Source: Clostridia bacterium
GTDB taxonomy: Bacteria > Bacillota > Clostridia > Oscillospirales > Acutalibacteraceae
Length of the DNA stretch: 64,000 nt
NCBI GenBank assembly: GCA_017625095.1
Contig: JAGALQ010000019.1
Location: forward strand, 45,303-109,302
Direction: 5' to 3'
A program made the position numbers and the translations under genes. Position 1 is the stretch's first letter. Every line of letters begins with the position of its first letter. Shown here piece by piece: positions 1 through 64,000 of the stretch. Under the pieces are notes generated by a model. That model had not been told where the DNA came from. It saw only the letters and a program-made list of their open reading frames with translations, and did no database searches.

Positions 1-1
1 T

Positions 2-2524
2 CAGTCAAATGAACTCAAAAATACATACGGAGCAAGCGTATACAGCATAGGTGTAATGAGTAACGATGACATAAATCAGCAGAATGTAGGCAGATTTATG
101 GAGTATGTTTCATCAAATTACGGTAACGCTCAGAATGTAAATAAAAAGTATACCGCTGTCAGCGATAAGTACTATATGCACGTCAATAATACAAATGCGC
201 TTAACGATATATTTACCGGAATCGTAACGGAGAATATTACCAGAACTACAGATTTCGATAATATTACAATAATCGATACCGTATCCGAGTATTTCACTCT
301 TACCTCACAGCAGGAAAAGGCTTTGAGAATCAACCTGATCGAAACATTCGGCATAAGAAATTCGGACATTGTTGTTGATCGCCAATCAGACGGAACAACC
401 GCAATTACAGTTAAAAATCTCTCACCTGTTGATAATGGAGAGAAGTTTGTTATAGATTTCAGCTTTGAAGTTTCGGCCAACCAAAAAGCCGCAAACGCTG
501 GCGTTTATCCGACAAATACTTCCGATTCTGGTATTCTGATTGACGGTGCAGAAAACTATGAATGTGTATTCACTGTTCCGAATATCACAGTGCCTGCAGA
601 CCGTAAAACCGCCGTATTCAGAATCAACGGCGAGATTTATGAAATCAGCACATGCTTCTCAAACAATATAACGGCTCCCAAAACAGATTTCATCGGTGAT
701 TATCAGTTTACCGGTTGGGATCTTAAAGCTGATGACCTTTCAGACGGATATGCAGAATATGATTCAACCTATGTAACTCAGTCTTATGTTGTAATCTGGA
801 ACATTGACGGTGAGAAGAAAACTGTTGAATATGAACCGGGTCAGGTTATTGACGAGCCTGTTGTTTTTCCTGACGGCAACGGAAATGCATTCAGAAGATG
901 GAACGGAAAAGTGCCGCTTACAATGCCTGCTGAAAGTATAGAATTTACTGCTGTTTACGGTGACCACGAGCACATTTATGTAACGGAAACTGTTACACAG
1001 GTAACATGCACATCAGACGGAGTACTCAGGCATACCTGCAGCATTTGCGGTGACAGTTACAGTGAAACCGTAAAGTGCATAGGTGAACACAGCTGGCAGG
1101 CTATTGCGGGTTCATCCGGAAATGAAACATCATACGAAACCTTTGAGTGTGAGTATTGCGGTGAGCATAACGGATATTCTCTTGAGTATACCGAAAAAGA
1201 AAACAACGGAAACGCATACGGACACGTCAATAAGAAACAAAAGGTTAATGAGTTCAATTATGTTGACGGTGACGGCAATAAGGCTCAGCCTGACGGCGAC
1301 ATTAATATAACATCAACGGTTTATGACGATTTTGCCGATGCGGAAGATGTTTATGTTTACCGTGTTAATGAGAACGGCGAAAATGTACTGTGTGATTCGG
1401 AATATGAAAACGGAGTAGTTTCTTTTGAAACCAATCATTTTAGTACATACATTTTTGTTCCGATATATAAATGTACAACTACGGGCAATCACACAGATTC
1501 TGAATCGGATAATTACTGTGATGTTTGCGGTTCTCAGATTGAAAAAGAGGTTACAGTTAACTGGTATGTTGACGGAAAAACCGTAAAAGCAGACACATAC
1601 CGTAAGGGTGACTTAATAAACGCACCTGAGAATCCGACAAAAGACGGAGCTGATTTCGTTGGCTGGAATCCGGATGTTCCGACTTATGCTGAAGATGATG
1701 ACCTCAACTTTGTTGCGATGTGGAACGTTGCAGAGCATGAGCACAGCAGCGTTATAATAGGAGCGTATGATCCTACTTATACACAGCCCGGATATACAGG
1801 CGATGAATACTGTTCTATATGCGGCGAATTACTTAAATCGGGTGAAAAGGTTTCGGCAACTGTAGTTTATGCTAACGGAAACACCGTGATAGATTCGGAA
1901 AGCAACACAATTTACGGCTTGTCAGCAGGCGTTAACTCGATTGACGGACATCTGACAGTTGCTGATGATAAGTACTCAATCAGCTGTCAGTCGGTTGAAT
2001 CCGGTCTGGGAACAGGTTCAAAGGTTGTTGTCAACAACGGTGAAGCTGTTATTGCTAAATATACTGTCATCATCTTCGGTGATATAGACGGTAACGGTTG
2101 GTACGATGCAAACGATGCATTTATAGTCAATATGATTGCGAGCGGTCTTATTTCAGCTGACAGACTCAGTGCCGCACAGTTCAGAGCGGCAGACTGTAAC
2201 CACGACGGTGATGTTGACGATGCTGACTTTTATCTGCTCAATCAGGCAAGTCTTATGATTGAAGACATCGACCAGTCTGCAACTCAGGCAGAACTTGCAA
2301 CAAACGCAATGTATATCAGCTATTGCTCACTGATTGATCAGACAGCAGGAGAGGAGACAAACCTTGTTCCCGAGCCTGAAAATAATGAAGCACCGTCAGA
2401 CAATACGGCAGACGTAGAGCAAAGCGAATCTGCAGATACAACTGATTTTGAAGCAATCTTTATAAAGATTATTGATTTCTTCAAAAAGATTTTCACTTTT
2501 CTGTTCTCGTTCATAATCAAATAA
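2..2524 (+). CDS. Large surface protein, 3' part (vWA end, InlB-like repeats, dockerin-like module)
   Basis: The frame is open from base 2, and the first residues (KNTYGASVYSIGV) look like the last strand of a von Willebrand A domain, so the gene begins outside the window and the ATG at 56 is probably internal. After the vWA end come Ig-like segments, an InlB/Listeria-Bacteroides-type repeat (about 788-960), a Cys-rich CxxC module (about 965-1220), a second InlB-like repeat (about 1551-1730) and two Ca-binding loops typical of dockerin type I (GDIDGNGWYDANDA; DCNHDGDVDDADF; about 2087-2265). The C-terminus is a Lys/Phe/Ile-rich hydrophobic tail (IIDFFKKIFTFLFSFIIK) with no LPXTG motif. The role is inferred to be cell-surface adhesion or a cellulosome-like attachment. 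The ligand cannot be told. Confidence 0.8.
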   Translation, partial: QSNELKNTYGASVYSIGVMSNDDINQQNVGRFMEYVSSNYGNAQNVNKKYTAVSDKYYMHVNNTNALNDIFTGIVTENITRTTDFDNITIIDTVSEYFTLTSQQEKALRINLIETFGIRNSDIVVDRQSDGTTAITVKNLSPVDNGEKFVIDFSFEVSANQKAANAGVYPTNTSDSGILIDGAENYECVFTVPNITVPADRKTAVFRINGEIYEISTCFSNNITAPKTDFIGDYQFTGWDLKADDLSDGYAEYDSTYVTQSYVVIWNIDGEKKTVEYEPGQVIDEPVVFPDGNGNAFRRWNGKVPLTMPAESIEFTAVYGDHEHIYVTETVTQVTCTSDGVLRHTCSICGDSYSETVKCIGEHSWQAIAGSSGNETSYETFECEYCGEHNGYSLEYTEKENNGNAYGHVNKKQKVNEFNYVDGDGNKAQPDGDINITSTVYDDFADAEDVYVYRVNENGENVLCDSEYENGVVSFETNHFSTYIFVPIYKCTTTGNHTDSESDNYCDVCGSQIEKEVTVNWYVDGKTVKADTYRKGDLINAPENPTKDGADFVGWNPDVPTYAEDDDLNFVAMWNVAEHEHSSVIIGAYDPTYTQPGYTGDEYCSICGELLKSGEKVSATVVYANGNTVIDSESNTIYGLSAGVNSIDGHLTVADDKYSISCQSVESGLGTGSKVVVNNGEAVIAKYTVIIFGDIDGNGWYDANDAFIVNMIASGLISADRLSAAQFRAADCNHDGDVDDADFYLLNQASLMIEDIDQSATQAELATNAMYISYCSLIDQTAGEETNLVPEPENNEAPSDNTADVEQSESADTTDFEAIFIKIIDFFKKIFTFLFSFIIK

Positions 2525-2575
2525 AAACAGCAGACAGTATCAATTGTTGATGCTGTCTGCTGTTTGGCTTTTATA
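2525..2575. terminator. Bidirectional terminator
   Basis: Arms 2525-2537 and 2553-2565 (AAACAGCAGACAG / CTGTCTGCTGTTT) pair perfectly, and the pairing continues inward almost to the loop. The stem sits between the convergent surface protein gene and the oxidoreductase gene. The A-run at one side and T-rich tail at the other suit termination in both directions. Confidence 0.85.
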
Positions 2576-2582
2576 CAGTTAT

Positions 2583-3776
2583 TCAGATATCGAATTTATC
2601 TGCGTCGTACTTAGTGCAGGGATAGTTGGCAACGCCGTTTTCATCGGGGAAGGGGGAAAGATTGTCGTTTTCATAAAGCTTTCTCTCTTCTTCGTTTGAG
2701 AAATCGGGGATTTTGTATTCTGCGCCGTTGTGAAGGCTGCTTCTCCAGCCGAGGATTGCAACCGCTGACATAGCGCATGAGCGGTAGGCATTGAAATAGG
2801 GCTGTCTGCCTTCAAGGATGCAGCTGAGGAATTCGTGTGCAACATAGTAGTCGCCGCCCGAATGTCCGCACTGGCTTGCTTTGTCCTTATCAAAGGGGAA
2901 ACCGACGGTTGAGACCTTTTCGGGTTCAACGCCTTCGGGTACTTCCCAATCGTTATATACAATGCGGATTTTGCCGCCGTCGCCTCTGACTGTTTCTGCG
3001 CTGCCCTTTGCGCAGGCAAATCTGTACCAGTTGCCGTGACCGCCGAATTTTGCCCAGCCTGTTATTCTTGCAACAGCGCCGCGGCTCATTGTGCAAAGCA
3101 TAATTGATGCAACGTCTTTAATGGGCTCACCCTCGCGCTCCTGACGCATACCGTCGGTGTAGATGCTTCTTGCATTAACCGAAACGGGGATGTCGTTTGT
3201 AACTCTCATAAGGGGAGCAAATGAATGGCTCAGGTAGAAGCCTGAAGGCATAAGTGCGCGCCAATGAGTTGTTGTGGGTGTGTAATGAACGTATTCCTCG
3301 TGGCTCATGGGATGAACATATTCACCCTCACAGTAGAGAGCTTCGCCGAGGGTGCCGCTCTGATAAATTTCGGTAAGCTTGCTTATAACGGCAAAGTAAG
3401 CGTAGTTTTCGGCAAGCATATAGATGGCACCGCTTTTTTCGGATGCACGGCAGATTGCAACACATTCTGCCATTGTGACTGCAGGCATTGTTTCGCTGAG
3501 AACGTGAATGCCTTTTTCAAGTGCCTTTACGGCATATTTTGCGTGCTGATGGAAAAAGTTTGTGAGAACAACAGCATCAAGTCCGCTGTCGATAAATTCA
3601 TCAAAATCCTTGAAATATTTTGTTTCTTCGCAGCAGAATTTTGAGATGCGTTCGTATGTGCTTTCGTCATAGTCACATACTGCGCTTATGTACGCCTTTT
3701 CGGTAAGGGTCAGGCCCTGTGCTATACCGCAGCCTCTTCTTGCACCGAAAACACCGATTCTTAATTTTTTATCCAT
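2583..3776 (-). CDS. Gfo/Idh/MocA-family oxidoreductase
   Basis: This is a 397-residue NAD(P)-dependent oxidoreductase of the Gfo/Idh/MocA type, which usually acts on sugars, inositols or sugar acids in the cytoplasm. The N-terminal Rossmann strand reads LRIGVFGARRGCGIA, followed by DAVVLTNFFHQHAKYAVKAL and LSETMPAVTM, the equivalent of the EKP loop with Lys absent. The start is taken as the ATG at 3776 because AAGGAGG precedes it by 7 bases; the reading frame extends further upstream without a ribosome site. The substrate is unknown. A second, only distantly similar member lies at 38573-39643. The lost catalytic Lys of the EKP motif (ETMP here) may mean a non-redox or altered function, but that is inference. 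Confidence 0.85.
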   Translation of the reverse strand: MDKKLRIGVFGARRGCGIAQGLTLTEKAYISAVCDYDESTYERISKFCCEETKYFKDFDEFIDSGLDAVVLTNFFHQHAKYAVKALEKGIHVLSETMPAVTMAECVAICRASEKSGAIYMLAENYAYFAVISKLTEIYQSGTLGEALYCEGEYVHPMSHEEYVHYTPTTTHWRALMPSGFYLSHSFAPLMRVTNDIPVSVNARSIYTDGMRQEREGEPIKDVASIMLCTMSRGAVARITGWAKFGGHGNWYRFACAKGSAETVRGDGGKIRIVYNDWEVPEGVEPEKVSTVGFPFDKDKASQCGHSGGDYYVAHEFLSCILEGRQPYFNAYRSCAMSAVAILGWRSSLHNGAEYKIPDFSNEEERKLYENDNLSPFPDENGVANYPCTKYDADKFDI

Positions 3777-3947
3777 AGTTATGCCTCCTTTTAGGTCTTG
3801 TTTGATTTTAGCACTTTGACACCGTGAAATCAATACGAAAACAGAAGATTAATTATAAGTTGTCGGATTATTTCCGGTGAGCTTTTACTCAGGCTTGAGT
3901 ATGGTTGTAAACGGATATAAAATAAACGGAATAATCGGTTTGTTATC

Positions 3948-3977
3948 TTGAAAATATTTATACAGATGTGTTAGAAT
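3948..3977 (+). promoter_or_regulatory. Possible sigma-A promoter for the DUF1349 gene
   Basis: TTGAAA (3948-3953) and TAGAAT (3972-3977) are 18 bases apart, 47 bases upstream of the DUF1349 start. The rest of the 3777-4023 spacer is AT-rich and shows no other clear signal. Confidence 0.5.
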
Positions 3978-4023
3978 AGACCCAAAATATACCGCTTGAA
4001 TTTATTAGGGGAGGTAAAACACA

Positions 4024-4632
4024 ATGAATCTTGATATAAACCATATGCAGTGGACAAGAGAGCCTGCAAGCTGCAAAATTGATGACGGCAGAATTGAAGT
4101 TGTAACTGCGCCCAATACGGATTTGTGGCAGAGGACATACTACCATTTCAGAAACGACAATGCACCTGTTTTTCAGACAGAGACAGAGGAAAAATACTTC
4201 TCATTTGTTGTCAGAACAGACTTTGACAGCAAACACAGGTTTGACCAGTGCGGAGTTGTGATGTATCTTGACAGCGATAACTGGCTCAAGGCATCCATCG
4301 AATATGAGAATGAAGAGTTTCAGCATCTCGGCTCTGTTGTCACAAACAACGGCTATTCCGACTGGGCGACTACTCAGCTTGATGCTTCGGTTAAATCAAT
4401 GTGGTACAGGTTCAGTCGCAGAGAAGACGATTACTGTGTTGAATGCTCCGAAGACGGTGAGGTTTTTAAGCAGATGCGCGTGTGCCATATGTTCAACGGC
4501 GCAGGAAAAATCCGCTTCGGTATTTATGCCTGCAGCCCCGAAAATTCATCGTTTAAAGCAACTTTCACCAATCTGCAGGTTACTGAGTGCAAATGGTTGG
4601 CTCACGACGGACAGCAGCCCGATGAGGACTGA
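4024..4632 (+). CDS. DUF1349 concanavalin-like protein
   Basis: The 202-residue protein resembles the DUF1349 family, a beta-sandwich fold related to concanavalin-like lectins and to the extra domain of some GH43 xylosidases. Recognisable pieces are FSFVVRTDF, DQCGVVMYLDSDNWLKASIE, WYRFSRREDDYCVECS and IRFGIYACSP. There is no signal peptide, so it is probably cytoplasmic. The ribosome site AGGGGAGG lies about 9 bases before the ATG. It is transcribed alone, convergent with the operon that follows. A carbohydrate-related role is likely from the fold, but no substrate or catalytic residues can be named. Confidence 0.8.
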   Translation: MNLDINHMQWTREPASCKIDDGRIEVVTAPNTDLWQRTYYHFRNDNAPVFQTETEEKYFSFVVRTDFDSKHRFDQCGVVMYLDSDNWLKASIEYENEEFQHLGSVVTNNGYSDWATTQLDASVKSMWYRFSRREDDYCVECSEDGEVFKQMRVCHMFNGAGKIRFGIYACSPENSSFKATFTNLQVTECKWLAHDGQQPDED

Positions 4633-4660
4633 TTTAACGGTTAAGAAAAACAAATATAAA

Positions 4661-4702
4661 AACAACCGCTTTGCCTTTGCTGAAGGTAAAGCGGTTGTTA
4701 TA
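4661..4702. terminator. Bidirectional terminator
   Basis: Arms 4661-4677 and 4683-4699 (AACAACCGCTTTGCCTT / AAGGTAAAGCGGTTGTT, one wobble) form a stem with a 5-base loop between two convergent genes. Flanking A and T runs suit termination on both strands. Confidence 0.85.
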
Positions 4703-5386
4703 TTATCTGTCAGCTTTGTTGAAGTGAAGCTCTTTCATTCCCTCGACCTCGTCGCAGATTGCTTTGAGGTTGCAGGTGTCACAGTCAAAATTAACGCTGT
4801 TCATAATGTGGTTGAGCGTTTCGGTTATTGCGTAATTCTTTTCGGCAATTCTCTCGGCTTCGTTGTAGTCTGCTTCTTTTGCCGTTATAAATATAACCTT
4901 AACACCTTTGACAGCAGGGATTTCCTTATACTTTTCAATCAGCAGTGAGCCGATTTTTTTGAAATCAGCACCGTCGTTCAACGCTTGCTTTGAAACACGC
5001 ACAGCCTCTTTGTGTGAGCGTGAGGTGCTGCGCATCATATAGCCGTCGGGGAAACAGTGGTATTTGACATAGTCAATCTTTTTTATAAGGGAATATGCTT
5101 TCTGCTCGTCGTCACTGTCCTCAATCTGCACAAGTGTGATGCGTGCAAATCTGCGGCTGTCTTTTATTTCTCCGAGATCATCACCGACAACAACAATTGA
5201 GTCGCAAACATCGTCGGAAGTGACAAGGTTAAAGCCGACACCCTCAAGCTCGTATGCGGTATCGCGCCGCATTATCACCTGTGCCTGCTGTGCATCTTGC
5301 CACGGCTTGCATAACTCAAATTCCTTTTTCGGAAAAGCAGAAATTAACTTTTCGGTTTTAAGAATCAACGGATCGAAGAATTTCAT
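4703..5386 (-). CDS. Stand-alone acetyl-CoA synthase-like (AcsB/CdhC middle region) protein
   Basis: The 227-residue protein looks like an isolated internal piece of the CO dehydrogenase/acetyl-CoA synthase beta subunit, a protein of about 700 residues in acetogens. From memory, AcsB carries closely similar strings to FDPLI, CKPWQDAQQAQVIMRRDTAYEL, GYMMRSTSRSHKEAVRVSK, the GSLLIEKYKE stretch and the Cys motif DCDTC-N5-C (Cys202, Cys205, Cys211). The carboxy domain with the nickel A-cluster Gly-Cys motif is absent. Its ATG overlaps the stop of the preceding 51-residue gene by one base (TGATG), so translation is probably coupled. It is the last gene of an operon with a CooC-like nickel ATPase. 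An actual acetyl-CoA synthase activity is unlikely; a scaffold, corrinoid-protein-docking or CoA-binding role is possible. Family assignment is fairly sure, function is not. Confidence 0.72.
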   Translation of the reverse strand: MKFFDPLILKTEKLISAFPKKEFELCKPWQDAQQAQVIMRRDTAYELEGVGFNLVTSDDVCDSIVVVGDDLGEIKDSRRFARITLVQIEDSDDEQKAYSLIKKIDYVKYHCFPDGYMMRSTSRSHKEAVRVSKQALNDGADFKKIGSLLIEKYKEIPAVKGVKVIFITAKEADYNEAERIAEKNYAITETLNHIMNSVNFDCDTCNLKAICDEVEGMKELHFNKADR

Positions 5387-5541
5387 CAGAGCTTTTTATC
5401 CCTCTTCATTGTGTCATAGTGCTTGCCGAGCAGGTCATAAACCTTGCGGATAAGCTTCATATCGAGATTGAAAAAATAGATTGCGAACGTAATAACAAAA
5501 AGTGCAAGGATAACACCGAGAATTATCAGAATAATTTCCAT
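5386..5541 (-). CDS. 51-residue single-pass membrane protein
   Basis: This short gene was placed from context. It fills the gap between the activase stop (5543) and the ATG of the acetyl-CoA-synthase-like gene, which its stop overlaps. The peptide has one strongly hydrophobic helix (EIILIILGVILALFVITFAI) followed by a basic, soluble tail ending KRDKKL. The longer in-frame start at 5625 would run back into the activase gene, so the ATG at 5541 is preferred. Perfect packing inside a six-gene operon argues that it is real. It could tether the otherwise soluble complex to the membrane. No family is recognised. Confidence 0.6.
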   Translation of the reverse strand: MEIILIILGVILALFVITFAIYFFNLDMKLIRKVYDLLGKHYDTMKRDKKL

Positions 5542-5542
5542 A

Positions 5543-6337
5543 TTACTTATCCAGTCCCTTCTGTCGTGCATATTCTGCCGCACCGAGTGCGCCCATAAGC
5601 TGCGGGTCTGTAGCAAGCTCGACAACCTTTATTTTGAGCACCTTTTCGATTGCTTTTTTCAGTCCGTCATTTTTTGCACATCCGCCTGTGAGTGTTATGC
5701 TGTCGGTTGCACCTGCTTTTTTAGCCATAACAAAGCATCTCTTTGCAACGGCAAGCTGAATACCTGCCGCGATTTCATCCATCGGCTTGCCCTCACCGAC
5801 AAGTGAGATAACCTCGCTCTCAGCAAAAACAGTGCACTGTGCAGTGATCGGAATTGTGTTTTTAGCTTCAAGTGAAAGCTTCGAAAACTCGGGCAGAGTC
5901 ATTTCAAATGCGTTTGCCATAGCTTCGTAAAATCTGCCTGTGCCGGCGGCACATTTGTCGTTCATAGCAAAGTTTTTGACTGTGCCGTCTGTGTCGATTG
6001 AAATGCCCTTTACGTCCTGACCGCCGATGTCAATAATAGCCTTGACTTCGGGGTTTGTAACGTGAACACCCATTGCGTGACAGCTGATTTCAGAAATGTT
6101 TTCATCGGCAAAGGGAACCTTGTTTCTGCCGTAGCCGGTACCGATGAGGTATGTAAGCTCCTCGGCTGAATTAAGTCCTTCTACCTGAGCAACAGCGTCG
6201 TTGAGTGCGATTTCAGCACTTGCAACGGGATTGATTTTGCTTCTGTTTGTGACGCTTGCAACAATTTTGCCTTTTTCATCAAGAATAACACATTTTGTGT
6301 ATGTTGAGCCGACGTCACATCCGCCGAAATATTTCAT
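5543..6337 (-). CDS. 2-hydroxyacyl-CoA dehydratase activase (HgdC/BcrA-type ATPase)
   Basis: The 264-residue protein belongs to the BadF/BadG/BcrA/BcrD ATPase family, whose members bind one [4Fe-4S] cluster between two subunits and use ATP hydrolysis to push an electron at very low potential into a partner dehydratase or reductase. The acetate/sugar-kinase fold motifs are visible: CDVGSTYTKCVIL, IGTGYGRN, IIDIGGQDVKG, and LTGGCAKNDGL near the end. The two cluster cysteines expected from HgdC are present in NDKCAAGTGRF (Cys129) and ITAQCTVFAESEV (Cys168). The length is that of HgdC. It lies 14 bases downstream of the dehydratase-like gene that it presumably activates. Confidence 0.92.
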   Translation of the reverse strand: MKYFGGCDVGSTYTKCVILDEKGKIVASVTNRSKINPVASAEIALNDAVAQVEGLNSAEELTYLIGTGYGRNKVPFADENISEISCHAMGVHVTNPEVKAIIDIGGQDVKGISIDTDGTVKNFAMNDKCAAGTGRFYEAMANAFEMTLPEFSKLSLEAKNTIPITAQCTVFAESEVISLVGEGKPMDEIAAGIQLAVAKRCFVMAKKAGATDSITLTGGCAKNDGLKKAIEKVLKIKVVELATDPQLMGALGAAEYARQKGLDK

Positions 6338-6351
6338 AGTTTATTTCTCCT

Positions 6352-7884
6352 TTACCAAGCTAAATCGTCTTCGAAATCAACAAGTGAGGGGTCGAGCGGC
6401 TCCTCCTGAAGAACGGTCTGCATATATTTGTTGACCTGCTCGCGCATATCGCGTCTTGATATTGTTCTGGGGTCCATCAGGTCTTGTTTGACCCAGATAA
6501 AGTTGATGTTTCTCTCTCTTGCCTGGTCATCGAAGATGCCTGCAAGTCCGTCCATACCCTTGCACGAAATCTGATCATACATAATAACCGTATCGGCACC
6601 GTATTCTTCAACAATTCTCCACAGCTCGTCAACAACGTTTCTGTAGCCGCCCTTTGTGTGCTTACGCATAATTGAACGCTGATATGTTTTGGCAACGTCT
6701 TTAAGTGCCTGTTCTTTGTCGGAAGTATCGTACTTGATATAGGAAATCATTGTTTCCATATCCATAACAACGTTCATACCCCAGCAGTTTTCGAGCCAGT
6801 TTGCAAAGCTTGTATAGTAGTTGGCAGGACAGCTCCATACAACCGCACGGTGGCGCATTTCTTTTGAAACCGCTTCTTTGTTTTCATAGCCCTTGAGCAT
6901 AAGCTTGTTGACTTTTTTGTCAACTTTGAGGAATCGCTTGTCTGCACCGCCCGAAAGGTTGAAATAGTAGATTCTGTAAAGCCAGAATGCGGCACCCGTC
7001 ATCTGCGGATATTTTGTTTTGTTTATATCCCACTTTTCAAGCTCATATTCAAGCTGTTTGTTTGATGTTTCAAGTGCTTTGAAAAATACGTCCCAGTCAA
7101 ACTTTTCGCCTGTGTGTTCTTCAATAAACTTTATAAGCTCCTTGACCTCTTCAACCGCGTATTCCTGAACATCCTCATCATTATAACGAAGCGGAATGTT
7201 GAACAGATGAACGGGCAGATTAAGCCTTCTGTCAAGGAAGGTTGAGTTCATAACAGAGCCGTCACACGGCATATTTGTAGCCACCATACAGCAGCCCATC
7301 TTCGGGTAATCGTCATCAATCGCAACGCCTGCCTCAGCAGAGGGAAGGGGACATACGTCGGCAGGTACACCGAAGCTTTCCGTAACCTCGAGATAGGGCG
7401 GAGTTATCTGCTGGTCAACCATTGAGGTGAGGAAAATCGGAATTGTCTGCAGCGGAACAACCTTGAGATTCGGGAAACCTGAGAAAATCTCATTCGGAAT
7501 GATTTCGTCTGTAAGAACGATTTTCTTTGAAAGCTTGTTTTTGGGGTTGATTTTCTCATCCGCAACAAAGGATGTGTTGATAAGTCCCGTTGCGTGCTTG
7601 ACTATCATATTGAAATGCAGGTGAACAATGCGAAGGTGTGTGCCGCGAAGACCTGCGGTGTGTCTGTCGATAAAAGAAGGTGTTGAAAGGTAGGAAGCCA
7701 TCCAACGGTATTTCCATAAACCTCTGACAGTTGAGATTGGTGCCTTGAGCACCATAACTATCATATCTTTCCACGTTACAAGCCAGCGGTAATAGTCATA
7801 CATCGTGTCTTTGAAACCGCGCCATTCTCTGTGCTTAAGAACAGCTTTGCGGTCTTCTGAATAGAGCTTTCCGAGGTCAGCCAT
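6352..7884 (-). CDS. 2-hydroxyacyl-CoA dehydratase-like subunit, long form
   Basis: The 510-residue protein falls in the HgdB/FldB/double-cubane protein superfamily, whose members carry an Fe-S cluster that receives electrons from an HgdC-type activase. Candidate cluster cysteines are Cys178 (ADVCPLP), Cys198/199 (KMGCCM), Cys207 (MPCDGS), Cys352 (VVWSCPAN), Cys367 and Cys441 (QISCKGMDG). Compared with an HgdB subunit (about 380 residues) there is an N-terminal extension of over 100 residues rich in Trp, Tyr and basic residues. The ATG at 7884 is chosen because it overlaps the end of the upstream gene by 8 bases; the open frame beyond it lies inside that gene. The substrate is unknown. Confidence 0.82.
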   Translation of the reverse strand: MADLGKLYSEDRKAVLKHREWRGFKDTMYDYYRWLVTWKDMIVMVLKAPISTVRGLWKYRWMASYLSTPSFIDRHTAGLRGTHLRIVHLHFNMIVKHATGLINTSFVADEKINPKNKLSKKIVLTDEIIPNEIFSGFPNLKVVPLQTIPIFLTSMVDQQITPPYLEVTESFGVPADVCPLPSAEAGVAIDDDYPKMGCCMVATNMPCDGSVMNSTFLDRRLNLPVHLFNIPLRYNDEDVQEYAVEEVKELIKFIEEHTGEKFDWDVFFKALETSNKQLEYELEKWDINKTKYPQMTGAAFWLYRIYYFNLSGGADKRFLKVDKKVNKLMLKGYENKEAVSKEMRHRAVVWSCPANYYTSFANWLENCWGMNVVMDMETMISYIKYDTSDKEQALKDVAKTYQRSIMRKHTKGGYRNVVDELWRIVEEYGADTVIMYDQISCKGMDGLAGIFDDQARERNINFIWVKQDLMDPRTISRRDMREQVNKYMQTVLQEEPLDPSLVDFEDDLAW

Positions 7885-9082
7885 TGTTTTTCGCCTGCCT
7901 TTCCTTCTGTATTTTCTTGATTTCAAGGCTTTCAACAAAAGCCTGAACACGGGTGCGCAGCTGACCCGAAGCAGAAGCTGTGTACTGCCTGTCAACCGCA
8001 GCTGTGGGTACACCGTAGTCGTTGCTCATAACGTAGGATGCGAGCGCTCTTTCGTAGCCCCAGTATTCGCAGAATTTGAGCTGTTCGTACATGACGCCGT
8101 CTGCGTGATATTCGTCAACAAGACGCTTTACATAATCTCTGCGCTCCTGAACCTTTTCGTGACTCATATATCTTGGGCACTGACTTGTTCTCAGATAGTG
8201 CATACAAATCTGCGTCAGAACATCTTCATCGGGATTTATTGTTATTTCCTCTCTGCCGGGCATTGCGCCGAAGCAGTATCTGTCAGCAACAACAAGTGCA
8301 CCACTGTCTTCAATAAGTGCAGTGAAATCGGGATCGTCCATTTCAGAACCGACAACAACGATTTTTGCTCTGAAGTTTTTCTTTGCGTCAGGCTCGCGTG
8401 TCTTAAGCTCTTCTGCTGTTTCACGCAGCTTTGGCAGAATAAGGCTCTTCGGGCAGCAGTATGTAACAAGGTTGAGTATGTGGTATTCGTAGCCTGTGAT
8501 GCGCGGGTTATCCTCTTTGCGGTAGTTGCCGATTTCCGTCATAATACGGCATACCTCGTTATGCTCCTCAACAGCCTTCAGCAGTGCCTCATCTGATGTA
8601 TCGATGCCGTAGACTTCAGACATTTTGTCAAGTATCTTAAGTCTTGTCTGCTTGACATAGTGTCTTACCGTGTGGTCTGCAATTTTAAAAGGCATATCAA
8701 GAAAAGTCAGGAAGAACTTTTCGTTTTCAACAAGGTTGAGCAGCTCAAAGTGCTCTGCCGCTCTGTTCATTTCGGAGCAGGTTTCGCTTGCGAGCAATGC
8801 GTCAAGGAAATTGTAGCCGCCTTCAATCGCTCTTTCGAGTATTGCCTTTGAGTAGCCGCAGAGGAAATTGCTCATATAGTATGTTGCAATATCCAGCGAG
8901 CCTGTGCGAGGTGCTCTGAGTCTGACGGAAAAGCAGTTGCCGCAGTTGAGCAGAACCTCGGGTATGTGGTAGCAGGTGTAGCCAAGGGCTATACCGCCGT
9001 CTTTTTTAGCTTGCTGAACAAGTGTGTTGTTTGCTTCCTGCAGCAGATTTTCAAATTCATAAAGGTGTTTTAAATCTCTCAC
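7877..9082 (-). CDS. 2-hydroxyacyl-CoA dehydratase-like subunit, short form
   Basis: The 401-residue protein matches the 2-hydroxyglutaryl-CoA dehydratase D-component fold. The family pattern is clear: GYTCYHIPEVLLNCGNC (Cys37, Cys47, Cys50), then SNFLCGYSKAILE (Cys75), then LLASETCSEMNRAAE (Cys102), and late in the protein LKFCEYWGYER. These correspond to the cysteines that ligate the cluster or line the active site in HgdAB, FldBC and double-cubane proteins. Pairing with the long-form gene suggests a heterodimer. The start ATG overlaps the stop of the CooC-like gene by 4 bases. It may be a true dehydratase or an ATP-dependent reductase of another small substrate; the sequence cannot decide. 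Confidence 0.88.
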   Translation of the reverse strand: MRDLKHLYEFENLLQEANNTLVQQAKKDGGIALGYTCYHIPEVLLNCGNCFSVRLRAPRTGSLDIATYYMSNFLCGYSKAILERAIEGGYNFLDALLASETCSEMNRAAEHFELLNLVENEKFFLTFLDMPFKIADHTVRHYVKQTRLKILDKMSEVYGIDTSDEALLKAVEEHNEVCRIMTEIGNYRKEDNPRITGYEYHILNLVTYCCPKSLILPKLRETAEELKTREPDAKKNFRAKIVVVGSEMDDPDFTALIEDSGALVVADRYCFGAMPGREEITINPDEDVLTQICMHYLRTSQCPRYMSHEKVQERRDYVKRLVDEYHADGVMYEQLKFCEYWGYERALASYVMSNDYGVPTAAVDRQYTASASGQLRTRVQAFVESLEIKKIQKERQAKNNG

Positions 9083-9846
9083 TTCAGAATCCCCATTTCA
9101 ACAAGAGCCTTTTTAGCTCCTTCAACAACGTTTGAATCGTCCGGTAGTTTTGTTATGTCTTTGCCTTCAATATCATAAATAGCAAGGTTTGAATCGGTCG
9201 GAATATATGACAGAACGGGTATGCCGTTTGTATCGATGTAGGGAATAACGCTTTCATCGGGAATGCGGTTGACTATTGCGCCGACTTTTTTGTACATCAC
9301 AAGCTCATCGGCAACGCTCTTGATTGTAGAAATAACCTGCGTGCCCTTTTTGCTTGCATCCGTTATGAGCAGAAGGTGAGTGACCTTTTCCATAACGCGG
9401 CGGTTAATCTGCTCAATGCCTGCCTCACCGTCAATTACGACGTAGTCAAATTCATCTGAAAGGATGCTGATAACTTCCTTGAGGTAGGAGTTTATTCTGC
9501 AGTAGCAGCCTGCACTTTCGGGTCTGCCTACAGCGATGAATGCAAAGCCGTCAGTTTCAACAAGTGCGTCAAAGATTTTGTATCTTGCGTCACCGAGCAG
9601 CTCGATTGCAGCCTTTGTCTGACCGTCTTCGACTGTTTCTACGATTTCCTTGCGGATGTCATCAATTGTCATTCTGACATCAATGCCGAGTGCTGTCGAA
9701 AGACCTACCGCAGGGTCAGCGTCAATTGCAAGTATCTTCTTGTCGGGATAAGCCTGCACAAGCAGCTTTACTATTGCGGCGGAAATTGACGTTTTGCCTA
9801 CTCCGCCTTTGCCCGAAAGGGCTATGATTGTTGATTTTTCTTTCAA
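9079..9846 (-). CDS. CooC-like nickel-insertion ATPase
   Basis: The 255-residue protein is a MinD/ParA-type ATPase with the deviant Walker A SGKGGVGKT (residues 11-19) and a second motif AIDADPAVGLS. It also has GCYCRIN with a Cys-x-Cys pair (Cys114, Cys116), the metal-binding signature of CooC/AcsF, which loads nickel into CO dehydrogenase and acetyl-CoA synthase. The start is a TTG at 9846, set by AGGAGTG seven bases upstream. It is the first gene of the six-gene operon and has a good promoter. Because its partners are dehydratase-like Fe-S proteins and an AcsB fragment rather than CO dehydrogenase, its client metalloprotein is an open question. Confidence 0.87.
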   Translation of the reverse strand: MKEKSTIIALSGKGGVGKTSISAAIVKLLVQAYPDKKILAIDADPAVGLSTALGIDVRMTIDDIRKEIVETVEDGQTKAAIELLGDARYKIFDALVETDGFAFIAVGRPESAGCYCRINSYLKEVISILSDEFDYVVIDGEAGIEQINRRVMEKVTHLLLITDASKKGTQVISTIKSVADELVMYKKVGAIVNRIPDESVIPYIDTNGIPVLSYIPTDSNLAIYDIEGKDITKLPDDSNVVEGAKKALVEMGILK

Positions 9847-9882
9847 AGAATTTCACTCCTGTTTCAGGATATTAATGAAAAT

Positions 9883-9911
9883 AGTATAACATTTTTATCC
9901 GGTTTTTTCAA
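9883..9911 (-). promoter_or_regulatory. Sigma-A promoter of the CooC-like/dehydratase-like operon
   Basis: On the minus strand, TTGAAA (9906-9911) and TATACT (9883-9888) are exactly 17 bases apart and 37 bases upstream of the TTG start. It is the only good promoter seen for the six genes. Confidence 0.75.
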
Positions 9912-10093
9912 TCTGATTTATGAATGCAAATCAATATTTTAAATTGCTTTTATCATAGCGGTAATCGGAATACATTAAGTGTTGCAAAAATAACAGCGTA
10001 GATTTATAATTGAATCTGTCATTTGTTATTCTGGCGGCAGAATGAATCAAAAGACGCATAAAAATCCATCCCTATATAATAACGGAGAACGGT

Positions 10094-10912
10094 ATGAGTA
10101 ACATTATTCAAATAACGGATTTTCTTGCCCCTGAGCTTGATGTTTATGCAAGGCTGAGCGAGGTTCAGCTGCTGAACAGAGAGTTTCCTGAAAAGGGATT
10201 GTTTATAGCGGAAAGCCCGAAGGTTATCGAGCGGGCACTTGATGCGGGATATGAGCCTGTTTCGTGCCTTATGGAAAAAAGACATATCGAGGGCGAAGGC
10301 AAGCGGATACTTGACAGAATAAAGGGCGTTCCCGTTTTTTGCGCGGAGTTTGATGTACTGACACAGCTGACGGGTTTCAAGCTCACAAGAGGTATGCTCT
10401 GCGCCATGAAGCGCAAGCCGCTGTGTGATGTAAAAGAAATCTGCAAAAACAAAAGCAGAATTGTTATACTCGACAGGGTTATGAACCCGACAAATGTCGG
10501 TGCAATAATCCGCTCTGCGGCAGCACTCGGAATGGATGCGGTGCTTCTCACACCCGGTTGTTCCGACCCGCTGTACAGACGCGCCGCAAGGGTGAGTATG
10601 GGTACCGTATTTCAGATTGACTGGACGTTTTTATCCGATGACAGCCTTGACGAAATAAAAGCTCTCGGATTTAAAACGGTTGCTATGGCACTTAAGGATG
10701 ATTCTGTTCCCATCAGTGATCAGAGACTGGCAGGCGAAGAGAAGCTTGCAGTCATATTGGGTACGGAGGGTGACGGACTTTCCGACACCACAATTTCCGA
10801 TTGCGATTATACCGTCAGGATACCGATGTATCACGGTGTTGATTCGCTCAACGTTGCGGCTGCTTCCGCGGTGGCTTTCTATCAGCTCGGCAATAAGCAG
10901 AGTAGTGAATGA
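10094..10912 (+). CDS. TrmH/SpoU-family RNA 2'-O-methyltransferase
   Basis: The 272-residue cytoplasmic protein has the three SpoU motifs of the knotted SAM-dependent ribose methyltransferases: NPTNVGAIIRSAAALG, ILGTEGDGLS and IPMYHGVDSLNVAAASAVA. An N-terminal substrate-binding part (LNREFPEKGLFIAESPKV) precedes the knot, as in TrmH-like rRNA methylases. The RNA target cannot be deduced. The ribosome site GGAGAA precedes the ATG. The gene is monocistronic and is followed by a strong terminator. A second SpoU family gene lies at 50384-51169, and the two are paralogues of different subgroups. Confidence 0.9.
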   Translation: MSNIIQITDFLAPELDVYARLSEVQLLNREFPEKGLFIAESPKVIERALDAGYEPVSCLMEKRHIEGEGKRILDRIKGVPVFCAEFDVLTQLTGFKLTRGMLCAMKRKPLCDVKEICKNKSRIVILDRVMNPTNVGAIIRSAAALGMDAVLLTPGCSDPLYRRAARVSMGTVFQIDWTFLSDDSLDEIKALGFKTVAMALKDDSVPISDQRLAGEEKLAVILGTEGDGLSDTTISDCDYTVRIPMYHGVDSLNVAAASAVAFYQLGNKQSSE

Positions 10913-10933
10913 AATACGAATAAAATAAAAAAC

Positions 10934-10980
10934 AACAGCCTTGCCTTTGTTATGTCATTACGAAGGCAAGGCTGTTTATT
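10934..10980. terminator. Bidirectional terminator
   Basis: AACAGCCTTGCCTT (10934-10947) pairs perfectly with AAGGCAAGGCTGTT (10963-10976). It lies between the convergent methyltransferase and phosphoesterase genes, with an A-run on one flank. Confidence 0.85.
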
Positions 10981-10999
10981 ATCTGCGGTATGTTTATAT

Positions 11000-11824
11000 T
11001 CAGCTGAATTCTATTATGCGTATATCCGTGCAGCCGTTTACAATCTGCGGGATTCTGTCTGCGAATGTTCCTTCATAGGTGAAATGAAGATGACCTGTGA
11101 GAATCGCTTTTATTTTCGGCTCTTCGGCGATATATCTCAATGTTTCAAGTGTGATTTTGTCAGGCAGCTGCTGCTCATATCTTTCGGGCGGATAGCATTC
11201 CATAAGCTCCTGAGGCACGCCTGTCAGATATGCGTTATCCCATTTTGTCATACAGATATCATATAACTCTTTATCAAACAGAGGAGTGTGAAAAGCCAGA
11301 ACAATCGGCAGCCCCTTTTTTACTTCGTCTTTCAGAAACGAGAGCTGCTCTTCTTCAAAAAAATAATACCCGTTATCAAGTGCCACAAAATTAATCCCGT
11401 TAATTATCCGTGATGCGGCGCGGATATTGTTTTTGAAAGCTTTCTGTACCTTATCAAGGCTTCGGTTGCGGTAGGCGGCATCTTCCTTTTCTTCACCGAG
11501 GTACAGCGAAAACTCGTGGTTTCCTGCCGCCATAAAGCAGTCGTACTCATCGGTGAAAAGCTTTGCTCTTTCTATATTTGCAACCGAAACGAAATCTATA
11601 AGGTCACCCGTGTGTATAATAGGTGCACCTTTTTCTTTTGCTGTTTTGCCTGCAAGATCAAGGCAGGTCTCAGCTTCGCTGAAACAGGTAAGCCGTTCTT
11701 TTGCCAGTAAAACCTTTCGATCTGTGTCACGCACATCAGCGAAGGTCAGGTGTGTATCGGAAAGATGTATTATTTCAAACGGTTTTTCTGATCCGACTTC
11801 AAGATTAGTGTTGATTATTTTCAT
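11000..11824 (-). CDS. Calcineurin-like metallophosphoesterase
   Basis: The 274-residue protein has the full set of metal-binding motifs of the calcineurin-like phosphoesterases: LSDTHLTF (Asp23, His25), HTGDLIDF (Asp74), GNHEFS (Asn102, His103), LAFHTPLF and LTGHLHFTYEG. It has no signal peptide or membrane segment, so it probably acts in the cytoplasm with two divalent metals on a phosphodiester or phosphomonoester. The substrate cannot be told. It is divergent from the phosphatase-superfamily gene downstream, and a shared AT-rich spacer of about 170 bases separates the two starts. Confidence 0.9.
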   Translation of the reverse strand: MKIINTNLEVGSEKPFEIIHLSDTHLTFADVRDTDRKVLLAKERLTCFSEAETCLDLAGKTAKEKGAPIIHTGDLIDFVSVANIERAKLFTDEYDCFMAAGNHEFSLYLGEEKEDAAYRNRSLDKVQKAFKNNIRAASRIINGINFVALDNGYYFFEEEQLSFLKDEVKKGLPIVLAFHTPLFDKELYDICMTKWDNAYLTGVPQELMECYPPERYEQQLPDKITLETLRYIAEEPKIKAILTGHLHFTYEGTFADRIPQIVNGCTDIRIIEFS

Positions 11825-11917
11825 TGTCTCACCCTCTTATCCTGAATAATAACATAACGGTATATAATTTTCCAATACAAACAGTTAAAATATACAATAA
11901 TCTTTCACAAAAGTATG

Positions 11918-11946
11918 TTGATTTGTGCAAAGCGTTGTATTATAAT
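11918..11946 (+). promoter_or_regulatory. Sigma-A promoter
   Basis: TTGATT (11918-11923) and TATAAT (11941-11946) are 17 bases apart. The TTG start of the phosphodiesterase-like gene lies 48 bases further on. This is likely the promoter of the 11995-19718 gene run. Confidence 0.75.
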
Positions 11947-11994
11947 AGTAGTAATATATCTTTATTTAATATTTTAACAATCGGGGTGATGATA

Positions 11995-12915
11995 TTGCAA
12001 AAAAAGTATTCGCACGTAATTGTGCTTGGTATTGACGGTGCAGGTTCGTTTATAAAAGATGCCGATACGCCGAACTTTGACCGTATTTTTTCAGATGGTG
12101 CAGTTACATACGGTGCTTTGGCATCAAACCCGTCAATCAGCGCGGAATGCTGGGGCTCAATGCTGCTTGGTGTCGGCCCCGAGGTTCATAAGCTTACCAA
12201 CTCAATAGTGAGCGCTGAACCGTATCCGTCTGATTCGCCGTTTCCGTCACTCTTCCGTAGAATAAGGGAGGCTTATCCCGATGCTGAGCTTGGCTCATAT
12301 TGCGATTGGAATCCGATAACATACGGAATTGTTGAAAACAATATCGGCGTTTCTCACGATACGGCAAACGACGATGTGCTGGTCGATATTATCTGCGAAT
12401 ATATCCTTGATAAAAAACCGAAATTTTTGTTTATTCAGTTTGACAGCGTAGATGGGGCAGGACACAAGCACGGTTACGGCACAGCTGAGCATTTAAAACG
12501 TATCGGTGAAGTTGACGGGCTTGTCAACAAAGTTTATACTGCCGCAGAGAATGCGGAAATAATTGATGACACGCTGTTTATTGTTATTGCTGACCATGGC
12601 GGAACAAACCCCGGAAACGGTGAGGGCGGAAGCCACGGCGGATGGACAGATGCCGAAAAATACGTAACCTTTGCTGCGGCAGGTAAGGGCGTGAGTCATA
12701 CCCGTATAGAGGAAATGAACATACGCGACCTTGCGGCAATTGTACTGTATGCATTCGGTATCGGATTGCCCGTATTTGACGAGGCAGGCTGGACTTCGCA
12801 GATTCCCGAAGGTCTGTTTTCTGACGTGAATATTTCCCCATATCGTGATATATCCCATCTGACCGGTGCTGCACCGAGAGTTTCAAAAATCGCGCATACA
12901 TCAGAATTAATTTAA
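11995..12915 (+). CDS. Alkaline-phosphatase-superfamily (nucleotide pyrophosphatase/phosphodiesterase-like) enzyme
   Basis: The 306-residue protein resembles type I phosphodiesterases/nucleotide pyrophosphatases, two-zinc enzymes of the alkaline phosphatase superfamily. Motifs are VLGIDGAG (first metal Asp), SNPSISAECWGSMLLGV with the probable Ser nucleophile, QFDSVDGAGHKHGYG (metal Asp and His) and IADHGGTNPG. No signal peptide is visible in the preferred version, so it may act on cytoplasmic nucleotide sugars or phospho-alcohols. The start is taken as the TTG at 11995, six bases after GGGGTG. Upstream in-frame ATGs lie before the promoter and encode a peptide without family character. It leads the gene run into the LRR and transporter genes. 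Confidence 0.8.
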   Translation: MQKKYSHVIVLGIDGAGSFIKDADTPNFDRIFSDGAVTYGALASNPSISAECWGSMLLGVGPEVHKLTNSIVSAEPYPSDSPFPSLFRRIREAYPDAELGSYCDWNPITYGIVENNIGVSHDTANDDVLVDIICEYILDKKPKFLFIQFDSVDGAGHKHGYGTAEHLKRIGEVDGLVNKVYTAAENAEIIDDTLFIVIADHGGTNPGNGEGGSHGGWTDAEKYVTFAAAGKGVSHTRIEEMNIRDLAAIVLYAFGIGLPVFDEAGWTSQIPEGLFSDVNISPYRDISHLTGAAPRVSKIAHTSELI

Positions 12916-12927
12916 GGAGTGGTTATT

Positions 12928-13893
12928 TTGAAAACATGGCAAAAGGCAACGTTCATAACCGTGTTGGTGTTATTTATCGCCGCATCGGTTACAATTTCAT
13001 TTGTCTCAATGGCGCGTGCTCCGTTCGAATATGAATATCAAACCGAAATTGCCGAAATCCCCGGCAATGAGGGATGGGTGCTTTTCGGTTTTAACGGCAA
13101 TACTTCCACGAAAGAGGTCTTTATCGACTACGTCCGTGATGAGAACGGCAACAATCCCGACGAATCAAAGCCGGTATCCGCTGTAGGCGATTTTACAATG
13201 AATACGGATGAATACGTTGAGGTTATACATATCGGAAAAGATGTTAAACACATATATGAAACATCATTCTTTTATTGCAAGGAACTCAAGGCAATAGAGG
13301 TAGACGCACAGAACGAATACTACACCTCTGTTGACGGTGTGCTTTACACAAAGGATATGAAAACGCTGCTTGTTTATCCTATTAAGAAAGATGCGGTTGA
13401 GACAGCGGAAGAAACCGAAGAAGAGGTCAGGAGAGAGGTTTCGTTCACCATTCCCGAAGATGTTGAAAGAGTAGGCTCCTGCGCTTTCTATAAGAATGAA
13501 GTGCTGACAGAAATAAAACTTCCGTCAACACTTAATGAAATAGGTGATATGGCATTCTTCAAATGTCAGAATATCGCTCTTGTAACACTTCCTGAAGGTC
13601 TTGAAAAAATCGGTTCCGATGCATTCAGCTATTGTCATGGTATGGAGCACGTTATGTATATCCCTGCTTCAGTCAAGGAAATCGGCAGCTTTGCATTCTA
13701 TAACTGCAAAAATTTAAAGGAATTTTATATGGGTGCACAGAGTAAAGACGGCATCGTCTTTGGAGATAGCTGGCTCCCCAAAAATATAGAAAAAGTTGTT
13801 GTTAATGTTGCCCCTGAAGAGGAGTACGGCAAGACTCGCGCTCAGGCAGAGCAGAGAATAAATGAACTTATTGCGGAAGGAGGAGAGAAGTAA
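12928..13893 (+). CDS. Membrane-anchored BspA-type leucine-rich repeat protein
   Basis: The 321-residue protein starts with a basic tip and one hydrophobic helix (ATFITVLVLFIAASVTI), most likely an uncleaved anchor that puts the rest outside the cell. The body holds LRR_5/BspA-type repeats, clearest at VGSCAFYKNEVLTEIKLP, IGDMAFFKCQNIALVTLP, IGSDAFSYCHGMEHVMYIP and IGSFAFYNCKNLKEFYM. These repeats usually bind host or bacterial surface ligands. The TTG at 12928 is chosen because AAGGAG precedes it by 8 bases. The stop overlaps the ATG of the transporter gene (TAATG), so the two are translationally coupled. An acidic Glu-rich insert sits before the repeats. Confidence 0.85.
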   Translation: MKTWQKATFITVLVLFIAASVTISFVSMARAPFEYEYQTEIAEIPGNEGWVLFGFNGNTSTKEVFIDYVRDENGNNPDESKPVSAVGDFTMNTDEYVEVIHIGKDVKHIYETSFFYCKELKAIEVDAQNEYYTSVDGVLYTKDMKTLLVYPIKKDAVETAEETEEEVRREVSFTIPEDVERVGSCAFYKNEVLTEIKLPSTLNEIGDMAFFKCQNIALVTLPEGLEKIGSDAFSYCHGMEHVMYIPASVKEIGSFAFYNCKNLKEFYMGAQSKDGIVFGDSWLPKNIEKVVVNVAPEEEYGKTRAQAEQRINELIAEGGEK

Positions 13894-15680
13894 TGGCAAA
13901 ATCCGGCAGCAAAGAGAAAATGAATATTTTTCAGGAAATGAAAAAATATTGGAACACTCCTGCCGAAGGCAAGTATGTTCCGTACAAAGAGTATTTTTCG
14001 ATTTTCGCTGCAGTCGGCGGTGATTACACACTCAAATATCTTAAGAGCTTTCTCTCCTTCGGCACAGGCTGTTATTTGATTGCGTATTATTACGAAATTC
14101 CTCTGCTGACGTTCAGCGCAATTAACGTATTTTTCCTTGCTTCTACATACTTCTGGAATCTTCTCAATATGGGCGTTGATGCCAACCTCGGCTTCTTGCC
14201 GCCTAAAATAGAGCGCAAATACAATGCGGTATATCTGTCTTTTGCAGTGCTCGGACTTATGATGTTGATTTTTGATTTGTCGTTCATTCTTCCCGACGGT
14301 GTTGCAAATATTATTGACACCCGTTGGAAGGGTATCAACAGCTTCAACATTTTCAAAATTTTCGGTGCGCATTTCCTCACAAACGGCTGGAGCGGCTTCA
14401 GAAACATTCTTATAAGAAAGAAGCTTCTCAAAAAGCTCGGCAGATACAAAATCTTTGCTTACGCAAACGTAATCCAATGCATTATCGTTGTTGTTCTTAT
14501 CTGTTCACTTCCGCTGTATAAGCTTCCGCTTACGGACAGAGTATGGACTCTTTATCTTCTTTTCCAGTTTTACACAATATTCAACTTTGTCGGCTTTTCA
14601 CAGTCCGTTGCGGACAATATCAGCCCAAATGCACAGGAGAGGCTTTATGTTCGCTCCTTCCCCGTCAAAATCAGCCACTTTGTGCAGAATATTGTAAACG
14701 TTCTTCTCCCCACAATTGCAGGTGCAATGTTTATTGACGGTATCAAGGACATCGGTATGTTCAGATATCTTCTGCCGATATTCTTCGTTGCTTCTTCGGG
14801 TGTTATGTTCCTGGGTCTTGGTAAGATCAAGGAGAGAATACCGATGCCTCCCATAGAAAACAGAGAGTACCTGTCATTCTGGCACTGTGTTTCAGGTGTT
14901 TTCAAAAACAAATATCTCTGGATATCGCAGATTGCAAGTCTTCTGGATTCGTTGGGCAACGGTATGCTCGATATGAAGAATATTCTTCTTATCTATACCT
15001 GGCGTGAAACAGGTCTGTTCTTCTCGCTTGCAGAAATTCTCATTAAAATGGCAGGTAATCCGGGTCAGTTCCTTGCACCGTGGATAAGAAAACGCTTTGA
15101 ATACAAGCAGATGATTATATTCAAGTATGTTGTACTTGCCATAAGAAATGCTATCTATATTCTGGCAATTCTGTTCCTTGGCAATACACATTTCCTTTGC
15201 GGTGTTGCTCTGTTCCTTGCTCTTTTCATGGCAGACGTGCTTCAGGCTGCGGTAAGTATTGCTCAGCAGGATACGGATGTACGAATCAAGGATTACCAGA
15301 TGTATATTTCAGGCGAAAGACTTGAAGCATATCAGGGTATAGTCGGATGGTTCACTACACCGATTACAACGCTCGTATCTCTTATCATTCCGCTTATGTT
15401 CTACCGCGTCGGCTTCACGTCTGACTGGGACGTTCTTTATATGAACGATATAAGAGTAAAGTGTATGCTCATCGGTCTCGGCTTTGACCTTGCAGGTTAT
15501 ATTCTTATGATTCTGCCTTATCTCTTCTTCTGGGATTACAGCGATGAAAAGCACGCTCACGTTATGGAGGTTCTCAAACAGAGAGCTGAGGCAGGAAACG
15601 CAGCTGTCGACGGTGCTGCTGCAGTTGAAGCTCAGAGCGCACAGCCAACGGCAGAACACGTATGTGTTCAGAAGGAATGA
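13893..15680 (+). CDS. MFS/GPH-type multi-pass transporter
   Basis: The 595-residue protein has about a dozen hydrophobic segments spread over residues 30-560 and resembles the glycoside-pentoside-hexuronide:cation symporter branch of the major facilitator superfamily. The longer than usual length comes from an N-terminal soluble stretch (MAKSGSKEKMNIFQEMKKYW) and an Ala-rich C-terminal tail. Coupled translation with the LRR gene and proximity to a beta-helix protein, an esterase and a GH16 enzyme suggest uptake of an oligosaccharide or glycoside released outside the cell. The substrate is inferred only from context, and the family assignment rests on overall layout rather than on a single motif. 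Confidence 0.68.
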   Translation: MAKSGSKEKMNIFQEMKKYWNTPAEGKYVPYKEYFSIFAAVGGDYTLKYLKSFLSFGTGCYLIAYYYEIPLLTFSAINVFFLASTYFWNLLNMGVDANLGFLPPKIERKYNAVYLSFAVLGLMMLIFDLSFILPDGVANIIDTRWKGINSFNIFKIFGAHFLTNGWSGFRNILIRKKLLKKLGRYKIFAYANVIQCIIVVVLICSLPLYKLPLTDRVWTLYLLFQFYTIFNFVGFSQSVADNISPNAQERLYVRSFPVKISHFVQNIVNVLLPTIAGAMFIDGIKDIGMFRYLLPIFFVASSGVMFLGLGKIKERIPMPPIENREYLSFWHCVSGVFKNKYLWISQIASLLDSLGNGMLDMKNILLIYTWRETGLFFSLAEILIKMAGNPGQFLAPWIRKRFEYKQMIIFKYVVLAIRNAIYILAILFLGNTHFLCGVALFLALFMADVLQAAVSIAQQDTDVRIKDYQMYISGERLEAYQGIVGWFTTPITTLVSLIIPLMFYRVGFTSDWDVLYMNDIRVKCMLIGLGFDLAGYILMILPYLFFWDYSDEKHAHVMEVLKQRAEAGNAAVDGAAAVEAQSAQPTAEHVCVQKE

Positions 15681-15709
15681 GCAGTAACTTGTTTTGAGGT
15701 GAACTGATT

Positions 15710-16651
15710 ATGAGATTTATAAATGTATTGAAAAACAAAACGGTTTATGCGGATGGCGTTCACGATGACACAAAAGCTCTTCAGGCTTGTATTGATGAGC
15801 TCAAAGACGGGGGTACGGTATACTTTCCCGACGGCACATATCTTATTTCCGCCGCTCTCATTTTCTATTCGCATCAGCACCTTAAGTTTTCGGACAATGC
15901 AGTAATTCTCCGAAGCGATAAGAGTGAGGAGATAACAAAATATCTGCTGGCATCATATTCTGAACCCGAATGGGGCGGATATGAGGGTACGCACGATGTT
16001 GTGGTTTCGGGCGGTATATTCGACGGCAACAAAGACCTCGATGAAAAATGTACGCTTGTTAATACCGTTCACTGCAGCAATATCACGGTTGAAAACAGCA
16101 GATTCTGCCATTGCTCACAGTGGCACTTTATCGAAATTAACGGAACGGAAAACGCAACCGTTCAGAACTGTGTTTTTGACGGTCCGTCGTATACGGTAAA
16201 AAGCGATATACTTTTCAATGAGCAGATTCAGCTTGATATGTCGCGCCACGGCTCATACGGCCCTGTTTATAACTGTGACGGTACGCTGATTGATTTCAAA
16301 TCAGACGATACACCCTGTCGCAATATTCTGATCAGAAATAATATCTTCAAGTGTGACGGATTCCCCGGAGTCGGTCACCACGGCGATATTGACCACCACG
16401 ATATCGTTATTGAGAATAATATTTTTGACGGTCCTTCGGGCAGAATCGGCAAGAGCAGAGGATATATATTCTTCAGACCGATGGTTTATAATCTGACAGT
16501 CAGAAACAACGCGTTCCTCGCTCCCGAAGAAACCGATTCACCGAGCTACGGTATTATCCTCGAAAATCCCGATGCGTCCGCACTGACGGCACAGGATAAT
16601 GTTTTTGAGGGCAAGATCGATAAAGAAGTCATTATAGGAGCCGAGCAGTGA
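15710..16651 (+). CDS. Right-handed beta-helix (pectate lyase/GH28-like) protein
   Basis: The 313-residue protein opens with the pattern of Pectate_lyase_3 proteins (VYADGVHDDTKALQACIDEL, then GGTVYFPDGTYLIS) and continues with beta-helix coils: VVVSGGIFDGNKD, ITVENSRFCHCSQWHFIEI, ATVQNCVFDG, ILIRNNIFKCDG, IVIENNIFDGPSG and LTVRNNAFLAPE. Such proteins are polysaccharide lyases, glycosidases or epimerases. No signal peptide is seen, so an intracellular role on imported oligosaccharide is likely. A His/Asp-rich loop (GVGHHGDIDHHDIVI) may be near the active site. It follows the transporter by 29 bases with ribosome site GAGGTGA. Confidence 0.8.
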   Translation: MRFINVLKNKTVYADGVHDDTKALQACIDELKDGGTVYFPDGTYLISAALIFYSHQHLKFSDNAVILRSDKSEEITKYLLASYSEPEWGGYEGTHDVVVSGGIFDGNKDLDEKCTLVNTVHCSNITVENSRFCHCSQWHFIEINGTENATVQNCVFDGPSYTVKSDILFNEQIQLDMSRHGSYGPVYNCDGTLIDFKSDDTPCRNILIRNNIFKCDGFPGVGHHGDIDHHDIVIENNIFDGPSGRIGKSRGYIFFRPMVYNLTVRNNAFLAPEETDSPSYGIILENPDASALTAQDNVFEGKIDKEVIIGAEQ

Positions 16652-16710
16652 GCTGAAACGGCTTGAACTGCTGAAACTAACACAAATTGCATTTTCGGAG
16701 GTAACGGTTG

Positions 16711-18612
16711 ATGAAAAAAGTTATAAGTATTGTGCTTTGTGCGGCGATTCTGTTTTCCTGCTGCACTGTCTGGGCATTTGCCGAGCGGGAGGAAGATTAT
16801 CCGCTTATAATTGTTCCCGGTTTCCTTCAGCCATATATGTTTATTGAGGGCGAAGACGGAGCAGAGGACGAGTACCTATGGCTTATGTCTATTGAAACTC
16901 TTCTGTCAAGGATTGTTGCCGATTTGCCAACGTTGCTGCCTGCTGCTTTAGGTCTTGCATTCGGTAAGACTGAGCAGTTCGGTGCGGCAGTTGGTAAAAC
17001 GTTAACAGCTCTGGCTGATAAGCTCCGCTGCAATCCCGACGGCAGTTCGGTTTATCCCGTTACACATTATAAGAATGACCCTGCGTGGTCAAATGCCGAA
17101 TATCTGAGGAACAATGTCAGCCGTGATGCCGAAAGAAAGAATTTCCTCTTTGAAAAATTTGTTGATTACGCTGTGTCAAACGGCTATACAAAGGCTGAGG
17201 ATGTTTTCATCTTTGAGTTTGACTCGCGCCACGATGCAATTCAGATTGCTGAAGAACTCAGAACTTTTATAAAAGACGTTAAAGCATATAAAAACTGTGA
17301 CAAGGTCAACCTTCTGACAATAAGCTACGGCGGTCTTATTACTGCGACATACTTCTACAACTATATGGATGAGTGCGACGTCAACAAGGCTGTGCTCAAC
17401 GTGCCGCCGCTTCAGGGCACGGATTTCATCGACAGACTTTTCCGTAAGAATGTTGATCTGCCGATGAGGAGTCTTGCTGACTTTGTCGAAAGTGTTCTCG
17501 GTGCAAGCACGGAAATTGCGGATATATTCGCAAACATTGATCCCGAGGCAATCGTCAGCGTTTTCGAAGGTGCTGTTGACGGTATGCTCGCTGTTGTACA
17601 GAATTGGAGCTCAATGTATACAATTACGTCACCCGACCTTTATGATGACCTGAAAAACGATTTTCTGGATGCAGATAAAGCTGCTCAGATGATTGAGCGC
17701 AATGACATAATTCATTACGATATAATGCCATATACGGCGGAAATTTTTGAAAAATGCAAGGCACTCGGCACCGACGTTTCGATTGTTGCTTGTACAGGTG
17801 CGGATATGGTTTTCGGCGGTGAGTTTAACGGTGATCTGCTTGTGCCTGTCTACAGCGCATCGGGTGCTAAGGTTGCAAAGCTCGGTGAACGCTTTGCCGA
17901 CGGATATACGGGCGAAAAATCAATCTGTGATAATCCGTCACACAACCACATTTCTCCCTCAATGGAGATTGATGCAACGTGTGCATTCCTGCCCGAAAAC
18001 ACCTGGTTTATTGAGGATTCATATCACGCTCAGTTCGAGCTTGAAGATTACGCAAGTTCACTTTTTGCAAAGCTTGTTTTCACAGACGAGCTAAAGGATG
18101 TTAATTCTGACCCGGATTATCCGCAGTTTGAAAATTCGGATAATCCGCATATGGGTCTTCACATCAGCTTTGACAGCAGTCCGACGGGTTATCTCAACTC
18201 AAAAGTTAAGGCGGTTGTTATCAGAAACGTATTTGATGACACAACTGTCAGGATTCTCTCTGTTGTTGCAAACGGTGTCGATATTTCGTTTGACTGTGGT
18301 GGTGTGAAGGCAATTGCTCCCGGTGAAAGCGTTGAAATACCGTTCACGGGCGATGTTCCCGAGGTCAGTGCAAAACGCGGCGAGCTTACGGTGAACTACG
18401 TTAAAACAGGCACAATTCCCGGTATGACTTCGAAGATTTTTGAGTTCACAGTCAATAACGGTGCACCTTGCGAGTATAGCGGCGGCACAGTTGAAAACCG
18501 CTTTGAGTCTATGCTTGAAGCTGCTGTGCCCGAAAGTCTGTTCAATGTGCTTGTTAAGCTTTGTCTGCGCAAGATGGTTGAATGCGTTTTTGATACGCTT
18601 ATGGTTGCTTAA
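16711..18612 (+). CDS. Secreted alpha/beta-hydrolase (esterase/lipase-like)
   Basis: The 633-residue protein has a signal peptide (KKVISIVLCAAILFSCCTVWAFA). The mature part begins with YPLIIVPGFLQPYMF, the oxyanion-side strand of alpha/beta hydrolases, and contains LLTISYGGLITATYF with the probable nucleophile Ser205. The usual Gly before x-Ser is Thr here. A late His-rich segment (CDNPSHNHISPS, then SYHAQFE) may supply the catalytic His. The C-terminal part is beta-rich and Ig-like. GGAGGT lies 8 bases before the ATG at 16711; a TTG three bases earlier is possible. Export next to a GH16 enzyme suggests attack on acylated extracellular glycans or lipids. That role is inference. Confidence 0.75.
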   Translation: MKKVISIVLCAAILFSCCTVWAFAEREEDYPLIIVPGFLQPYMFIEGEDGAEDEYLWLMSIETLLSRIVADLPTLLPAALGLAFGKTEQFGAAVGKTLTALADKLRCNPDGSSVYPVTHYKNDPAWSNAEYLRNNVSRDAERKNFLFEKFVDYAVSNGYTKAEDVFIFEFDSRHDAIQIAEELRTFIKDVKAYKNCDKVNLLTISYGGLITATYFYNYMDECDVNKAVLNVPPLQGTDFIDRLFRKNVDLPMRSLADFVESVLGASTEIADIFANIDPEAIVSVFEGAVDGMLAVVQNWSSMYTITSPDLYDDLKNDFLDADKAAQMIERNDIIHYDIMPYTAEIFEKCKALGTDVSIVACTGADMVFGGEFNGDLLVPVYSASGAKVAKLGERFADGYTGEKSICDNPSHNHISPSMEIDATCAFLPENTWFIEDSYHAQFELEDYASSLFAKLVFTDELKDVNSDPDYPQFENSDNPHMGLHISFDSSPTGYLNSKVKAVVIRNVFDDTTVRILSVVANGVDISFDCGGVKAIAPGESVEIPFTGDVPEVSAKRGELTVNYVKTGTIPGMTSKIFEFTVNNGAPCEYSGGTVENRFESMLEAAVPESLFNVLVKLCLRKMVECVFDTLMVA

Positions 18613-18638
18613 TCTATAGGATGTTAAGGAGAATTTAT

Positions 18639-19493
18639 ATGCTTGAACGTATAACAGCTTTTCTTATCACCTGCATTCTGACAGTGTGCTCGTGGCTCAA
18701 TATCCCTTGTGCTCCTTTGGGTAAAGAGGTGGATATGAGCAAGTTCCGTATAACTTTTGAAGAAGAGTTTGAAGGCGAGCTTGACCGTTCTGTATGGTCG
18801 GGGCACTATCAGTACGGTGAAAAATCCGAGGCAAGAAAAGGCAGCTACTGGAATCAGTATCTTGCACGCACCGAGAACGGTAATCTTGTGATACCGATTG
18901 TTTACCTTGAAGAGGGTATGGGTGGCAAGGATGCAGGCTGGTACACCGCAGGCATAGACACCGACACTGATGCGCCCGACGGCTTCAGTCAGAAATTCGG
19001 TTATTTTGAATGCCGTTGCATTCTTCCGAAGGGTGTCGATATATGGAGTGCGTTCTGGCTTATGAATGACGGAGTTTATAACGAGGACGGCAACGGACGT
19101 GACGGTACTGAAATTGATATTTTTGAAAGCGATCGCTATGAAAAGATTCTTAATCATTCCGTAACAAGCAACCTTCACTTTGACGGCTACAATGAAGCGC
19201 ATCAGAAAATGGGTGCTAAGGCTTTTTCGACGGGCAACAATCCTTATGAGGAGTATAATACTTACGGACTTGAGTGGAACGAAAACGAATATATCTTCTA
19301 CATCAACGGCAAGGAAACCTTCCGCACGGATTACGGCGGAGTGAGTCAGAATGAAGAGTACGTGATTCTTTCCGTCGAAATGCGCGGTGAAAACGGCATT
19401 CCATCTCAGCGTGAAAATGCTCCGTCCCAAGAGCTTGAAAGTCAATTTATCGTTGACTATGTAAAGGTTTATCAATACAAGGATCTGATGTAG
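18639..19493 (+). CDS. Secreted GH16-family endo-beta-glucanase-like enzyme
   Basis: The 284-residue protein has a signal peptide (LERITAFLITCILTVCSW) and a full glycoside hydrolase 16 domain. The catalytic signature is GTEIDIFES, giving nucleophile Glu158, Asp160 and acid/base Glu163 in the ExDxxE arrangement of laminarinase/agarase-type members. Other family pieces are KFGYFECRCILPKGVDIWSA-FW, NTYGLEWNENEYIFYINGKE and VDYVKVYQ at the end. Typical substrates are beta-1,3/1,4-glucans or galactans; the exact one cannot be told. The ATG at 18639 is chosen for its AAGGAG site. It ends the glycan-related gene run. Confidence 0.92.
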   Translation: MLERITAFLITCILTVCSWLNIPCAPLGKEVDMSKFRITFEEEFEGELDRSVWSGHYQYGEKSEARKGSYWNQYLARTENGNLVIPIVYLEEGMGGKDAGWYTAGIDTDTDAPDGFSQKFGYFECRCILPKGVDIWSAFWLMNDGVYNEDGNGRDGTEIDIFESDRYEKILNHSVTSNLHFDGYNEAHQKMGAKAFSTGNNPYEEYNTYGLEWNENEYIFYINGKETFRTDYGGVSQNEEYVILSVEMRGENGIPSQRENAPSQELESQFIVDYVKVYQYKDLM

Positions 19494-19514
19494 AAAAAAG
19501 GAGTGTCGGCAGAT

Positions 19515-19718
19515 ATGGAACAGAAAAAAGCCGTGACAATTGTATACACCAACTATAAAGGTGTTACGGGCACAAGGCATATTGTGCCGATTGAAATACT
19601 TTTCGGCCATAACGAATGGCATACGGAAGACCAGTGGTTGCTGAGGGCGCTTGATATTGAGAAGAGTGCTGAGCGTACCTTTGCGCTGAAGGATATTAAG
19701 TCCTGGAAAGCTGAATAA
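19515..19718 (+). CDS. Small conserved WYL-like protein
   Basis: The 67-residue protein (VTIVYTNYKGVTGTRHIVP, then FGHNEWHTEDQWLLRALD, then RTFALKDIKSW) resembles a short stand-alone family found in many bacteria that looks like an isolated WYL-type beta-barrel with a Trp-His core. WYL domains sense small ligands or nucleic acids in regulators, but here there is no DNA-binding part. It follows the GH16 gene by 21 bases and may be cotranscribed. The ATG is preferred to a GTG at 19503 that would sit on the ribosome site. The function is unknown. Confidence 0.75.
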   Translation: MEQKKAVTIVYTNYKGVTGTRHIVPIEILFGHNEWHTEDQWLLRALDIEKSAERTFALKDIKSWKAE

Positions 19719-19728
19719 TTAATCCGAA

Positions 19729-19765
19729 TCGGTGCATGAGAATTTTTCATGCACCGATTTTTGTG
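19729..19765 (+). terminator. Rho-independent terminator
   Basis: TCGGTGCATGA (19729-19739) pairs perfectly with TCATGCACCGA (19747-19757) and is followed by TTTTTGTG. It closes the 11995-19718 gene run. Confidence 0.9.
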
Positions 19766-19937
19766 TTTGTTTAATACGGATAATACTTTGGAGAGATTTG
19801 TTTATGCTTTTTTTAGTGGGCATGAGGTGCAACTGAAAAGTATTTTTCAACTACTTGATAAGAGCTTGTACATGTGCTGAATTGATATTAGTATAAGTGC
19901 AAATTTGAAGAATATATTGTGCTTTAGGGGAGGCACT

Positions 19938-20039
19938 ATGGCAAAAAAATCAACAAAAGATAAAATAATCCGTGTTTCAACCAGAATGTTTCTTGTACTT
20001 ATATCCTTTTCTTCCCATAAAACAATCCCCTTAGTGTAG
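19938..20039 (+). pseudogene. Truncated TetR-family regulator (N-terminal remnant)
   Basis: An ATG with AGGGGAGG just upstream starts a peptide MAKKSTKDKIIRVSTRMF, which is how many TetR-family repressors begin (first helix before the HTH). After this the similarity is lost and the frame stops at 20037-20039, giving only 33 codons, with no HTH and no ligand domain downstream in any frame before the GH92 gene. The break coincides with the palindromic element at 20027-20080. A deletion or element insertion probably destroyed the gene. The surrounding 19766-20149 spacer contains nothing else that I can support. Confidence 0.5.
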
Positions 20040-20080
20040 TCTCGAAAATTTTTGTTTTTTCGAGTGTCTGTTCTAAGGGG
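20027..20080. repeat. Nested inverted repeat (54 bp)
   Basis: The outer arms CCCCTTAG (20027-20034) and CTAAGGGG (20073-20080) enclose inner arms CTCGAAAA (20041-20048) and TTTTCGAG (20057-20064). No T-run follows, so a plain terminator is unlikely. It may be a mobile-element end or a small palindromic repeat, since it lies where the TetR-like gene is broken. Confidence 0.6.
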
Positions 20081-20149
20081 ACGATATCAAATTTTATGGC
20101 TTTTTAGCTTTAATGTTTCAAAGGATTCTCGGATTATACAGAATCAGGA

Positions 20150-22219
20150 TTATCCTTCAATTTCCTTCGTTATTTCATCGTATGTAATTATATTGCCGAA
20201 TTTTGTGAAGTCAACCGCTTTGCCGAGGATTCTGATGTTGCCGACCATAGGCTTGCAGTTGGTATAAATCGGTTTGCCGGGAGTAATGGGATATATGCCC
20301 AGGCAGGAGAATATGTACCATGCCGCCATTGAGCCGTTATCTTCATCGCCGGGGAAGCCGTCATCCTTCCACGAAAAGCCCTCGGCACAAATCTTTTTGA
20401 GCCAATACTCTGTTTTTTCGGGATGTCCGAGATAGGTGTAGATATAAGGAATGTGGAAACTCGGCTGGTTGGATATTGCGCACTGACCCCAGTCGCAGGC
20501 TGCCATTTCGGTCATTTCGTGTATTTCGTAGCTGTAGCCGCCGATTCTGTAATCTGCAGGTGTGGCAAAGCATTCGTCGAGCTTTTTTAAAAGTTCGTCC
20601 TTGCCGCCGTAAAGCGAAGCCAGTCCGTCAATATCGTGCTGTACCGCAAAACTTGTCTGCCACGCGGATGCTTCGGTGTAGTCTTTGCCCCAGCTTGTCG
20701 GGTCAAAATCAGGTCTGAAATTGCCGTCAGAATCCTTCGCACGCATAAAGCCCGTTTCGCTGTCGAAAATGTTTTTGTAATTTTTTGTGCGTGCAAGATA
20801 CATATCTCTCTTATCGGTATAGCCGAGTATATCTGCTACAGTTGCAAGGCAATCGTCAAAATATGCCGCATCAAGTGTAAGGTTTACACTCTCGGAGTAT
20901 TTGTCATAGGGCACGTAACCGAGTCTGAGATAATCCTCACAGCCTTCTCTGCCGTATGCCTCAATCGGTGATGGGGTGTTTGCATGAAGCTCCATACCCT
21001 CAAACGCTGTTTCAAGCAAATCTCTTGATATCAGGTTTCTTGTGGCAACATCGGCAATTACTGCGTCAATACCTGTGCTGGGCATACAGTTTTTAGCATC
21101 GCCTGCTGTCCATCTCGGCAGCCAACCGCCGTCCTTGTAATCCTGAATATAGCCCTCGACAATTTCGGGCAGTATGTCTTTTGCCACTATTGCGTAGAAC
21201 GGATAGTTTGTGCGGTAAGTGTCCCAGAATCCGTTGTCTGTGTATCTCACACCGGGCAGCACTTTATCGGCACTCGGTGAATAGTGTATGGGGTTGCCGT
21301 TTTCATCAGGCTCGTATGCCTTGTGAGGGTAGAGGAAGGTGCGGTACATACAACTGTAAAAGGTCTTCATTGTGTCTTCGTCAGCGTCAATCTCAATTTT
21401 GCTCAGGTACTCATTCCATATACGCTCGTTTTCTGTCTTGAGCTCATTAAAGCTTGCGTAAACCGAGTCGTGCTCGAGGTTTCTCACAGCCTGCTCATAA
21501 CTGATAAAAGATGTTGCAACAGTGAAGGTGACATCTTTTTTCTTCAGCGCGATGTGTATGCCGGTGCCTTCACCCTTTGTGCTGTGGCTGTGCTCGGTGT
21601 CGCAGGTGTTTCTGCTGCCGGTGAGAATTGAGTCAACGTCAACTGAATCTGCATCAAACTGAAAAACATAATAGCCCTTGATAATGCCTTTGTCGTGTTC
21701 GGCTATACCTCTGTTGCATTCGGTCATACAGTAGAGGCGGTTTGTCTTTGTGTCATATTCGTATTCGCAGTTGTGGCTGACGGGCAAAACGGAAATATAA
21801 CGCTTTAAATCTTTTTTGAAGCTGAGATTCACACAAGCGCCGTATTCTGTAGGAGTGAGCTCAAAAGTACAGAAAGGGCGTTTGAGGTAGCAGCTGAGAT
21901 AATGTGGCTTTATTACAGTTTTTTCGGGGTCATAGCCTGACCAGCAATCCTCAAACTCGACGTACGGGTTATCTGCCTGCGGCATCATTGTGAATGCGCT
22001 GTGGTCGCTGATCCAGGGGCTTGGCTGACGGGTGAGGCGGATGCCCTCGACCGAACGGTCATCGGGATGATAGTACCAGCTGCCTCTTGATGTTTCTGTC
22101 TGCAGACAGAATGCCGCAAAGCCGAAAGGTCGCTGCACGAGCGGCAGAGTGTTGCCCTGAGAGAATCTGTGCAGTGATTTTGAACCTTGTTTTGTATTGA
22201 CATATTTAATGTAATCCAT
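20150..22219 (-). CDS. GH92 alpha-mannosidase
   Basis: The 689-residue protein is a glycoside hydrolase family 92 enzyme, a calcium-dependent inverting exo-alpha-mannosidase. Family signatures in order are GFWDTYRTNYPFYAI, the general-acid region YTEASAWQTSFAVQHDI, SNQPSFHIPYIYTYL and GDEDNGSMAAWYIFSCLG, which holds the catalytic-base Asp residues. There is no signal peptide, so it acts inside the cell on imported mannosides, unlike many exported Bacteroides homologues. Its linkage preference cannot be told. It lies 46 bases downstream of a double-HTH regulator gene on the same strand and is probably under its control. The ribosome site is weak (AGGT). Confidence 0.94.
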   Translation of the reverse strand: MDYIKYVNTKQGSKSLHRFSQGNTLPLVQRPFGFAAFCLQTETSRGSWYYHPDDRSVEGIRLTRQPSPWISDHSAFTMMPQADNPYVEFEDCWSGYDPEKTVIKPHYLSCYLKRPFCTFELTPTEYGACVNLSFKKDLKRYISVLPVSHNCEYEYDTKTNRLYCMTECNRGIAEHDKGIIKGYYVFQFDADSVDVDSILTGSRNTCDTEHSHSTKGEGTGIHIALKKKDVTFTVATSFISYEQAVRNLEHDSVYASFNELKTENERIWNEYLSKIEIDADEDTMKTFYSCMYRTFLYPHKAYEPDENGNPIHYSPSADKVLPGVRYTDNGFWDTYRTNYPFYAIVAKDILPEIVEGYIQDYKDGGWLPRWTAGDAKNCMPSTGIDAVIADVATRNLISRDLLETAFEGMELHANTPSPIEAYGREGCEDYLRLGYVPYDKYSESVNLTLDAAYFDDCLATVADILGYTDKRDMYLARTKNYKNIFDSETGFMRAKDSDGNFRPDFDPTSWGKDYTEASAWQTSFAVQHDIDGLASLYGGKDELLKKLDECFATPADYRIGGYSYEIHEMTEMAACDWGQCAISNQPSFHIPYIYTYLGHPEKTEYWLKKICAEGFSWKDDGFPGDEDNGSMAAWYIFSCLGIYPITPGKPIYTNCKPMVGNIRILGKAVDFTKFGNIITYDEITKEIEG

Positions 22220-22265
22220 AAAAACGTACCTGCTTTCGCTTTTTTATGCTGTTAAATAACATTCA

Positions 22266-23504
22266 TTATATAAACATTGCAAGGTCGGAGCGGTTGCTGA
22301 CTCCGGTCTTTTCTTTTGCGGTTTTGAGCATACTTTTTACCTGCGATTCGGGCATATCAAGCTGGTTTGCAATCTGCTTATCGGTCAATCCGAATACAGC
22401 AAGACGTGAAATTTCACGTTCTCGAAGGGTGAGTGCTGTGGAAACAGTACGCTCAAGCATGGCGTTGTGGATAACAGTCCATCCCGTTTGTAAACGCTTG
22501 TGTAATTCTTTTACACGCTTTGCGGCATACGGGTCAACAATCAACAGTCTTTCGTCAAGAATCTTGCCGAGCTGTCTGCGGTATTCGGCCAGCGGACCAA
22601 ACAGATCGTCTGCAAGGCAATATTTGATTGCTTTATCAAGGTGATAAATTGCTCTTTCCGTATCGCCGCATTGCTGATAAGATATGGCGCACAAAAGTCG
22701 GAGATATATTTCTGTGAGCAGTATTCCGTCATTCTGCGCAGTCGTTATCAGCGGTTCTGCAATGTACGGTATGCATCTCATCAGACCGAGTCCGCGTATG
22801 TTCTGCAGCTTCAGTTCGCCGGTTGCAAGTTCCTGTGCGTAAACAATAAGGTATTTAAGATAATATACCATTGCTGCAGGGTGTGCATCTGTGGGGAGGG
22901 ATTCGAAGCAGCCTATTTTGAACCATTCGGGAAAATCTTCGGAAGCTCTTATGGCGCTGTCTGTTGCGGCGAGTGAAAGCGCAAGGATATCGCGGTCGGT
23001 GTTGTTCTTTACAGGTGCTTCGCAGATATGTTTTCTTGCACGGCGCCACATATTTATGTCACCGCTCCACATTGCACACAGGGCAAGCAGCATGCCGCTG
23101 CCTATAATCGCATAAAAACCTGAGCGCTTATCAAAAAAATACTGAGCATAGCGGTATACGCTGTCTATTTCGCCGCGGTTGTAGGCTATTTCAGCGGCGA
23201 ACAGTGCCTGAGCTTCGGGGTTGTCGGAGAGTGACTGTATGCATTTGTTGGCAGTACCGGGCTCGGAATACAGATCTGTCAGATTGAGGAAGGGGCTTTT
23301 GCGGGGCATAGGTATATCACGCTGTGCCTCGAGCTTTGCGGCCTTGCTTCTTCCGTCAACGGGGCGAAGCGCGTCTGCAGGTATCAGCCAGTTTGTTCCC
23401 AGACGCTCTGCACCGGTGATCTTTCCCAGGCGGCAGTAATCCTGAACACGTCTTACCGAAATTCCCCATTTTTCTGCGGCTTGCTGAACTGTTATTTTGT
23501 TCAT
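22266..23504 (-). CDS. LuxR-type regulator with an N-terminal excisionase/MerR-like HTH
   Basis: The 412-residue protein carries two DNA-binding regions. Residues 1-45 (ITVQQAAEKWGISVRRVQDY, then GKITGAERLGTNWLIPADAL) match the excisionase/MerR-like HTH-17 type. Residues about 350-412 (LTLREREISRLAVFGLTDKQ, then ANQLDMPESQVKSMLKTAKE) are a LuxR/GerE HTH. Between them is a helical region that looks like a TPR/MalT-type ligand or dimerisation domain. AGGAGG lies 6 bases before the ATG at 23504. It probably regulates the adjacent GH92 gene and perhaps itself. Regulators of this build occur in gut Clostridia, but their ligands are generally unknown to me. Confidence 0.85.
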   Translation of the reverse strand: MNKITVQQAAEKWGISVRRVQDYCRLGKITGAERLGTNWLIPADALRPVDGRSKAAKLEAQRDIPMPRKSPFLNLTDLYSEPGTANKCIQSLSDNPEAQALFAAEIAYNRGEIDSVYRYAQYFFDKRSGFYAIIGSGMLLALCAMWSGDINMWRRARKHICEAPVKNNTDRDILALSLAATDSAIRASEDFPEWFKIGCFESLPTDAHPAAMVYYLKYLIVYAQELATGELKLQNIRGLGLMRCIPYIAEPLITTAQNDGILLTEIYLRLLCAISYQQCGDTERAIYHLDKAIKYCLADDLFGPLAEYRRQLGKILDERLLIVDPYAAKRVKELHKRLQTGWTVIHNAMLERTVSTALTLREREISRLAVFGLTDKQIANQLDMPESQVKSMLKTAKEKTGVSNRSDLAMFI

Positions 23505-23555
23505 AATTTGCCTCCTGCACAATGTATTCTTCGTTCATACGCTGATTACATTGAA

Positions 23556-23584
23556 ATTATACAGCGTTTATGCGACAAATGCAA
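23556..23584 (-). promoter_or_regulatory. Sigma-A promoter of the regulator-GH92 pair
   Basis: On the minus strand, TTGCAT (23579-23584) and TATAAT (23556-23561) are 17 bases apart, 52 bases upstream of the regulator start. Confidence 0.75.
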
Positions 23585-23909
23585 GCAAATTTTAGAAAAA
23601 GTTTATAAATTAATTCTAAACAAAAATTAAAATTTATACAGTATTTGATGCCAAAAAGCGCTTTTTCAGGCGAATATACAGAAAAATATGCATAAAAGGT
23701 GAATAAACAAGCGAGATATGCTTAAAAAGAACTATTTGTGCAAAACAGAGAAGAAAAATGAAATTTTTCTTGCATTTAGCGCCTTGTATTTTAAAAATAT
23801 TTGTAAATAAAGGAGTTGGGGGTAAAAGCAGCGTTTTCAAGCAAAAACACCATTATTTGGATATTGTGCAAAATGACTAAAAGTTTTCCACAATGTGAAA
23901 AACAATTGT

Positions 23910-23938
23910 TTGACTTCGACATCGGGCGGGTGTACGAT
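23910..23938 (+). promoter_or_regulatory. Probable promoter of the Tad pilus operon
   Basis: TTGACT (23910-23915) and TACGAT (23933-23938) are 17 bases apart, 56 bases before the prepilin peptidase start. The spacer 23585-23909 is AT-rich with several A/T tracts and shows no gene that I would support; a 61-codon TTG frame overlapping the peptidase start is more likely leader sequence. Confidence 0.55.
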
Positions 23939-23993
23939 AAAGTTGCAAAGAGGAAGCGACAAGCTTCAAAAGACAGTCCGGAGGTGATGGCTG

Positions 23994-24677
23994 ATGGTTG
24001 AAACGATTTACGGCGGCGCACTCGGTACGCTCGCAGCACTTGCCTTTAACCGTATCGCGATCTTCCAGATTAAGAAAAGAACACAGGAAGCCTCAAGAAT
24101 AGAAGCGGTTAAAAACACGGCGGTGATTGTCGCCTGGGTTGTGCTCTCGGGAGTTTTGTTTGCAGTAAGCTTTTTAAGGTACAGCGAAACGGCCGCAAGG
24201 CTTGAAGCCGTCGCTTACATATCGGTAGCAATTGCAATAGGAATTGTAGATTTGGATATCAAAAAGATACCTAATTCTTCGGTGCTTACACTTCTGATTA
24301 TCAGAACCGTCGCAATTGTTTACGCAATCGCAACAGGGGTTCCGGTAAAAGAAACACTGATTCCTTCGCTCATAGGTCTCGCAGCAGGTTTCATTCTCTA
24401 CCAGCTGCCGATGCTCGTAGGTGTACCGATAGGAACAGGCGACGTAAAGTACAGCGCAGCAATCGGCTACTGTCTGGGTGTTTTCGGATTCCTTCAGGCA
24501 TCGCTGATAATGGCAGCCGGATTGATAATCTTTCTGATTTATCTGGTGGCAACGAAAAAAGGCTCGCTCAAAACATCGGTTCCCATGGGACCTTACCTTT
24601 CACTCGGTGCAGTGATAACGGTTCTCTTCCCGCTGTTCGGCGATCTCTCAAAGCAGATTTTTTCATCACTGTTTTAA
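23994..24677 (+). CDS. tadV: Prepilin peptidase (A24 family, TadV/CpaA-like)
   Basis: The 227-residue integral membrane protein has the two aspartate motifs of type IV prepilin peptidases, VDLDIKKIPN and GTGDVKYSAAIG (GxGDxK), within several membrane helices. It lacks the N-terminal methyltransferase domain, as is usual for Tad/Flp peptidases. It would cut the short leader of the pilins and of the TadE-like pseudopilin. GGAGGTG lies about 9 bases before the ATG. It is the first gene of the pilus locus. Confidence 0.9.
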   Translation: MVETIYGGALGTLAALAFNRIAIFQIKKRTQEASRIEAVKNTAVIVAWVVLSGVLFAVSFLRYSETAARLEAVAYISVAIAIGIVDLDIKKIPNSSVLTLLIIRTVAIVYAIATGVPVKETLIPSLIGLAAGFILYQLPMLVGVPIGTGDVKYSAAIGYCLGVFGFLQASLIMAAGLIIFLIYLVATKKGSLKTSVPMGPYLSLGAVITVLFPLFGDLSKQIFSSLF

Positions 24678-24741
24678 AAACGGCAATAGACCCGCGTTAA
24701 GGGTTAAATAAAAAACAAAAATAAAAAAGGAGGCAAACACA

Positions 24742-24936
24742 ATGTTAAGAAAGTGGTTCAAGGACGAAGAAGGTCAGGGCATGGTTGAGTACGGTCTCAT
24801 CGTAGGTCTCATCGCGGTAGTTGTAATTGTTGCTCTTGTAGCACTCGGTCCGAAGATCCGCGATATGTTCCAGGAGGTCAATGATCAGATTGACGGCATC
24901 GGAGGAGGCGGAACAACAGCTCCTTCAGGAACCTGA
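24742..24936 (+). CDS. flp: Flp-type major pilin, copy 1
   Basis: The 64-residue prepilin has a short charged leader (MLRKWFKDEEG) and the Flp motif: cleavage after Gly11, then Glu at +5 and Tyr at +6 (QGMVEY), followed by a hydrophobic helix (LIVGLIAVVVIVALVALG) and a Gly/Thr-rich tail. After processing it would polymerise into the adhesive Tad pilus. A very strong ribosome site (AAAGGAGG) precedes it. The protein is identical to copy 2, although 16 of its 64 codons differ synonymously. Confidence 0.95.
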   Translation: MLRKWFKDEEGQGMVEYGLIVGLIAVVVIVALVALGPKIRDMFQEVNDQIDGIGGGGTTAPSGT

Positions 24937-25073
24937 CAGTTAACGTCAGTAAACAGTTAACACAAGTAAAACGTAATCAATACTTAAAGTAATACAGATA
25001 AAGCTTAAACAAACATTAAGAAGTAAGTATTAATACATAAACAAAACATATTTGGATTAAGGAGGAAAGAATT

Positions 25074-25268
25074 ATGTTAAGAAAATGGTTTAAAGACGAA
25101 GAAGGTCAGGGCATGGTTGAGTACGGTCTCATCGTAGGTCTTATCGCAGTAGTAGTTATCGTCGCTCTTGTAGCACTCGGTCCGAAGATCCGTGATATGT
25201 TCCAGGAAGTCAATGATCAGATCGACGGCATAGGTGGCGGCGGAACAACAGCTCCTTCAGGAACATAA
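25074..25268 (+). CDS. flp: Flp-type major pilin, copy 2
   Basis: This encodes exactly the same 64 residues as copy 1, with 16 silent codon changes and a different stop (TAA instead of TGA). It has its own strong ribosome site (AAGGAGG) and lies 137 bases downstream. It is followed by a hairpin at 25345-25380 that would give more pilin than downstream machinery. Whether both copies are expressed together or under different conditions cannot be seen. Confidence 0.95.
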   Translation: MLRKWFKDEEGQGMVEYGLIVGLIAVVVIVALVALGPKIRDMFQEVNDQIDGIGGGGTTAPSGT

Positions 25269-25344
25269 GGTTAACGGCAATATATACACACTGAATAATT
25301 AATTCCTTGCTGAATAAATGATGAAAAATAATAAGTAACTCGTT

Positions 25345-25380
25345 AAGGGTAAGTTCGCTCGCTGAGCGAGCTTGCCCTTT
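25345..25380 (+). terminator. Intra-operon terminator/attenuator after the pilins
   Basis: AAGGGTAAG (25345-25353) pairs with CTTGCCCTT (25371-25379), continued by an inner CTCGC/GCGAG stem. Only a short T run follows, so partial termination is likely, setting pilin expression above that of the assembly genes. Confidence 0.7.
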
Positions 25381-25412
25381 AATACTAAAAAACAAAGTGA
25401 GGTGACGGCGAA

Positions 25413-25835
25413 ATGAAAAAATCAATCCGCAGGAAGCTGAAACGCGAGGACGGACAGTCAATGGTTGAATTTGCGCTGATACTTCCGATTTTTCTTCTGA
25501 TTCTGTGCGGCATCATTGATTTCGGATGGCTGTTCTATAATCAGCTTTCGCTCAACAATGCCTGCCGTGAGGGTGCAAGGTACGCCGTTGTCAACACCGA
25601 AGAGAATGCCGATACACAGGCAATAATAAATCACATTGAAAATTTTTCGGTAAATGTTTTTGCAAACGACGGTGTGGATATCAAGGTAACGTATTCGGCA
25701 CCGTCAGACCCGACAGCGGGTGATGTAACGGTCAGCATGGAGGCTGACATTTCATTCTTTACCCCGGTGTTAAGCACCGTGCTCGGAAAAGAGAAAACGA
25801 TAACGTCAACAGTAATAATGAAAGTAGAATCATAA
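25413..25835 (+). CDS. tadE: TadE-like pseudopilin
   Basis: The 140-residue protein has a basic leader, a prepilin-like site (EDG then QSMVEF, with Glu at +5) and one membrane helix (ALILPIFLLILCGIIDFGWL), followed by NNACREGARYAVV and a small extracellular domain. This is the TadE layout, a minor pilin needed for Tad pilus formation. It would be cut by the A24 peptidase encoded upstream. Confidence 0.9.
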   Translation: MKKSIRRKLKREDGQSMVEFALILPIFLLILCGIIDFGWLFYNQLSLNNACREGARYAVVNTEENADTQAIINHIENFSVNVFANDGVDIKVTYSAPSDPTAGDVTVSMEADISFFTPVLSTVLGKEKTITSTVIMKVES

Positions 25836-25852
25836 GGAGGCAACTGTCGGTT

Positions 25853-26611
25853 ATGAAAAAAATTTATCTTATAGCGGTGGTAATCGCACTGGCGGCAGGC
25901 CTTGCAACATATTTCTTTGCAAATGAGCTGAAAACAAGCAAAATCGTAACGGGTGTTGATGAAGCAACCGTTCTGATTGCGCTTAAGGATATAGATGAAA
26001 ACACAATTCTTACAGCAGATATGTTCCAGTCTGTTAAAATGCCGGTTACCGCAGCTTCATTCGGTACGGTAAGTGACGTCAACGACATAATCGGTTATAT
26101 GACAGGCGTTAAAATTCTCAAAGGTGAACAGCTGATGACAGGCAAGCTTGTTCCGGTAGGGGAAGAAAACGCAAAGGAAAGGCTGTCTTATCAGCTGCCC
26201 AACGGAATGTACGCTTACACAATTTCGGTTGAAATTGAAAACGGTGTAGCTTTCTTCATAAAGGAATATGACTGCATCAATATTTACGATACGGCACTGG
26301 CAAGCGCAGAGCCTGTGCTCAAAAACGTTCCGGTCATCAAGCTGAGTGATTACCCTGCAAACATTCAGCAGGATAACGGAACAGAAATCACAAACTATGC
26401 AGTGCTCACACTTGCACTCACAAAAGAGCAGATACCGAAGATTATGTCGGTAGGTAGTCCGAAAGTGGTGCTTGTTTCTTATGTTGAAGCATACAGCCTT
26501 GCGGATGATATAGCTGCCGCAGGTGTACCCGAGGATCAGCCCGAAGAACCGCAGACAAATTACGGCATGGGCGAAATCACAACCGCTCCGCCGACTACGG
26601 AACCTAACTGA
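25853..26611 (+). CDS. cpaB: CpaB/RcpC-like Flp pilus assembly protein
   Basis: The 252-residue protein has an N-terminal membrane helix (IYLIAVVIALAAGLATYFF) and then a SAF-type domain (VLIALKDIDENTILTADMF, then GVKILKGEQLMTGKL). This is the usual order in CpaB/RcpC, a periplasm- or wall-side pilus assembly factor. In a Gram-positive cell it would lie on the outer face of the membrane. The C-terminal tail is Pro/Glu/Thr-rich. It follows tadE by 17 bases. Confidence 0.88.
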   Translation: MKKIYLIAVVIALAAGLATYFFANELKTSKIVTGVDEATVLIALKDIDENTILTADMFQSVKMPVTAASFGTVSDVNDIIGYMTGVKILKGEQLMTGKLVPVGEENAKERLSYQLPNGMYAYTISVEIENGVAFFIKEYDCINIYDTALASAEPVLKNVPVIKLSDYPANIQQDNGTEITNYAVLTLALTKEQIPKIMSVGSPKVVLVSYVEAYSLADDIAAAGVPEDQPEEPQTNYGMGEITTAPPTTEPN

Positions 26612-26635
26612 TAATTGATTGGAGATGAAACGGCT

Positions 26636-27841
26636 ATGGAAAAAATGAATTTACTTATTTTGTCAGATGACCTTGATTTGAGAATTGAGGTGAAAAATCT
26701 TGTAGCCGATGAAGCATTTGCAATCAGCGGTTATTCGGATTTTACGGCAGAGGGCAAAACAAAAATAGTAAACAAATACCCTGAAATCGTTCTTTGCGCT
26801 GTACGCGGTGAGGTGCCTGATACGGTGTTCAGCTTCGTTCAGGATCTGCTGGCGGTTGCAAGAGGGTTGATAGTAATTCTCGTAAATGACTCAATAACGG
26901 TTGATCTTGTGAATAAAGCAGCCCAGTACGGAATCCGCAAGGTGCTTCCGATTGACGGAATAGGCATTGACGATTTTTCCGAAAACATCAAAACCGTTTA
27001 CGCACTTGAGCAGCAGCGCATTCTTGATAATAACGAAGGCAAAAGGGTGCGCTGTAAGGCACTCGGATTTTTCGGCGGCAAGGGCGGCACAGGCAAAACA
27101 ACGCTTGCAATCGGTGTTGCCGCAAGCCTTGCAAAGGCAGGCAAAAGGGTAATGCTGCTTGACCTTGATTTGCAGTTCGGTGACGTTTCAATGGCACTTG
27201 ACCTGGATACGAAAAACTCAATCGTTGACCTTGTTCAGGATAGAGGCGGTATTACGATTGAAAATATTAACGGCTTTGCCGTTGAGCATTCAAGCGGTAT
27301 GAGCGTGTTGTGCGCTCCGAAAAGCTCTGAGTTTGCCGAGTTTGTAACGGCGCAACACGTTGAACATATAATTGATATCATGCGTCCGTATTATGAATAC
27401 ATAATCGTCGATATGCCGTCAGCTTTCAACGATGCGGTAATTACAGCCTGCGAAAACTGCGAAGAGATTTTTCTGGTTTATAACAACGAAATTCTCTCGC
27501 TCAATAACGCTAAGGTGTGCTACACAATCCTTGATCAGCTTCATCAGCGCGAAAAAATCAGGTTTGTTCTCAACAAGGTTGAAAAAAGCCTTATAAAGCC
27601 TGAGGATTTCAGCGGAATGTTCCGTACGGAGATGTTCGGTCTGATTCCTGCCGATTATTCCGCTGCACTTGCAAGCATCAATAAGGGGATGCCGGTAACG
27701 GTTGCACAGCCAAAGTCAGTGCTTGCAAAGGGTATTACGGATCTTGCGGAAAAAATAATTGAGGTGCACACGGGTGTAGTTCCCGTAAAGGATACGCAAC
27801 CGAAGAAGAAAGGTTTTTCTTTATTGAAAAAGCAGAAATAA
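26636..27841 (+). CDS. tadZ: TadZ/CpaE-like ATPase
   Basis: The 401-residue protein combines an N-terminal response-regulator-like receiver fold (MNLLILSDDLDLRIEV) with a ParA/MinD ATPase domain carrying GGKGGTGKT (residues 147-155), LLDLDLQFGDVSMAL and VDMPSAFNDAV. TadZ/CpaE proteins place the pilus machine at a site on the membrane. The ATG at 26636 is preferred over an upstream TTG that has no ribosome site. Confidence 0.9.
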   Translation: MEKMNLLILSDDLDLRIEVKNLVADEAFAISGYSDFTAEGKTKIVNKYPEIVLCAVRGEVPDTVFSFVQDLLAVARGLIVILVNDSITVDLVNKAAQYGIRKVLPIDGIGIDDFSENIKTVYALEQQRILDNNEGKRVRCKALGFFGGKGGTGKTTLAIGVAASLAKAGKRVMLLDLDLQFGDVSMALDLDTKNSIVDLVQDRGGITIENINGFAVEHSSGMSVLCAPKSSEFAEFVTAQHVEHIIDIMRPYYEYIIVDMPSAFNDAVITACENCEEIFLVYNNEILSLNNAKVCYTILDQLHQREKIRFVLNKVEKSLIKPEDFSGMFRTEMFGLIPADYSAALASINKGMPVTVAQPKSVLAKGITDLAEKIIEVHTGVVPVKDTQPKKKGFSLLKKQK

Positions 27842-27855
27842 TGTGAGGTGTTGAT

Positions 27856-29217
27856 ATGGGACTTCTTGACAGAATAGACGGTCAGAAAAAGCTTGCGCAG
27901 CAAAAGGAAGATATATCTTCCGCAGCGGAAGATATAAAAGAAAAAGCCGCAACCGAAGAAACGGTTGAAGACCCGTATCTTGAAACAAAGCGCAGAATTC
28001 ATTCATCGATTATTGATGAAATGAACAAAAGCGGTAAGACCATTACGGACCGCGAAGCAATGTACAAAATCGTTGATGATAAAGTAAACGACGATGAGTT
28101 CCTTATTCCGCGCATGGACAGAGAAAAGGTTGCGACAGATCTTTTTAACGATATTATGGGTTATGGCCCTATCGAAGTGCTTGTCCAGGACCCCACAATA
28201 AGCGAAATAATGGTGAACGGTCCCGATAAGATATATGTTGAAGATAAAGGTAAGCTGAAGCTCACGGACCTGAAGTTCAGGGATGAGGAGCACCTGATGA
28301 ATATCATCAACCGAATTGTTTCAAATGTCGGCAGACACGTTGACGAGGCAAGCCCGATGGTTGACGCAAGACTTGCAGACGGCTCGCGTGTCAATGCAAT
28401 CATTCCGCCGCTGTCACTCATAGGACCAGTACTTACAATCAGAAAGTTCGGCAAAAAGCCGATAACGGCACAGCAGCTTTTAAAGTTCGGTTCGCTGACT
28501 CCCGATATGCTTCATTTTCTCGAAGCGTGCGTAAAGGGAAAGCTCAATGTAGTTGTTGCGGGCGGTACAGGCTCGGGTAAAACAACGCTGCTGAATGTTC
28601 TCTCTTCTTATATTCCCGAGGATGAACGAATAGTTACCATCGAAGACGCCGCGGAAGTTCAGCTCAAGCAGGAGCACGTAATCACCCTTGAAGCAAGACC
28701 TGCAAACCTTGAAGGCAAGGGTGCGGTTACAATCCGTAACCTTGTAAAGAACGCACTGCGTATGCGACCCGACAGAATAATCGTCGGTGAAGTCCGTTCG
28801 GAAGAAACGCTCGATATGCTTCAGGCTATGAACACCGGTCACGACGGTTCGCTTACCACAACCCACGCAAACTCACCGCGTGATACGGTCGCAAGACTTG
28901 AAACGATGGTTCTTATGAGCGGTATGGAATTGCCGCTTAAAGCTATCAGAGATCAGATTTCTTCCGCTATTGATCTTATTGTTCAGCAAAGCCGTCTGCG
29001 CGACGGTACAAGAAAAATAACCTCCATAACCGAGGTAATCGGTATGGAAGGCGATGTAGTAAGTATGCAGGATATATTTGTTTATGAAACCGATGGTACC
29101 GTTGATACATCGGGTAAATTCGTAGGCAAGTTCCGTGCAACGGGAGTAAGACCGAAATGCCTTGAAAAAATCAGAGGAAACGGAGTGACGGTCAATAATG
29201 AATGGTTTGCAAATTAG
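27856..29217 (+). CDS. tadA: TadA/CpaF secretion ATPase
   Basis: The 453-residue hexameric motor has Walker A GGTGSGKT (residues 236-243), an Asp/Glu box (IVTIEDAAEVQLKQ), a His box (TGHDGSLTTTHANSP) and the CpaF-type N-terminal domain (YGPIEVLVQDPTISEIMVNG). It powers pilus extension, and in Tad systems possibly retraction. The end overlaps tadB by 20 bases. Confidence 0.96.
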   Translation: MGLLDRIDGQKKLAQQKEDISSAAEDIKEKAATEETVEDPYLETKRRIHSSIIDEMNKSGKTITDREAMYKIVDDKVNDDEFLIPRMDREKVATDLFNDIMGYGPIEVLVQDPTISEIMVNGPDKIYVEDKGKLKLTDLKFRDEEHLMNIINRIVSNVGRHVDEASPMVDARLADGSRVNAIIPPLSLIGPVLTIRKFGKKPITAQQLLKFGSLTPDMLHFLEACVKGKLNVVVAGGTGSGKTTLLNVLSSYIPEDERIVTIEDAAEVQLKQEHVITLEARPANLEGKGAVTIRNLVKNALRMRPDRIIVGEVRSEETLDMLQAMNTGHDGSLTTTHANSPRDTVARLETMVLMSGMELPLKAIRDQISSAIDLIVQQSRLRDGTRKITSITEVIGMEGDVVSMQDIFVYETDGTVDTSGKFVGKFRATGVRPKCLEKIRGNGVTVNNEWFAN

Positions 29218-30190
29218 TATAATTATTCTTGCCGTTGCAATAGCTCTGTTTAACTTTTTCCTTTGGGTCAGCATTATGGGTACGGCAACTCAGGGCCGCC
29301 GCATTGTTGAAAAGCGTGTCAATAAAATCGCAAGTAAAAAAAGCGGACTTACCCTGCACCTTCAGGAAAAAAATAAGGAACGCAAATCCTCAATCTTAAA
29401 AAGAGCTGTTGACGGCAACGGAAAACAGTCCGTTCAGCGCAAAAAGCTCATGAACACAATTTTTAACGAGCTTATTCTCGCTGATATAATGATGAAGCCT
29501 GAAGAGTTCTGCATTATCTGGATAGTGCTCACGTTTGTTCCGGCAGGTCTGGCGGCGCTGTTTCAGCTTGGTCTTATGCCTTCGGCAACCCTTGCGGTAA
29601 TCGGTGCTTTTGCTCCTGTGGTTTATATCAAGATAAAAAAAGATAAGCGCAAAAAGGCTTTTGAAGCACAGCTTGGCGATACGCTTATTATGATGTGTAA
29701 CGGCTTGCGCTCAGGTTTTTCATTCAACCAGGTTATGGAAAACGTGGCTATTGATATGCCACCGCCGATAGGTATTGAATTCGGCAGAGTGTGCAACGAA
29801 ATACGCTACGGCGCAACGATGGAGGAAGCACTTAACAGTATGTGCGACCGGGTAAAGAGCGCAGACCTGCTGCTGGTTGTTTCCGCTGTTCTTATTCAGC
29901 GCACAACGGGCGGCAATCTTTCCGAAATACTTTCAACAATTTCCGATACGATCCGCGAAAGAATCAAAATCAAAGGTGAAATAAACTCTATCACTGCTCA
30001 AGGGCGAATGTCAGGACTGATAATCGGTGCGTTGCCGATAGGCATTGCGGCAATACTTATGGTTGTCAATCCCGAATATATGTCAACCTTCTTCACCACA
30101 ACGGCAGGCAACATAATGCTTATTGTTTCTGTTGTTATGGAGATTATAGGCTTTTTTGCCATAAGAAAGGTAGTTACCGTAGAATACTGA
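29198..30190 (+). CDS. tadB: TadB-like platform protein
   Basis: The 330-residue membrane protein has a GspF-type domain (EAQLGDTLIMMCNGLRSGFS, then LLLVVSAVLIQRTTGGNLSE, then ERIKIKGEINSITAQGRMSG) and hydrophobic segments at both ends. It forms the inner-membrane platform together with TadC. It overlaps the end of tadA, so translation is coupled. Confidence 0.93.
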   Translation: MNGLQISIIILAVAIALFNFFLWVSIMGTATQGRRIVEKRVNKIASKKSGLTLHLQEKNKERKSSILKRAVDGNGKQSVQRKKLMNTIFNELILADIMMKPEEFCIIWIVLTFVPAGLAALFQLGLMPSATLAVIGAFAPVVYIKIKKDKRKKAFEAQLGDTLIMMCNGLRSGFSFNQVMENVAIDMPPPIGIEFGRVCNEIRYGATMEEALNSMCDRVKSADLLLVVSAVLIQRTTGGNLSEILSTISDTIRERIKIKGEINSITAQGRMSGLIIGALPIGIAAILMVVNPEYMSTFFTTTAGNIMLIVSVVMEIIGFFAIRKVVTVEY

Positions 30191-30207
30191 TACGGAGGTG
30201 AGCTTTT

Positions 30208-31131
30208 TTGGAATTTCTCGTTATTGCTTATTCGTTCCTTGCGTTTATTCTGGTTGTGCTGCTGGCTTCTCCCACAGGACAGAGAATGGATAAAAAGCAA
30301 AGACGTATTGAAAGAATAAATAATTCCGTCGGTCAGCCGGTATATAAAGAGCTTGAGCTTTCGTTTTATGAAAGATTTTTGGGCAAGGGTGTCAAAAGCC
30401 TTTCGGAAAAAATCGGAAAGCTCCTTCCTCAGAAGAAAAATGCCAACAAAACAAAAACGCTCGAAGCCATACGTAAGCAGCTTCGCTACGCAGGCATATT
30501 TATGGATCCGTCCGATTTCCAGTTTATAAAGTATGCCTTTTTAATCGGTGCGGTTTTTCTGACGCTTATTATTCTGCTGGTAGTAAAAGCTCAGGCGCTT
30601 ATATCCCTGCTTATTCTTATGGTTGGTGTGCTGGTGGGTGTTATGGGTCCGACGATGTACCTTCGCTCACGTGTTTCAAGCCACCAGACGGGTATAAAAA
30701 AGCAGCTGCCCGATGCAATGGATATGCTGTGTGTATGTATTGAGGCAGGTCTCGGCTTTGATGCGGCACTTTTAAAGGTTTCTCAAAAACTCAAGGGTCC
30801 GTTTATTGATGAGCTGCTTATAGTTTACCGTGAAATTCAGATGGGCAGAACAAGGCGTGAAGCGTTGCAGAATCTGTGCGATTCAACAAACCTTGACGAG
30901 CTGAAAACCTTTGCTTCAGCACTTGTGCAGGCAGAGCAGCTCGGTATACCGATTAATAATGTTATGCGTGCTCAGTCAGATCAGCTGCGTGTGGAAAGAA
31001 GTCAGCAGGCAAAGGAAAAGGGTATGAAGGCATCAATCAAAATGCTGCTGCCGATGCTGCTGTTTATTTTCCCTGTAGTCTTCATAATTCTTATGGGTCC
31101 GACCGTTATGAATATTATGGAAACATTTTAA
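30208..31131 (+). CDS. tadC: TadC-like platform protein
   Basis: The 307-residue membrane protein has a second GspF-type domain (KQLPDAMDMLCVCIEAGLGF, then EIQMGRTRREALQNL) and ends in a membrane helix (MLLPMLLFIFPVVFIILMG). A TTG start at 30208 is set by GGAGGTG. It ends at the TAATG junction with the DUF192 gene. Confidence 0.93.
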   Translation: MEFLVIAYSFLAFILVVLLASPTGQRMDKKQRRIERINNSVGQPVYKELELSFYERFLGKGVKSLSEKIGKLLPQKKNANKTKTLEAIRKQLRYAGIFMDPSDFQFIKYAFLIGAVFLTLIILLVVKAQALISLLILMVGVLVGVMGPTMYLRSRVSSHQTGIKKQLPDAMDMLCVCIEAGLGFDAALLKVSQKLKGPFIDELLIVYREIQMGRTRREALQNLCDSTNLDELKTFASALVQAEQLGIPINNVMRAQSDQLRVERSQQAKEKGMKASIKMLLPMLLFIFPVVFIILMGPTVMNIMETF

Positions 31132-31496
31132 TGCTTATGAAAAAGATTATAATTATTAATAACAATAGAATAGTTACAAAAAATGCAGAGCTTGCCGATT
31201 CGTTTTTTACTCGCTTTAAGGGTCTGATGTTCCGCGAATCAATAGCTCAGGATTATGCGCTGTTTATCACTCCCTGCAATCAGATACATATGCTGAATAT
31301 GAAATTTGCAATTGATGTTATTTACCTTGCCGAATCGGGTGAGGTTATAAAAATTGACCGTAATGTTCAGCCCGGCAAAATATGCAAAACGGTCAAGCAG
31401 GCAAAAAGTGTAATTGAAGTAAATGCCTTTGCTGCGGCAAGGCTCGGAATACATGAGGGTGACATCCTTAAAATAACTGCGAGGGATGAAAAATGA
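31131..31496 (+). CDS. DUF192 family protein
   Basis: The 121-residue protein carries the DUF192 signature: RFKGLMFRESIAQDYALFI, then PCNQIHMLNMKFAIDVIYL, then ENAFAAARLG-like spacing near the end (VIEVNAFAAARLGI). The family folds as a small beta-barrel of unknown function and is often exported elsewhere, but no signal peptide is seen here. Its start overlaps the tadC stop and its end overlaps the next gene, so it belongs to the pilus operon. Confidence 0.88.
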   Translation: MLMKKIIIINNNRIVTKNAELADSFFTRFKGLMFRESIAQDYALFITPCNQIHMLNMKFAIDVIYLAESGEVIKIDRNVQPGKICKTVKQAKSVIEVNAFAAARLGIHEGDILKITARDEK

Positions 31497-32491
31497 AAAA
31501 AAATAAAACTGAAAATGTAAAGAATAACGTGCTTGAAGAAAATGAAAATGCATTGAAGAATCAGTCTGCTCGCGGAAAAGAAAAAGAGAAAGACGAATCA
31601 CTTTTCAAAAAGGTACTTTACGGCTATGATCCGGAAGAGGTAGCTTTGCATATAAGTGAGCTTAACAATACGTACGAATCTTCTGCACGTATGCACGAAT
31701 CAAAGCTGTCTTCAATTAAGGAAGAGCTTGTGCTTTCAAACAGAGAGCGCGATTTTTATAACGAAAAATACAGAGAATGTAAGGCTGAGTTTGATAAGCT
31801 TGTCGAGAGCGGTGCCAAAGTTCATCCGCGCGACAACTCCGCTGAGTATGAGGAGACAATTGATGCCCTTAGGAAAAAACTGGACCTTGCCGAGAAAGAA
31901 AACGAAAACCTCAGGAAGGCGGCAGAATCCAAAAGAGAAACAAAGGCAATTGAATATACCGACACAATAGCCGCTCTCGAAAAAGAAAAAGCACAGCTTG
32001 CACAGACACTGCAGGTGCTCAAAAATGAAAACAGTGAGCTAAAAACTGTTGCGGAAAAATATAACAGCCTGTTTGATTCTTACAACTCTGTTTTCTCGCA
32101 GAATGAGGTGCTCAAATCACAGCTTCTTACAAAAGAAGAGGAGCTGAAAACCGTTAACGCACAGCTTGAAGGCAAGATTGACGAAATCAAGTCCCTCTAT
32201 GCAGAAAGTGAGGATGTAAAAAAACTCAACGCAGAGCTTGAAATCAAATGCAGCGTGCTTGAGAAGCGTGCGGCAGAAAACGATGAGGAAATAGTAAGAC
32301 TTAAGGATGTCAACAAGCAGCAGGCTTTTGAGTGTGCAGAAAAGATTAATTCACTTGAAAACGAGCACGCCAGAGAAAGGCTCGAATCGCAGAAGGAGCT
32401 CAAGCTTCACAGCTATTATATCGAGCAGGCACAGCTCACTCTCACCGAGCTTACAAAGCAGATGGAGCAGATAAAAGGTTCTCTCGAATAA
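31493..32491 (+). CDS. DivIVA-like coiled-coil protein in the pilus operon
   Basis: The 332-residue protein has a charged N-terminus, then SLFKKVLYGYDPEEVALHIS, which resembles the N-terminal GYDxxEV motif of DivIVA/GpsB proteins that bind curved membrane. It then has a nearly unbroken coiled coil of more than 250 residues rich in Glu, Lys and Leu. It has no signal peptide or membrane helix. It overlaps the DUF192 gene by 4 bases. A role in marking the pole or septum for pilus placement is a reasonable inference, parallel to polar factors of Tad pili in other bacteria. Confidence 0.75.
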   Translation: MKKNKTENVKNNVLEENENALKNQSARGKEKEKDESLFKKVLYGYDPEEVALHISELNNTYESSARMHESKLSSIKEELVLSNRERDFYNEKYRECKAEFDKLVESGAKVHPRDNSAEYEETIDALRKKLDLAEKENENLRKAAESKRETKAIEYTDTIAALEKEKAQLAQTLQVLKNENSELKTVAEKYNSLFDSYNSVFSQNEVLKSQLLTKEEELKTVNAQLEGKIDEIKSLYAESEDVKKLNAELEIKCSVLEKRAAENDEEIVRLKDVNKQQAFECAEKINSLENEHARERLESQKELKLHSYYIEQAQLTLTELTKQMEQIKGSLE

Positions 32492-32576
32492 AAAGTTTGG
32501 CTTGTCAGGTAAGATAATAAAGAATAGATAATAGTTAATAAATGACAGATTTTAATTAACGAAAGGAGCGACAGTG

Positions 32577-34319
32577 ATGAAAAGACTCAGACGGTTTCAC
32601 AAATCAGAGGACGGCGCGGTAATGGTTGTTGCGGCGCTGAGCCTTGTGGCTTTTTTGTCGGTTGCTTCTCTTGTTACGGATATGGGGCTGAAATATCACC
32701 AGAAAAGCAAGCTGCAAAGTGCGCTGGATGCGGCTGCGCTTGCTGCTGTAAGGTATATGCCCGATGAGCAGACTGCAAAAACGGTTGCGCTCGAATACGT
32801 GGAGAAAAACGGCTTTACAACCGACACTGTTGTTGTAGAATTTCCGAGTGATGAAATAGTCCGCGTTTCCGATTCCAGAAAAGGTAAGACCGTGTTTGCA
32901 AGCCTTTTCAAAACCGATTCTGTAAACATCAATGCTAAGGCGGCAGCTCGGTTTGTGGACAAGAATATGGCAATTGATTTTGAGTATCTTATGTTCCACG
33001 GCGATGATTCTCAGTTTAATCTGAATGGCCATTATAACGTTGGCGGCAGTGTTTTCGGCAACGGCAACGTCTATGCAAACGGCGGCGGCAGCACAATAAC
33101 GGGCACCGTTTTTTCGGCGAAAACTGCAGATTATAATCAGTACAGCGTGACGGTTAACCGCCTGGAAAGCAATATGAAAACTCAGGCAATGCCCGATTTT
33201 GACGAAACCATAATGGCTGTTGTGCCAACCGTAACCCGAGGTATGTTTGAAAAAACGTATACTCCTTTAAATAAGCATAATATTTATCTGAATCTCTATC
33301 CTGCCGGTGCAACGATAAATTCAAACATATCAATAAACGGCAACACATATTGCGCAGGTACACTGTCAACCGGTTACTTTTCCGATGTGTTGATTATTTA
33401 CGGCGATTTATATGTTGAGGGCGATTTTAATCCGCAGTGTCCCGTGTATGTCAAGGGTGATATGTACTGCGGCGGAAACCTGACAACAACGTGGGATAAA
33501 TCCTTTACCGTCGGCGGCAATCTGTATGTAGGCGGCAATTCTACTTTTCAGGGCAATACACAGATTTACGGCAATTATTTCTACACCGGCGGCAATCTTG
33601 TGCGTGGCTCAAACTACAGCCTGCTTTGTGACTGTGAAACCTATGCGGGCGGTAATATAACACTCAGCGGTCCGACGACATTCAACGGCCCCGTTTATTG
33701 CAGAGGTATTTTTGATAAGCAGGGCAGCGTGTCTATGAACACTAAGGGTAATATGTACATTTACGATACGCTCAAGCTGCAAAGCGGAGGCTCAACCGTA
33801 AACGGCAGCATTTACGTCTGGGGTGAAAACGCAACCGATGAAAACCCTGCTACGGATATATCCGGTCCGTTTACGTTGGTCGGTGACCTGTATAACCGCA
33901 AATGTGAGCTTTTGCTCTCGGGTCAGGGCAACTATGATATAAAAGGTGTGGTTTACAGCGGTGGCAGTCTTTCAACTAACCAAGGCTCAAGCGGAATAAC
34001 TCTGAGCGGCTGTATGATAGCTGAAGACGATATAAAAATCGGCGGCAGCACACACACTTATAACGAAGCCGGCGCAACACTTTCGATCTATTCACGAAAG
34101 GGTGATATAACGCTCTATTCACAACAGGGCGGTTTTGATTTGTGGGGAATTATCTATGCCCCAAAGGGCGATATTGCACTTGCCTCGGGCGATTTTGATA
34201 TCCACGGCAGCATCATCGGCGACACTATCACCTGTAACCCCGGCGGCTTGAATATGAGCTACAATGACCGTGAACTACCTTATTCAAAATCGGTCAAAGC
34301 AGCAGTTCTTATTGAGTAA
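32577..34319 (+). CDS. tadG: TadG-like protein with a Gly-rich solenoid body
   Basis: The 580-residue protein begins like TadG/Flp-associated proteins: a basic tip, DGAVMVVAALSLVAFLSVAS as one membrane helix, and KLQSALDAAALAAVRYM. Instead of the usual von Willebrand A domain, the rest consists of many short Gly/Asn/Tyr-rich repeats such as GDMYCGGNLTTTW, VGGNLYVGGNSTFQG and YGNYFYTGGNLVRG, resembling bactofilin-type or other beta-solenoid proteins. AAAGGAG lies 8 bases before the ATG at 32577. It could form a rod at the pilus base or tip. It is the last gene before a strong terminator. Confidence 0.8.
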   Translation: MKRLRRFHKSEDGAVMVVAALSLVAFLSVASLVTDMGLKYHQKSKLQSALDAAALAAVRYMPDEQTAKTVALEYVEKNGFTTDTVVVEFPSDEIVRVSDSRKGKTVFASLFKTDSVNINAKAAARFVDKNMAIDFEYLMFHGDDSQFNLNGHYNVGGSVFGNGNVYANGGGSTITGTVFSAKTADYNQYSVTVNRLESNMKTQAMPDFDETIMAVVPTVTRGMFEKTYTPLNKHNIYLNLYPAGATINSNISINGNTYCAGTLSTGYFSDVLIIYGDLYVEGDFNPQCPVYVKGDMYCGGNLTTTWDKSFTVGGNLYVGGNSTFQGNTQIYGNYFYTGGNLVRGSNYSLLCDCETYAGGNITLSGPTTFNGPVYCRGIFDKQGSVSMNTKGNMYIYDTLKLQSGGSTVNGSIYVWGENATDENPATDISGPFTLVGDLYNRKCELLLSGQGNYDIKGVVYSGGSLSTNQGSSGITLSGCMIAEDDIKIGGSTHTYNEAGATLSIYSRKGDITLYSQQGGFDLWGIIYAPKGDIALASGDFDIHGSIIGDTITCNPGGLNMSYNDRELPYSKSVKAAVLIE

Positions 34320-34336
34320 AAATAACAATTGGTAGT

Positions 34337-34387
34337 AAAAGATATGCATCTCTGAAAGTGTAGCTCTTGGGGTGCATATCTTTTTTT
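34337..34387 (+). terminator. Rho-independent terminator of the Tad locus
   Basis: GATATGCATC (34341-34350) pairs with GGTGCATATC (34371-34380) with one wobble, extended by flanking A/T pairs, and runs into TTTTTTT at 34381-34387. Confidence 0.88.
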
Positions 34388-34564
34388 ATAAAACACATAA
34401 ATACTTAATTACATTATATTATCATAGGTTGTATACAGCTGCATTAACAATACTGTTTTGCTGCTTTGATTTACTTTACATCGTGATTGTATTTGAGCCT
34501 TATTAATGATTTTGTATAAAAGATTTTGAAGCAGGAAAATTTTACGTTTTTTTCGTTTATATAG

Positions 34565-34592
34565 TGGACATTATAAAAAAACATGCTATAAT
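34565..34592 (+). promoter_or_regulatory. Extended -10 promoter of the secreted repeat protein
   Basis: TGGACA (34565-34570) and TATAAT (34587-34592) are 16 bases apart, with TGC just before the -10 box making an extended -10. The start codon lies 65 bases further. The rest of 34388-34564 is AT-rich and featureless. Confidence 0.75.
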
Positions 34593-34657
34593 TAGATATT
34601 GAAGAAGTGTATAGAAAGGATATACATTTTTTAAAATATGAAAGGAGAATTTTTTCT

Positions 34658-36865
34658 ATGAAAAAATTCAGGAAATCAACAGCGCTGATTATGGCATTTG
34701 TTATGCTTGTCGGTATTGTTTCTGTTGCAGGTATTAATGCTTTTGCAACAGCAGCAGACAGTGTCTGGGTTGGCGGCGTTGAGATGAAGGACGGCGCATA
34801 TCTCGTAAACGACAAAGCTGTAGTCCCGGAAAAAGACGAAGAAAAGCCTGCAGCAGGCACATACACTGCTTATTATCATGCAGGTGAGCTTTGCCTTTAC
34901 GGCTTTAATTATTCAGGCGAAGGATACGATTACGGCACAGGTCGTGCAATTATCTATTCTAGTGGAGACCTTATGGTTCACGCTTATGACGGACTTACAT
35001 TAGCTTCAACAGGCGCTAATGTTACCGGTATCCGTGCTGAAGGCGAACTTGAAGTTTTTAACTACAACAATATTGATGTCCAGACAAGCTATATCTGTGT
35101 GTCTGCAATGAAATCAATGCGTCTCAAGTGGGGTAGCTTCAAGTTTATCTCTACAAACAACAACGCACTTTATTCAGATGATGATATGTCACTTGAGTGT
35201 GCTGAAGTTACAGCTGCTTCAGGTTTGGATATGAACACATTTAAAGTAACCAATGGCGACTTTATGGTTGCTGGCGGTAGCCTTGATGCAGTAGTTTTAA
35301 ATACAACAGAAGGCGATGAAACATGTTGTGTAATCGGCGCTGCAAACGCAGTTGAGTTCTACGATGTTAAGGTTAAGGCTGCAACAGATCCTGACGGTGC
35401 ACTTGTAGAATACGTGGATGCAGACCGCAACACATATGACCGTATTTGTATCGGAAATTATGACGTTTACGTTGCAGGTATCGCTATGGAAGATGGCGAC
35501 TATCTTATAAACGGTGCAACAGAAACTGTTGAAAAAACAGATCTCGAAGAGGGTTTTGCATACCTTAAGGACGGCATACTTACTCTCAACAAGTTTAAGT
35601 ATGACGGTAAAGGCGCAATCTACGAATTCAGCAGCGAAGATCCTGCAAAGTCTGACCGTGCACAGATTGTTGTTGACAAAGCTATTACAATTAACCTTGT
35701 TGGTGATAACTTCCTTAGCACGACTGATCCCTATACTGATACAGGTATAGTTGCTCTTGATCAGAATTCAGATCTTGTAATCGAAGGTGAAGGTTCTCTT
35801 GCATTAGAGAAATTCGCTGAAGCCGGTATCCACAGCTACGCTTCCGATGTTACAATCAACAGCGGCACAATTTCAATTGCAGACGGTAAGTCAGCAATTT
35901 GGGCAGATGGTGTTATCATCAACAACGGCGAGGTTAATGTTGAACTCAAAGCAGGCGAAAAAGCAATCTCCTCCGATAACATAAACATTGATATCCTTCT
36001 CAATACAAAGGCTTCAAAAAATGAAGATGGCAGCGAGCTTGTTAAGTACGCTGCAGCAGATAACGATACATACAAGTACGTTATTGTCGGTCCTCACGTT
36101 TGTGAAGGCAAGATTGTTGAGCGCAAAGAGTGTGACTGCGTAACCGACGGTCACGAAACATATTACGAGTGCATTTGCGGCAAGTATTATCTTGACGAGG
36201 CTTGCACAGAAGAAATCGAAGACCTTGCAGCATGGCTTGCAGGCGACGGTAACATCCCCAAAACAGGTCACAATCTTGTTGTTAAAAAACCAAAGGTTGA
36301 AGCTAAGTGTGAAGTAGACGGTTCAGAAACTCTCTTTGAATGTATCAATGAAGGCTGCGATTACACAGAAGGTGGCAAAGTAATTCCCGCACCCGGCCAC
36401 GATTGGAGCAAGTGGACAACAAATAACGATAAGCACTGGAGTGTTTGCCACTGCGGTGAAATCGGTAAGACGGGTTATCATACAGACGCAAACAGGGACG
36501 GTGTTTGTGACACTTGTGCTTTTGATCTGAGTGCTATCCAGGCTAACGCAATTGAGGTAAGAAACGTAGGTATCCTTCTCAGCAAGTGTGATGAAGACAG
36601 AGTTACAATTTTCTGGAAAGATGACATTAACTCTATAATTACAAAGATAGATACTCTTCTTGAAAGTGGCGCACTCACAAGCGATGATGAGGCTAAGCTC
36701 AAGGAGTACAGACTTCAGGCAGATAAGCTCATCGTTATCATCAGCAATGTTGAAGATTATGAGTTTATGAGATTTATCTATTACATTTATGATTTCTTCA
36801 ACCATAGCATCAATACGGTTTTTGGTGGAATTTTTGACGCTATCAGTTCAATAATGCCTTTATAA
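34658..36865 (+). CDS. Large secreted repeat protein, unknown function
   Basis: The 735-residue protein has a signal peptide (KKFRKSTALIMAFVMLVGIV, ending about INAFA). Two similar halves follow, each starting with a WVGGVEMKDGAYLVND- or YVAGIAMEDGDYLINGA-type segment and continuing as a beta-rich, probably beta-helical or carbohydrate-binding region. Two Cys-rich modules come next (KECDCVTDGHETYYECICGK; CEVDGSETLFECINEGCDY), then GYHTDANRDGVCDTCAFDLS, and a hydrophobic C-terminal segment. The Cys modules resemble those in the partial surface protein at the left edge of the window. It has its own promoter and is flanked by terminators. The function is not recognised. Confidence 0.8.
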   Translation: MKKFRKSTALIMAFVMLVGIVSVAGINAFATAADSVWVGGVEMKDGAYLVNDKAVVPEKDEEKPAAGTYTAYYHAGELCLYGFNYSGEGYDYGTGRAIIYSSGDLMVHAYDGLTLASTGANVTGIRAEGELEVFNYNNIDVQTSYICVSAMKSMRLKWGSFKFISTNNNALYSDDDMSLECAEVTAASGLDMNTFKVTNGDFMVAGGSLDAVVLNTTEGDETCCVIGAANAVEFYDVKVKAATDPDGALVEYVDADRNTYDRICIGNYDVYVAGIAMEDGDYLINGATETVEKTDLEEGFAYLKDGILTLNKFKYDGKGAIYEFSSEDPAKSDRAQIVVDKAITINLVGDNFLSTTDPYTDTGIVALDQNSDLVIEGEGSLALEKFAEAGIHSYASDVTINSGTISIADGKSAIWADGVIINNGEVNVELKAGEKAISSDNINIDILLNTKASKNEDGSELVKYAAADNDTYKYVIVGPHVCEGKIVERKECDCVTDGHETYYECICGKYYLDEACTEEIEDLAAWLAGDGNIPKTGHNLVVKKPKVEAKCEVDGSETLFECINEGCDYTEGGKVIPAPGHDWSKWTTNNDKHWSVCHCGEIGKTGYHTDANRDGVCDTCAFDLSAIQANAIEVRNVGILLSKCDEDRVTIFWKDDINSIITKIDTLLESGALTSDDEAKLKEYRLQADKLIVIISNVEDYEFMRFIYYIYDFFNHSINTVFGGIFDAISSIMPL

Positions 36866-36946
36866 TTAATGATGTTTGTTGAAAAATCATCGATAGTTTT
36901 ATAAGGAAGGATTCGTTTATAAAACAAATTTTCTGGTAAAAAGCTC

Positions 36947-36983
36947 AGAAACCCTGCAAGGTAATCAGCCTTGCAGGGTTTCT
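36947..36983. terminator. Bidirectional terminator
   Basis: AGAAACCCTGCAAGG (36947-36961) pairs perfectly over 15 bases with CCTTGCAGGGTTTCT (36969-36983), with a 7-base loop, between convergent genes. Confidence 0.9.
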
Positions 36984-37006
36984 ATCGTTTAAATCGGGGA
37001 TCGGAT

Positions 37007-37876
37007 TTATTTAATTCTCATAGCGGCAAAAAATTCTGCGCTGCTTATTCCGTGAGGTCGGTTGTACCGTCCAATTCGGTATAGCCAATCGGTGTTTTCC
37101 GTGTCGATATAGTTTATCCTTTCCTCACACACAAAAGCAGCTTCAAACCCCATACTTTTAAGTATATCCTTAGATTCTTTTGAATAGCATCCGTAAGGGT
37201 AGGCGAAGGCTGTAGGTTTGTATCCGGTCTTTTCTTCCATAAGGCTTTGCATCTTACCAAGGTCAAAGTTGAGAAAAGCCGAGTATTCGTGCACACTTTC
37301 ACCGCTGACTTTTTTGGCACCGTTGCGTCCTGAATTGTTGAGCTTATGAAGGTCATAGCTGTGGCTTTGGATTTCTATCCGCTCACCGTTTGCAAGCTCA
37401 CTCACTTCATCCCAATTCATATATGAGTAGCTGAGTGTGTGATCATCGAGCTGAGTGAACATATCTGTGTAAGCACCCACTACCGATGCAACGGCACACA
37501 TATCGTATTCTTCAAGAAGTGGCAGAAGATAGCTGTATACGGTTTCAAAGCCGTCATCAAACGTGAGCATAATCGGCTTATCGGGCAGAGGCTCACCGTC
37601 GTAAACATAGCGGAGAAGTCTGTCCGTTGTTATCGGTGTATAGCCTTTATCTCTTATGTATTTAAGGTCATTTTCAAGCTCGGAAAGTGTTACGCAGTAC
37701 TGACCTGCGCGTGTTGGATTTTTCGTTATCTGGTGATACATAACTACGGGCAGCTGTATTGATTCTGCTTGCGCTGAGGTCTGATACACCGCACGGCTCA
37801 GCCTGACTGCACCGATTAACGCTACAACGGCACACAGCACGAGAAACAGATAGCCGTGTTTTATTTTAAATACCAT
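37007..37876 (-). CDS. Polysaccharide deacetylase (NodB domain), membrane-anchored
   Basis: The 289-residue protein has one N-terminal membrane helix (YLFLVLCAVVALIGAVRL) and an extracellular NodB domain with MLTFDDGFETV (catalytic base and metal Asp), EIQSHSYDLH (metal His residues) and TAFAYPYGCYS. Such carbohydrate esterase 4 enzymes remove acetyl groups from peptidoglycan, poly-N-acetylglucosamine or chitin-like chains with a divalent metal. The ATG at 37876 is set by GAGGTG seven bases upstream. That ribosome site lies inside a terminator hairpin (see 37880-37910). Confidence 0.9.
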   Translation of the reverse strand: MVFKIKHGYLFLVLCAVVALIGAVRLSRAVYQTSAQAESIQLPVVMYHQITKNPTRAGQYCVTLSELENDLKYIRDKGYTPITTDRLLRYVYDGEPLPDKPIMLTFDDGFETVYSYLLPLLEEYDMCAVASVVGAYTDMFTQLDDHTLSYSYMNWDEVSELANGERIEIQSHSYDLHKLNNSGRNGAKKVSGESVHEYSAFLNFDLGKMQSLMEEKTGYKPTAFAYPYGCYSKESKDILKSMGFEAAFVCEERINYIDTENTDWLYRIGRYNRPHGISSAEFFAAMRIK

Positions 37877-37879
37877 AAA

Positions 37880-37910
37880 AAAACACCTCACCGCATTGTA
37901 TGCAGTGAGG
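37880..37910 (-). terminator. Terminator hairpin overlapping the deacetylase ribosome site
   Basis: On the minus strand, CCTCACTGCAT (37900-37910) pairs with ATGCGGTGAGG (37886-37896, one wobble) around a 3-base loop and is followed by TGTTTTTTT. The T-run ends just before the deacetylase ATG, so the stem contains the GTGAGG part of its Shine-Dalgarno sequence. Confidence 0.75.
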
Positions 37911-37917
37911 CGAATTT

Positions 37918-38217
37918 TTATTTGCTGTCCTTAAGGGCAAGTTCAAGCCAGATTGAGCCGATATCCATTGCCTGATAAAGGCCTTTTTTCTCGCTCTTTT
38001 TGATGATTCTGTCTTTCGGACGTGCATCCGGGTCGGTGCTGAGAAGCTGCACTGTGACCTTGTCTGCAACGTCAAGGTCGTTTACCTTTTTGCTGCTGAG
38101 AATCTGAAGAAGCACAACGTACGGATCGGTCATATTGCCGTAGTATATTGTGTTGCCGCAACGAACAAGCGGCTTACCCTTGTAGCTGAGGAACTTAGCT
38201 TTTTTCTTTTCTGCCAC
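37918..38217 (-). CDS. Conserved hypothetical protein (99 residues)
   Basis: The small basic protein (FLSYKGKPLVRCGNTIYYG, then DPYVVLLQILSSKK, then DKVTVQLLSTDP) is predicted to be soluble, with a mixed alpha/beta pattern. I do not recognise the family. A GTG start follows AGGAGGGG by 8 bases, which is a strong site. It lies 15 bases after the IreB gene and ends in a terminator, so the two form an operon. Confidence 0.75.
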   Translation of the reverse strand: MAEKKKAKFLSYKGKPLVRCGNTIYYGNMTDPYVVLLQILSSKKVNDLDVADKVTVQLLSTDPDARPKDRIIKKSEKKGLYQAMDIGSIWLELALKDSK

Positions 38218-38232
38218 GGTATGTTCCCCTCC

Positions 38233-38478
38233 TTATTTTGTGATGTAGTTCTCGACAAGTGCCTGAAGTAAGTCATAACGGTCAACTCTGCCGAGAATGC
38301 TGCGCGCATTTTTGTGTGTCGTGATATACGTCGGGTCCTCGGAAAGGATGTAGCCAACAATCTGGCTGACAGGGTTATAACCCTTTTCCTTAAGGGCGTC
38401 ATATACAGTTTGTAATGTGCGACGCATCTCCGCGTCGTGATCATCAACAAAGTTGAATTTTATGGTTTTATCTGTCAT
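38233..38478 (-). CDS. ireB: IreB-family (UPF0297) regulatory phosphoprotein
   Basis: The 81-residue protein matches the IreB/UPF0297 family along its length: KFNFVDDHDAEMRRTLQTVY, EKGYNPVSQIVGYILSEDP and DRYDLLQALVENYI. In Enterococcus, IreB is phosphorylated by the PASTA kinase IreK and affects cell-wall stress and cephalosporin resistance. The usual neighbours of this gene in Bacillota (alaS, ruvX, DUF1292) are not next to it here. It has its own promoter. Confidence 0.93.
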   Translation of the reverse strand: MTDKTIKFNFVDDHDAEMRRTLQTVYDALKEKGYNPVSQIVGYILSEDPTYITTHKNARSILGRVDRYDLLQALVENYITK

Positions 38479-38510
38479 TTATGACACCTCCGAATTTGAT
38501 AGTACAAATT

Positions 38511-38539
38511 ATTATATACCATTATTAAATAAAATACAA
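38511..38539 (-). promoter_or_regulatory. Sigma-A promoter of ireB
   Basis: On the minus strand, TTGTAT (38534-38539) and TATAAT (38511-38516) are 17 bases apart, 33 bases upstream of the ATG. Confidence 0.75.
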
Positions 38540-38572
38540 CCCTTTTATTTATATCTTTATTTCTTAAATCAA

Positions 38573-39643
38573 TTACTTGATTTTAATTTCAGCGTGTGCT
38601 TCTGATGAATCGTAAATAGCCTGCAGGATTTTTGATGTACCTACTGCATATTTTATATCGTTGCGGTTTCTTTCACCCTTTGCAACGCACTCAACAAAAT
38701 CAAGCACCTCCGAACGGTGCATATCATTTGTCTTGTAAGCGGGAATTGTTTCGGTGAGCATACCGTTTTTGGTCGACCAGAAACGGAAGTTACCGCAATA
38801 ATCAAGGCGCACACCGCCCTTATCGCCCATAAAGTCGATATAGGTTTCTTTTTCACCGATATTCTGTGCCCAAGCACCGTTGAAGCTGACTACGGCACCG
38901 TCGGTACGGACAATGCCTACAACGGAATCGTCAACGTCATAAGTGCCGGTTTCAGTATTCTTTGTATCCTCAGCCCACATACTCTCGTAAACATAATTTT
39001 TCATATCTTTACCGAGCTTGCAGAAAGCCTCGCCGCTTGCGGTGAGCACCTTCGGATCTCCGAGGCAATAGAGAATAAGGTCTATATAATGTACGCCCCA
39101 GTCAATCAGTGCACCGCCGCCTGAGCAGGCCTTTGTTGTGAAATCACCGCCGAGGCCGGGGATTGAACGGTAAGCACGGAAGCTTGCATAAACATGGTAA
39201 ACCTCACCGAGCTCACCGTCTGAAATAAGCTTTCTGATATGATTGACTGAATTTGCGTAACGGTTGCATACACCGATTGAAAGAATTCTGCCTGTTTCGT
39301 AAGAAACCTTTTCCATTTCAAGTGCTTCGGAGAGAATTCTTGCAGCAGGCTTTTCGCAAAGCACATCCTTGCCGTGACGCATAAAGTCGATTGAAATAAC
39401 CGAGTGCATATCGTTATGAGTGCATACGGAAACGGCATCAAGCTCAGGGTCGTCAAGAATTTCGTGATAATCGTAAACAGCTTTACCGCAGCCGTATTTT
39501 TCTACTGCTGCATCGGCTCTTTCGGGAATGATATCGCAGAAGTACTTGATTTCGGCAATATCCGAAGCCATATACGCAGGAATATGTGCTGAATTTGCAA
39601 TTGTACCGCAGCCGATAACGGCAACCTTGATTTTTTCTTTCAT
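38573..39643 (-). CDS. Gfo/Idh/MocA-family oxidoreductase
   Basis: The 356-residue NAD(P)-dependent oxidoreductase has the Rossmann motif KVAVIGCGTIANSAHIPAYM, the cofactor-loop CEKPAAR with the catalytic Lys of the EKP motif, and AVSVCTHNDMHSVISIDFM. The C-terminal domain contains a Gly-rich segment and DWGVHYIDLILYCLG, a typical substrate-binding His-containing helix. It probably oxidises or reduces a sugar or inositol derivative. GGAGGCG precedes the ATG. It may be transcribed with pheT, which ends 29 bases upstream, but a metabolic link is not evident. Confidence 0.9.
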   Translation of the reverse strand: MKEKIKVAVIGCGTIANSAHIPAYMASDIAEIKYFCDIIPERADAAVEKYGCGKAVYDYHEILDDPELDAVSVCTHNDMHSVISIDFMRHGKDVLCEKPAARILSEALEMEKVSYETGRILSIGVCNRYANSVNHIRKLISDGELGEVYHVYASFRAYRSIPGLGGDFTTKACSGGGALIDWGVHYIDLILYCLGDPKVLTASGEAFCKLGKDMKNYVYESMWAEDTKNTETGTYDVDDSVVGIVRTDGAVVSFNGAWAQNIGEKETYIDFMGDKGGVRLDYCGNFRFWSTKNGMLTETIPAYKTNDMHRSEVLDFVECVAKGERNRNDIKYAVGTSKILQAIYDSSEAHAEIKIK

Positions 39644-39671
39644 AACAGCGCCTCCGAAAAAACGAGTTTAA

Positions 39672-42053
39672 TTATGCTCTGAGTGAAACACCGAACTTAT
39701 CAAGTGCTTTGATTGCACGTTTCATTGCGGCGTCTGCCTCTTCGTCTGTCATTGTTCTGTCTGCTGCACGGAGTTTGAGGCTGAATGCAACGCTTTTCAT
39801 TCCTTCGGGAATCTGCGAGCCTTCATAAACGTCAAACAGCTCGATTGTTTCAAGTGTGTTGCCTACTGCACCGGCAATTGAGCGTTCAAGCTTGAGCACT
39901 GGCATTGCCTTTTCGCAAACGCAGGCAAGGTCACGGCTGAGAGCAGGGAACTTGGGAAGCTGCTTGTAGGTGCGCTTGAGGTTGCTCAGCTCGAAGCAGG
40001 CTTCGAAGCTGATTTCTGCAGCATAAGCCTTTGTGCCGATTGAGTAGTTGCCGAGGACCTGCGGATGAATCTCACCTACAATACCGATCGTTTTGCCGTT
40101 CTTGCTGATGAGAGCTGTTCTGCCCGGATGGTAGGAAGGATTATCCTTGACTGCTTCAACGTCATAGTCTGCGATGCCGAGCTTTTCGAGAAGCTCTTCG
40201 ACAATACCCTTGATTGTGAAGAAGTTACAGTCTGCACCGTACATACCCATGCAAAGCATCATAGGCTCTGCAGGAAGCTCTTCTGTGCCCCTTGTGATAT
40301 ATTCTTTGCCGATTTCGTAAAGATATGCCTTTGCGTTACGGTTGTTATAGTTTCTTGCGAGTGTTTCAAGCATTGAGGGGAGAAGTGTTGTTCTCATAAC
40401 GCTTGTGTCTTCACCGAGCGGATTTGTGATTACAACGCAGTTGCGCTTCTCACTGTCTGCAGGAAGGCAGATTTTGTCGTAGCTCTTGGGGCTGATGAAT
40501 GAGAATGTGCAAAGCTCGGAAAGTCCGCAGGCGAGCATTGTTTCGCCCATAAGACGCTCAAACTTCTGCTCGGGTGTGTACTGTGCTGTTGCGACACCTG
40601 CAAGCTGTCTGTCGGGGATGTTGTCGTAACCGTAGAAACGAGCGATTTCCTCGGAGATATCAGCCTTGTGACGAAGGTCACCGCGGAATGAGGGAACAGT
40701 GATAACACCGTCCTCAACCTTGCAGCCGAGGCGCTCAAGAATAACTTTCTGCTCATCTGCACTGACATCAATGCCGATGAAACCGTTTACCCAATCGGGC
40801 TCAAAAGCAAGTGTGAAGTCTGATTTGTCGGAGCAGTCACAATCGACAACGCCGTTGACAACCTCACCTGCACCGAGCTGCTGAACAAGCTGAAGTGCTC
40901 TGTTAAGTATCTTGCGACAGCCCTTGGGGTCGAGCTGCTTATCGTAACGTGAAGAAGCCTCTGTGCGCATACCGAGTGCCTTTGCTGTCATACGTATGCT
41001 GGGACCGTTGAAGCAGGCGGATTCGAAAACGATTGTGTTTGTGTCATCCATAATGCCGCTGTATTCGCCGCCCATAACGCCTGCAACAGCAACGGGCTTG
41101 TTTGCATCAGCAATAACGAGCATATCGCTGCTGAGCTCTCTGTCGATACCGTCGAGTGTTGTGATCTTTTCGCCATCCTTTGCTTTTCTTACGATAACTT
41201 CGTTGCCTTCAAGGTAGCGAAGGTCGAAAGCGTGCATAGGCTGACCGTACTCGAGCATTACAAAGTTTGTGATGTCAACGATATTGTTGATCGGGCGTAC
41301 ACCGCTTGCACGGAGTCTCTCGCGCATCCAACGGGGTGACGGCTCGATTTTAACATTTTTTACAACGCCGCCGACATAGCGGTAACAAAGGTCGGGAGCT
41401 TCAATTGAAACCTTGAGAAGCTCGTTTACGTCGCCTTCGCCGGGCTCGACTGTGGGAACAGGCTCTTCAAAATCCATACCGTATGTTACGGCAGCTTCTC
41501 TTGCAAGACCGAGAACACTCAGACAGTCGGGACGGTTGGATGTGATTTCAAATTCAGTTACGACGTCGTTGAGACCGATTGCCTCGCATATATCCTTGCC
41601 GAGGGTGAGATCACAGTCGTCACCGAGTACAAAGATACCGTCTTCGATAGCATAGGGAAAATCGTGAGCTGTAAGACCAAGCTCACCGAGAGAGCAGAGC
41701 ATACCTGCGCTTTTAACACCGCGGAGCTTGCCTTTTTTGATCTTCTTGCCGCCTGCAACAACAGAGTTGTCAAGAGCAGCAGGAACGTAATCGCCCTCTT
41801 TGAGGTTCTGTGCGCCGGTGACAATCTGAAGGTTTGCTTCAGCACCGACGTTGACCTGGCAGATCCAGAGATGGTCTGAATCGGGGTGCTTTTCAAGTGA
41901 TTCGATTCTGCCGACAACGATGTTGGAGAGCTCTTCACCCTCTGTTTCATAACCCTCTACCTTTGAACCGGAGAGAGTGAGTGCAGCAGCAAAATCCTTA
42001 TCTGTAACATCAAGCTTCAGATAATCCTGAAGCCATCTTTTTGATAAAACCAT
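39672..42053 (-). CDS. pheT: Phenylalanyl-tRNA synthetase beta subunit
   Basis: The 793-residue subunit has the full bacterial domain order: the N-terminal tRNA-binding EMAP-like domain (VVGRIESLEKHPDSDHLWIC), the B3/B4 editing domain (NIVDITNFVMLEYGQPMHAF), the B5 domain, the synthetase-like core (ICLPADSEKRNCVVITNPLG) and the C-terminal anticodon-binding FDX-ACB domain (LPKFPALSRDLACVCEKAMP). It forms a heterotetramer with PheS. Its ribosome site (AAGGAGG) lies directly after the end of a palindromic repeat that separates it from pheS. Confidence 0.98.
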   Translation of the reverse strand: MVLSKRWLQDYLKLDVTDKDFAAALTLSGSKVEGYETEGEELSNIVVGRIESLEKHPDSDHLWICQVNVGAEANLQIVTGAQNLKEGDYVPAALDNSVVAGGKKIKKGKLRGVKSAGMLCSLGELGLTAHDFPYAIEDGIFVLGDDCDLTLGKDICEAIGLNDVVTEFEITSNRPDCLSVLGLAREAAVTYGMDFEEPVPTVEPGEGDVNELLKVSIEAPDLCYRYVGGVVKNVKIEPSPRWMRERLRASGVRPINNIVDITNFVMLEYGQPMHAFDLRYLEGNEVIVRKAKDGEKITTLDGIDRELSSDMLVIADANKPVAVAGVMGGEYSGIMDDTNTIVFESACFNGPSIRMTAKALGMRTEASSRYDKQLDPKGCRKILNRALQLVQQLGAGEVVNGVVDCDCSDKSDFTLAFEPDWVNGFIGIDVSADEQKVILERLGCKVEDGVITVPSFRGDLRHKADISEEIARFYGYDNIPDRQLAGVATAQYTPEQKFERLMGETMLACGLSELCTFSFISPKSYDKICLPADSEKRNCVVITNPLGEDTSVMRTTLLPSMLETLARNYNNRNAKAYLYEIGKEYITRGTEELPAEPMMLCMGMYGADCNFFTIKGIVEELLEKLGIADYDVEAVKDNPSYHPGRTALISKNGKTIGIVGEIHPQVLGNYSIGTKAYAAEISFEACFELSNLKRTYKQLPKFPALSRDLACVCEKAMPVLKLERSIAGAVGNTLETIELFDVYEGSQIPEGMKSVAFSLKLRAADRTMTDEEADAAMKRAIKALDKFGVSLRA

Positions 42054-42068
42054 TTTATATCCTCCTTA

Positions 42069-42233
42069 GGTAACCGCTGATTAAATCGGATTGCGATTAT
42101 CAGCGAGATAGTTTATTGCCGGAATATTCAAAAAGCGCAGGCAATACTTTGTGTATTAACGAGCATTTTTGGATAATTACGGCGGGAAAATAGCCGCTGA
42201 GAATCGTGAGTTCAATTTAACTCAGCGGTTACC
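42069..42233. repeat. MITE-like palindromic element, copy A (165 bp)
   Basis: The ends are perfect 12-bp inverted repeats, GGTAACCGCTGA (42069-42080) and TCAGCGGTTACC (42222-42233), and the similarity continues a few bases inward on both sides. Its interior has no gene. The minus-strand core (AAAATGCTCG, AATACAC, AAGTATTGCCTG) recurs at 49991-50153. It fills the whole pheS-pheT spacer. Confidence 0.8.
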
Positions 42234-42237
42234 CTTA

Positions 42238-43257
42238 TTAAAACTGGCCGAGAAAACGCATATCGTTTTCAAACAGCAGACGCATATCATCAATATTGAA
42301 GCGGAAGAGCGTGAGACGCTCAAGGCCGACACCGAAAGCAAAGCCGCTGTAAACCTCGGGGTCAACGCCGCCGTTCTTGAGAACCTGCGGATGAACCATA
42401 CCGCCGCCGAGAATTTCGACGAAGCCTTCGCCCTTGCAGAAGGGGCAGCCCTTGCCGCCACAACGGAAACAGGTTACGTCGATTTCACATGAGGGCTCAG
42501 TGAACGGGAAGTGGTGGGGGCGAAGACGGACTTTTGTATCCTCGCCGTAAAGTCTCTTTGCAAAATCAAGAAGGCAGCCCTTGAGGTCGGACATAGTGAT
42601 GCCCTTGTCAACAACAAGACCCTCAATCTGATGGAAGAAGGGAGAGTGAGTTGAGTCTACGGCATCAGAACGGTAAACGCTGCCGGGTGCGATGACGCGG
42701 ATCGGGGGCTTCTTGTTTTCCATAACTCTGATCTGTACGGGAGAAGTCTGGGTACGAAGAAGCATATTCTCTGTGATGTAGAATGTGTCCTGCGTATCGC
42801 GTGCAGGATGCTCCTTGGGAATGTTGAGTGCTTCAAAATTGTAGTAATCCCACTCAACCTCAGGGCCTGTTGCAACCTCAAAGCCCATGCCGAGGAAAAT
42901 CTCCTTAACCTCGTCAAGTACAATTGAAAGGGGATGCTTGTGGCCGAGAGAAGCTTTCTCGCCGGGCATCGTGACATCAAGTGTTTCACTTACAAGTCTT
43001 GCCTGAAGTTCTGCAGCCTTGAGCTGGCTTACCTTTTCTTCAAGCTGTGCCTCAATTGCCTGTCTGACTTCGTTTGCGAGCTGACCGACAACGGGTCTTT
43101 CCTCTGCAGAGAGCTTGCCCATCTGCTTGAGGATTGCAGTAACCTCACCCTTTTTGCCCAGATATTTTACACGCAGTGCTTCGAGATCTGCGTTGGAAGA
43201 TGCCGCATCAACGGCAGCCTTGGCTTCAAGAGCAATTGAATTTAACTGTTCTTTCAA
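42238..43257 (-). CDS. pheS: Phenylalanyl-tRNA synthetase alpha subunit
   Basis: The 339-residue catalytic subunit has motif 2 ([20 protein letters not shown]-type region, here [20 protein letters not shown]), the PheS-specific [20 protein letters not shown] and motif 3 ([16 protein letters not shown]). The TTG at 43257 is preferred: it gives [13 protein letters not shown], which aligns with known PheS N-termini, and AAAGGATG precedes it. An ATG three codons earlier overlaps the ribosome site. Expression is controlled by a T-box leader. Confidence 0.95.
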
Positions 43258-43290
43258 ATCTATCATCCTTTCGGTTAATTTACTGAAAAA

Positions 43291-43327
43291 TAAAAAGCCT
43301 TCGTCCCTGAAGTAAGGGACGAAAGCC
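43291..43327 (-). terminator. T-box-controlled terminator
   Basis: GGCTTTCGTCCCTTACTTCA and the complementary GGGACGAAGGC form a stem followed by TTTTTATTTTTC on the minus strand. The stem is alternative to the T-box antiterminator. Confidence 0.88.
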
Positions 43328-43560
43328 TGAATAACAAACTTCCGCGGTACCACCCGCATTTCCGCTTTTGTCAGCGGACACTCTTCTGCCCTTTGTCGGT
43401 GGCAAGCCGTCACAGCCTACGCAGATTAACTCCTTCAGCCGTGCCGCTCCGAAGTGAAATTCGGCAACCTGATGCTACAAACCGTGCTTTCAGCCTGTGA
43501 CACGGATTCTCTGATTTGTACCTTTGTTCAGGTGCTTACTGTGCTTCTTCACAGCGTTTT
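43291..43560 (-). promoter_or_regulatory. T-box riboswitch leader of pheS (Phe)
   Basis: On the minus strand, the leader contains the T-box sequence GCGGGTGGTACCGCGGA (43341-43357), which pairs with the CCA end of uncharged tRNA, followed by the terminator at 43291-43327. Upstream is a Stem I with nested arms (CCTGA/TCAGG, TACAAA/TTTGTA, CCGTG/CACGG). The codon UUC (Phe; 43456-43458) stands on the 3' side of Stem I and is followed by A, as expected of a specifier. When tRNA-Phe is uncharged the antiterminator forms and pheS is transcribed. Confidence 0.92.
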
Positions 43561-43576
43561 ATTCAAATTATCAATA

Positions 43577-43605
43577 ATTGTAACATAATAATTATAATTT
43601 TGCAA
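43577..43605 (-). promoter_or_regulatory. Sigma-A promoter of the pheS T-box transcript
   Basis: On the minus strand, TTGCAA (43600-43605) and TACAAT (43577-43582) are 17 bases apart, just upstream of the T-box leader. Confidence 0.75.
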
Positions 43606-43623
43606 GTGCTAAATTATAACGTG

Positions 43624-44403
43624 TTATTTCTCGGAAAAACCGTTCATCTCGTTGAGAATGCTTCGTACTCTGTCGGGGCAGTCGGTGATGATGCCGTCGA
43701 CACCTGCTTTTATCATATTGCGTATTTCTTCAGATTCGTTGACGGTCCACACGTTAACCTGGAGCCCTTTTTCGTGTGCCCTTTTCACAAAGCTGCCTCT
43801 GATGCAAAGTTTGTTCGGATGTGCTGCATGGCACTGCATTTCAACCATTGCGGCATAGGGCGGCACAATTGCGAGGTGCGCCTTGGTATAGCCTGCAGGG
43901 TAGAGGAATGCTGTTTTGCACTTGGGATCAATCTGCTTGATATATTCAAGTATTTCTTTGCTGAAGCTTGAGATGAGAAGAATATCGCTCAGACCTCTTG
44001 CTTCAACAGCCTCGAGTGTTTTTTTGACGAGCGTTTCGCGCCTTGCGTCATCCTTTTCGGGCTTTAGCTCGATGTTGAGCACCTTGAGACCTTTTCCGAC
44101 TGCAAGGTCAAGAAACTCATCAAGTGTGGGCAGAGTCGTACCTTCGAATTTCGGGTCGAAGTATGAACCGAAATCGTACTGTCTGAGCTCTTCAAGGGTC
44201 ATCTTTTCGATTTCACCCGAGCCGTTTGAGGTTTCGTCGATTGTGTAGTTGTGGCAGATTACGGGAACATTATCCTTGGAAAGATGAACGTCGGTTTCAA
44301 AACCGTCAGTTCCCATTTCGATTGCTTTTTTGAATGCGGGAATGGTGTTCTGCGGTGCTCTCTTGTTTGCACCTCTGTGAGCGATAATGTTTATATTATA
44401 CAT
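43624..44403 (-). CDS. Glycerophosphodiester phosphodiesterase
   Basis: The 259-residue protein has the GDPD signature: IIAHRGANKRAPQNTIPAF, DGFETDVHLSKDNVPVICHN, LNIELKPE and VWTVNESEEIRNMIKAGVDG. His, Arg and the Glu/Asp pair bind the metal and the phosphodiester. It hydrolyses glycerophosphodiesters to glycerol 3-phosphate and an alcohol. There is no signal peptide, so it is cytoplasmic. It follows argS by 17 bases and is probably the last gene of the ddl-DUF1934-argS transcript. Confidence 0.93.
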   Translation of the reverse strand: MYNINIIAHRGANKRAPQNTIPAFKKAIEMGTDGFETDVHLSKDNVPVICHNYTIDETSNGSGEIEKMTLEELRQYDFGSYFDPKFEGTTLPTLDEFLDLAVGKGLKVLNIELKPEKDDARRETLVKKTLEAVEARGLSDILLISSFSKEILEYIKQIDPKCKTAFLYPAGYTKAHLAIVPPYAAMVEMQCHAAHPNKLCIRGSFVKRAHEKGLQVNVWTVNESEEIRNMIKAGVDGIITDCPDRVRSILNEMNGFSEK

Positions 44404-44420
44404 TTAAAACACTCCTTGGA

Positions 44421-46115
44421 TTACATTGACTCGGGCACTGTGATTCTGAGCATTGTGAGAACGTTGCTGAGTGTTGCTTTTACGCATGAGCAAAGGTAAA
44501 GTCTTGCGTGGGTGAGTGCCGCATCTTCGCTGCTGACACGGCAGGCATTGTAGAACTTGTGGAAGAGAGTTGCAAGTTCTACACAGTAACGTGTGATTCT
44601 TGCGGGATCATAGTTCTTTGCTGCGTTGACGATTTCACCTGTAAGAGAGGCAAGGTGGCTGATAAGCTCTCTTTCCTCTGCTGCAGTGAGAAGCAGAAGC
44701 TCCTCGTCTGTGCAGTCTACACTGTTTATATCGTCGATGCCGAGCTTTCTGAAAATGCTGCAGATACGTGCGTGAGCATACTGGCAGTAGTAAACGGGAT
44801 TCTGAGCGCTCTGTTCAACAGCAAGGTCAAGGTCGAAATCCATCTGTGAGCCGGGCTCGCGGATGTTGAAGAGGAAACGTACCGCATCAATCGGAATCTC
44901 TTCGAGAAGATCCTCAAGTGTGATAGACTTGCCTGTACGCTTGCTCATTCTTACAACTTCGCCGCCGCGTGTGAGACGGACAAGCTGCATAAGCAGGATA
45001 TCGAGCTTTGAAGAATCTGTGCCGAGAGCTTCAAGCACACCCTTCATTCTTGCAACGTGACCGTGGTGGTCAGCACCCCAGATGTTGATGGCTTTATCGA
45101 ACTTTCTGCTCTCAAGCTTATTGCGATGATATGCGATATCTGCCGCGAAATATGTCGGGTTGCCGTTGGCACGGACAAGGACCTCGTCCTTTTCGCCGCC
45201 GTGCTCCGTTGCCTTGTACCAGACCGCACCGTCCTTTTCGTAGGTGAGACCTTTTTCTTTGAGCATTGTAAGTGTTTCTTCAAGCTCACCGCTCCGGTAG
45301 AGTGAACTTTCGCGGAACCATACGTCGTAATCAATTCTGTATTTATCGAGGTTTGCGTGCATTTTATCGATGTTGAGGGGAAGTGCAAACTCAACAAGTG
45401 CGGCTCTGCGCTCCTCTTCGGTTGCGCTCATATATTTGTCGCCGTGAATGTCGGCAAACTGCTGTGCACGCTCCTTGATGTCTTCACCGTGGTAGCTGTC
45501 TTCAGGCAGCTCAACAGCGTCTTCACCCTTGAAAATCTGCTGGTAACGTACGTCGAGTGAAAGGCCGAATTTTGCAATCTGGTTGCCTGCATCGTTGACG
45601 TAAAACTCGCGTGTTACCTTATAGCCTGCCCAATCGAGAACAGCTGCAAGGCAGTCGCCGAGTGCGCCGCCTCTTGCGTTGCCCATGTGCATGGGACCTG
45701 TGGGGTTGGCTGAAACAAATTCGACGTTGATGGTTTTGCCCTCGCCGAAATCCGAACGTCCGTAATCCTCACCGCAGGAGCGCACGTCACGGAGAATTGC
45801 TGCATAGTAGCTGTCACTGAGGTAGAAGTTGATGAAGCCTGCGCCCGCAACCTCACACTTAGCAACGTATGTGCCTTCAAGGTCGAGATTTGCGCAGACG
45901 GCATCAGCTATCTGACGGGGTGCGCGGCGGAAAACCCTTGCGCCTGCCATAGCGGCGTTTGTTGAGAAATCGCCGTTGGCACGGTCTGCCGGAACTTCAA
46001 TATTGAATGAGGGGATTTCAGCCTCTGGAAGAGCACCCGAAGCAATAGCTTTTTCAAAAGCCGCTGCGATTGCCGCAGACAGCTTATCCTGAACATTTTT
46101 GACTAACTTTGACAT
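44421..46115 (-). CDS. argS: Arginyl-tRNA synthetase
   Basis: The 564-residue class I synthetase has the N-terminal Add-1 domain, the HIGH-like box NPTGPMHMGNARGGALGD, the KMSKS-like box VVRMSKRTGKSI and the DALR anticodon-binding domain near the C-terminus (VYYCQYAHARICSIFRKLGI). Its length is typical. It lies directly downstream of a DUF1934 gene, an arrangement common in Bacillota. Confidence 0.98.
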   Translation of the reverse strand: MSKLVKNVQDKLSAAIAAAFEKAIASGALPEAEIPSFNIEVPADRANGDFSTNAAMAGARVFRRAPRQIADAVCANLDLEGTYVAKCEVAGAGFINFYLSDSYYAAILRDVRSCGEDYGRSDFGEGKTINVEFVSANPTGPMHMGNARGGALGDCLAAVLDWAGYKVTREFYVNDAGNQIAKFGLSLDVRYQQIFKGEDAVELPEDSYHGEDIKERAQQFADIHGDKYMSATEEERRAALVEFALPLNIDKMHANLDKYRIDYDVWFRESSLYRSGELEETLTMLKEKGLTYEKDGAVWYKATEHGGEKDEVLVRANGNPTYFAADIAYHRNKLESRKFDKAINIWGADHHGHVARMKGVLEALGTDSSKLDILLMQLVRLTRGGEVVRMSKRTGKSITLEDLLEEIPIDAVRFLFNIREPGSQMDFDLDLAVEQSAQNPVYYCQYAHARICSIFRKLGIDDINSVDCTDEELLLLTAAEERELISHLASLTGEIVNAAKNYDPARITRYCVELATLFHKFYNACRVSSEDAALTHARLYLCSCVKATLSNVLTMLRITVPESM

Positions 46116-46130
46116 TGTTATACCTCGCTT

Positions 46131-46547
46131 TTATTCGAAACGGAATGTGATCTTAAGCTTATTCTGCGAGCAGAAGCCTGTGTTGAAATCGAGCACGTAG
46201 CTGAAGAAAAGCTCGCCTTCGTTTTCGCTGACGCGGCTTTTTACCTCTTTGCCGTGAACACCGAGCATAAGGTCAACGTACTCTGTAGCATACATGCAGC
46301 TGTAACGCTTGCCGGGTTCAACAATGAGCTGTGCGTTGTGCTTGCCGCCAAGACGCTTCATTGTAACAACACCGTCAATATATGAAACGGTTGTTTCGCT
46401 GCCTTTGAAGTCTTCGGTTTCAAGGTATCGCAGAAGGTAGCCGTTTTCTTTTTCTTCATATCTGCCGACAGTTGAGAGCTTGGCGGTTTCTGTCTGACCG
46501 TCAATCTCGTGGCTGTCGTTTATTGTGATAACTACCTTACGGCTCAT
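46131..46547 (-). CDS. DUF1934 (YwiB-like) protein
   Basis: The 138-residue protein matches the DUF1934 family, a small lipocalin-like beta-barrel of unknown function that is often encoded beside argS. Recognisable parts are KVVITINDSHEIDGQTET, GYLLRYLETEDFKGSETTV and LDFNTGFCSQNKLKITFRFE. Its ATG overlaps the ddl stop by 4 bases, so the two are translationally coupled. Confidence 0.88.
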   Translation of the reverse strand: MSRKVVITINDSHEIDGQTETAKLSTVGRYEEKENGYLLRYLETEDFKGSETTVSYIDGVVTMKRLGGKHNAQLIVEPGKRYSCMYATEYVDLMLGVHGKEVKSRVSENEGELFFSYVLDFNTGFCSQNKLKITFRFE

Positions 46548-47620
46548 CGTCGGCTCTCCTTTCGCTCAATGGCGAGTCTGAGAATTCTGTCGAGCAGCTC
46601 GGGGTATGAAACTCCGCTGTGCTCAAAGAGCTTGGGGTACATACTGATTGATGTGAAGCCGGGAATTGTATTGATTTCGTTGAGGAGAATTCTCTCGTCG
46701 TTTACGAAGAAATCTACTCTTGAAAGACCTGCACAGCCGAGAGCTTTATACGCTTTGATTGCCTGTGCTTTTACAGCCTTGAGCTGCTCGTCGCTTATGC
46801 GTGCGGGAATGAAAAGACCGCTTGTGCCTGCGACATATTTTGCATCAAAATCATAGAAATCGTTGCAGGGTGCAATTTCACCGGGCGTTGCGACAATCGG
46901 CTCATCGTTGCCGAGTACGGCACATTCAACCTCTCTGCCGGTTACGGTTTCTTCGAGCACAACCTTGCTGTCGTTTGCGAATGCAACCTCAATGCCGTCT
47001 GCGAGTGAGTTGATGTCGGTTGCTTTGCTGATTCCGACGGAAGAGCCTGCGTTTGCGGGCTTTACGAATATCGGGTAGCCGAGTTTTTCAGCTGCTTCGT
47101 CAAGCAACTTCTGGGGATTGTTGCGGTATTCATGCTCTGTGAAGCTGAGCCATTTTGCCTGGTCGATGCCTGCTCTGTCTGCAAGTGCGTTTGTGACTGC
47201 TTTATCCATACAGTCGGCACTCGAGAGCATATCGCAGCCGACAAAGGGCAGATCTGCAAGCTGGAGCAGACCCTGCACAGTGCCGTCTTCACCGTTTTTG
47301 CCGTGAAGCACGGGGAAAACAACGTCAACCTTTGTTGTAACAGCCTTGCCGTCAACTATTTCGACAATGCCGCCTACGGAAGAATCGGGAACAAGGTATG
47401 CGGGGCGAAGCTTGGACTCATCTTCAAGCCATTTATCTTCGGGAAGAAGGTCAATGTCGCCGTCGTATCGCAGCCAGCGACCGTCCTTTGTTATGCCGAG
47501 CATAATGATGTCATATTTATCGCGGGGAATGTTACTGATAACGGATGCGGCGGATACGGTTGAAACGTCGTGTTCACTTGAGTTGCCGCCGAAAAGTGTA
47601 AGTACGGTAAGTTTTTCCAT
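46544..47620 (-). CDS. ddl: D-alanine--D-alanine ligase
   Basis: The 358-residue ATP-grasp ligase makes the D-Ala-D-Ala end of peptidoglycan precursors. Visible motifs are LFGGNSSEHDVSTVSAASV, FPVLHGKNGEDGTVQGLLQL, FVKPANAGSSVGISKATD and LLNEINTIPGFTSISMYP. The loop FYDFDAKYVAG has Lys-Tyr where D-Ala-D-lactate ligases have Phe, so normal vancomycin-sensitive precursors are predicted. The ATG at 47620 is set by AAGGAGA; a longer frame upstream has no family similarity. It leads the ddl-DUF1934-argS run. Confidence 0.95.
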   Translation of the reverse strand: MEKLTVLTLFGGNSSEHDVSTVSAASVISNIPRDKYDIIMLGITKDGRWLRYDGDIDLLPEDKWLEDESKLRPAYLVPDSSVGGIVEIVDGKAVTTKVDVVFPVLHGKNGEDGTVQGLLQLADLPFVGCDMLSSADCMDKAVTNALADRAGIDQAKWLSFTEHEYRNNPQKLLDEAAEKLGYPIFVKPANAGSSVGISKATDINSLADGIEVAFANDSKVVLEETVTGREVECAVLGNDEPIVATPGEIAPCNDFYDFDAKYVAGTSGLFIPARISDEQLKAVKAQAIKAYKALGCAGLSRVDFFVNDERILLNEINTIPGFTSISMYPKLFEHSGVSYPELLDRILRLAIERKESRR

Positions 47621-47763
47621 CAGAAATCTCCTTGGATGTTTTATGTGTTTGGATATAATACTTATATTTATACTCATACAAATATATATAATACCATAAA
47701 GAAACGGTTTGTTCAACTGTTGAGTTGCACATATTTTGCCGTGTATATTTACAAAAAAATATA

Positions 47764-47805
47764 AAGCGTTGCCGTCATCCATGACAGCAACGCTTGCTTT
47801 TTATG
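47764..47805. terminator. Terminator of the phosphoribosyltransferase gene
   Basis: AAGCGTTGCCGTCAT (47764-47778) pairs with ATGACAGCAACGCTT (47781-47795, one wobble). On the minus strand the stem follows the gene and runs into an A/T-rich tail with a T-run. The remaining 47621-47763 spacer is AT-rich and probably holds the ddl promoter. Confidence 0.8.
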
Positions 47806-47814
47806 TTATAATGT

Positions 47815-48462
47815 TCAGCCGAGCTTTGAGAAACCGTGACTGTTGATGAGTGCATCAAGCTTCTTGCCCTGCTTGCACAGCGGACACTCGTGAGAAGGAA
47901 CTGTGAAATATTCGGGCAGGTCATTGGGGTTGAAAACGGAGTTTACGGTGTAGCCTGCACATTCTTCTGCTGTTGAGAAGATTGATGCAACGCCTGAAAT
48001 CTCACCGCCGTAGTATTTGATTGCCTCAACTGCAGCCTTTGCGGTGTAACCGGTTGCAACGGAAACGGCAAGAACAAGAACGTGCTTACCCTGAATCATC
48101 GGTACGATGTTATCGCGGAATATCATCTGCGACGAGCCTGTCATTTCCGGAGTGACAACGTAGATTGTCTGGTGAGCGTTGATATTCATAAAGTCGTTTT
48201 TGGTCAGCTGGTCTGCAAGGCAGGTGCCGATAACCTCTGTGCCGTCAAGGCAGAGAATTGTATCAATGATTGTTGTGCTGTAGTTGTATGCGCTGCAAAG
48301 CTCTTTTGCAACAGCCTTAGCCTCGGAAAGACGTGACTTCTGAGCTACAACATCAATATAATAGTTACTGTGAGAATGGTTGGTTGCAAAGTGTCCTTTG
48401 AGCACACGAAGGTAAAGGTTATTGTGTTTTGTTTTGATTTTTGCAGAGTTCTGTATAGCCAT
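47815..48462 (-). CDS. Type I phosphoribosyltransferase (orotate PRTase-like)
   Basis: The 215-residue protein has the PRPP-binding strand and loop of type I phosphoribosyltransferases (HVLVLAVSVATGYTAKAAVE, then GGEISGVASIFS) preceded by a flexible-loop region (YVVTPEMTGSSQMIFRD). A C-terminal PSHECPLCKQG with a Cys pair looks like a metal site and is unusual. It is related to orotate phosphoribosyltransferase, but the classic acidic pair of the PRPP loop is replaced (AVSVATG), so it may act on another base or have a regulatory role. The ATG at 48462 follows GGAGGT. It is monocistronic. Confidence 0.75.
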   Translation of the reverse strand: MAIQNSAKIKTKHNNLYLRVLKGHFATNHSHSNYYIDVVAQKSRLSEAKAVAKELCSAYNYSTTIIDTILCLDGTEVIGTCLADQLTKNDFMNINAHQTIYVVTPEMTGSSQMIFRDNIVPMIQGKHVLVLAVSVATGYTAKAAVEAIKYYGGEISGVASIFSTAEECAGYTVNSVFNPNDLPEYFTVPSHECPLCKQGKKLDALINSHGFSKLG

Positions 48463-48604
48463 TAAAAGGATACCTCCAGTGGGGTGGTTGTTCATATCAG
48501 AGGATATGTATACTTATTGTACAACAAATACAGATTAATTACAAGAACTTTTTAGCTATTTTGTTGACAGATTTTTTGCCGAAGATAAAGTTTTGAAAAA
48601 ACTG

Positions 48605-48633
48605 TTGACATATCGGAAGAATTTTGATATTAT
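48605..48633 (+). promoter_or_regulatory. Sigma-A promoter of infC-rpmI-rplT
   Basis: Consensus TTGACA (48605-48610) and TATTAT (48628-48633) are 17 bases apart. A leader of about 160 bases follows before infC. Confidence 0.85.
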
Positions 48634-48744
48634 CGATGAGCAAACAAAGCAGGAACACTATGTCCTCACCGTCGGGGCAAAGCTCTACGGCGGTCAATAC
48701 TCTTCACTACGGTAGCTTTGCGGCTTATTGTGTGGTTTATTGTG

Positions 48745-48780
48745 TGCGTGGGTGTTTTCTGCCCACGCATTTATTAATTT
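48745..48780 (+). terminator. Leader attenuator of the infC operon
   Basis: TGCGTGGG (48745-48752) pairs perfectly with CCCACGCA (48762-48769) and is followed by TTTATTAATTTTT just before the infC ribosome site. In Bacillus the infC leader is controlled by L20. The position fits a transcription attenuator here. Confidence 0.75.
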
Positions 48781-48796
48781 TTGGGGGTGCTTGAAC

Positions 48797-49315
48797 ATTA
48801 GTGCTAAAGAACTGCAGATCAATGAAGAAATAAGGGATAAGGAGCTGCGTGTTATCAGCAGCGACGGTGAACAGCTCGGCATCATGTCAGCAAGCGAGGC
48901 TCTCCGCCTTGCAGAAGAACGTGATCTCGACCTGGTCAAGATTTCGCCTCAGGCAAAGCCGCCTGTGTGCAAAATCATGGACTACGGCAAGTATCGTTTT
49001 GATATGGCCAAGCGTGAAAAAGAAGCACGTAAAAATCAGCGCGTAGTTGATATTAAGGAAGTCCGCCTTTCGGTAAACATTGATACGCACGATTTCGACA
49101 CTAAGGTCGGCCACGCCAAGCGTTTCATCGCAGGCGGCGACAAAGTCAAGGTTTCAATTCGTTTCAGAGGACGTGAGATGGCTCACACCAACCTCGGTAT
49201 CGAAATTATGGAGCGTTTTGCACAGGCTTGTGCAGAGGTCGCTTCCGTCGAAAAGGCCGCAAAACTTGAGGGACGCCAGATGCTGATGTTCCTCGCACCT
49301 AAGCCCACTAAGTAA
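48797..49315 (+). CDS. infC: Translation initiation factor IF-3
   Basis: The 172-residue factor has the IF-3 N-domain ([20 protein letters not shown]), the linker ([20 protein letters not shown]) and the C-domain ([20 protein letters not shown]). No ATG, GTG or TTG lies at the expected place. The codon ATT at 48797, seven bases after GGGGGTG, gives the normal N-terminus, and infC is known for AUU-type starts that allow autoregulation by IF-3. A TTG two codons earlier is too close to the ribosome site. It leads the infC-rpmI-rplT operon. Confidence 0.95.
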
Positions 49316-49337
49316 TACTAACAAGGAGGATAAAACA

Positions 49338-49535
49338 ATGCCTAAAATCAAAACTCACTCCGGTGCAAAGAAGCGTTTTAAACTGTCAAAGAACGGCAAG
49401 CCCATGAGAGGTCACGCCAACAAGTCCCACATCCTTACAAAGAAGAGCACAAAGCGCAAGAGAAATCTTCGCAAGACAACTGTTGCTGACGTAACAAACT
49501 GCAAGCAGATCAAGCGCCTTGTTCCCTACAAATAA
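49338..49535 (+). CDS. rpmI: Ribosomal protein bL35
   Basis: The 65-residue, highly basic protein ([38 protein letters not shown]) is the large-subunit protein bL35. AAGGAGG precedes it by 9 bases. It lies between infC and rplT in the standard order. Confidence 0.98.
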
Positions 49536-49582
49536 TTCGGATAGGGTCGCACAAATAGTAAAATAATTGGAGGTAACTAATC

Positions 49583-49936
49583 ATGGCTCGTATTAAGGGC
49601 GCAACAATGACTCGTAAGAGAAGAAATAAAGTTCTCAAAATGGCTAAGGGCTACTATGGCTCAAAGGCAAAGCTTTTCAAGACTGCTAAGCAGGCTGTTA
49701 TGAAGTCCGGCCAGTATGCATACATCGGCCGTAAGCTCAAGAAGAGAGATTTCCGCCGCCTTTGGATCACACGTATCTCTGCTGCTGCAAAGATGAACGG
49801 TATGAACTACTCAACACTTATCAACGGCCTCAAGAAGGCAGGCATCAACCTCAACAGAAAGATGCTTTCCGAAATTGCAATCTCCGATCCTGCTGCATTC
49901 ACAGCAATCTGCGAGAAGGCAAAGGCTGCACTTTAA
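49583..49936 (+). CDS. rplT: Ribosomal protein bL20
   Basis: The 117-residue basic protein ([20 protein letters not shown], then [20 protein letters not shown]) is bL20, an early 50S assembly protein that in many bacteria also represses its own operon by binding the leader. It is followed by a terminator. Confidence 0.98.
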
Positions 49937-49950
49937 TAATCACGAATTTT

Positions 49951-49988
49951 GTCAAGCCCACGGTTATGTCCGAGGGCTTGACTTTTTT
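49951..49988 (+). terminator. Rho-independent terminator of the infC operon
   Basis: GTCAAGCCC (49951-49959) pairs with GGGCTTGAC (49974-49982) and is followed by TTTTTT. Confidence 0.92.
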
Positions 49989-49990
49989 AA

Positions 49991-50153
49991 GGTTCGCTGA
50001 TGGTGAAACCTTAAGCGTGTTATCGGTGGCTGTTTTTCCGCCATACTTTGCGAAAATGCTCGGCAATACACCAAGTATTGCCTGTGCTTTTCACTTTGTC
50101 TGACAAAAAAACATCACACCGCTAATCACGCTGCGGCTTCACATCAGCTCACA
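49991..50153. repeat. MITE-like palindromic element, copy B (about 163 bp)
   Basis: This copy matches the minus-strand sequence of copy A at several points in the same order and spacing: GGT-CGCTGA at the left end, GGCTGTTTTTCCGCC, AAAATGCTCG, AATACAC, AAGTATTGCCTG and TCAGC near the right end. The terminal inverted repeats are degraded. It contains no gene. Confidence 0.7.
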
Positions 50154-50167
50154 GTCCGTAGTTTAAG

Positions 50168-50216
50168 ATGGCTGTTTTTTCACCATGCTTTGCGAAAATG
50201 TTCGGTGATACACAAA
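50168..50216. repeat. Partial third copy of the palindromic element
   Basis: TGGCTGTTTTTTCACCATGC, TTTGCGAAAATG and TTCGGTGATACACA repeat the left-centre part of copy B (from about 50036) with few changes. The right half is missing. Confidence 0.7.
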
Positions 50217-50243
50217 TTTTTCAATGAGTTGATTTATCAACTC

Positions 50244-50368
50244 AAATCATGGAACTGAATGCGAGAAATCATGGCAACAAGCCAAATCATGCGCAAGCAA
50301 ATCATTTCAAACCGGTTTTATGATTTGCAAAACTATATTTTGCGTGATTTGCGTTTTTATAAAAACGC
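50244..50368 (+). promoter_or_regulatory. Clustered AAATCAT sites and palindromes upstream of a methyltransferase gene
   Basis: AAATCAT occurs at 50244, 50266, 50284 and 50299, and in the opposite sense at 50320. The last pair forms GCAAATCAT...ATGATTTGC around a palindromic AAACCGGTTT. A perfect palindrome GCGTTTTTATAAAAACGC (50351-50368) sits just before the ribosome site. These could be operator sites or an RNA structure; no protein can be named. Confidence 0.4.
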
Positions 50369-50383
50369 ATTAGGAGAATTATT

Positions 50384-51169
50384 ATGCAAACACTTATTAC
50401 TGCAAAAGCAAACGAAAAAATAAAGTCTGCCGTTCATCTGCGTGACAGTGCGAAGGCAAGACGCGAAGAAGGAATGTTTTTTCTTGAAGGTGCAAGGCTC
50501 TGTGCTGATGCATCAGCCAACGTTGAAATCGTCAGATTTTTCTTTACCGCAAAGGCTGAAGAGAAGTATTCCGAAGAGGTTTCTTTACTGCGTCAGAAGG
50601 CGGCGGAGAGCTGTGAGGTTTCTGAAGAAATTGCCGCAAAGCTGTCCGATACCTTTTCACCGCAGGGGATATTTTGTGTTTGCAAAACCCTTGACAAAAA
50701 GTATTATATAGATAAAATATATAGTAACGCAAAAATAATCGCACTTGAGAATATTCAGGATCCTGCAAATCTCGGTGCGATTGCACGCACGGCGGAGGCT
50801 CTCGGAGTCGGCGGTGCGGTGCTTTGCGGCTGCTGCGATGTGTATAACCCCAAGGCACAGCGTGCCGCTATGGGTTCACTGCTAAGGCTTCCGTTTATCA
50901 CTGTTGAGGATATGAGCCTTGCAATGAAGGATTTTGAAAGCAGGGGATATGTCACGCTGTCTTCAACACCGAGTGACAGTGCCGAGGATATAACAAAAAC
51001 CTCTCTCGGAGAAAAAACGGTTTGCGTTATCGGCAATGAGGGCAACGGTGTTACCGATAAAACAGCTATGAGCTGTATGCACAGGGTGCGTGTGCCGATG
51101 AGGGGCAGAGCGGAATCACTCAACGCATCGATGGCGGCGGCGATAATTATGTGGGAGCTGATGAGATGA
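50384..51169 (+). CDS. TrmH/SpoU-family RNA methyltransferase
   Basis: The 261-residue protein has an N-terminal L30-like substrate domain (SAKARREEGMFFLEGARL) and the SpoU knot motifs (QDPANLGAIARTAEALG, VIGNEGNGV and VPMRGRAESLNASMAAAI). This is the layout of TrmH-type 23S rRNA ribose methylases (RlmB-like group). AGGAG precedes the ATG. Its stop overlaps the dprA start by 4 bases (ATGA), so the two are coupled. Confidence 0.92.
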   Translation: MQTLITAKANEKIKSAVHLRDSAKARREEGMFFLEGARLCADASANVEIVRFFFTAKAEEKYSEEVSLLRQKAAESCEVSEEIAAKLSDTFSPQGIFCVCKTLDKKYYIDKIYSNAKIIALENIQDPANLGAIARTAEALGVGGAVLCGCCDVYNPKAQRAAMGSLLRLPFITVEDMSLAMKDFESRGYVTLSSTPSDSAEDITKTSLGEKTVCVIGNEGNGVTDKTAMSCMHRVRVPMRGRAESLNASMAAAIIMWELMR

Positions 51170-52308
51170 GCGCTGCTTACGCAGACGAAGCATATGAGAT
51201 ATGGCTGGCTCATGCACTTGGTGCAGGCTCGGATTATACGGCTGCAGTTGCCGAATTCGGCAGTGCTCGTAATTTCTTTGAGGCAAGCGAAACCGAGTGG
51301 CGGATGCTTGGCATATTCAAACCGTCTCAGATTGAAAAGCTTTCAAAGCGTGATATTGCACGTGCATCCAAAGCGGCTCAGATATGTAAAAACAATTCGT
51401 GGCATATAGTTTCACAGTGCAGTGAATATTATCCCGTGCACCTGAAAAACATAACCGATAGTCCGGCTCTGCTTTATGTCAACGGTGACCCCGGATGTCT
51501 GAAAGCAAGGCTCACCGTATCAATAGTCGGCGCAAGAGATGCCTCGCGCTACGGCAAAGAGGTTGCGTACAGGCTTGCGGCTTCCCTTACCAGAGCAGGT
51601 GTTACCATTATAAGCGGCGGTGCACTCGGCATAGATTCCGCTTCTCACGAGGGCGCGATAAGTGCAGGCGGCAAAACGGTTGCCGTTATGGGCTGCGGTC
51701 TTGGTGCGGGTTATCTGCCCGAAAATGAAGCACTGCGCAACAGCGTATCACAAAACGGTGCGGTTATCAGTGAATACTATCCGCTGTCGTCTCCGACAAG
51801 GGGTAGTTTTCCGATGCGCAACCGTATAATCAGCGGTATGTCACTTGCTACCGTTATTGTCGAAGCCGGCGAAAAAAGCGGCTCACTCGGCACTGCACAT
51901 CACGCAATCCGTCAGGGCAGAGATGTCTGTGCCGTACCCGGAGATGCAATCAGTTCGGCTTACATCGGATCAAACATCCTTATTGCAAACGGTGCAAAGC
52001 CTGTTTTTTCAGCGGCTGATGTTTTGTCCGATTATGCTTACACATATCCCGACCTGATTGACCTTGACAGTGTGGAGCGTACGCTTGCACCTGTTGCAAA
52101 TGCCGCTCCCGTCAAACAGCGTACACCCGATAATCTTAACAAGACACAAAGTGCTGTCTACGCTCTTTTCGGTGATGAGCCGATATCGTACGACACGCTT
52201 GTTATAAAAAGCGGCCTTGCCGCGCCGGAGCTTTCCGTTGTGCTTACCGAGCTTGAGCTCGAGGGCATAATTACCTGCTGCCCCGGAAACCGATACAAAA
52301 TTATCTGA
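51166..52308 (+). CDS. dprA: DNA processing protein DprA/Smf
   Basis: The 380-residue protein has the extended Rossmann fold of DprA (VSIVGARDASRYGKEVAYRL, IISGGALGIDSASHEGA, GSFPMRNRIISGMS, VEAGEKSGSLGTAHHAI) with an N-terminal SAM-like part and a C-terminal winged helix (DEPISYDTLVIKSGLAAPEL). DprA loads RecA on incoming single-stranded DNA. The ATG at 51166 overlaps the upstream stop. The gene sits before topA, as in many Bacillota. Confidence 0.95.
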   Translation: MSAAYADEAYEIWLAHALGAGSDYTAAVAEFGSARNFFEASETEWRMLGIFKPSQIEKLSKRDIARASKAAQICKNNSWHIVSQCSEYYPVHLKNITDSPALLYVNGDPGCLKARLTVSIVGARDASRYGKEVAYRLAASLTRAGVTIISGGALGIDSASHEGAISAGGKTVAVMGCGLGAGYLPENEALRNSVSQNGAVISEYYPLSSPTRGSFPMRNRIISGMSLATVIVEAGEKSGSLGTAHHAIRQGRDVCAVPGDAISSAYIGSNILIANGAKPVFSAADVLSDYAYTYPDLIDLDSVERTLAPVANAAPVKQRTPDNLNKTQSAVYALFGDEPISYDTLVIKSGLAAPELSVVLTELELEGIITCCPGNRYKII

Positions 52309-52341
52309 ATAAACACCCTTCAAATGAAAGGATAAGAGCTT

Positions 52342-54453
52342 ATGTCAAAGCTTGTAATTGTTGAGTCCGTCTCAAAAGCAAAAGTAATAAAAAACTTCCT
52401 CGGTGAAGGCTATGAGGTTATGGCTTCTGTCGGCCACGTGCGCGACCTGCCTGCTTCAAAGCTCAGCGTCGATGTGCATCACGATTTTGCACCGAGGTAT
52501 GAGATTGTCAAAGGCAAGGAAAAACTTGTTGCAGAGCTTAAGAGTGCTGTTAAAAAGAGCGACGGCGTTCTTCTTGCAACTGACCCTGACCGTGAGGGAG
52601 AGGCTATCTCCTGGCACCTTGCAACACTGCTCGATCTCGATCTTAATAAGAAGAATCGTGTAACCTTCAACGAGATTACGCGCACAGGTATCTCCAACGG
52701 TATGGCTAACCCCAGACAGGTAGATATTGATATGGTAAACGCACAGCAGGCAAGACGTATTCTTGACAGACTTGTCGGCTATAAGCTCAGTCCCTTTGTC
52801 AGCCAGAAAATCCGCCGCGGTCTTTCTGCAGGTCGCGTTCAGTCTGTTGCGGTGCGCCTGATTGTTGATAAAGAGGACGAGATAAACAAATTTGTTCCCG
52901 AAGAATACTGGTCACTTGATGCACGTTTTACCTCATCTTCACGCAGAGTTTTCTCTGCGGCCTTTGCAGGCGATGAGACAGGTAAGGTAAAGCTTGTTTC
53001 TGAGGATCAGACAAACTCATATATCACCCGTCTTGACGGTGCGGTTTACACTGTCGGCTCGGTCAAGAAGGGCACACGTAAGAAGAGTCCAGCTCCGCCC
53101 TTCACTACATCAACAATGCAGCAGGAGGCTTCGCGCAGACTCAACTTCCAGTCACAGCGCACAATGAAAATTGCGCAGGAGCTTTATGAAGGTGTCAATA
53201 TCAAGGGTCACGGCTCAATGGGTCTTATCACCTATATGAGAACCGACTCGCTTCGTATTTCCGACCAGGCAAGACAGCAGGGCTCCGATTTTATCAAGGA
53301 AACATACGGTGAAAAGTTCCTTCCCGAAAAGCCCCGTTTCTTCAAGCAGCGTGCAAATGCTCAGGACGGTCACGAGGCTGTACGTCCCACAAACCCTGCT
53401 CTTACACCTGCAATGGTAAAGGACAGTCTCACAGTTGAGCAGTATAAGCTCTATAACCTTATATGGCTTCGCTTTATGGCAAGTCTTATGGCTGACTGTG
53501 TGCAGAACACCGTCAAAGCTGAAATCAAGGCACAGCGTCCCGATGACGCACAGTACTGTACGTTCACGGCAACAGGTTATGAGGTTAAGTTTGAGGGCTT
53601 CACGGCACTCTATGAAGAAACTACAGAGGAAGACGAAGAGAAGGACGGCAAGCTGCCTGAACTCAAAACAGGCGAAACACTTAAGCTCAAGGAGCTTGTG
53701 CCTGCACGTCACTTCACACAGGCACCTCCCAGATATACTGAAGCATCACTTATCAAGGCGCTTGAAGAAAACGGTGTCGGCCGTCCGAGTACCTATGCCA
53801 CAATTATCACGACAATTATCAAGCGTGAATACGTAAAGCGTTCTTCAAAGCAGCTTGTCCCCACAGAGCTCGGTGTTGCAACAACCCGTCTTCTCGGCGA
53901 GCGATTCCCGAAGATTGTCAACGTTAAATTCACTGCTCAGATGGAAACAACACTCGACGAGGTCGAAGAGGGCAAGACTGATTATATTGCCGTGCTTCAC
54001 GATTTCTACGGTGACTTTGAAAAGACACTTGATAAAGCAAAGATCGATATGCAGGGTGTCAAGATTGAGCTTGAAGAGGATAAAACCGATATTCCCTGCG
54101 ATAAGTGCGGCGCAATGATGGTTGTTAAAATCGGTCGTTTCGGCAAATTCCTTGCCTGCCCGAATTATCCGACCTGTAAGAATGCAAAGCCCCTTATTCA
54201 GGAGACAAATGCTCTTTGCCCCAAGTGCGGTGCAAAGGTCGTAGAAAAGCGCAGCCGCAAGGGTCACGTCTTCTACGGCTGTGAAAGCTGGCCCAAGTGT
54301 GATTTTGTCACATGGGATAAACCTACGGGCGAAAACTGTCCGCAGTGCGGTAAGGCACTCTTCAAGAAAAGAGGCGGAGTGGTATCCTGCCTTAATGAAG
54401 GATGCGGCTTCGAGAAAAAAGCAAGCAGAAAGAAAGGCAAAGAAGATGAGTAA
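52342..54453 (+). CDS. topA: DNA topoisomerase I
   Basis: The 703-residue type IA topoisomerase has the Toprim domain (KLVIVESVSKAKVIKNFLGE, ATDPDREGEAISWHL), the active-site Tyr298 in GLITYMRTDSLRIS and three C-terminal zinc ribbons (CDKCGAMM...CPNYPTC; CPKCGAKV...CESWPKC; CPQCGKAL...CLNEGC). It relaxes negative supercoils. Its end overlaps trmFO by 8 bases. Confidence 0.98.
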   Translation: MSKLVIVESVSKAKVIKNFLGEGYEVMASVGHVRDLPASKLSVDVHHDFAPRYEIVKGKEKLVAELKSAVKKSDGVLLATDPDREGEAISWHLATLLDLDLNKKNRVTFNEITRTGISNGMANPRQVDIDMVNAQQARRILDRLVGYKLSPFVSQKIRRGLSAGRVQSVAVRLIVDKEDEINKFVPEEYWSLDARFTSSSRRVFSAAFAGDETGKVKLVSEDQTNSYITRLDGAVYTVGSVKKGTRKKSPAPPFTTSTMQQEASRRLNFQSQRTMKIAQELYEGVNIKGHGSMGLITYMRTDSLRISDQARQQGSDFIKETYGEKFLPEKPRFFKQRANAQDGHEAVRPTNPALTPAMVKDSLTVEQYKLYNLIWLRFMASLMADCVQNTVKAEIKAQRPDDAQYCTFTATGYEVKFEGFTALYEETTEEDEEKDGKLPELKTGETLKLKELVPARHFTQAPPRYTEASLIKALEENGVGRPSTYATIITTIIKREYVKRSSKQLVPTELGVATTRLLGERFPKIVNVKFTAQMETTLDEVEEGKTDYIAVLHDFYGDFEKTLDKAKIDMQGVKIELEEDKTDIPCDKCGAMMVVKIGRFGKFLACPNYPTCKNAKPLIQETNALCPKCGAKVVEKRSRKGHVFYGCESWPKCDFVTWDKPTGENCPQCGKALFKKRGGVVSCLNEGCGFEKKASRKKGKEDE

Positions 54454-55741
54454 GGCTACCGTTATCGGTGCAGGTCTTGCCGGAGTTGAAGCTGCGTGGC
54501 AGCTTGCAAAGGCAGGCATTGAGGTTGAGCTTTTTGAAATGAAGCCTCAGAAATTCTCGCCTGCACATAAGCTTTCGGGTTATGCCGAGCTTGTCTGTTC
54601 AAATTCTCTCAAGGCAATGCGCCTTGACAGTGCGGCAGGTCTGCTCAAAGAGGAGATGCGCCGTTTCGGCTCGGTGTGTATGATTGCCGCTGAGCGGTGT
54701 GCGGTTGCCGCAGGCGGTGCGCTTGCAGTTGACCGTGACGAGTTTTCCGAAATTATAACAAAGCTGATTGATGAAAATCCGCTCATAACCGTTACACACG
54801 GTGAAGTCGGGAAGATTCCGGAAGATGGCGTTGTTATAGTTGCGGCAGGTCCGCTTGTTTCCGACAGCCTTGCAGCCGATATTGATAACCTTTGCGGCGG
54901 CAGACTCAGCTTTTTCGATGCGGCTGCTCCGATTGTTACGGCAGAAAGCCTTGATTATGAAAGTGCTTTCACACAGTCGAGATATGACCGCGGCGGTGAA
55001 GATGATTACATCAACTGCCCGATGAATAAAGAAGAGTATGAAGCGTTTTATGAGGCTATAACAACTGCCGAGCGTGCGGATGTGCACGCGTTTGATGAAC
55101 GTCACGATGTTTATGAGGGCTGTATGCCGATTGAGGCAATGGCCTCGCGCGGTGCGGACACAATGCGTTACGGTCCGCTTCGCCCCGTAGGCCTGCGCGA
55201 CCCGAAAACAGGTCACAGACCGTGGGCTGTGCTTCAGCTCAGACGCGAAAACGCTGAAGGCACTCTGTTTAACCTTGTCGGTTTTCAGACAAACCTCAAA
55301 TTCGGCGAGCAGAAGAGAGTTTTCTCAATGATACCTGCGCTGAAAAACGCAGAGTTTGTGCGCTACGGTGTAATGCACAGAAACACCTTTATTGATTCAC
55401 CGAGGCTGCTCAATGCGGATTACTCATTCCGCACAAGACCGGGGCTCTATTTTGCCGGTCAGATTACGGGTGTTGAGGGCTATATGGAATCTGCCTCGTC
55501 AGGTATACTTGCGGGTGTCAATGCTGCAAGATTTATCCGGGGTGAAGAACCGCTAATACTTAAAAACACAACTATGATGGGTGCCCTTGCTGAATACATC
55601 AGCTCGTCCGAATCGAAGGATTTTCAGCCTATGGGTGCAAATTTCGGCATATTGCCTGCGCTTGAAACCAAAATAAGGGATAAGCGCGAGCGATATGCGG
55701 CTCTTGCAAAAAGAGGTCTGGAAGATCTTGAAACCAACTGA
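54446..55741 (+). CDS. trmFO: Methylenetetrahydrofolate-tRNA-(uracil-54) methyltransferase
   Basis: The 431-residue flavoprotein has the FAD-binding GAGLAGVEAAWQLAKAGIEV, then LVCSNSLKAMRLDSAAGLLK and the C-terminal GLYFAGQITGVEGYMESASS. It methylates U54 of tRNA with methylenetetrahydrofolate as one-carbon donor. The start ATG at 54446 lies inside the end of topA with AAAGG upstream. The topA-trmFO order is common in Bacillota. Confidence 0.97.
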   Translation: MSKATVIGAGLAGVEAAWQLAKAGIEVELFEMKPQKFSPAHKLSGYAELVCSNSLKAMRLDSAAGLLKEEMRRFGSVCMIAAERCAVAAGGALAVDRDEFSEIITKLIDENPLITVTHGEVGKIPEDGVVIVAAGPLVSDSLAADIDNLCGGRLSFFDAAAPIVTAESLDYESAFTQSRYDRGGEDDYINCPMNKEEYEAFYEAITTAERADVHAFDERHDVYEGCMPIEAMASRGADTMRYGPLRPVGLRDPKTGHRPWAVLQLRRENAEGTLFNLVGFQTNLKFGEQKRVFSMIPALKNAEFVRYGVMHRNTFIDSPRLLNADYSFRTRPGLYFAGQITGVEGYMESASSGILAGVNAARFIRGEEPLILKNTTMMGALAEYISSSESKDFQPMGANFGILPALETKIRDKRERYAALAKRGLEDLETN

Positions 55742-55756
55742 AAAGAGTGAATGAAA

Positions 55757-56743
55757 ATGAAAATTATTGTTGATGCTTTCGGCGGAGATAATGCGCCGCT
55801 TGAGATACTTAAAGGCAGCTGCCTTGCTGTAGAAGAGCTTGGCGTTGATATTCTGCTTGTCGGTGATGAAGCAAAAATCAGAAAGTGTGCACAGGAGAAT
55901 TCCGTCAACATAAGCGGAATGGAGATTCTTCAGGCAGACAAGGTTTTTGAAATGGAGTATGACCCAAGGTCGATTATGAAGGAGCATGCTGATACTTCAC
56001 TTGCCGTGGGTATGAATGCACTTGTCGAGGGTAAGGGCGATGCTTTTGTTTCGGCTGGCAGCACAGGCGCAATTGTTGTCGGTGCAACCTTTATCGTCAA
56101 GCGCATCAAGGGTGTCAAGCGTGCGGCAATCGCAAGCATTATGCCGTCGCAAAAGGGTCCGTTTATGCTGCTTGATTGCGGTGCCAACGTTGAGTGCAAG
56201 CCTGAGCATCTTTGCCAGTTTGCTTCGATGGGTTCAATCTATATGAAAAACATTATGGGTGTTGAAAATCCTCAGGTCGGCATTGCAAACATCGGTGTTG
56301 AGCCTAACAAGGGCACACAGCTTCAGCTCGATACCTATGAAATGCTCAAGGACAGCGACCTTAACTTTATCGGCAACGCAGAGGTGCGCGATATAGCTTA
56401 CGGTGCAGGCGACGTTATCGTTGCCGACGGCTTTACGGGCAATGTAATCCTCAAGATGTATGAGGGCGTTGCAGGTGCGCTTTCAAAGCGCATAAAGGGC
56501 GTTTTCAAGAAAAACGTAATATCAATGATTTCATACCTCGGTGTCAAAAAGGGTATGGATGATTTTAAATCAAGTATGGACTACAAGGAGTACGGCGGTG
56601 CTGTGCTGCTTGGCGTTAAACAGCCTGTTATCAAGGCTCACGGCTCATCCGATGCGAGAGCATTCAAGAATGCGATCCGTCAGGCTGTCGGCTGTGTTAA
56701 TAAAAACGTAATCGGTCAGATTACAGAGAATATCGGAGAGTGA
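55757..56743 (+). CDS. plsX: Phosphate acyltransferase PlsX
   Basis: The 328-residue enzyme makes acyl-phosphate from acyl-ACP for phospholipid synthesis. Features are KIIVDAFGGDNAPLEILKGS at the start, VSAGSTGAIVVGATFIVKRI, PFMLLDCGANVECKPEHL and DGFTGNVILKMYEGVAGAL. The second of two nearby ATGs (55757) is preferred by spacing to AAAGAG and by homologue length. It is followed by rnc with a small overlap; no acpP lies between them, which differs from the frequent plsX-fabD-acpP-rnc order. Confidence 0.96.
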   Translation: MKIIVDAFGGDNAPLEILKGSCLAVEELGVDILLVGDEAKIRKCAQENSVNISGMEILQADKVFEMEYDPRSIMKEHADTSLAVGMNALVEGKGDAFVSAGSTGAIVVGATFIVKRIKGVKRAAIASIMPSQKGPFMLLDCGANVECKPEHLCQFASMGSIYMKNIMGVENPQVGIANIGVEPNKGTQLQLDTYEMLKDSDLNFIGNAEVRDIAYGAGDVIVADGFTGNVILKMYEGVAGALSKRIKGVFKKNVISMISYLGVKKGMDDFKSSMDYKEYGGAVLLGVKQPVIKAHGSSDARAFKNAIRQAVGCVNKNVIGQITENIGE

Positions 56744-56748
56744 AGCTC

Positions 56749-57435
56749 TTGAAACCTGATATTGCTGCTTTTGAGCAGAAAATCAACTACACTTTTAAAA
56801 ATAAAGAATTGCTTGCGGTTGCACTTACTCATTCTTCTTATGCGAATGAATGCGGCGGTGCATTCAACGAGCGTTTTGAGTTCCTTGGTGATTCGGTGCT
56901 CGGTATGATTACCGCGGAGTATTTCTTCCGCCATCACAAGAATATGCCTGAGGGTGAGCTTACAAAGCTGCGTGCGGCAACCGTATGCGAAAAGTCGCTT
57001 TTCGGCTTTGCAAAGCAGATTGATCTCGGCTCTTTCATAATGCTGGGCAAGGGTGAACTCAACACCGGCGGCAGAGAGCGTCCGTCAATTGTTTCGGATG
57101 CGTTTGAAGCCGTTATTGCCGCAATCTATCTCGACGGAGGAATGGACAGCGCAAGGGAGTTTGTGCTCCGCTTTGTAAAAGACAGTGAGAAGCAAACAGG
57201 CGCATCCGCATTCAAGGATTATAAGACAATCCTTCAGGAGATTATTCAGCGTAACCCCGAAGAGAGGCTCGAATACGTTCTCTCGGGTGAGAGCGGACCT
57301 GCACACGATAAGATGTTTGAGGTTGAAATTCACCTCAACAGCAACGTTATCGGCAAAGGTACGGGTCACAGCAAGAAGCTTGCGGAGCAGGCTGCTGCGG
57401 GCGAGGCTCTCAAGCTTATGGGCGTTGAAGTATGA
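56749..57435 (+). CDS. rnc: Ribonuclease III
   Basis: The 228-residue endonuclease has the catalytic signature NERFEFLGDSVLGMITAEYF and a C-terminal double-strand RNA-binding domain (DYKTILQEIIQRNPEERLEY, then GTGHSKKLAEQAAAGEALKL). It processes rRNA precursors and cuts duplex RNA. The TTG at 56749 is 10 bases after GGAG; a GTG at 56740 is the alternative. The stop overlaps the next ATG by 4 bases. rnc before smc is a conserved order. Confidence 0.96.
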   Translation: MKPDIAAFEQKINYTFKNKELLAVALTHSSYANECGGAFNERFEFLGDSVLGMITAEYFFRHHKNMPEGELTKLRAATVCEKSLFGFAKQIDLGSFIMLGKGELNTGGRERPSIVSDAFEAVIAAIYLDGGMDSAREFVLRFVKDSEKQTGASAFKDYKTILQEIIQRNPEERLEYVLSGESGPAHDKMFEVEIHLNSNVIGKGTGHSKKLAEQAAAGEALKLMGVEV

Positions 57436-58433
57436 AGCACGCAAATATAGCTGTTTTTGTTCCGCATAACGGCTGCCCCAATCAGTGCAGCTTTTGCAAT
57501 CAGCGCACAATTTCAGGCACGGCAAAGCAGCCGACTCCCGACGATGTTGCCGCTGCCTGCGAAACCGCAATGCGTGGCGGCTGTGACGGGGCGTATGTGC
57601 AGCTTGCTTTTTTCGGAGGCAGCTTTACCGCAATTGACAGAGCCTATATGCTCTCGTTGCTTGAGGCTGCACAGCCGTATATAAAAAGTGGTTTTTTAAA
57701 CGGTGGTATCCGTATTTCGACAAGACCCGATTTCATCGATGAAGAGGTGCTGACTCTTCTTAAAAAATGCGGTGTGCGTGCGATTGAGCTCGGTGCACAG
57801 AGTATGGATGATAATGTGCTCGCTCTCAATAAACGCGGACACACTGCCGCAGATGTCGAATCCGCATCAAAGCTTATTAAGGCACACGGCTTTGAGCTTG
57901 GCCTTCAGATGATGACGGGACTATATAGCTGCGACGAGAATGAAAGCTTTATGACCGCTGAACGCTTTATTGAACTTAAACCTGACACGGTCAGGATATA
58001 TCCGACAGTTGTACTGCCCGGTACTTTGCTTGCAGAGCTTTATCTGAGCGGTGAATACAAGGTCCACACGCTCGATCAGACCGTTGAGATATGCTCGGTG
58101 CTGCTTGAGATGTTCGGAAAGGCAGGCATCAACGTAATCCGTCTCGGACTTCACGACCAGCAGGATGTGCGTGAGGGTTATCTCGCAGGTGGCTATCACC
58201 CCGCTTTGCGTGAACTTTGCGAAGGTGAGATTTATTACAGAAAAATCAGATCCGCTCTTGAGGGTAAGCCTCAGGGCAGATATGACATAACGGTTTCACC
58301 GCAGGAAATATCCAAGGCGGTGGGACAAAAAAAGAAGAACATTGACCGCTTGGCACAGTGCGGATACATATGCAAGGTGCACGGTGATGAGCGGCTTGAA
58401 AGATTTGAAATCAGGGTGAAGAAATGTTTTTAA
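57432..58433 (+). CDS. Radical SAM protein (Elp3/coproporphyrinogen-oxidase-like)
   Basis: The 333-residue protein has the [4Fe-4S] radical SAM motif HNGCPNQCSFCNQRTIS (CxxxCxxC), then QLAFFGGSFTAIDR (SAM contact), GGIRISTRPDFIDEEVL and ELGAQSMDDNVL. It belongs to an Elp3-like radical SAM group that in Bacillota is often encoded between rnc and smc. The C-terminal acetyltransferase domain of true Elp3 is missing. Its substrate is unknown; tRNA modification is a guess from the family. It overlaps both neighbours. Confidence 0.85.
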   Translation: MKHANIAVFVPHNGCPNQCSFCNQRTISGTAKQPTPDDVAAACETAMRGGCDGAYVQLAFFGGSFTAIDRAYMLSLLEAAQPYIKSGFLNGGIRISTRPDFIDEEVLTLLKKCGVRAIELGAQSMDDNVLALNKRGHTAADVESASKLIKAHGFELGLQMMTGLYSCDENESFMTAERFIELKPDTVRIYPTVVLPGTLLAELYLSGEYKVHTLDQTVEICSVLLEMFGKAGINVIRLGLHDQQDVREGYLAGGYHPALRELCEGEIYYRKIRSALEGKPQGRYDITVSPQEISKAVGQKKKNIDRLAQCGYICKVHGDERLERFEIRVKKCF

Positions 58434-61400
58434 AATCTCTTGAAATGCAGGGCTTTAAATCATTCCCCGACAAAACCGTGCTCGAATTCGGGCAGGGCAT
58501 AACCTCTGTTGTCGGACCCAACGGCTCGGGTAAGAGTAACATCTCCGATGCTGTGCGTTGGGTTCTCGGTGAGCAGTCCACAAAGAATCTGCGTGGCTCA
58601 AAAATGGAGGATGTTATTTTCAGCGGAACAGGTGTGCGCAGAGCACAGGGCTTTGCTGAGGTAACACTCAGACTCGACAATTCCGACCGCGCACTCAACT
58701 GCGACAAGGATGAGGTAAGCGTTACACGCCGCTATTACCGCTCAGGCGAAAGTGAATATATCATCAACGGTGATGTAGTGCGCCTTAAGGACGTTAATGA
58801 GCTGTTTATGGACACGGGTCTCGGACGTGACGGTTACTCAATGGTCAGCCAGGGCAGAGTTGCCGATATGGTTTCGTCAAAGTCGAGCCAGCGCCGTGAT
58901 ATGCTCGAGGAGGCGGCAGGTATTTCCCATTACCGTTACCGCCGCAACGATGCCAACCGCAAGCTTGCGCAGGCAGAAGAGAATATGATACGTCTGCGTG
59001 ATATCCTCACAGAGCTTGAAGACAGAGTCGGTCCGCTTAAAATTCAGAGCGAGAAGGCTCAGAAATTCCTTGTTCTTGCCGAGGAGCGTAAAGTGCTTGA
59101 AATCGGTCTGTGGCTTCACACCATCGACAAGGTGCGCGATCAGCTCAGAGCGCACGAGGACAAGCTCAACACTGCAACCGCACAGTATGAAGCGGTTGAG
59201 GCAGAGCTTAACGTTATCGTGCAGGAAATGGAAGAGGCGATGGAGCGCAGCAGTCAGCTTACCGTCAGCATCGATGAAGCACGTGAAGGCGCATCGGGCA
59301 TTGAGGAGCAGGCTTCGCAGATTGACGCTCAGGTTGCTGTTGAGCTCAACTCAATTGAGCATAATAACGAAACCATTGCACGTATCACACGTGAAATGGA
59401 GCTTGCAGTTGAATCCAAGCAGACGCTTGATGATGAAATAACAGAAACAATGCAGACCGTTGAGCTGCTTAAGAATGCCGAAAAGCAGAAGAGAGCACAG
59501 CTCACTCAGGCATCGGAGCAGATTGAAGGACTTAAGGAGCAGAGCAGAATCTTTGTTGAAAAGATTGCCGCACTCTCCGATGAGATTTCACAGTATGCAA
59601 TTAAGATAGGCGATTGCCGTGTTGAGATTTCTACGGCAAATTCGTCAATTGAGGAGATTGCCTCAAGACTTGAGACAATTGACGATATTGTAGCATCCCG
59701 CAATGATGCCAAAGCAGAGCTCGAAGAGAAACGCGCAGAGAGCGAAGCTCAGCTTGATGAGGCCAAAGAGCTTGTTACAGCAACTGCAAATGCTGTCAGA
59801 GGATATGAGCTCAAGGTTGAATCACGCACGCAGAAGGCTGAACTCAAACGCCGCGAGATAGACGAGCTCGGGCTTGAAATTGACCGTGTTCGTTCAAGAG
59901 CAAAGATGCTCGACGACCTTGAGAAGAATATGGAAGGCTATTCGGGTAGTGTAAAGGCTGTTATGCGTGAGGTAAAGCGCGGCACACTCAGAGGTATTGA
60001 GGGTGTACTCTCGCAGCTTATCACTGTTGAGGAGCAGTATTCTGTTGCTGTTGAAACTGCACTCGGTGCGGCACTTCAGAATATCGTCACACAGACAGAA
60101 AACGATGCAAAACGTGCAATCAATTTCCTTAAAGATAACAAATCGGGCCGTGCAACTTTTCTTCCGCTCACCGCTATCAAAAGTAAGGCACTTGAAGAGA
60201 AGGGTCTTGAAGACTGCTTCGGTTATGTGGCTGTAGCTTCCGAGCTTGTCGGCTGCGACAAGAAGTATAACGAGGTTATCGGTTCACTTCTCGGCAGGAC
60301 TGTAGTTGTCGAGGATATGGACTGCGCAATTATGATTGCAAAGAAGTATTCACATAAACTCAAAATCGTTACACTTGACGGTCAGGTTGTAAATCCCGGC
60401 GGCTCAATGACGGGTGGCTCACGCACACAGAATGCGGGCATTCTCAGCCGTGCAAGTGAAATTGAGCGCCTTAATAATGAGGCTGTAAAGCTCACAGGTG
60501 AGTTTGATGGAATGCAGGCGGACTACAAAGAGCTGCTTGCCGATCTCTCTGCTTGCCGTGCAGACCTTGCAGGCACACAGGCTGACCTTACCCGTGCGCA
60601 GGAGGACGTTATCCGCCGTGAGGGTGAGTTGAAGCTTATTGTTGATAAACTCGAAGATACACTCCGCTCTATTGATGAACTTGCGGATGAGAAGACAAAC
60701 GCAGGCGAGCGTCTTGCCGCACTCAACGCAACGGTTGAAGATGCTAAAAGCAGAGCGAAGGAGCTGGAGGAACATACAGCTTCACTTCGTCTTGAGATTG
60801 AGCAGGCTAACAGCGGCAGAGCTCGTCTGGGTGAAGATGAAACTGAGCTTCAGAAAACAGAAAACAAAGCAAAGATGGATATTCTTTCCATTCAAAAAGA
60901 TATTCAGGCAAAGATGGAAGCGGTTGCTCTTCTTCGTCACCGTATCGCAAATCAGGGTATCAAGGTTGAGGACCTGAACAAAGAAATCGGTGAGATTGCA
61001 CAGAGAAGCTGTGATATCAGAGTAAACATCGCTCAGCTTGAAGAGCAGGCAACACAGCTGAGAAACAAGAGCAAGGACACGAAGGCTGACATTGCAGGCT
61101 TTATTGAGCGCAAGAACGAGCTTGACGCAAGAGCATCCGTTCTTCTTCAGGAAGAGCGTGCAAAGTCTTCCGATCGCGAAAAGCTTTCTGCTGAAGTTGT
61201 CAGACTTGAAGAGCGCAAGGCTGTTATGGAAAAAGAGCTTGACGATACTGTTTCAAAGCTCTATGACGAATATCAGCTCACACGCAGCGAGGCGATTGAG
61301 CTGGGCATTGACCTTGGCGACATTGCCGAGGCACGTCGCAAGCTGCAGGAACTCAAAAACAAAATCAGAGCACTCGGTAACGTTAACGTTGCAGCTATTG

Positions 61401-61993
61401 ATGAATATAAAGAGGTGTCGGAGCGCTATGAGTTTATGAGCACTCAGATTGCCGATATAGAAAAATCAAAGACAGAGCTTGAAAAACTCATCGGTGAGCT
61501 TACCGCCAAGATGGCGGCACAGTTCCGCGAGCAGTTTGCAAAAATCAACCGTCACTTCGGCGAAACTTTCTCCGAACTGTTTGACGGCGGTAAGGCAGAG
61601 CTTCTGCTTGAGGATGAGCACAACGTGCTCGAATGTCCGATTGAGATCAAGGTTCAGCCACCCGGAAAGAATGTTCAGAACATCGACCTTCTTTCGGGCG
61701 GTGAAAAGGGTCTTTCCGCAATCGCACTCCTTTTTGCCATACTCAAGGTTTCACCCGCGCCGTTCTGCTTCTTTGATGAGGTTGAGGCTGCACTTGACGA
61801 GGTCAACGTTGTGCGCTACGCTCAGTATGCACGCCGTATGACCAAGAACACACAGTTTATCCTTATCACACACCGTCGCGGTACAATGGAAGAAGCGGAT
61901 ATCCTCTACGGTGTAACAATGCAGGAAAAGGGTGTTTCAAAGCTGCTTGAGCTCAAGACAGCTGAAATGGCACGCAAGCTCGGTCTTGCCTGA
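58424..61993 (+). CDS. smc: Chromosome segregation ATPase SMC
   Basis: The 1189-residue protein has the N-terminal head (SLEMQGFKSFPDKTVLEFGQ, Walker A GPNGSGKSN at 31-39), two long coiled coils, a hinge around residues 500-680 (TLRGIEGVLSQLITVEEQYS, NPGGSMTGGSRTQNAGILSR) and the C-terminal head (LSGGEKGLSAIALLFAI, CFFDEVEAALDEVNV). It works with ScpA and ScpB to organise the chromosome. The ATG overlaps the upstream radical SAM gene by 10 bases. Confidence 0.98.
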   Translation: MFLKSLEMQGFKSFPDKTVLEFGQGITSVVGPNGSGKSNISDAVRWVLGEQSTKNLRGSKMEDVIFSGTGVRRAQGFAEVTLRLDNSDRALNCDKDEVSVTRRYYRSGESEYIINGDVVRLKDVNELFMDTGLGRDGYSMVSQGRVADMVSSKSSQRRDMLEEAAGISHYRYRRNDANRKLAQAEENMIRLRDILTELEDRVGPLKIQSEKAQKFLVLAEERKVLEIGLWLHTIDKVRDQLRAHEDKLNTATAQYEAVEAELNVIVQEMEEAMERSSQLTVSIDEAREGASGIEEQASQIDAQVAVELNSIEHNNETIARITREMELAVESKQTLDDEITETMQTVELLKNAEKQKRAQLTQASEQIEGLKEQSRIFVEKIAALSDEISQYAIKIGDCRVEISTANSSIEEIASRLETIDDIVASRNDAKAELEEKRAESEAQLDEAKELVTATANAVRGYELKVESRTQKAELKRREIDELGLEIDRVRSRAKMLDDLEKNMEGYSGSVKAVMREVKRGTLRGIEGVLSQLITVEEQYSVAVETALGAALQNIVTQTENDAKRAINFLKDNKSGRATFLPLTAIKSKALEEKGLEDCFGYVAVASELVGCDKKYNEVIGSLLGRTVVVEDMDCAIMIAKKYSHKLKIVTLDGQVVNPGGSMTGGSRTQNAGILSRASEIERLNNEAVKLTGEFDGMQADYKELLADLSACRADLAGTQADLTRAQEDVIRREGELKLIVDKLEDTLRSIDELADEKTNAGERLAALNATVEDAKSRAKELEEHTASLRLEIEQANSGRARLGEDETELQKTENKAKMDILSIQKDIQAKMEAVALLRHRIANQGIKVEDLNKEIGEIAQRSCDIRVNIAQLEEQATQLRNKSKDTKADIAGFIERKNELDARASVLLQEERAKSSDREKLSAEVVRLEERKAVMEKELDDTVSKLYDEYQLTRSEAIELGIDLGDIAEARRKLQELKNKIRALGNVNVAAIDEYKEVSERYEFMSTQIADIEKSKTELEKLIGELTAKMAAQFREQFAKINRHFGETFSELFDGGKAELLLEDEHNVLECPIEIKVQPPGKNVQNIDLLSGGEKGLSAIALLFAILKVSPAPFCFFDEVEAALDEVNVVRYAQYARRMTKNTQFILITHRRGTMEEADILYGVTMQEKGVSKLLELKTAEMARKLGLA

Positions 61994-62066
61994 GCAGCGT
62001 GACTTGGCAATACGGATGCACATATAAATCAAGCTGAATAAAATTGCCAGAACATACCAAAACTAA

Positions 62067-62106
62067 AAGGCATCGGCAGTATTTACTGTCGGTGCCTTAT
62101 TATATT
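62067..62106 (+). terminator. Rho-independent terminator after smc
   Basis: AAGGCATCGGCAG (62067-62079) pairs with CTGTCGGTGCCTT (62086-62098, one wobble) and is followed by an AT-rich tail. It separates the long housekeeping run from spoIIR. Confidence 0.8.
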
Positions 62107-62134
62107 ACATAAATGTTATATAAGGAGTTTTGTT

Positions 62135-62728
62135 ATGAAAATCAGAAACAGAATTATTGCGGCTGTTGTGATTGTGTTCAGCCTTTTTTTGAATGTTGCA
62201 GGCTTTGCGGCAGACTGTGCCGACGTGCGTCGTGATGTGCTTCGGCTTCACGTTGTCGGTGCGTCGGATTCTGATTATGATCAGAATCTTAAATTAAAGG
62301 TGCGTGATACACTTCTTGAAAAAGGCGGCACGATTTTTGACGGTACAGTTACCGCTGATGAGGCAAAAACAATAATCACACCGCGTATTCCCGAGCTTAA
62401 AGCCGCCGCTGAAGAGGTGCTGCTCGAAAACGGGTGTGATTATAAAATCGATATTACGGTGGGCGAAGAGTACTTTGCCACACGCTGTTATGAAAATTTC
62501 ACAATGCCTGCTGGTGTGTATACTGCAGTGCGTGTCAATATCGGCACAGCCGAGGGTAAAAACTGGTGGTGTGTGATGTTCCCCCCGCTTTGTCTGCCTG
62601 CGGCATTTGCCGATGCGGATGCTTTTTTCGATGATGATGAAATGAAGGTGATTACTGCATCACCCGAATATGAACCGAGATTCAAAATAGTTGAAATATT
62701 TGAATCCATAAAAAACAGGTTTAGTTAA
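62135..62728 (+). CDS. spoIIR: Stage II sporulation protein R
   Basis: The 197-residue secreted protein has an N-terminal signal helix (IIAAVVIVFSLFLNVAGFAA) and the SpoIIR core: VLRLHVVGASDSDYDQNLKL, then MPAGVYTAVRVNIGTAEGKN and WWCVMFPPLCLP. It is made in the forespore and signals across the septum to SpoIIGA, which then activates pro-sigma-E in the mother cell. Its presence argues that the organism can form endospores or did so recently. AAGGAG lies 8 bases before the ATG. Confidence 0.95.
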   Translation: MKIRNRIIAAVVIVFSLFLNVAGFAADCADVRRDVLRLHVVGASDSDYDQNLKLKVRDTLLEKGGTIFDGTVTADEAKTIITPRIPELKAAAEEVLLENGCDYKIDITVGEEYFATRCYENFTMPAGVYTAVRVNIGTAEGKNWWCVMFPPLCLPAAFADADAFFDDDEMKVITASPEYEPRFKIVEIFESIKNRFS

Positions 62729-63633
62729 TCTGCTTTGTATCTGCTTGCCTGCTTTACTCCGTCTTCACGGAATCTTCTGTTAATGGTGTTGAGCACGTTC
62801 TTTTTGTCTGCGCTCCATAGCGGTGCAATCAGGTCTTTCTTTGCGCCGTCACCCGTCAGGCGATGAATTACCGTTTCGGGCGGCAATAGTCTTACACAGT
62901 TTTCAAGTATATCTATATACTTATCCATATCCAATACGTCGAATTTGCCTTGTCTGTATTCATCTGCAAGGTCAGTACCATCAAGCACGTGAAGCAGCTG
63001 AAGCTTTATTCCGTCAATTCGCATATCTGCAAGGTATCGCACGGTATCATATATCATTTCTTCTGTTTCACCCGGCAGACCGATAATAATGTGAACGATG
63101 ACTTCGATGCCGACAGCACGGAGTCGCCTGACTGCATCATCAAACACTTCAAGCTTATATCCTCTGCGGATATATTCGGCTGTGCTTTCGTGAATTGTCT
63201 GCAGACCGAGTTCGACAAAAACAGGCTTTTGTCTGTTAAGCTCAGCCAGAAGCTCAACGACATCGTCCGGCAGACAATCGGGCCGCGTGCCGATCGATAG
63301 CGCAACAACGTCATCAGGCTTGATCGCTTGAGTGAAAAGTCGGCGCAATCGCGTAGTCGGTGCATATGTGTTTGTGTAATCCTGAAAGTACGCAATGTAT
63401 TTTGCATCTTTAGCTTTTGCGGCAACAAGTGCTTTTGCGTTATTAATCTGTTTTGCAATATCTTCGCAAGGTTTGGCGGCAAAATCACCTGATCCGTCAG
63501 CAGAGCAGAATATACAACCCCGTGTACCGAGTGTGCCGTCACGTGTAGGGCAGGTCATTCCTCCGCTGAGTGAAAGCTTATATATTTTGCAGCCGAATCT
63601 CTTTTTCATTGCCGAGTTAAAAGAATTGAACAT
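62725..63633 (-). CDS. Radical SAM protein, YhcC/TIGR01212 type
   Basis: The 302-residue protein matches the YhcC radical SAM group: KIYKLSLSGGMTCPTRDGTL, GTRGCIFCSADGSGDF (cluster cysteines), YFQDYTNTYAPTTRLRRLF, FVELGLQTIHESTAEYIRRG and HIIIGLPGETEEMIYDTVRY. The reaction is not established to my knowledge. The ATG at 63633 follows GGTGA; a GTG three codons earlier is possible. Its stop overlaps the end of the convergent spoIIR gene by 4 bases. Confidence 0.92.
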   Translation of the reverse strand: MFNSFNSAMKKRFGCKIYKLSLSGGMTCPTRDGTLGTRGCIFCSADGSGDFAAKPCEDIAKQINNAKALVAAKAKDAKYIAYFQDYTNTYAPTTRLRRLFTQAIKPDDVVALSIGTRPDCLPDDVVELLAELNRQKPVFVELGLQTIHESTAEYIRRGYKLEVFDDAVRRLRAVGIEVIVHIIIGLPGETEEMIYDTVRYLADMRIDGIKLQLLHVLDGTDLADEYRQGKFDVLDMDKYIDILENCVRLLPPETVIHRLTGDGAKKDLIAPLWSADKKNVLNTINRRFREDGVKQASRYKAD

Positions 63634-63833
63634 TGTTTTCACCGTTTATCATTAATATATCTGAATTGTATCACAGCTCAATAAATAATACAATAACCCT
63701 CAGATTGTGCATTTTGCAGGCGAAATATCTATATAATGTATATAATTATATATAGTCTGAACAAGTTGAATCTGAGACACGAGGAAGCGTGTTTTTAAAC
63801 TCGAAAAAAATCAAAAAAACTTTGAAAAAAGTG

Positions 63834-63862
63834 TTGACAAGAGAGGAAAGATTTGTTATTAT
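63834..63862 (+). promoter_or_regulatory. Strong promoter P1 (rRNA-type)
   Basis: Consensus TTGACA (63834-63839) and TATTAT (63857-63862) are 17 bases apart, preceded by phased A-tracts (63803-63830) that resemble an UP element. A small hairpin GCGCTC/GAGCGC (63869-63885) follows. Confidence 0.85.
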
Positions 63863-63936
63863 AGCAAAGCGCTCTTGAGGAGCGCAGACAACTTAACAGC
63901 GGACTGAAAAAAGTTCAAAAAAGTTGAAAAAAAGTG

Positions 63937-63965
63937 TTGACAAGCCCAAACGAATGTGATATAAT
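63937..63965 (+). promoter_or_regulatory. Strong promoter P2 (rRNA-type)
   Basis: A perfect TTGACA (63937-63942) and TATAAT (63960-63965) are 17 bases apart, again preceded by A-tracts. With P1, 103 bases upstream, it forms a tandem pair typical of an rRNA operon. The window ends 35 bases later, after a GTTGCG/CGCAAC hairpin at 63974-63993. Confidence 0.9.
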
Positions 63966-64000
63966 TCATAAACGTTGCGGCAAAAAACGCAACACTGAAA

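Follow-up and report, generated by a model that had tools for sequence, protein, structure and literature searches.

A conserved gene set of some anaerobic Clostridia, apparently undescribed, joins a predicted double-cubane-type reductase pair to an AcsF-like ATPase and a short acetyl-CoA-synthase-like protein

How double-cubane-type clusters are assembled is, to our knowledge, an open question. The enzymes of this kind and those of the benzoyl-CoA-reductase type attain very low potentials, and the double-cubane cluster protein (DCCP) is described as having an unknown biological function (both as stated in part of PMC11971306). Several described systems come close to the operon reported here. 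The class I benzoyl-CoA reductase BzdNO with its activase BzdPQ (and likewise MbdNO/MbdPQ) shares with it the six double-cubane cysteines in one subunit, the three catalytic cysteines in the other and a BadF-type activase, but the type I clusters have a single activase, the operon scores under the curated cut-offs and has a long N-terminal extension and a membrane peptide, no acyl-CoA gene occurs among the type I neighbours scanned, and an AcsF-like ATPase and a protein resembling acetyl-CoA synthase (ACS) are joined to the set. DCCP and its reductase likewise combine a double-cubane motif in an HgdB-like subunit with an ATP-dependent activase; DCCP, however, is a homodimer whose two subunits both carry the cluster, whereas here the motif occurs in one subunit only and the HgdA-like subunit has three universal cysteines. 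(R)-2-hydroxyisocaproyl-CoA dehydratase HadBC and its activator are similar in being a heterodimer with an activase and a three-cysteine catalytic cluster, but the second subunit of the dehydratase carries a [4Fe-5S] cluster where that of the operon carries a predicted double-cubane cluster (PMC11971306, in part). ACS (AcsB/CdhC) and AcsF have their counterparts in a short protein that is homologous to the domain A2 and the first part of A3 but lacks A1 and the nickel-binding cysteines, and in an ATPase nearest AcsF. Finally, in the isoprene reductase operon (IsrA, HypA/HypB) nickel-chaperone genes accompany an anaerobic reductase although the genome has no hydrogenase, their usual client; this is a precedent for nickel chaperones adjoining a reductase, but the chaperone family is a different one and the reductase is flavin-dependent (PMC10134865, in part).

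The window, i.e. the whole stretch of 64,000 nucleotides that was analysed (contig JAGALQ010000019.1 of a Clostridia bacterium), contains at 4703-9846 on the minus strand six abutting genes, as found by analysis of its open reading frames. The spacings in gene order are an overlap of 4, an overlap of 8, a gap of 14, a gap of 1 and an overlap of 1 base, exactly as initially annotated, and Pfam and NCBIfam models back all gene assignments but that of the membrane peptide. The features are as follows.

9883..9911, minus strand: promoter-like site TTGAAA-17-TATACT with TG ahead of the second hexamer (consensus match only)
9079..9846, minus strand: CooC/AcsF-type P-loop ATPase, 255 aa, with deviant Walker A GKGGVGKTS and CXC = C114, C116
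7877..9082, minus strand: HgdB/BzdN-like subunit, 401 aa, with predicted [8Fe-9S] double-cubane site C37, C75, C102, C270, C302, C338
6352..7884, minus strand: HgdA/BzdO-like subunit, 510 aa, with predicted catalytic [4Fe-4S] site C178, C207, C441
5543..6337, minus strand: BadF/HgdC-type ATP-dependent activase ('archerase'), 264 aa, from family models and best solved matches
5386..5541, minus strand: 51-aa peptide with one hydrophobic helix, from hydrophobicity
4703..5386, minus strand: short acetyl-CoA-synthase-like protein, 227 aa, with the ACS middle (A2) domain, the start of the A-cluster domain and C202-x2-C205-x5-C211
4661..4699, no strand assigned: hairpin directly after the last gene

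The hairpin was reported on the plus strand by the scan; its minus-strand reading runs into TTTTTATATTTGTTTTT, a T-rich, terminator-like tail. The promoter-like site lies about 37 bases upstream of the first start codon of the operon. The region contains only somewhat more sites of this kind than shuffled sequence does (13 versus a mean of 9.0, sd 3.6), and the site is therefore weak evidence. Elsewhere in the window, the match at 27050-27766 is a single open frame.

Both large subunits belong to the HGD-D family of Pfam; the cysteines, however, speak against a plain dehydratase. In alignments that cover a chosen spread of loci (types I, II and paralogues), the six double-cubane cysteines are kept in 19 of 19 HgdB-like subunits (those of BzdN are 36/73/100/263/293/327; PMC11971306, in part), and exactly three cysteines are universal in the 21 HgdA-like subunits. 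C178 and C441 of the latter align to Cys95 and Cys380 of BzdO, and C207 falls one column off Cys128. The BzdO active-site residues Glu65, Tyr97 and His131 were compared as well: Leu180 takes the position of Tyr97 and there is no His near that of His131, in an alignment that is weak, off by one and leaves the Glu65 region unaligned. In addition, the HgdA/BzdO-like subunit is extended at its N-terminus by a long conserved region that contains the motifs HREWRG and RYRWM. Further metal ligands in the large subunit were considered and rejected, C352 being present in only 9 of 21 rows and C367 in 17 of 17 type I but 0 of 4 type II rows. Curated models for the described enzymes score below their thresholds, the dehydratase equivalogs far below: the bzdN model gives 88.5 bits (cut-off 453.8), bzdQ 163.5 (380.2), the DCCP model NF040772 142 and 59 (350) and the dehydratase equivalog models 86 (700) and 30 (750). 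The pair is thus predicted to be an asymmetric heterodimer that resembles class I benzoyl-CoA reductase and not a plain dehydratase. With these cysteine sites and a BadF-type activase alongside, the proposals of low-potential Fe-S chemistry and of an ATP-driven reductase with a double-cubane site are supported.

With 215.9 bits, the activase exceeds the cut-off (125.4) of the dehydratase activase model TIGR00241; the solved protein that it matches best is MbdQ, from 3-methylbenzoyl-CoA reductase, followed by the activators of 2-hydroxyisocaproyl- and 2-hydroxyglutaryl-CoA dehydratase. The window has one activase, as have the other type I clusters that were read, whereas type II has two. The 51-aa peptide is hydrophobic in its N-terminal part (Kyte-Doolittle 3.3 over 19 residues), and its gene also adjoins the large subunit in extra copies of the reductase; the peptide belongs with the reductase pair. 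The hydrophobicity of this conserved reading frame is the sole basis on which the reductase is probably membrane-tethered.

The first gene encodes a CbiA/ParA-type P-loop ATPase, the best solved relative of which is CooC. It has both the deviant Walker A and the CXC of the AcsF/CooC ATPases, and the latter is kept in every alignment row readable there. The initial assignment as a CooC-type nickel ATPase is right as to the family and the metal-binding CXC, but the protein scores 127-158 bits against 8 proteins of the AcsF group (a group named by position) and 72-88 bits against 8 of the CooC group. A tree of the CooC family gives three groups; since it has no outside root and the program warned of long branches, the placement relies on scores and distances too, and by these together the putative ATPase lies closer to AcsF, the chaperone of ACS, than to CooC. 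In CooC-1, the metal is held by Cys112/Cys114, and zinc and nickel bind the same site (PMC6006190, in part).

The ACS-like protein matches the Pfam family CdhC with 32.3 bits (cut-off 24) and the full-length model TIGR00316 with 33 (cut-off 356). In one profile-to-profile comparison it aligns to ACS with a probability of 97.5 (E 6e-12) from the A2 domain into A3, such that C202-x2-C205 falls on the A-cluster CxxC. It has no A1 domain and stops soon after the third cysteine, ahead of the ACS nickel ligands, which we take to lie beyond its end. The short forms (230-277 aa) score 140-343 bits, against 60 bits or less for ACS, and E46, L47, G68, R119, R130, C202, C205 and C211 do not vary among 25 sequences from two classes. 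Among 14 clusters, a chosen spread, it is the fastest-evolving part, with a mean p-distance of 0.64 (activase 0.18), and the one with distances least correlated with those of the other parts (r 0.59-0.73). The initial term 'AcsB fragment' must be given up: judged from its sequence, this is a complete small protein with a family of its own of about 230 aa, not debris.

The operon is real and conserved far beyond chance. All six genes are present on 40 of 49 homologous contigs (the window's own locus, L001, being left out of the 49) and the order of the window is kept in 39, while the flanking SpoU-type and DUF1349 genes are common to none of the 49, so that passenger genes or a chance neighbourhood are rejected. 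The peptide and ACS-like genes share a one-base overlap in 43 of 43 loci; one locus with many X residues (L044) was dropped before counting. Among the matches listed from 321 genomes of the class, the large subunit and the short ACS-like protein occur in the same 7; up to the best 8 ACS-like and the best 4 large-subunit candidates per genome were scored. The large-subunit family as counted excludes ordinary dehydratase-like matches (up to 69 bits) and one match of intermediate score (155 bits, G939), and a remote match (38 bits, G214) was left out. The notion of one functional set is supported by this conservation far outside the strain. At the level of the phylum, a search of 398 genomes with the large subunit recovered the true family in the window's own genome only, i.e. 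the family is patchy, and a plasmid search yielded one remote dehydratase and nothing else. Many of the carriers are metagenome-assembled genomes, the titles of which name goat, sheep, deer or cattle gut. A literature search returned no paper that describes the six-gene set.

The ATPase and the ACS-like protein form a separable module. In G1068 the HgdB-HgdA-activase-peptide part is located on one contig and the ATPase and ACS-like genes on another, and several genomes have more than one copy of the large subunit (G071 3, G286 4, G976 3, G1061 2) with one short ACS-like gene each, so the module seems to serve several reductases. The two genes are not always adjacent, since G939 has a second, type II-like set (L219) with its own ATPase and no ACS-like gene beside it. 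Given a module located elsewhere and these copy numbers, a docking subunit fixed to the reductase is less likely than loading or activation in trans; of the initial proposal that a CooC-like protein loads a site docked on the AcsB part, we keep the loading and consider the docking less likely. The window's own genome (87% complete) contains no match to CODH/Prismane (PF03063; TIGR01702) or to the ACS C-terminal domain, its only CdhC match being the operon gene. CO dehydrogenase (CODH) was not found in 8 of 11 type I genomes and is present in 3, and full ACS, searched by its C-terminal domain, was not found in 9 and is present in G939 and G1045, both of which also have CODH; borrowing from a resident CODH/ACS system is possible in such genomes. 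As initially held, then, no CODH appears to be needed, and homologous clusters do not always lie next to a complete CODH/ACS locus.

Building on the gene set, the cysteine sites, the kinship, the modularity and the co-occurrence read from these genomes, we infer how electrons pass, that the pair is tethered to the membrane and that the ATPase acts on the ACS-like protein. The activase would hydrolyse ATP and drive electrons one at a time onto the [8Fe-9S] double-cubane cluster of the HgdB/BzdN-like subunit; there they would be stored and then handed to the three-cysteine catalytic [4Fe-4S] cluster of the HgdA/BzdO-like subunit, while the 51-aa peptide would keep the pair at the membrane. The AcsF-like ATPase would act on the ACS-like protein as AcsF does on ACS, i.e. 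a metal or Fe-S unit would be loaded at CxxC-x5-C, and the two would then mature or activate the reductases in trans. We believe slightly more than we doubt that the system is such an ATP-driven reductase with a membrane anchor, and that a metal-loading pair co-opted from AcsF and ACS serves it in trans. Nickel as the metal is a guess that may well be wrong, because the ACS-like protein ends before the nickel ligands and the CooC-1 site also binds zinc. A double-cubane cluster as such does not need the module, since BzdNO was produced in E. coli (PMC11971306, in part). It is possible, though doubtful, that the building or switching-on of the double-cubane reductase depends on nickel, with the AcsF-like ATPase charging a pared-down ACS carrier that supplies membrane-bound reductases, mostly in organisms without CODH and ACS; if true, both the nickel client and this use of the A-cluster scaffold would be new. 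The gene set suggests a new way of building or activating one of biology's strongest reducing enzymes, would link low-potential chemistry with the metallocentre pair of ACS and AcsF and, probably, with the membrane, and would mean that part of the acetyl-CoA synthase scaffold lives outside acetyl-CoA synthesis. It also predicts a maturation partner, for which G1068 offers a naturally split operon.

Other readings assign the ACS-like protein a different role. It might be an electron-transfer or docking protein that passes electrons from ferredoxin to the activase via a [4Fe-4S] cluster, with the ATPase only inserting that cluster and no special metal reaching the reductase. Its three invariant cysteines suit an Fe-S cluster, its gene lies directly beside the activase gene in 6 type II loci and within the activase-peptide end in type I, and a single carrier copy could equally serve several reductases; known activases, however, receive their electrons directly from ferredoxin or flavodoxin, and an AcsF/CooC-type ATPase with a metal-binding CXC exceeds the needs of an electron carrier, which leaves this reading rather unlikely. 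Alternatively, the protein might itself be catalytic, its site metal performing organometallic chemistry (e.g. on a one-carbon or acyl group) with electrons from the double-cubane pair. The retained A-cluster CxxC and the AcsF-like partner fit such a role, but the absence of the A-cluster nickel ligands, the lack of any corrinoid or methyltransferase family among the neighbours scanned (a subset) and the one copy for several reductases make it improbable.

The remaining readings grant the ACS-like protein and the ATPase no function with the reductase. If the operon were simply that of a 2-hydroxyacyl-CoA dehydratase, its two other genes being unrelated passengers, this would agree with the HGD-D calls for both subunits and with the activase passing TIGR00241; the reading is very improbable, given a full six-cysteine set where the second subunit of dehydratases has the smaller [4Fe-5S] cluster (PMC11971306, in part), the equivalog scores far under their cut-offs, the lack of acyl-CoA genes nearby (see below) and the co-occurrence of the ACS-like 'passenger' in 7 of 7 genomes among the matches listed. 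A plain dehydratase is rejected by the cysteine set and the scores. That the two are decaying remnants of a lost CODH/ACS system would suit the many type I genomes in which neither was found, but it is contradicted by the residues invariant over two classes and the unbroken one-base overlap, and the short forms score far from ACS and are present also in genomes that retain ACS or CODH; we give this reading hardly any credence.

Regarding the substrate, no acyl-CoA genes were found among the 3 neighbours in the window and the 6 other type I neighbours scanned, whereas those of the distant type II clusters that were readable are set among acyl-CoA genes; these few neighbours give a weak hint of a non-CoA substrate for type I. 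The neighbours of the cluster vary between genomes. Directly downstream in G976 lies a flavoprotein of the Old Yellow Enzyme family, the nearest models of which are bilirubin reductase and BaiCD (both far below cut-off); a nearby protein in G286 has, by eye, a similar N-terminus, and G939 has another flavoprotein of that family 4.5 kb away. Further neighbours are a glutamate-synthase-like oxidoreductase in G1061 and an aldehyde ferredoxin oxidoreductase in G1045.

The initial annotation had described six closely spaced genes in the window, and all six were confirmed as placed, on the minus strand and with the spacings given there. Read from the promoter side they are:

9846-9079, minus: P-loop ATPase, 255 aa, TTG start
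9082-7877, minus: HGD-D protein, 401 aa (HgdB-like)
7884-6352, minus: HGD-D protein, 510 aa (HgdA-like, the large subunit)
6337-5543, minus: BadF-type activase, 264 aa
5541-5386, minus: 51-aa peptide
5386-4703, minus: short protein related to acetyl-CoA synthase (ACS), 227 aa (Pfam CdhC, 32.3 bits, cut-off 24)

A scan with the 510-aa protein as query, using one genome per species, recovered 49 loci (68-98% identity), every one from a record whose title names a metagenome-assembled or uncultured bacterium. The set is complete in 40 of them, so that conservation beyond this strain, set beforehand as a check, was indeed found; of the remaining nine, eight are truncated where the contig stops and L034 has a genuinely divided set. 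The window's gene order is kept in 39 of the 40 complete loci, the other (L050) reading ATPase-activase-peptide-ACS-like-HgdB-HgdA, and the one-base overlap between the peptide and ACS-like genes recurs in all 43 loci that show both. Since the window's SpoU-type and DUF1349 neighbours are common to none of the 49 loci while the six genes persist, the operon is the unit of conservation. The 5,189-base operon of L038 (JAMPEQ010000009.1, titled Bacteroides sp.) has an exact copy in L069 (contig C32 of genome G145), a member of the window's own family, on a contig of equal length (89,409), and the title is therefore probably wrong.

Within the class, the short ACS-like protein occurs in 7 of 321 genomes (frames of 230-244 aa, 172-343 bits), and the genomes in which the large subunit scores at least 700 bits are the identical seven, which are spread over four families. 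The chance of this coincidence is 1.5e-14 if genomes are independent, a figure that relatedness makes too small; the best eight ACS-like and best four large-subunit candidates per genome were scored, so copies may be missed. In nine further genomes the ACS-like profile was matched by long ACS-type frames alone, at no more than 48 bits. At the level of the order, the family was present at 400 bits or more in 5 of 295 genomes, with a remote match in one more.

Besides these window-like clusters (type I), a distant version (type II) was found in another class of the same phylum, where 6 of 97 genomes encode the short ACS-like form. Score and length clearly separate it from full ACS, which the majority of that class possesses. 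Activase and ATPase genes directly adjoin the short gene in all six. HgdB- and HgdA-like genes lie upstream in G453, G724 and G715. In G714 the tail of an HgdA-like gene can be made out by eye, and in G704 and G727 the contig starts at or inside the activases. There are two activases wherever contig extent allows, and no membrane peptide was found in type II clusters. The clusters of G453 and G724 are surrounded by acyl-CoA dehydrogenase genes, and a related set in the type I genome G939 (ATPase, HgdA, HgdB and two activases, no ACS-like gene beside them) neighbours acetyl-CoA hydrolase/transferase, AMP-binding ligase and thiolase genes; the distant versions therefore probably act on acyl-CoA. 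The CooC-family gene of this G939 set (L219:7797-14443) has GCFC where GCYC is usual, and the set is interrupted by ORFs that resemble a transposase.

In the case of the reductase pair, the ligands of the BzdN [8Fe-9S] double-cubane (Cys36/73/100/263/293/327) and of the BzdO catalytic [4Fe-4S]-OH2 cluster (Cys95/128/380), as given in PMC11971306, were aligned using HMMER. The former correspond to C37, C75, C102, C270, C302 and C338 of the 401-aa protein, the latter to C178 and C441 of the 510-aa protein and, one column off, to its C207; C441 sits in a below-zero-scoring part of the BzdO alignment, but the same place was aligned in MbdO. In a selection of sequences ranging over both types and their paralogues, the six double-cubane cysteines are kept in 19/19 HgdB-like and the three catalytic-cluster cysteines in 21/21 HgdA-like sequences, neither subunit having further universal cysteines. 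The initial annotation's dehydratase-like pair holds at the level of the HGD-D family, but the asymmetric cysteine arrangement is that of benzoyl-CoA reductase and differs from that of the dehydratases, and also from that of double-cubane cluster proteins, which carry the double-cubane in both subunits. The pair is predicted to work like a class I benzoyl-CoA reductase; we do not call it one, because it scores far below the cut-offs of curated models and its active-site residues either differ or could not be aligned. Among solved structures the activase is nearest MbdQ and two dehydratase activators. The large subunit also has a Trp/Tyr/Arg-rich N-terminal extension (window 7414-7884; HREWRG, YRWM), outside the Pfam match and strongly conserved in type I, which may contact the membrane or the peptide.

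The genes fall into modules. In G1068, to which L034 belongs, one contig carries HgdB-HgdA-activase-peptide and another ATPase-ACS-like, and G071, G286, G976 and G1061 encode 3, 4, 3 and 2 large subunits, with one short ACS-like gene each. In the eight extra copies read in these four genomes (L063, L065, L066, L067, L068, the second copy of L172, L217 and L218), HgdB always adjoins HgdA and the peptide does so in seven (none was found at L218), so the peptide goes with the reductase pair. Only L063 has its own activase, and none has its own ATPase or ACS-like gene in the stretch read (a 6-kb contig for L067; the main cluster adjoins at L172), which implies that these three proteins can probably serve several reductases. 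Over five genes and 14 clusters, pairwise distances correlate at 0.95 for HgdA/HgdB and at 0.59-0.84 for the other pairs.

A profile-profile comparison of the ACS-like protein with 13 ACS proteins from fetched loci aligned 175 columns (probability 97.5, E 6e-12 for this single comparison), which take in the A2 domain and reach the start of A3. There, C202-x2-C205 coincides with the CxxC in CTLCQSFAPTHVC, the ACS stretch where the A-cluster is bound; C211 is not aligned to the third ACS cysteine, and the protein terminates soon after it. ACS binds nickel via Cys-Gly-Cys, a motif without counterpart in the ACS-like protein. The reading as an AcsB fragment stands as to kinship, but the short form is a protein family conserved in its own right: M1, E46, L47, G68, R119, R130, C202, C205 and C211 are invariant in 25 sequences of both types.

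The operon ATPase retains two motifs, a deviant Walker A and CXC; the latter binds Zn or Ni in CooC-1 (Cys112, Cys114; PMC6006190). CooC-family genes in 10 fetched ACS loci split into two groups. One, with the motif CYC[K/R]EN in all except L188, adjoins a CO dehydrogenase (CODH) gene or lies within half a kilobase of it in 7/8 loci. In 8/10 loci the other (GCYC[Y/F]) lies at a distance of two or three open frames from the ACS gene. L186 and L187, which have ACS but showed no CODH in their 20 kb, contain no CooC-family gene besides this one; by position, we take this second group as the putative AcsF. The ATPases of the operons and of type II form one tree group (100/99 support, no outside root), and the window's protein, though of the CooC family as initially annotated, scores higher with the AcsF group (127-158 bits, 8 proteins) than with the CooC group (72-88 bits, 8 proteins). 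As a consequence, the ATPase and the short ACS-like protein appear to be an ACS/AcsF pair that was co-opted. A separate, ordinary ParA/MinD-like ATPase in a single open frame (window 27050-27766, plus strand) matches the operon ATPase profile weakly (19 bits).

In the window's genome (2.46 Mb, 53 contigs, 87% complete), no other gene matches CdhC, and searches for Prismane, CODH and the ACS C-terminal domain found nothing, which extends the initial remark that CODH is missing nearby. Of the 11 type I genomes, CODH (TIGR01702) was found in three (G1061, G939 and G1045) and the ACS C-terminal domain in two (G939 and G1045), leaving 8 without the former and 9 without the latter. Both are absent from G000 (87% complete), G775 (85%) and G145, G265, G286, G071, G976 and G956 (at least 99%); CODH and ACS are not needed for the system. 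In type II, CODH is present in 5/6 genomes, the sixth (G714) being 64% complete.

The most likely scheme is an ATP-driven reductase in which hydrolysis by the activase would drive electrons first onto the double-cubane and from there to the catalytic cluster, as in the benzoyl-CoA reductase and dehydratase precedents (PMC11971306 and PMC11574389), while the peptide would tether the pair. Kinship and modularity further suggest that the AcsF-like ATPase would load the short ACS-like protein, and that the two would mature or activate reductases in trans. The loaded metal may be nickel, although an Fe-S unit fits nearly as well. A precedent for nickel chaperones next to a reductase, in a genome that lacks their usual client, is the isoprene reductase operon, with HypA and HypB (PMC10134865).

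The system is real, conserved and, within the reach of the searches, undescribed: in agreement with the initial annotation, which knew of no pathway using this set, searches of open-licence papers brought up no description, which is no proof of absence. The reductase kind itself, ATP-driven and like benzoyl-CoA reductase, is known; what seems new is its joining to an ACS/AcsF-derived module. As a faint hint at the substrate class, three type I clusters have an Old Yellow Enzyme-type flavoprotein just downstream or close by (L172:10104-12176; L178:1467-3548, assigned by eye; L175:14373-16322). The models nearest to the first are those for bilirubin reductase and BaiCD, whose cut-offs it misses by far.
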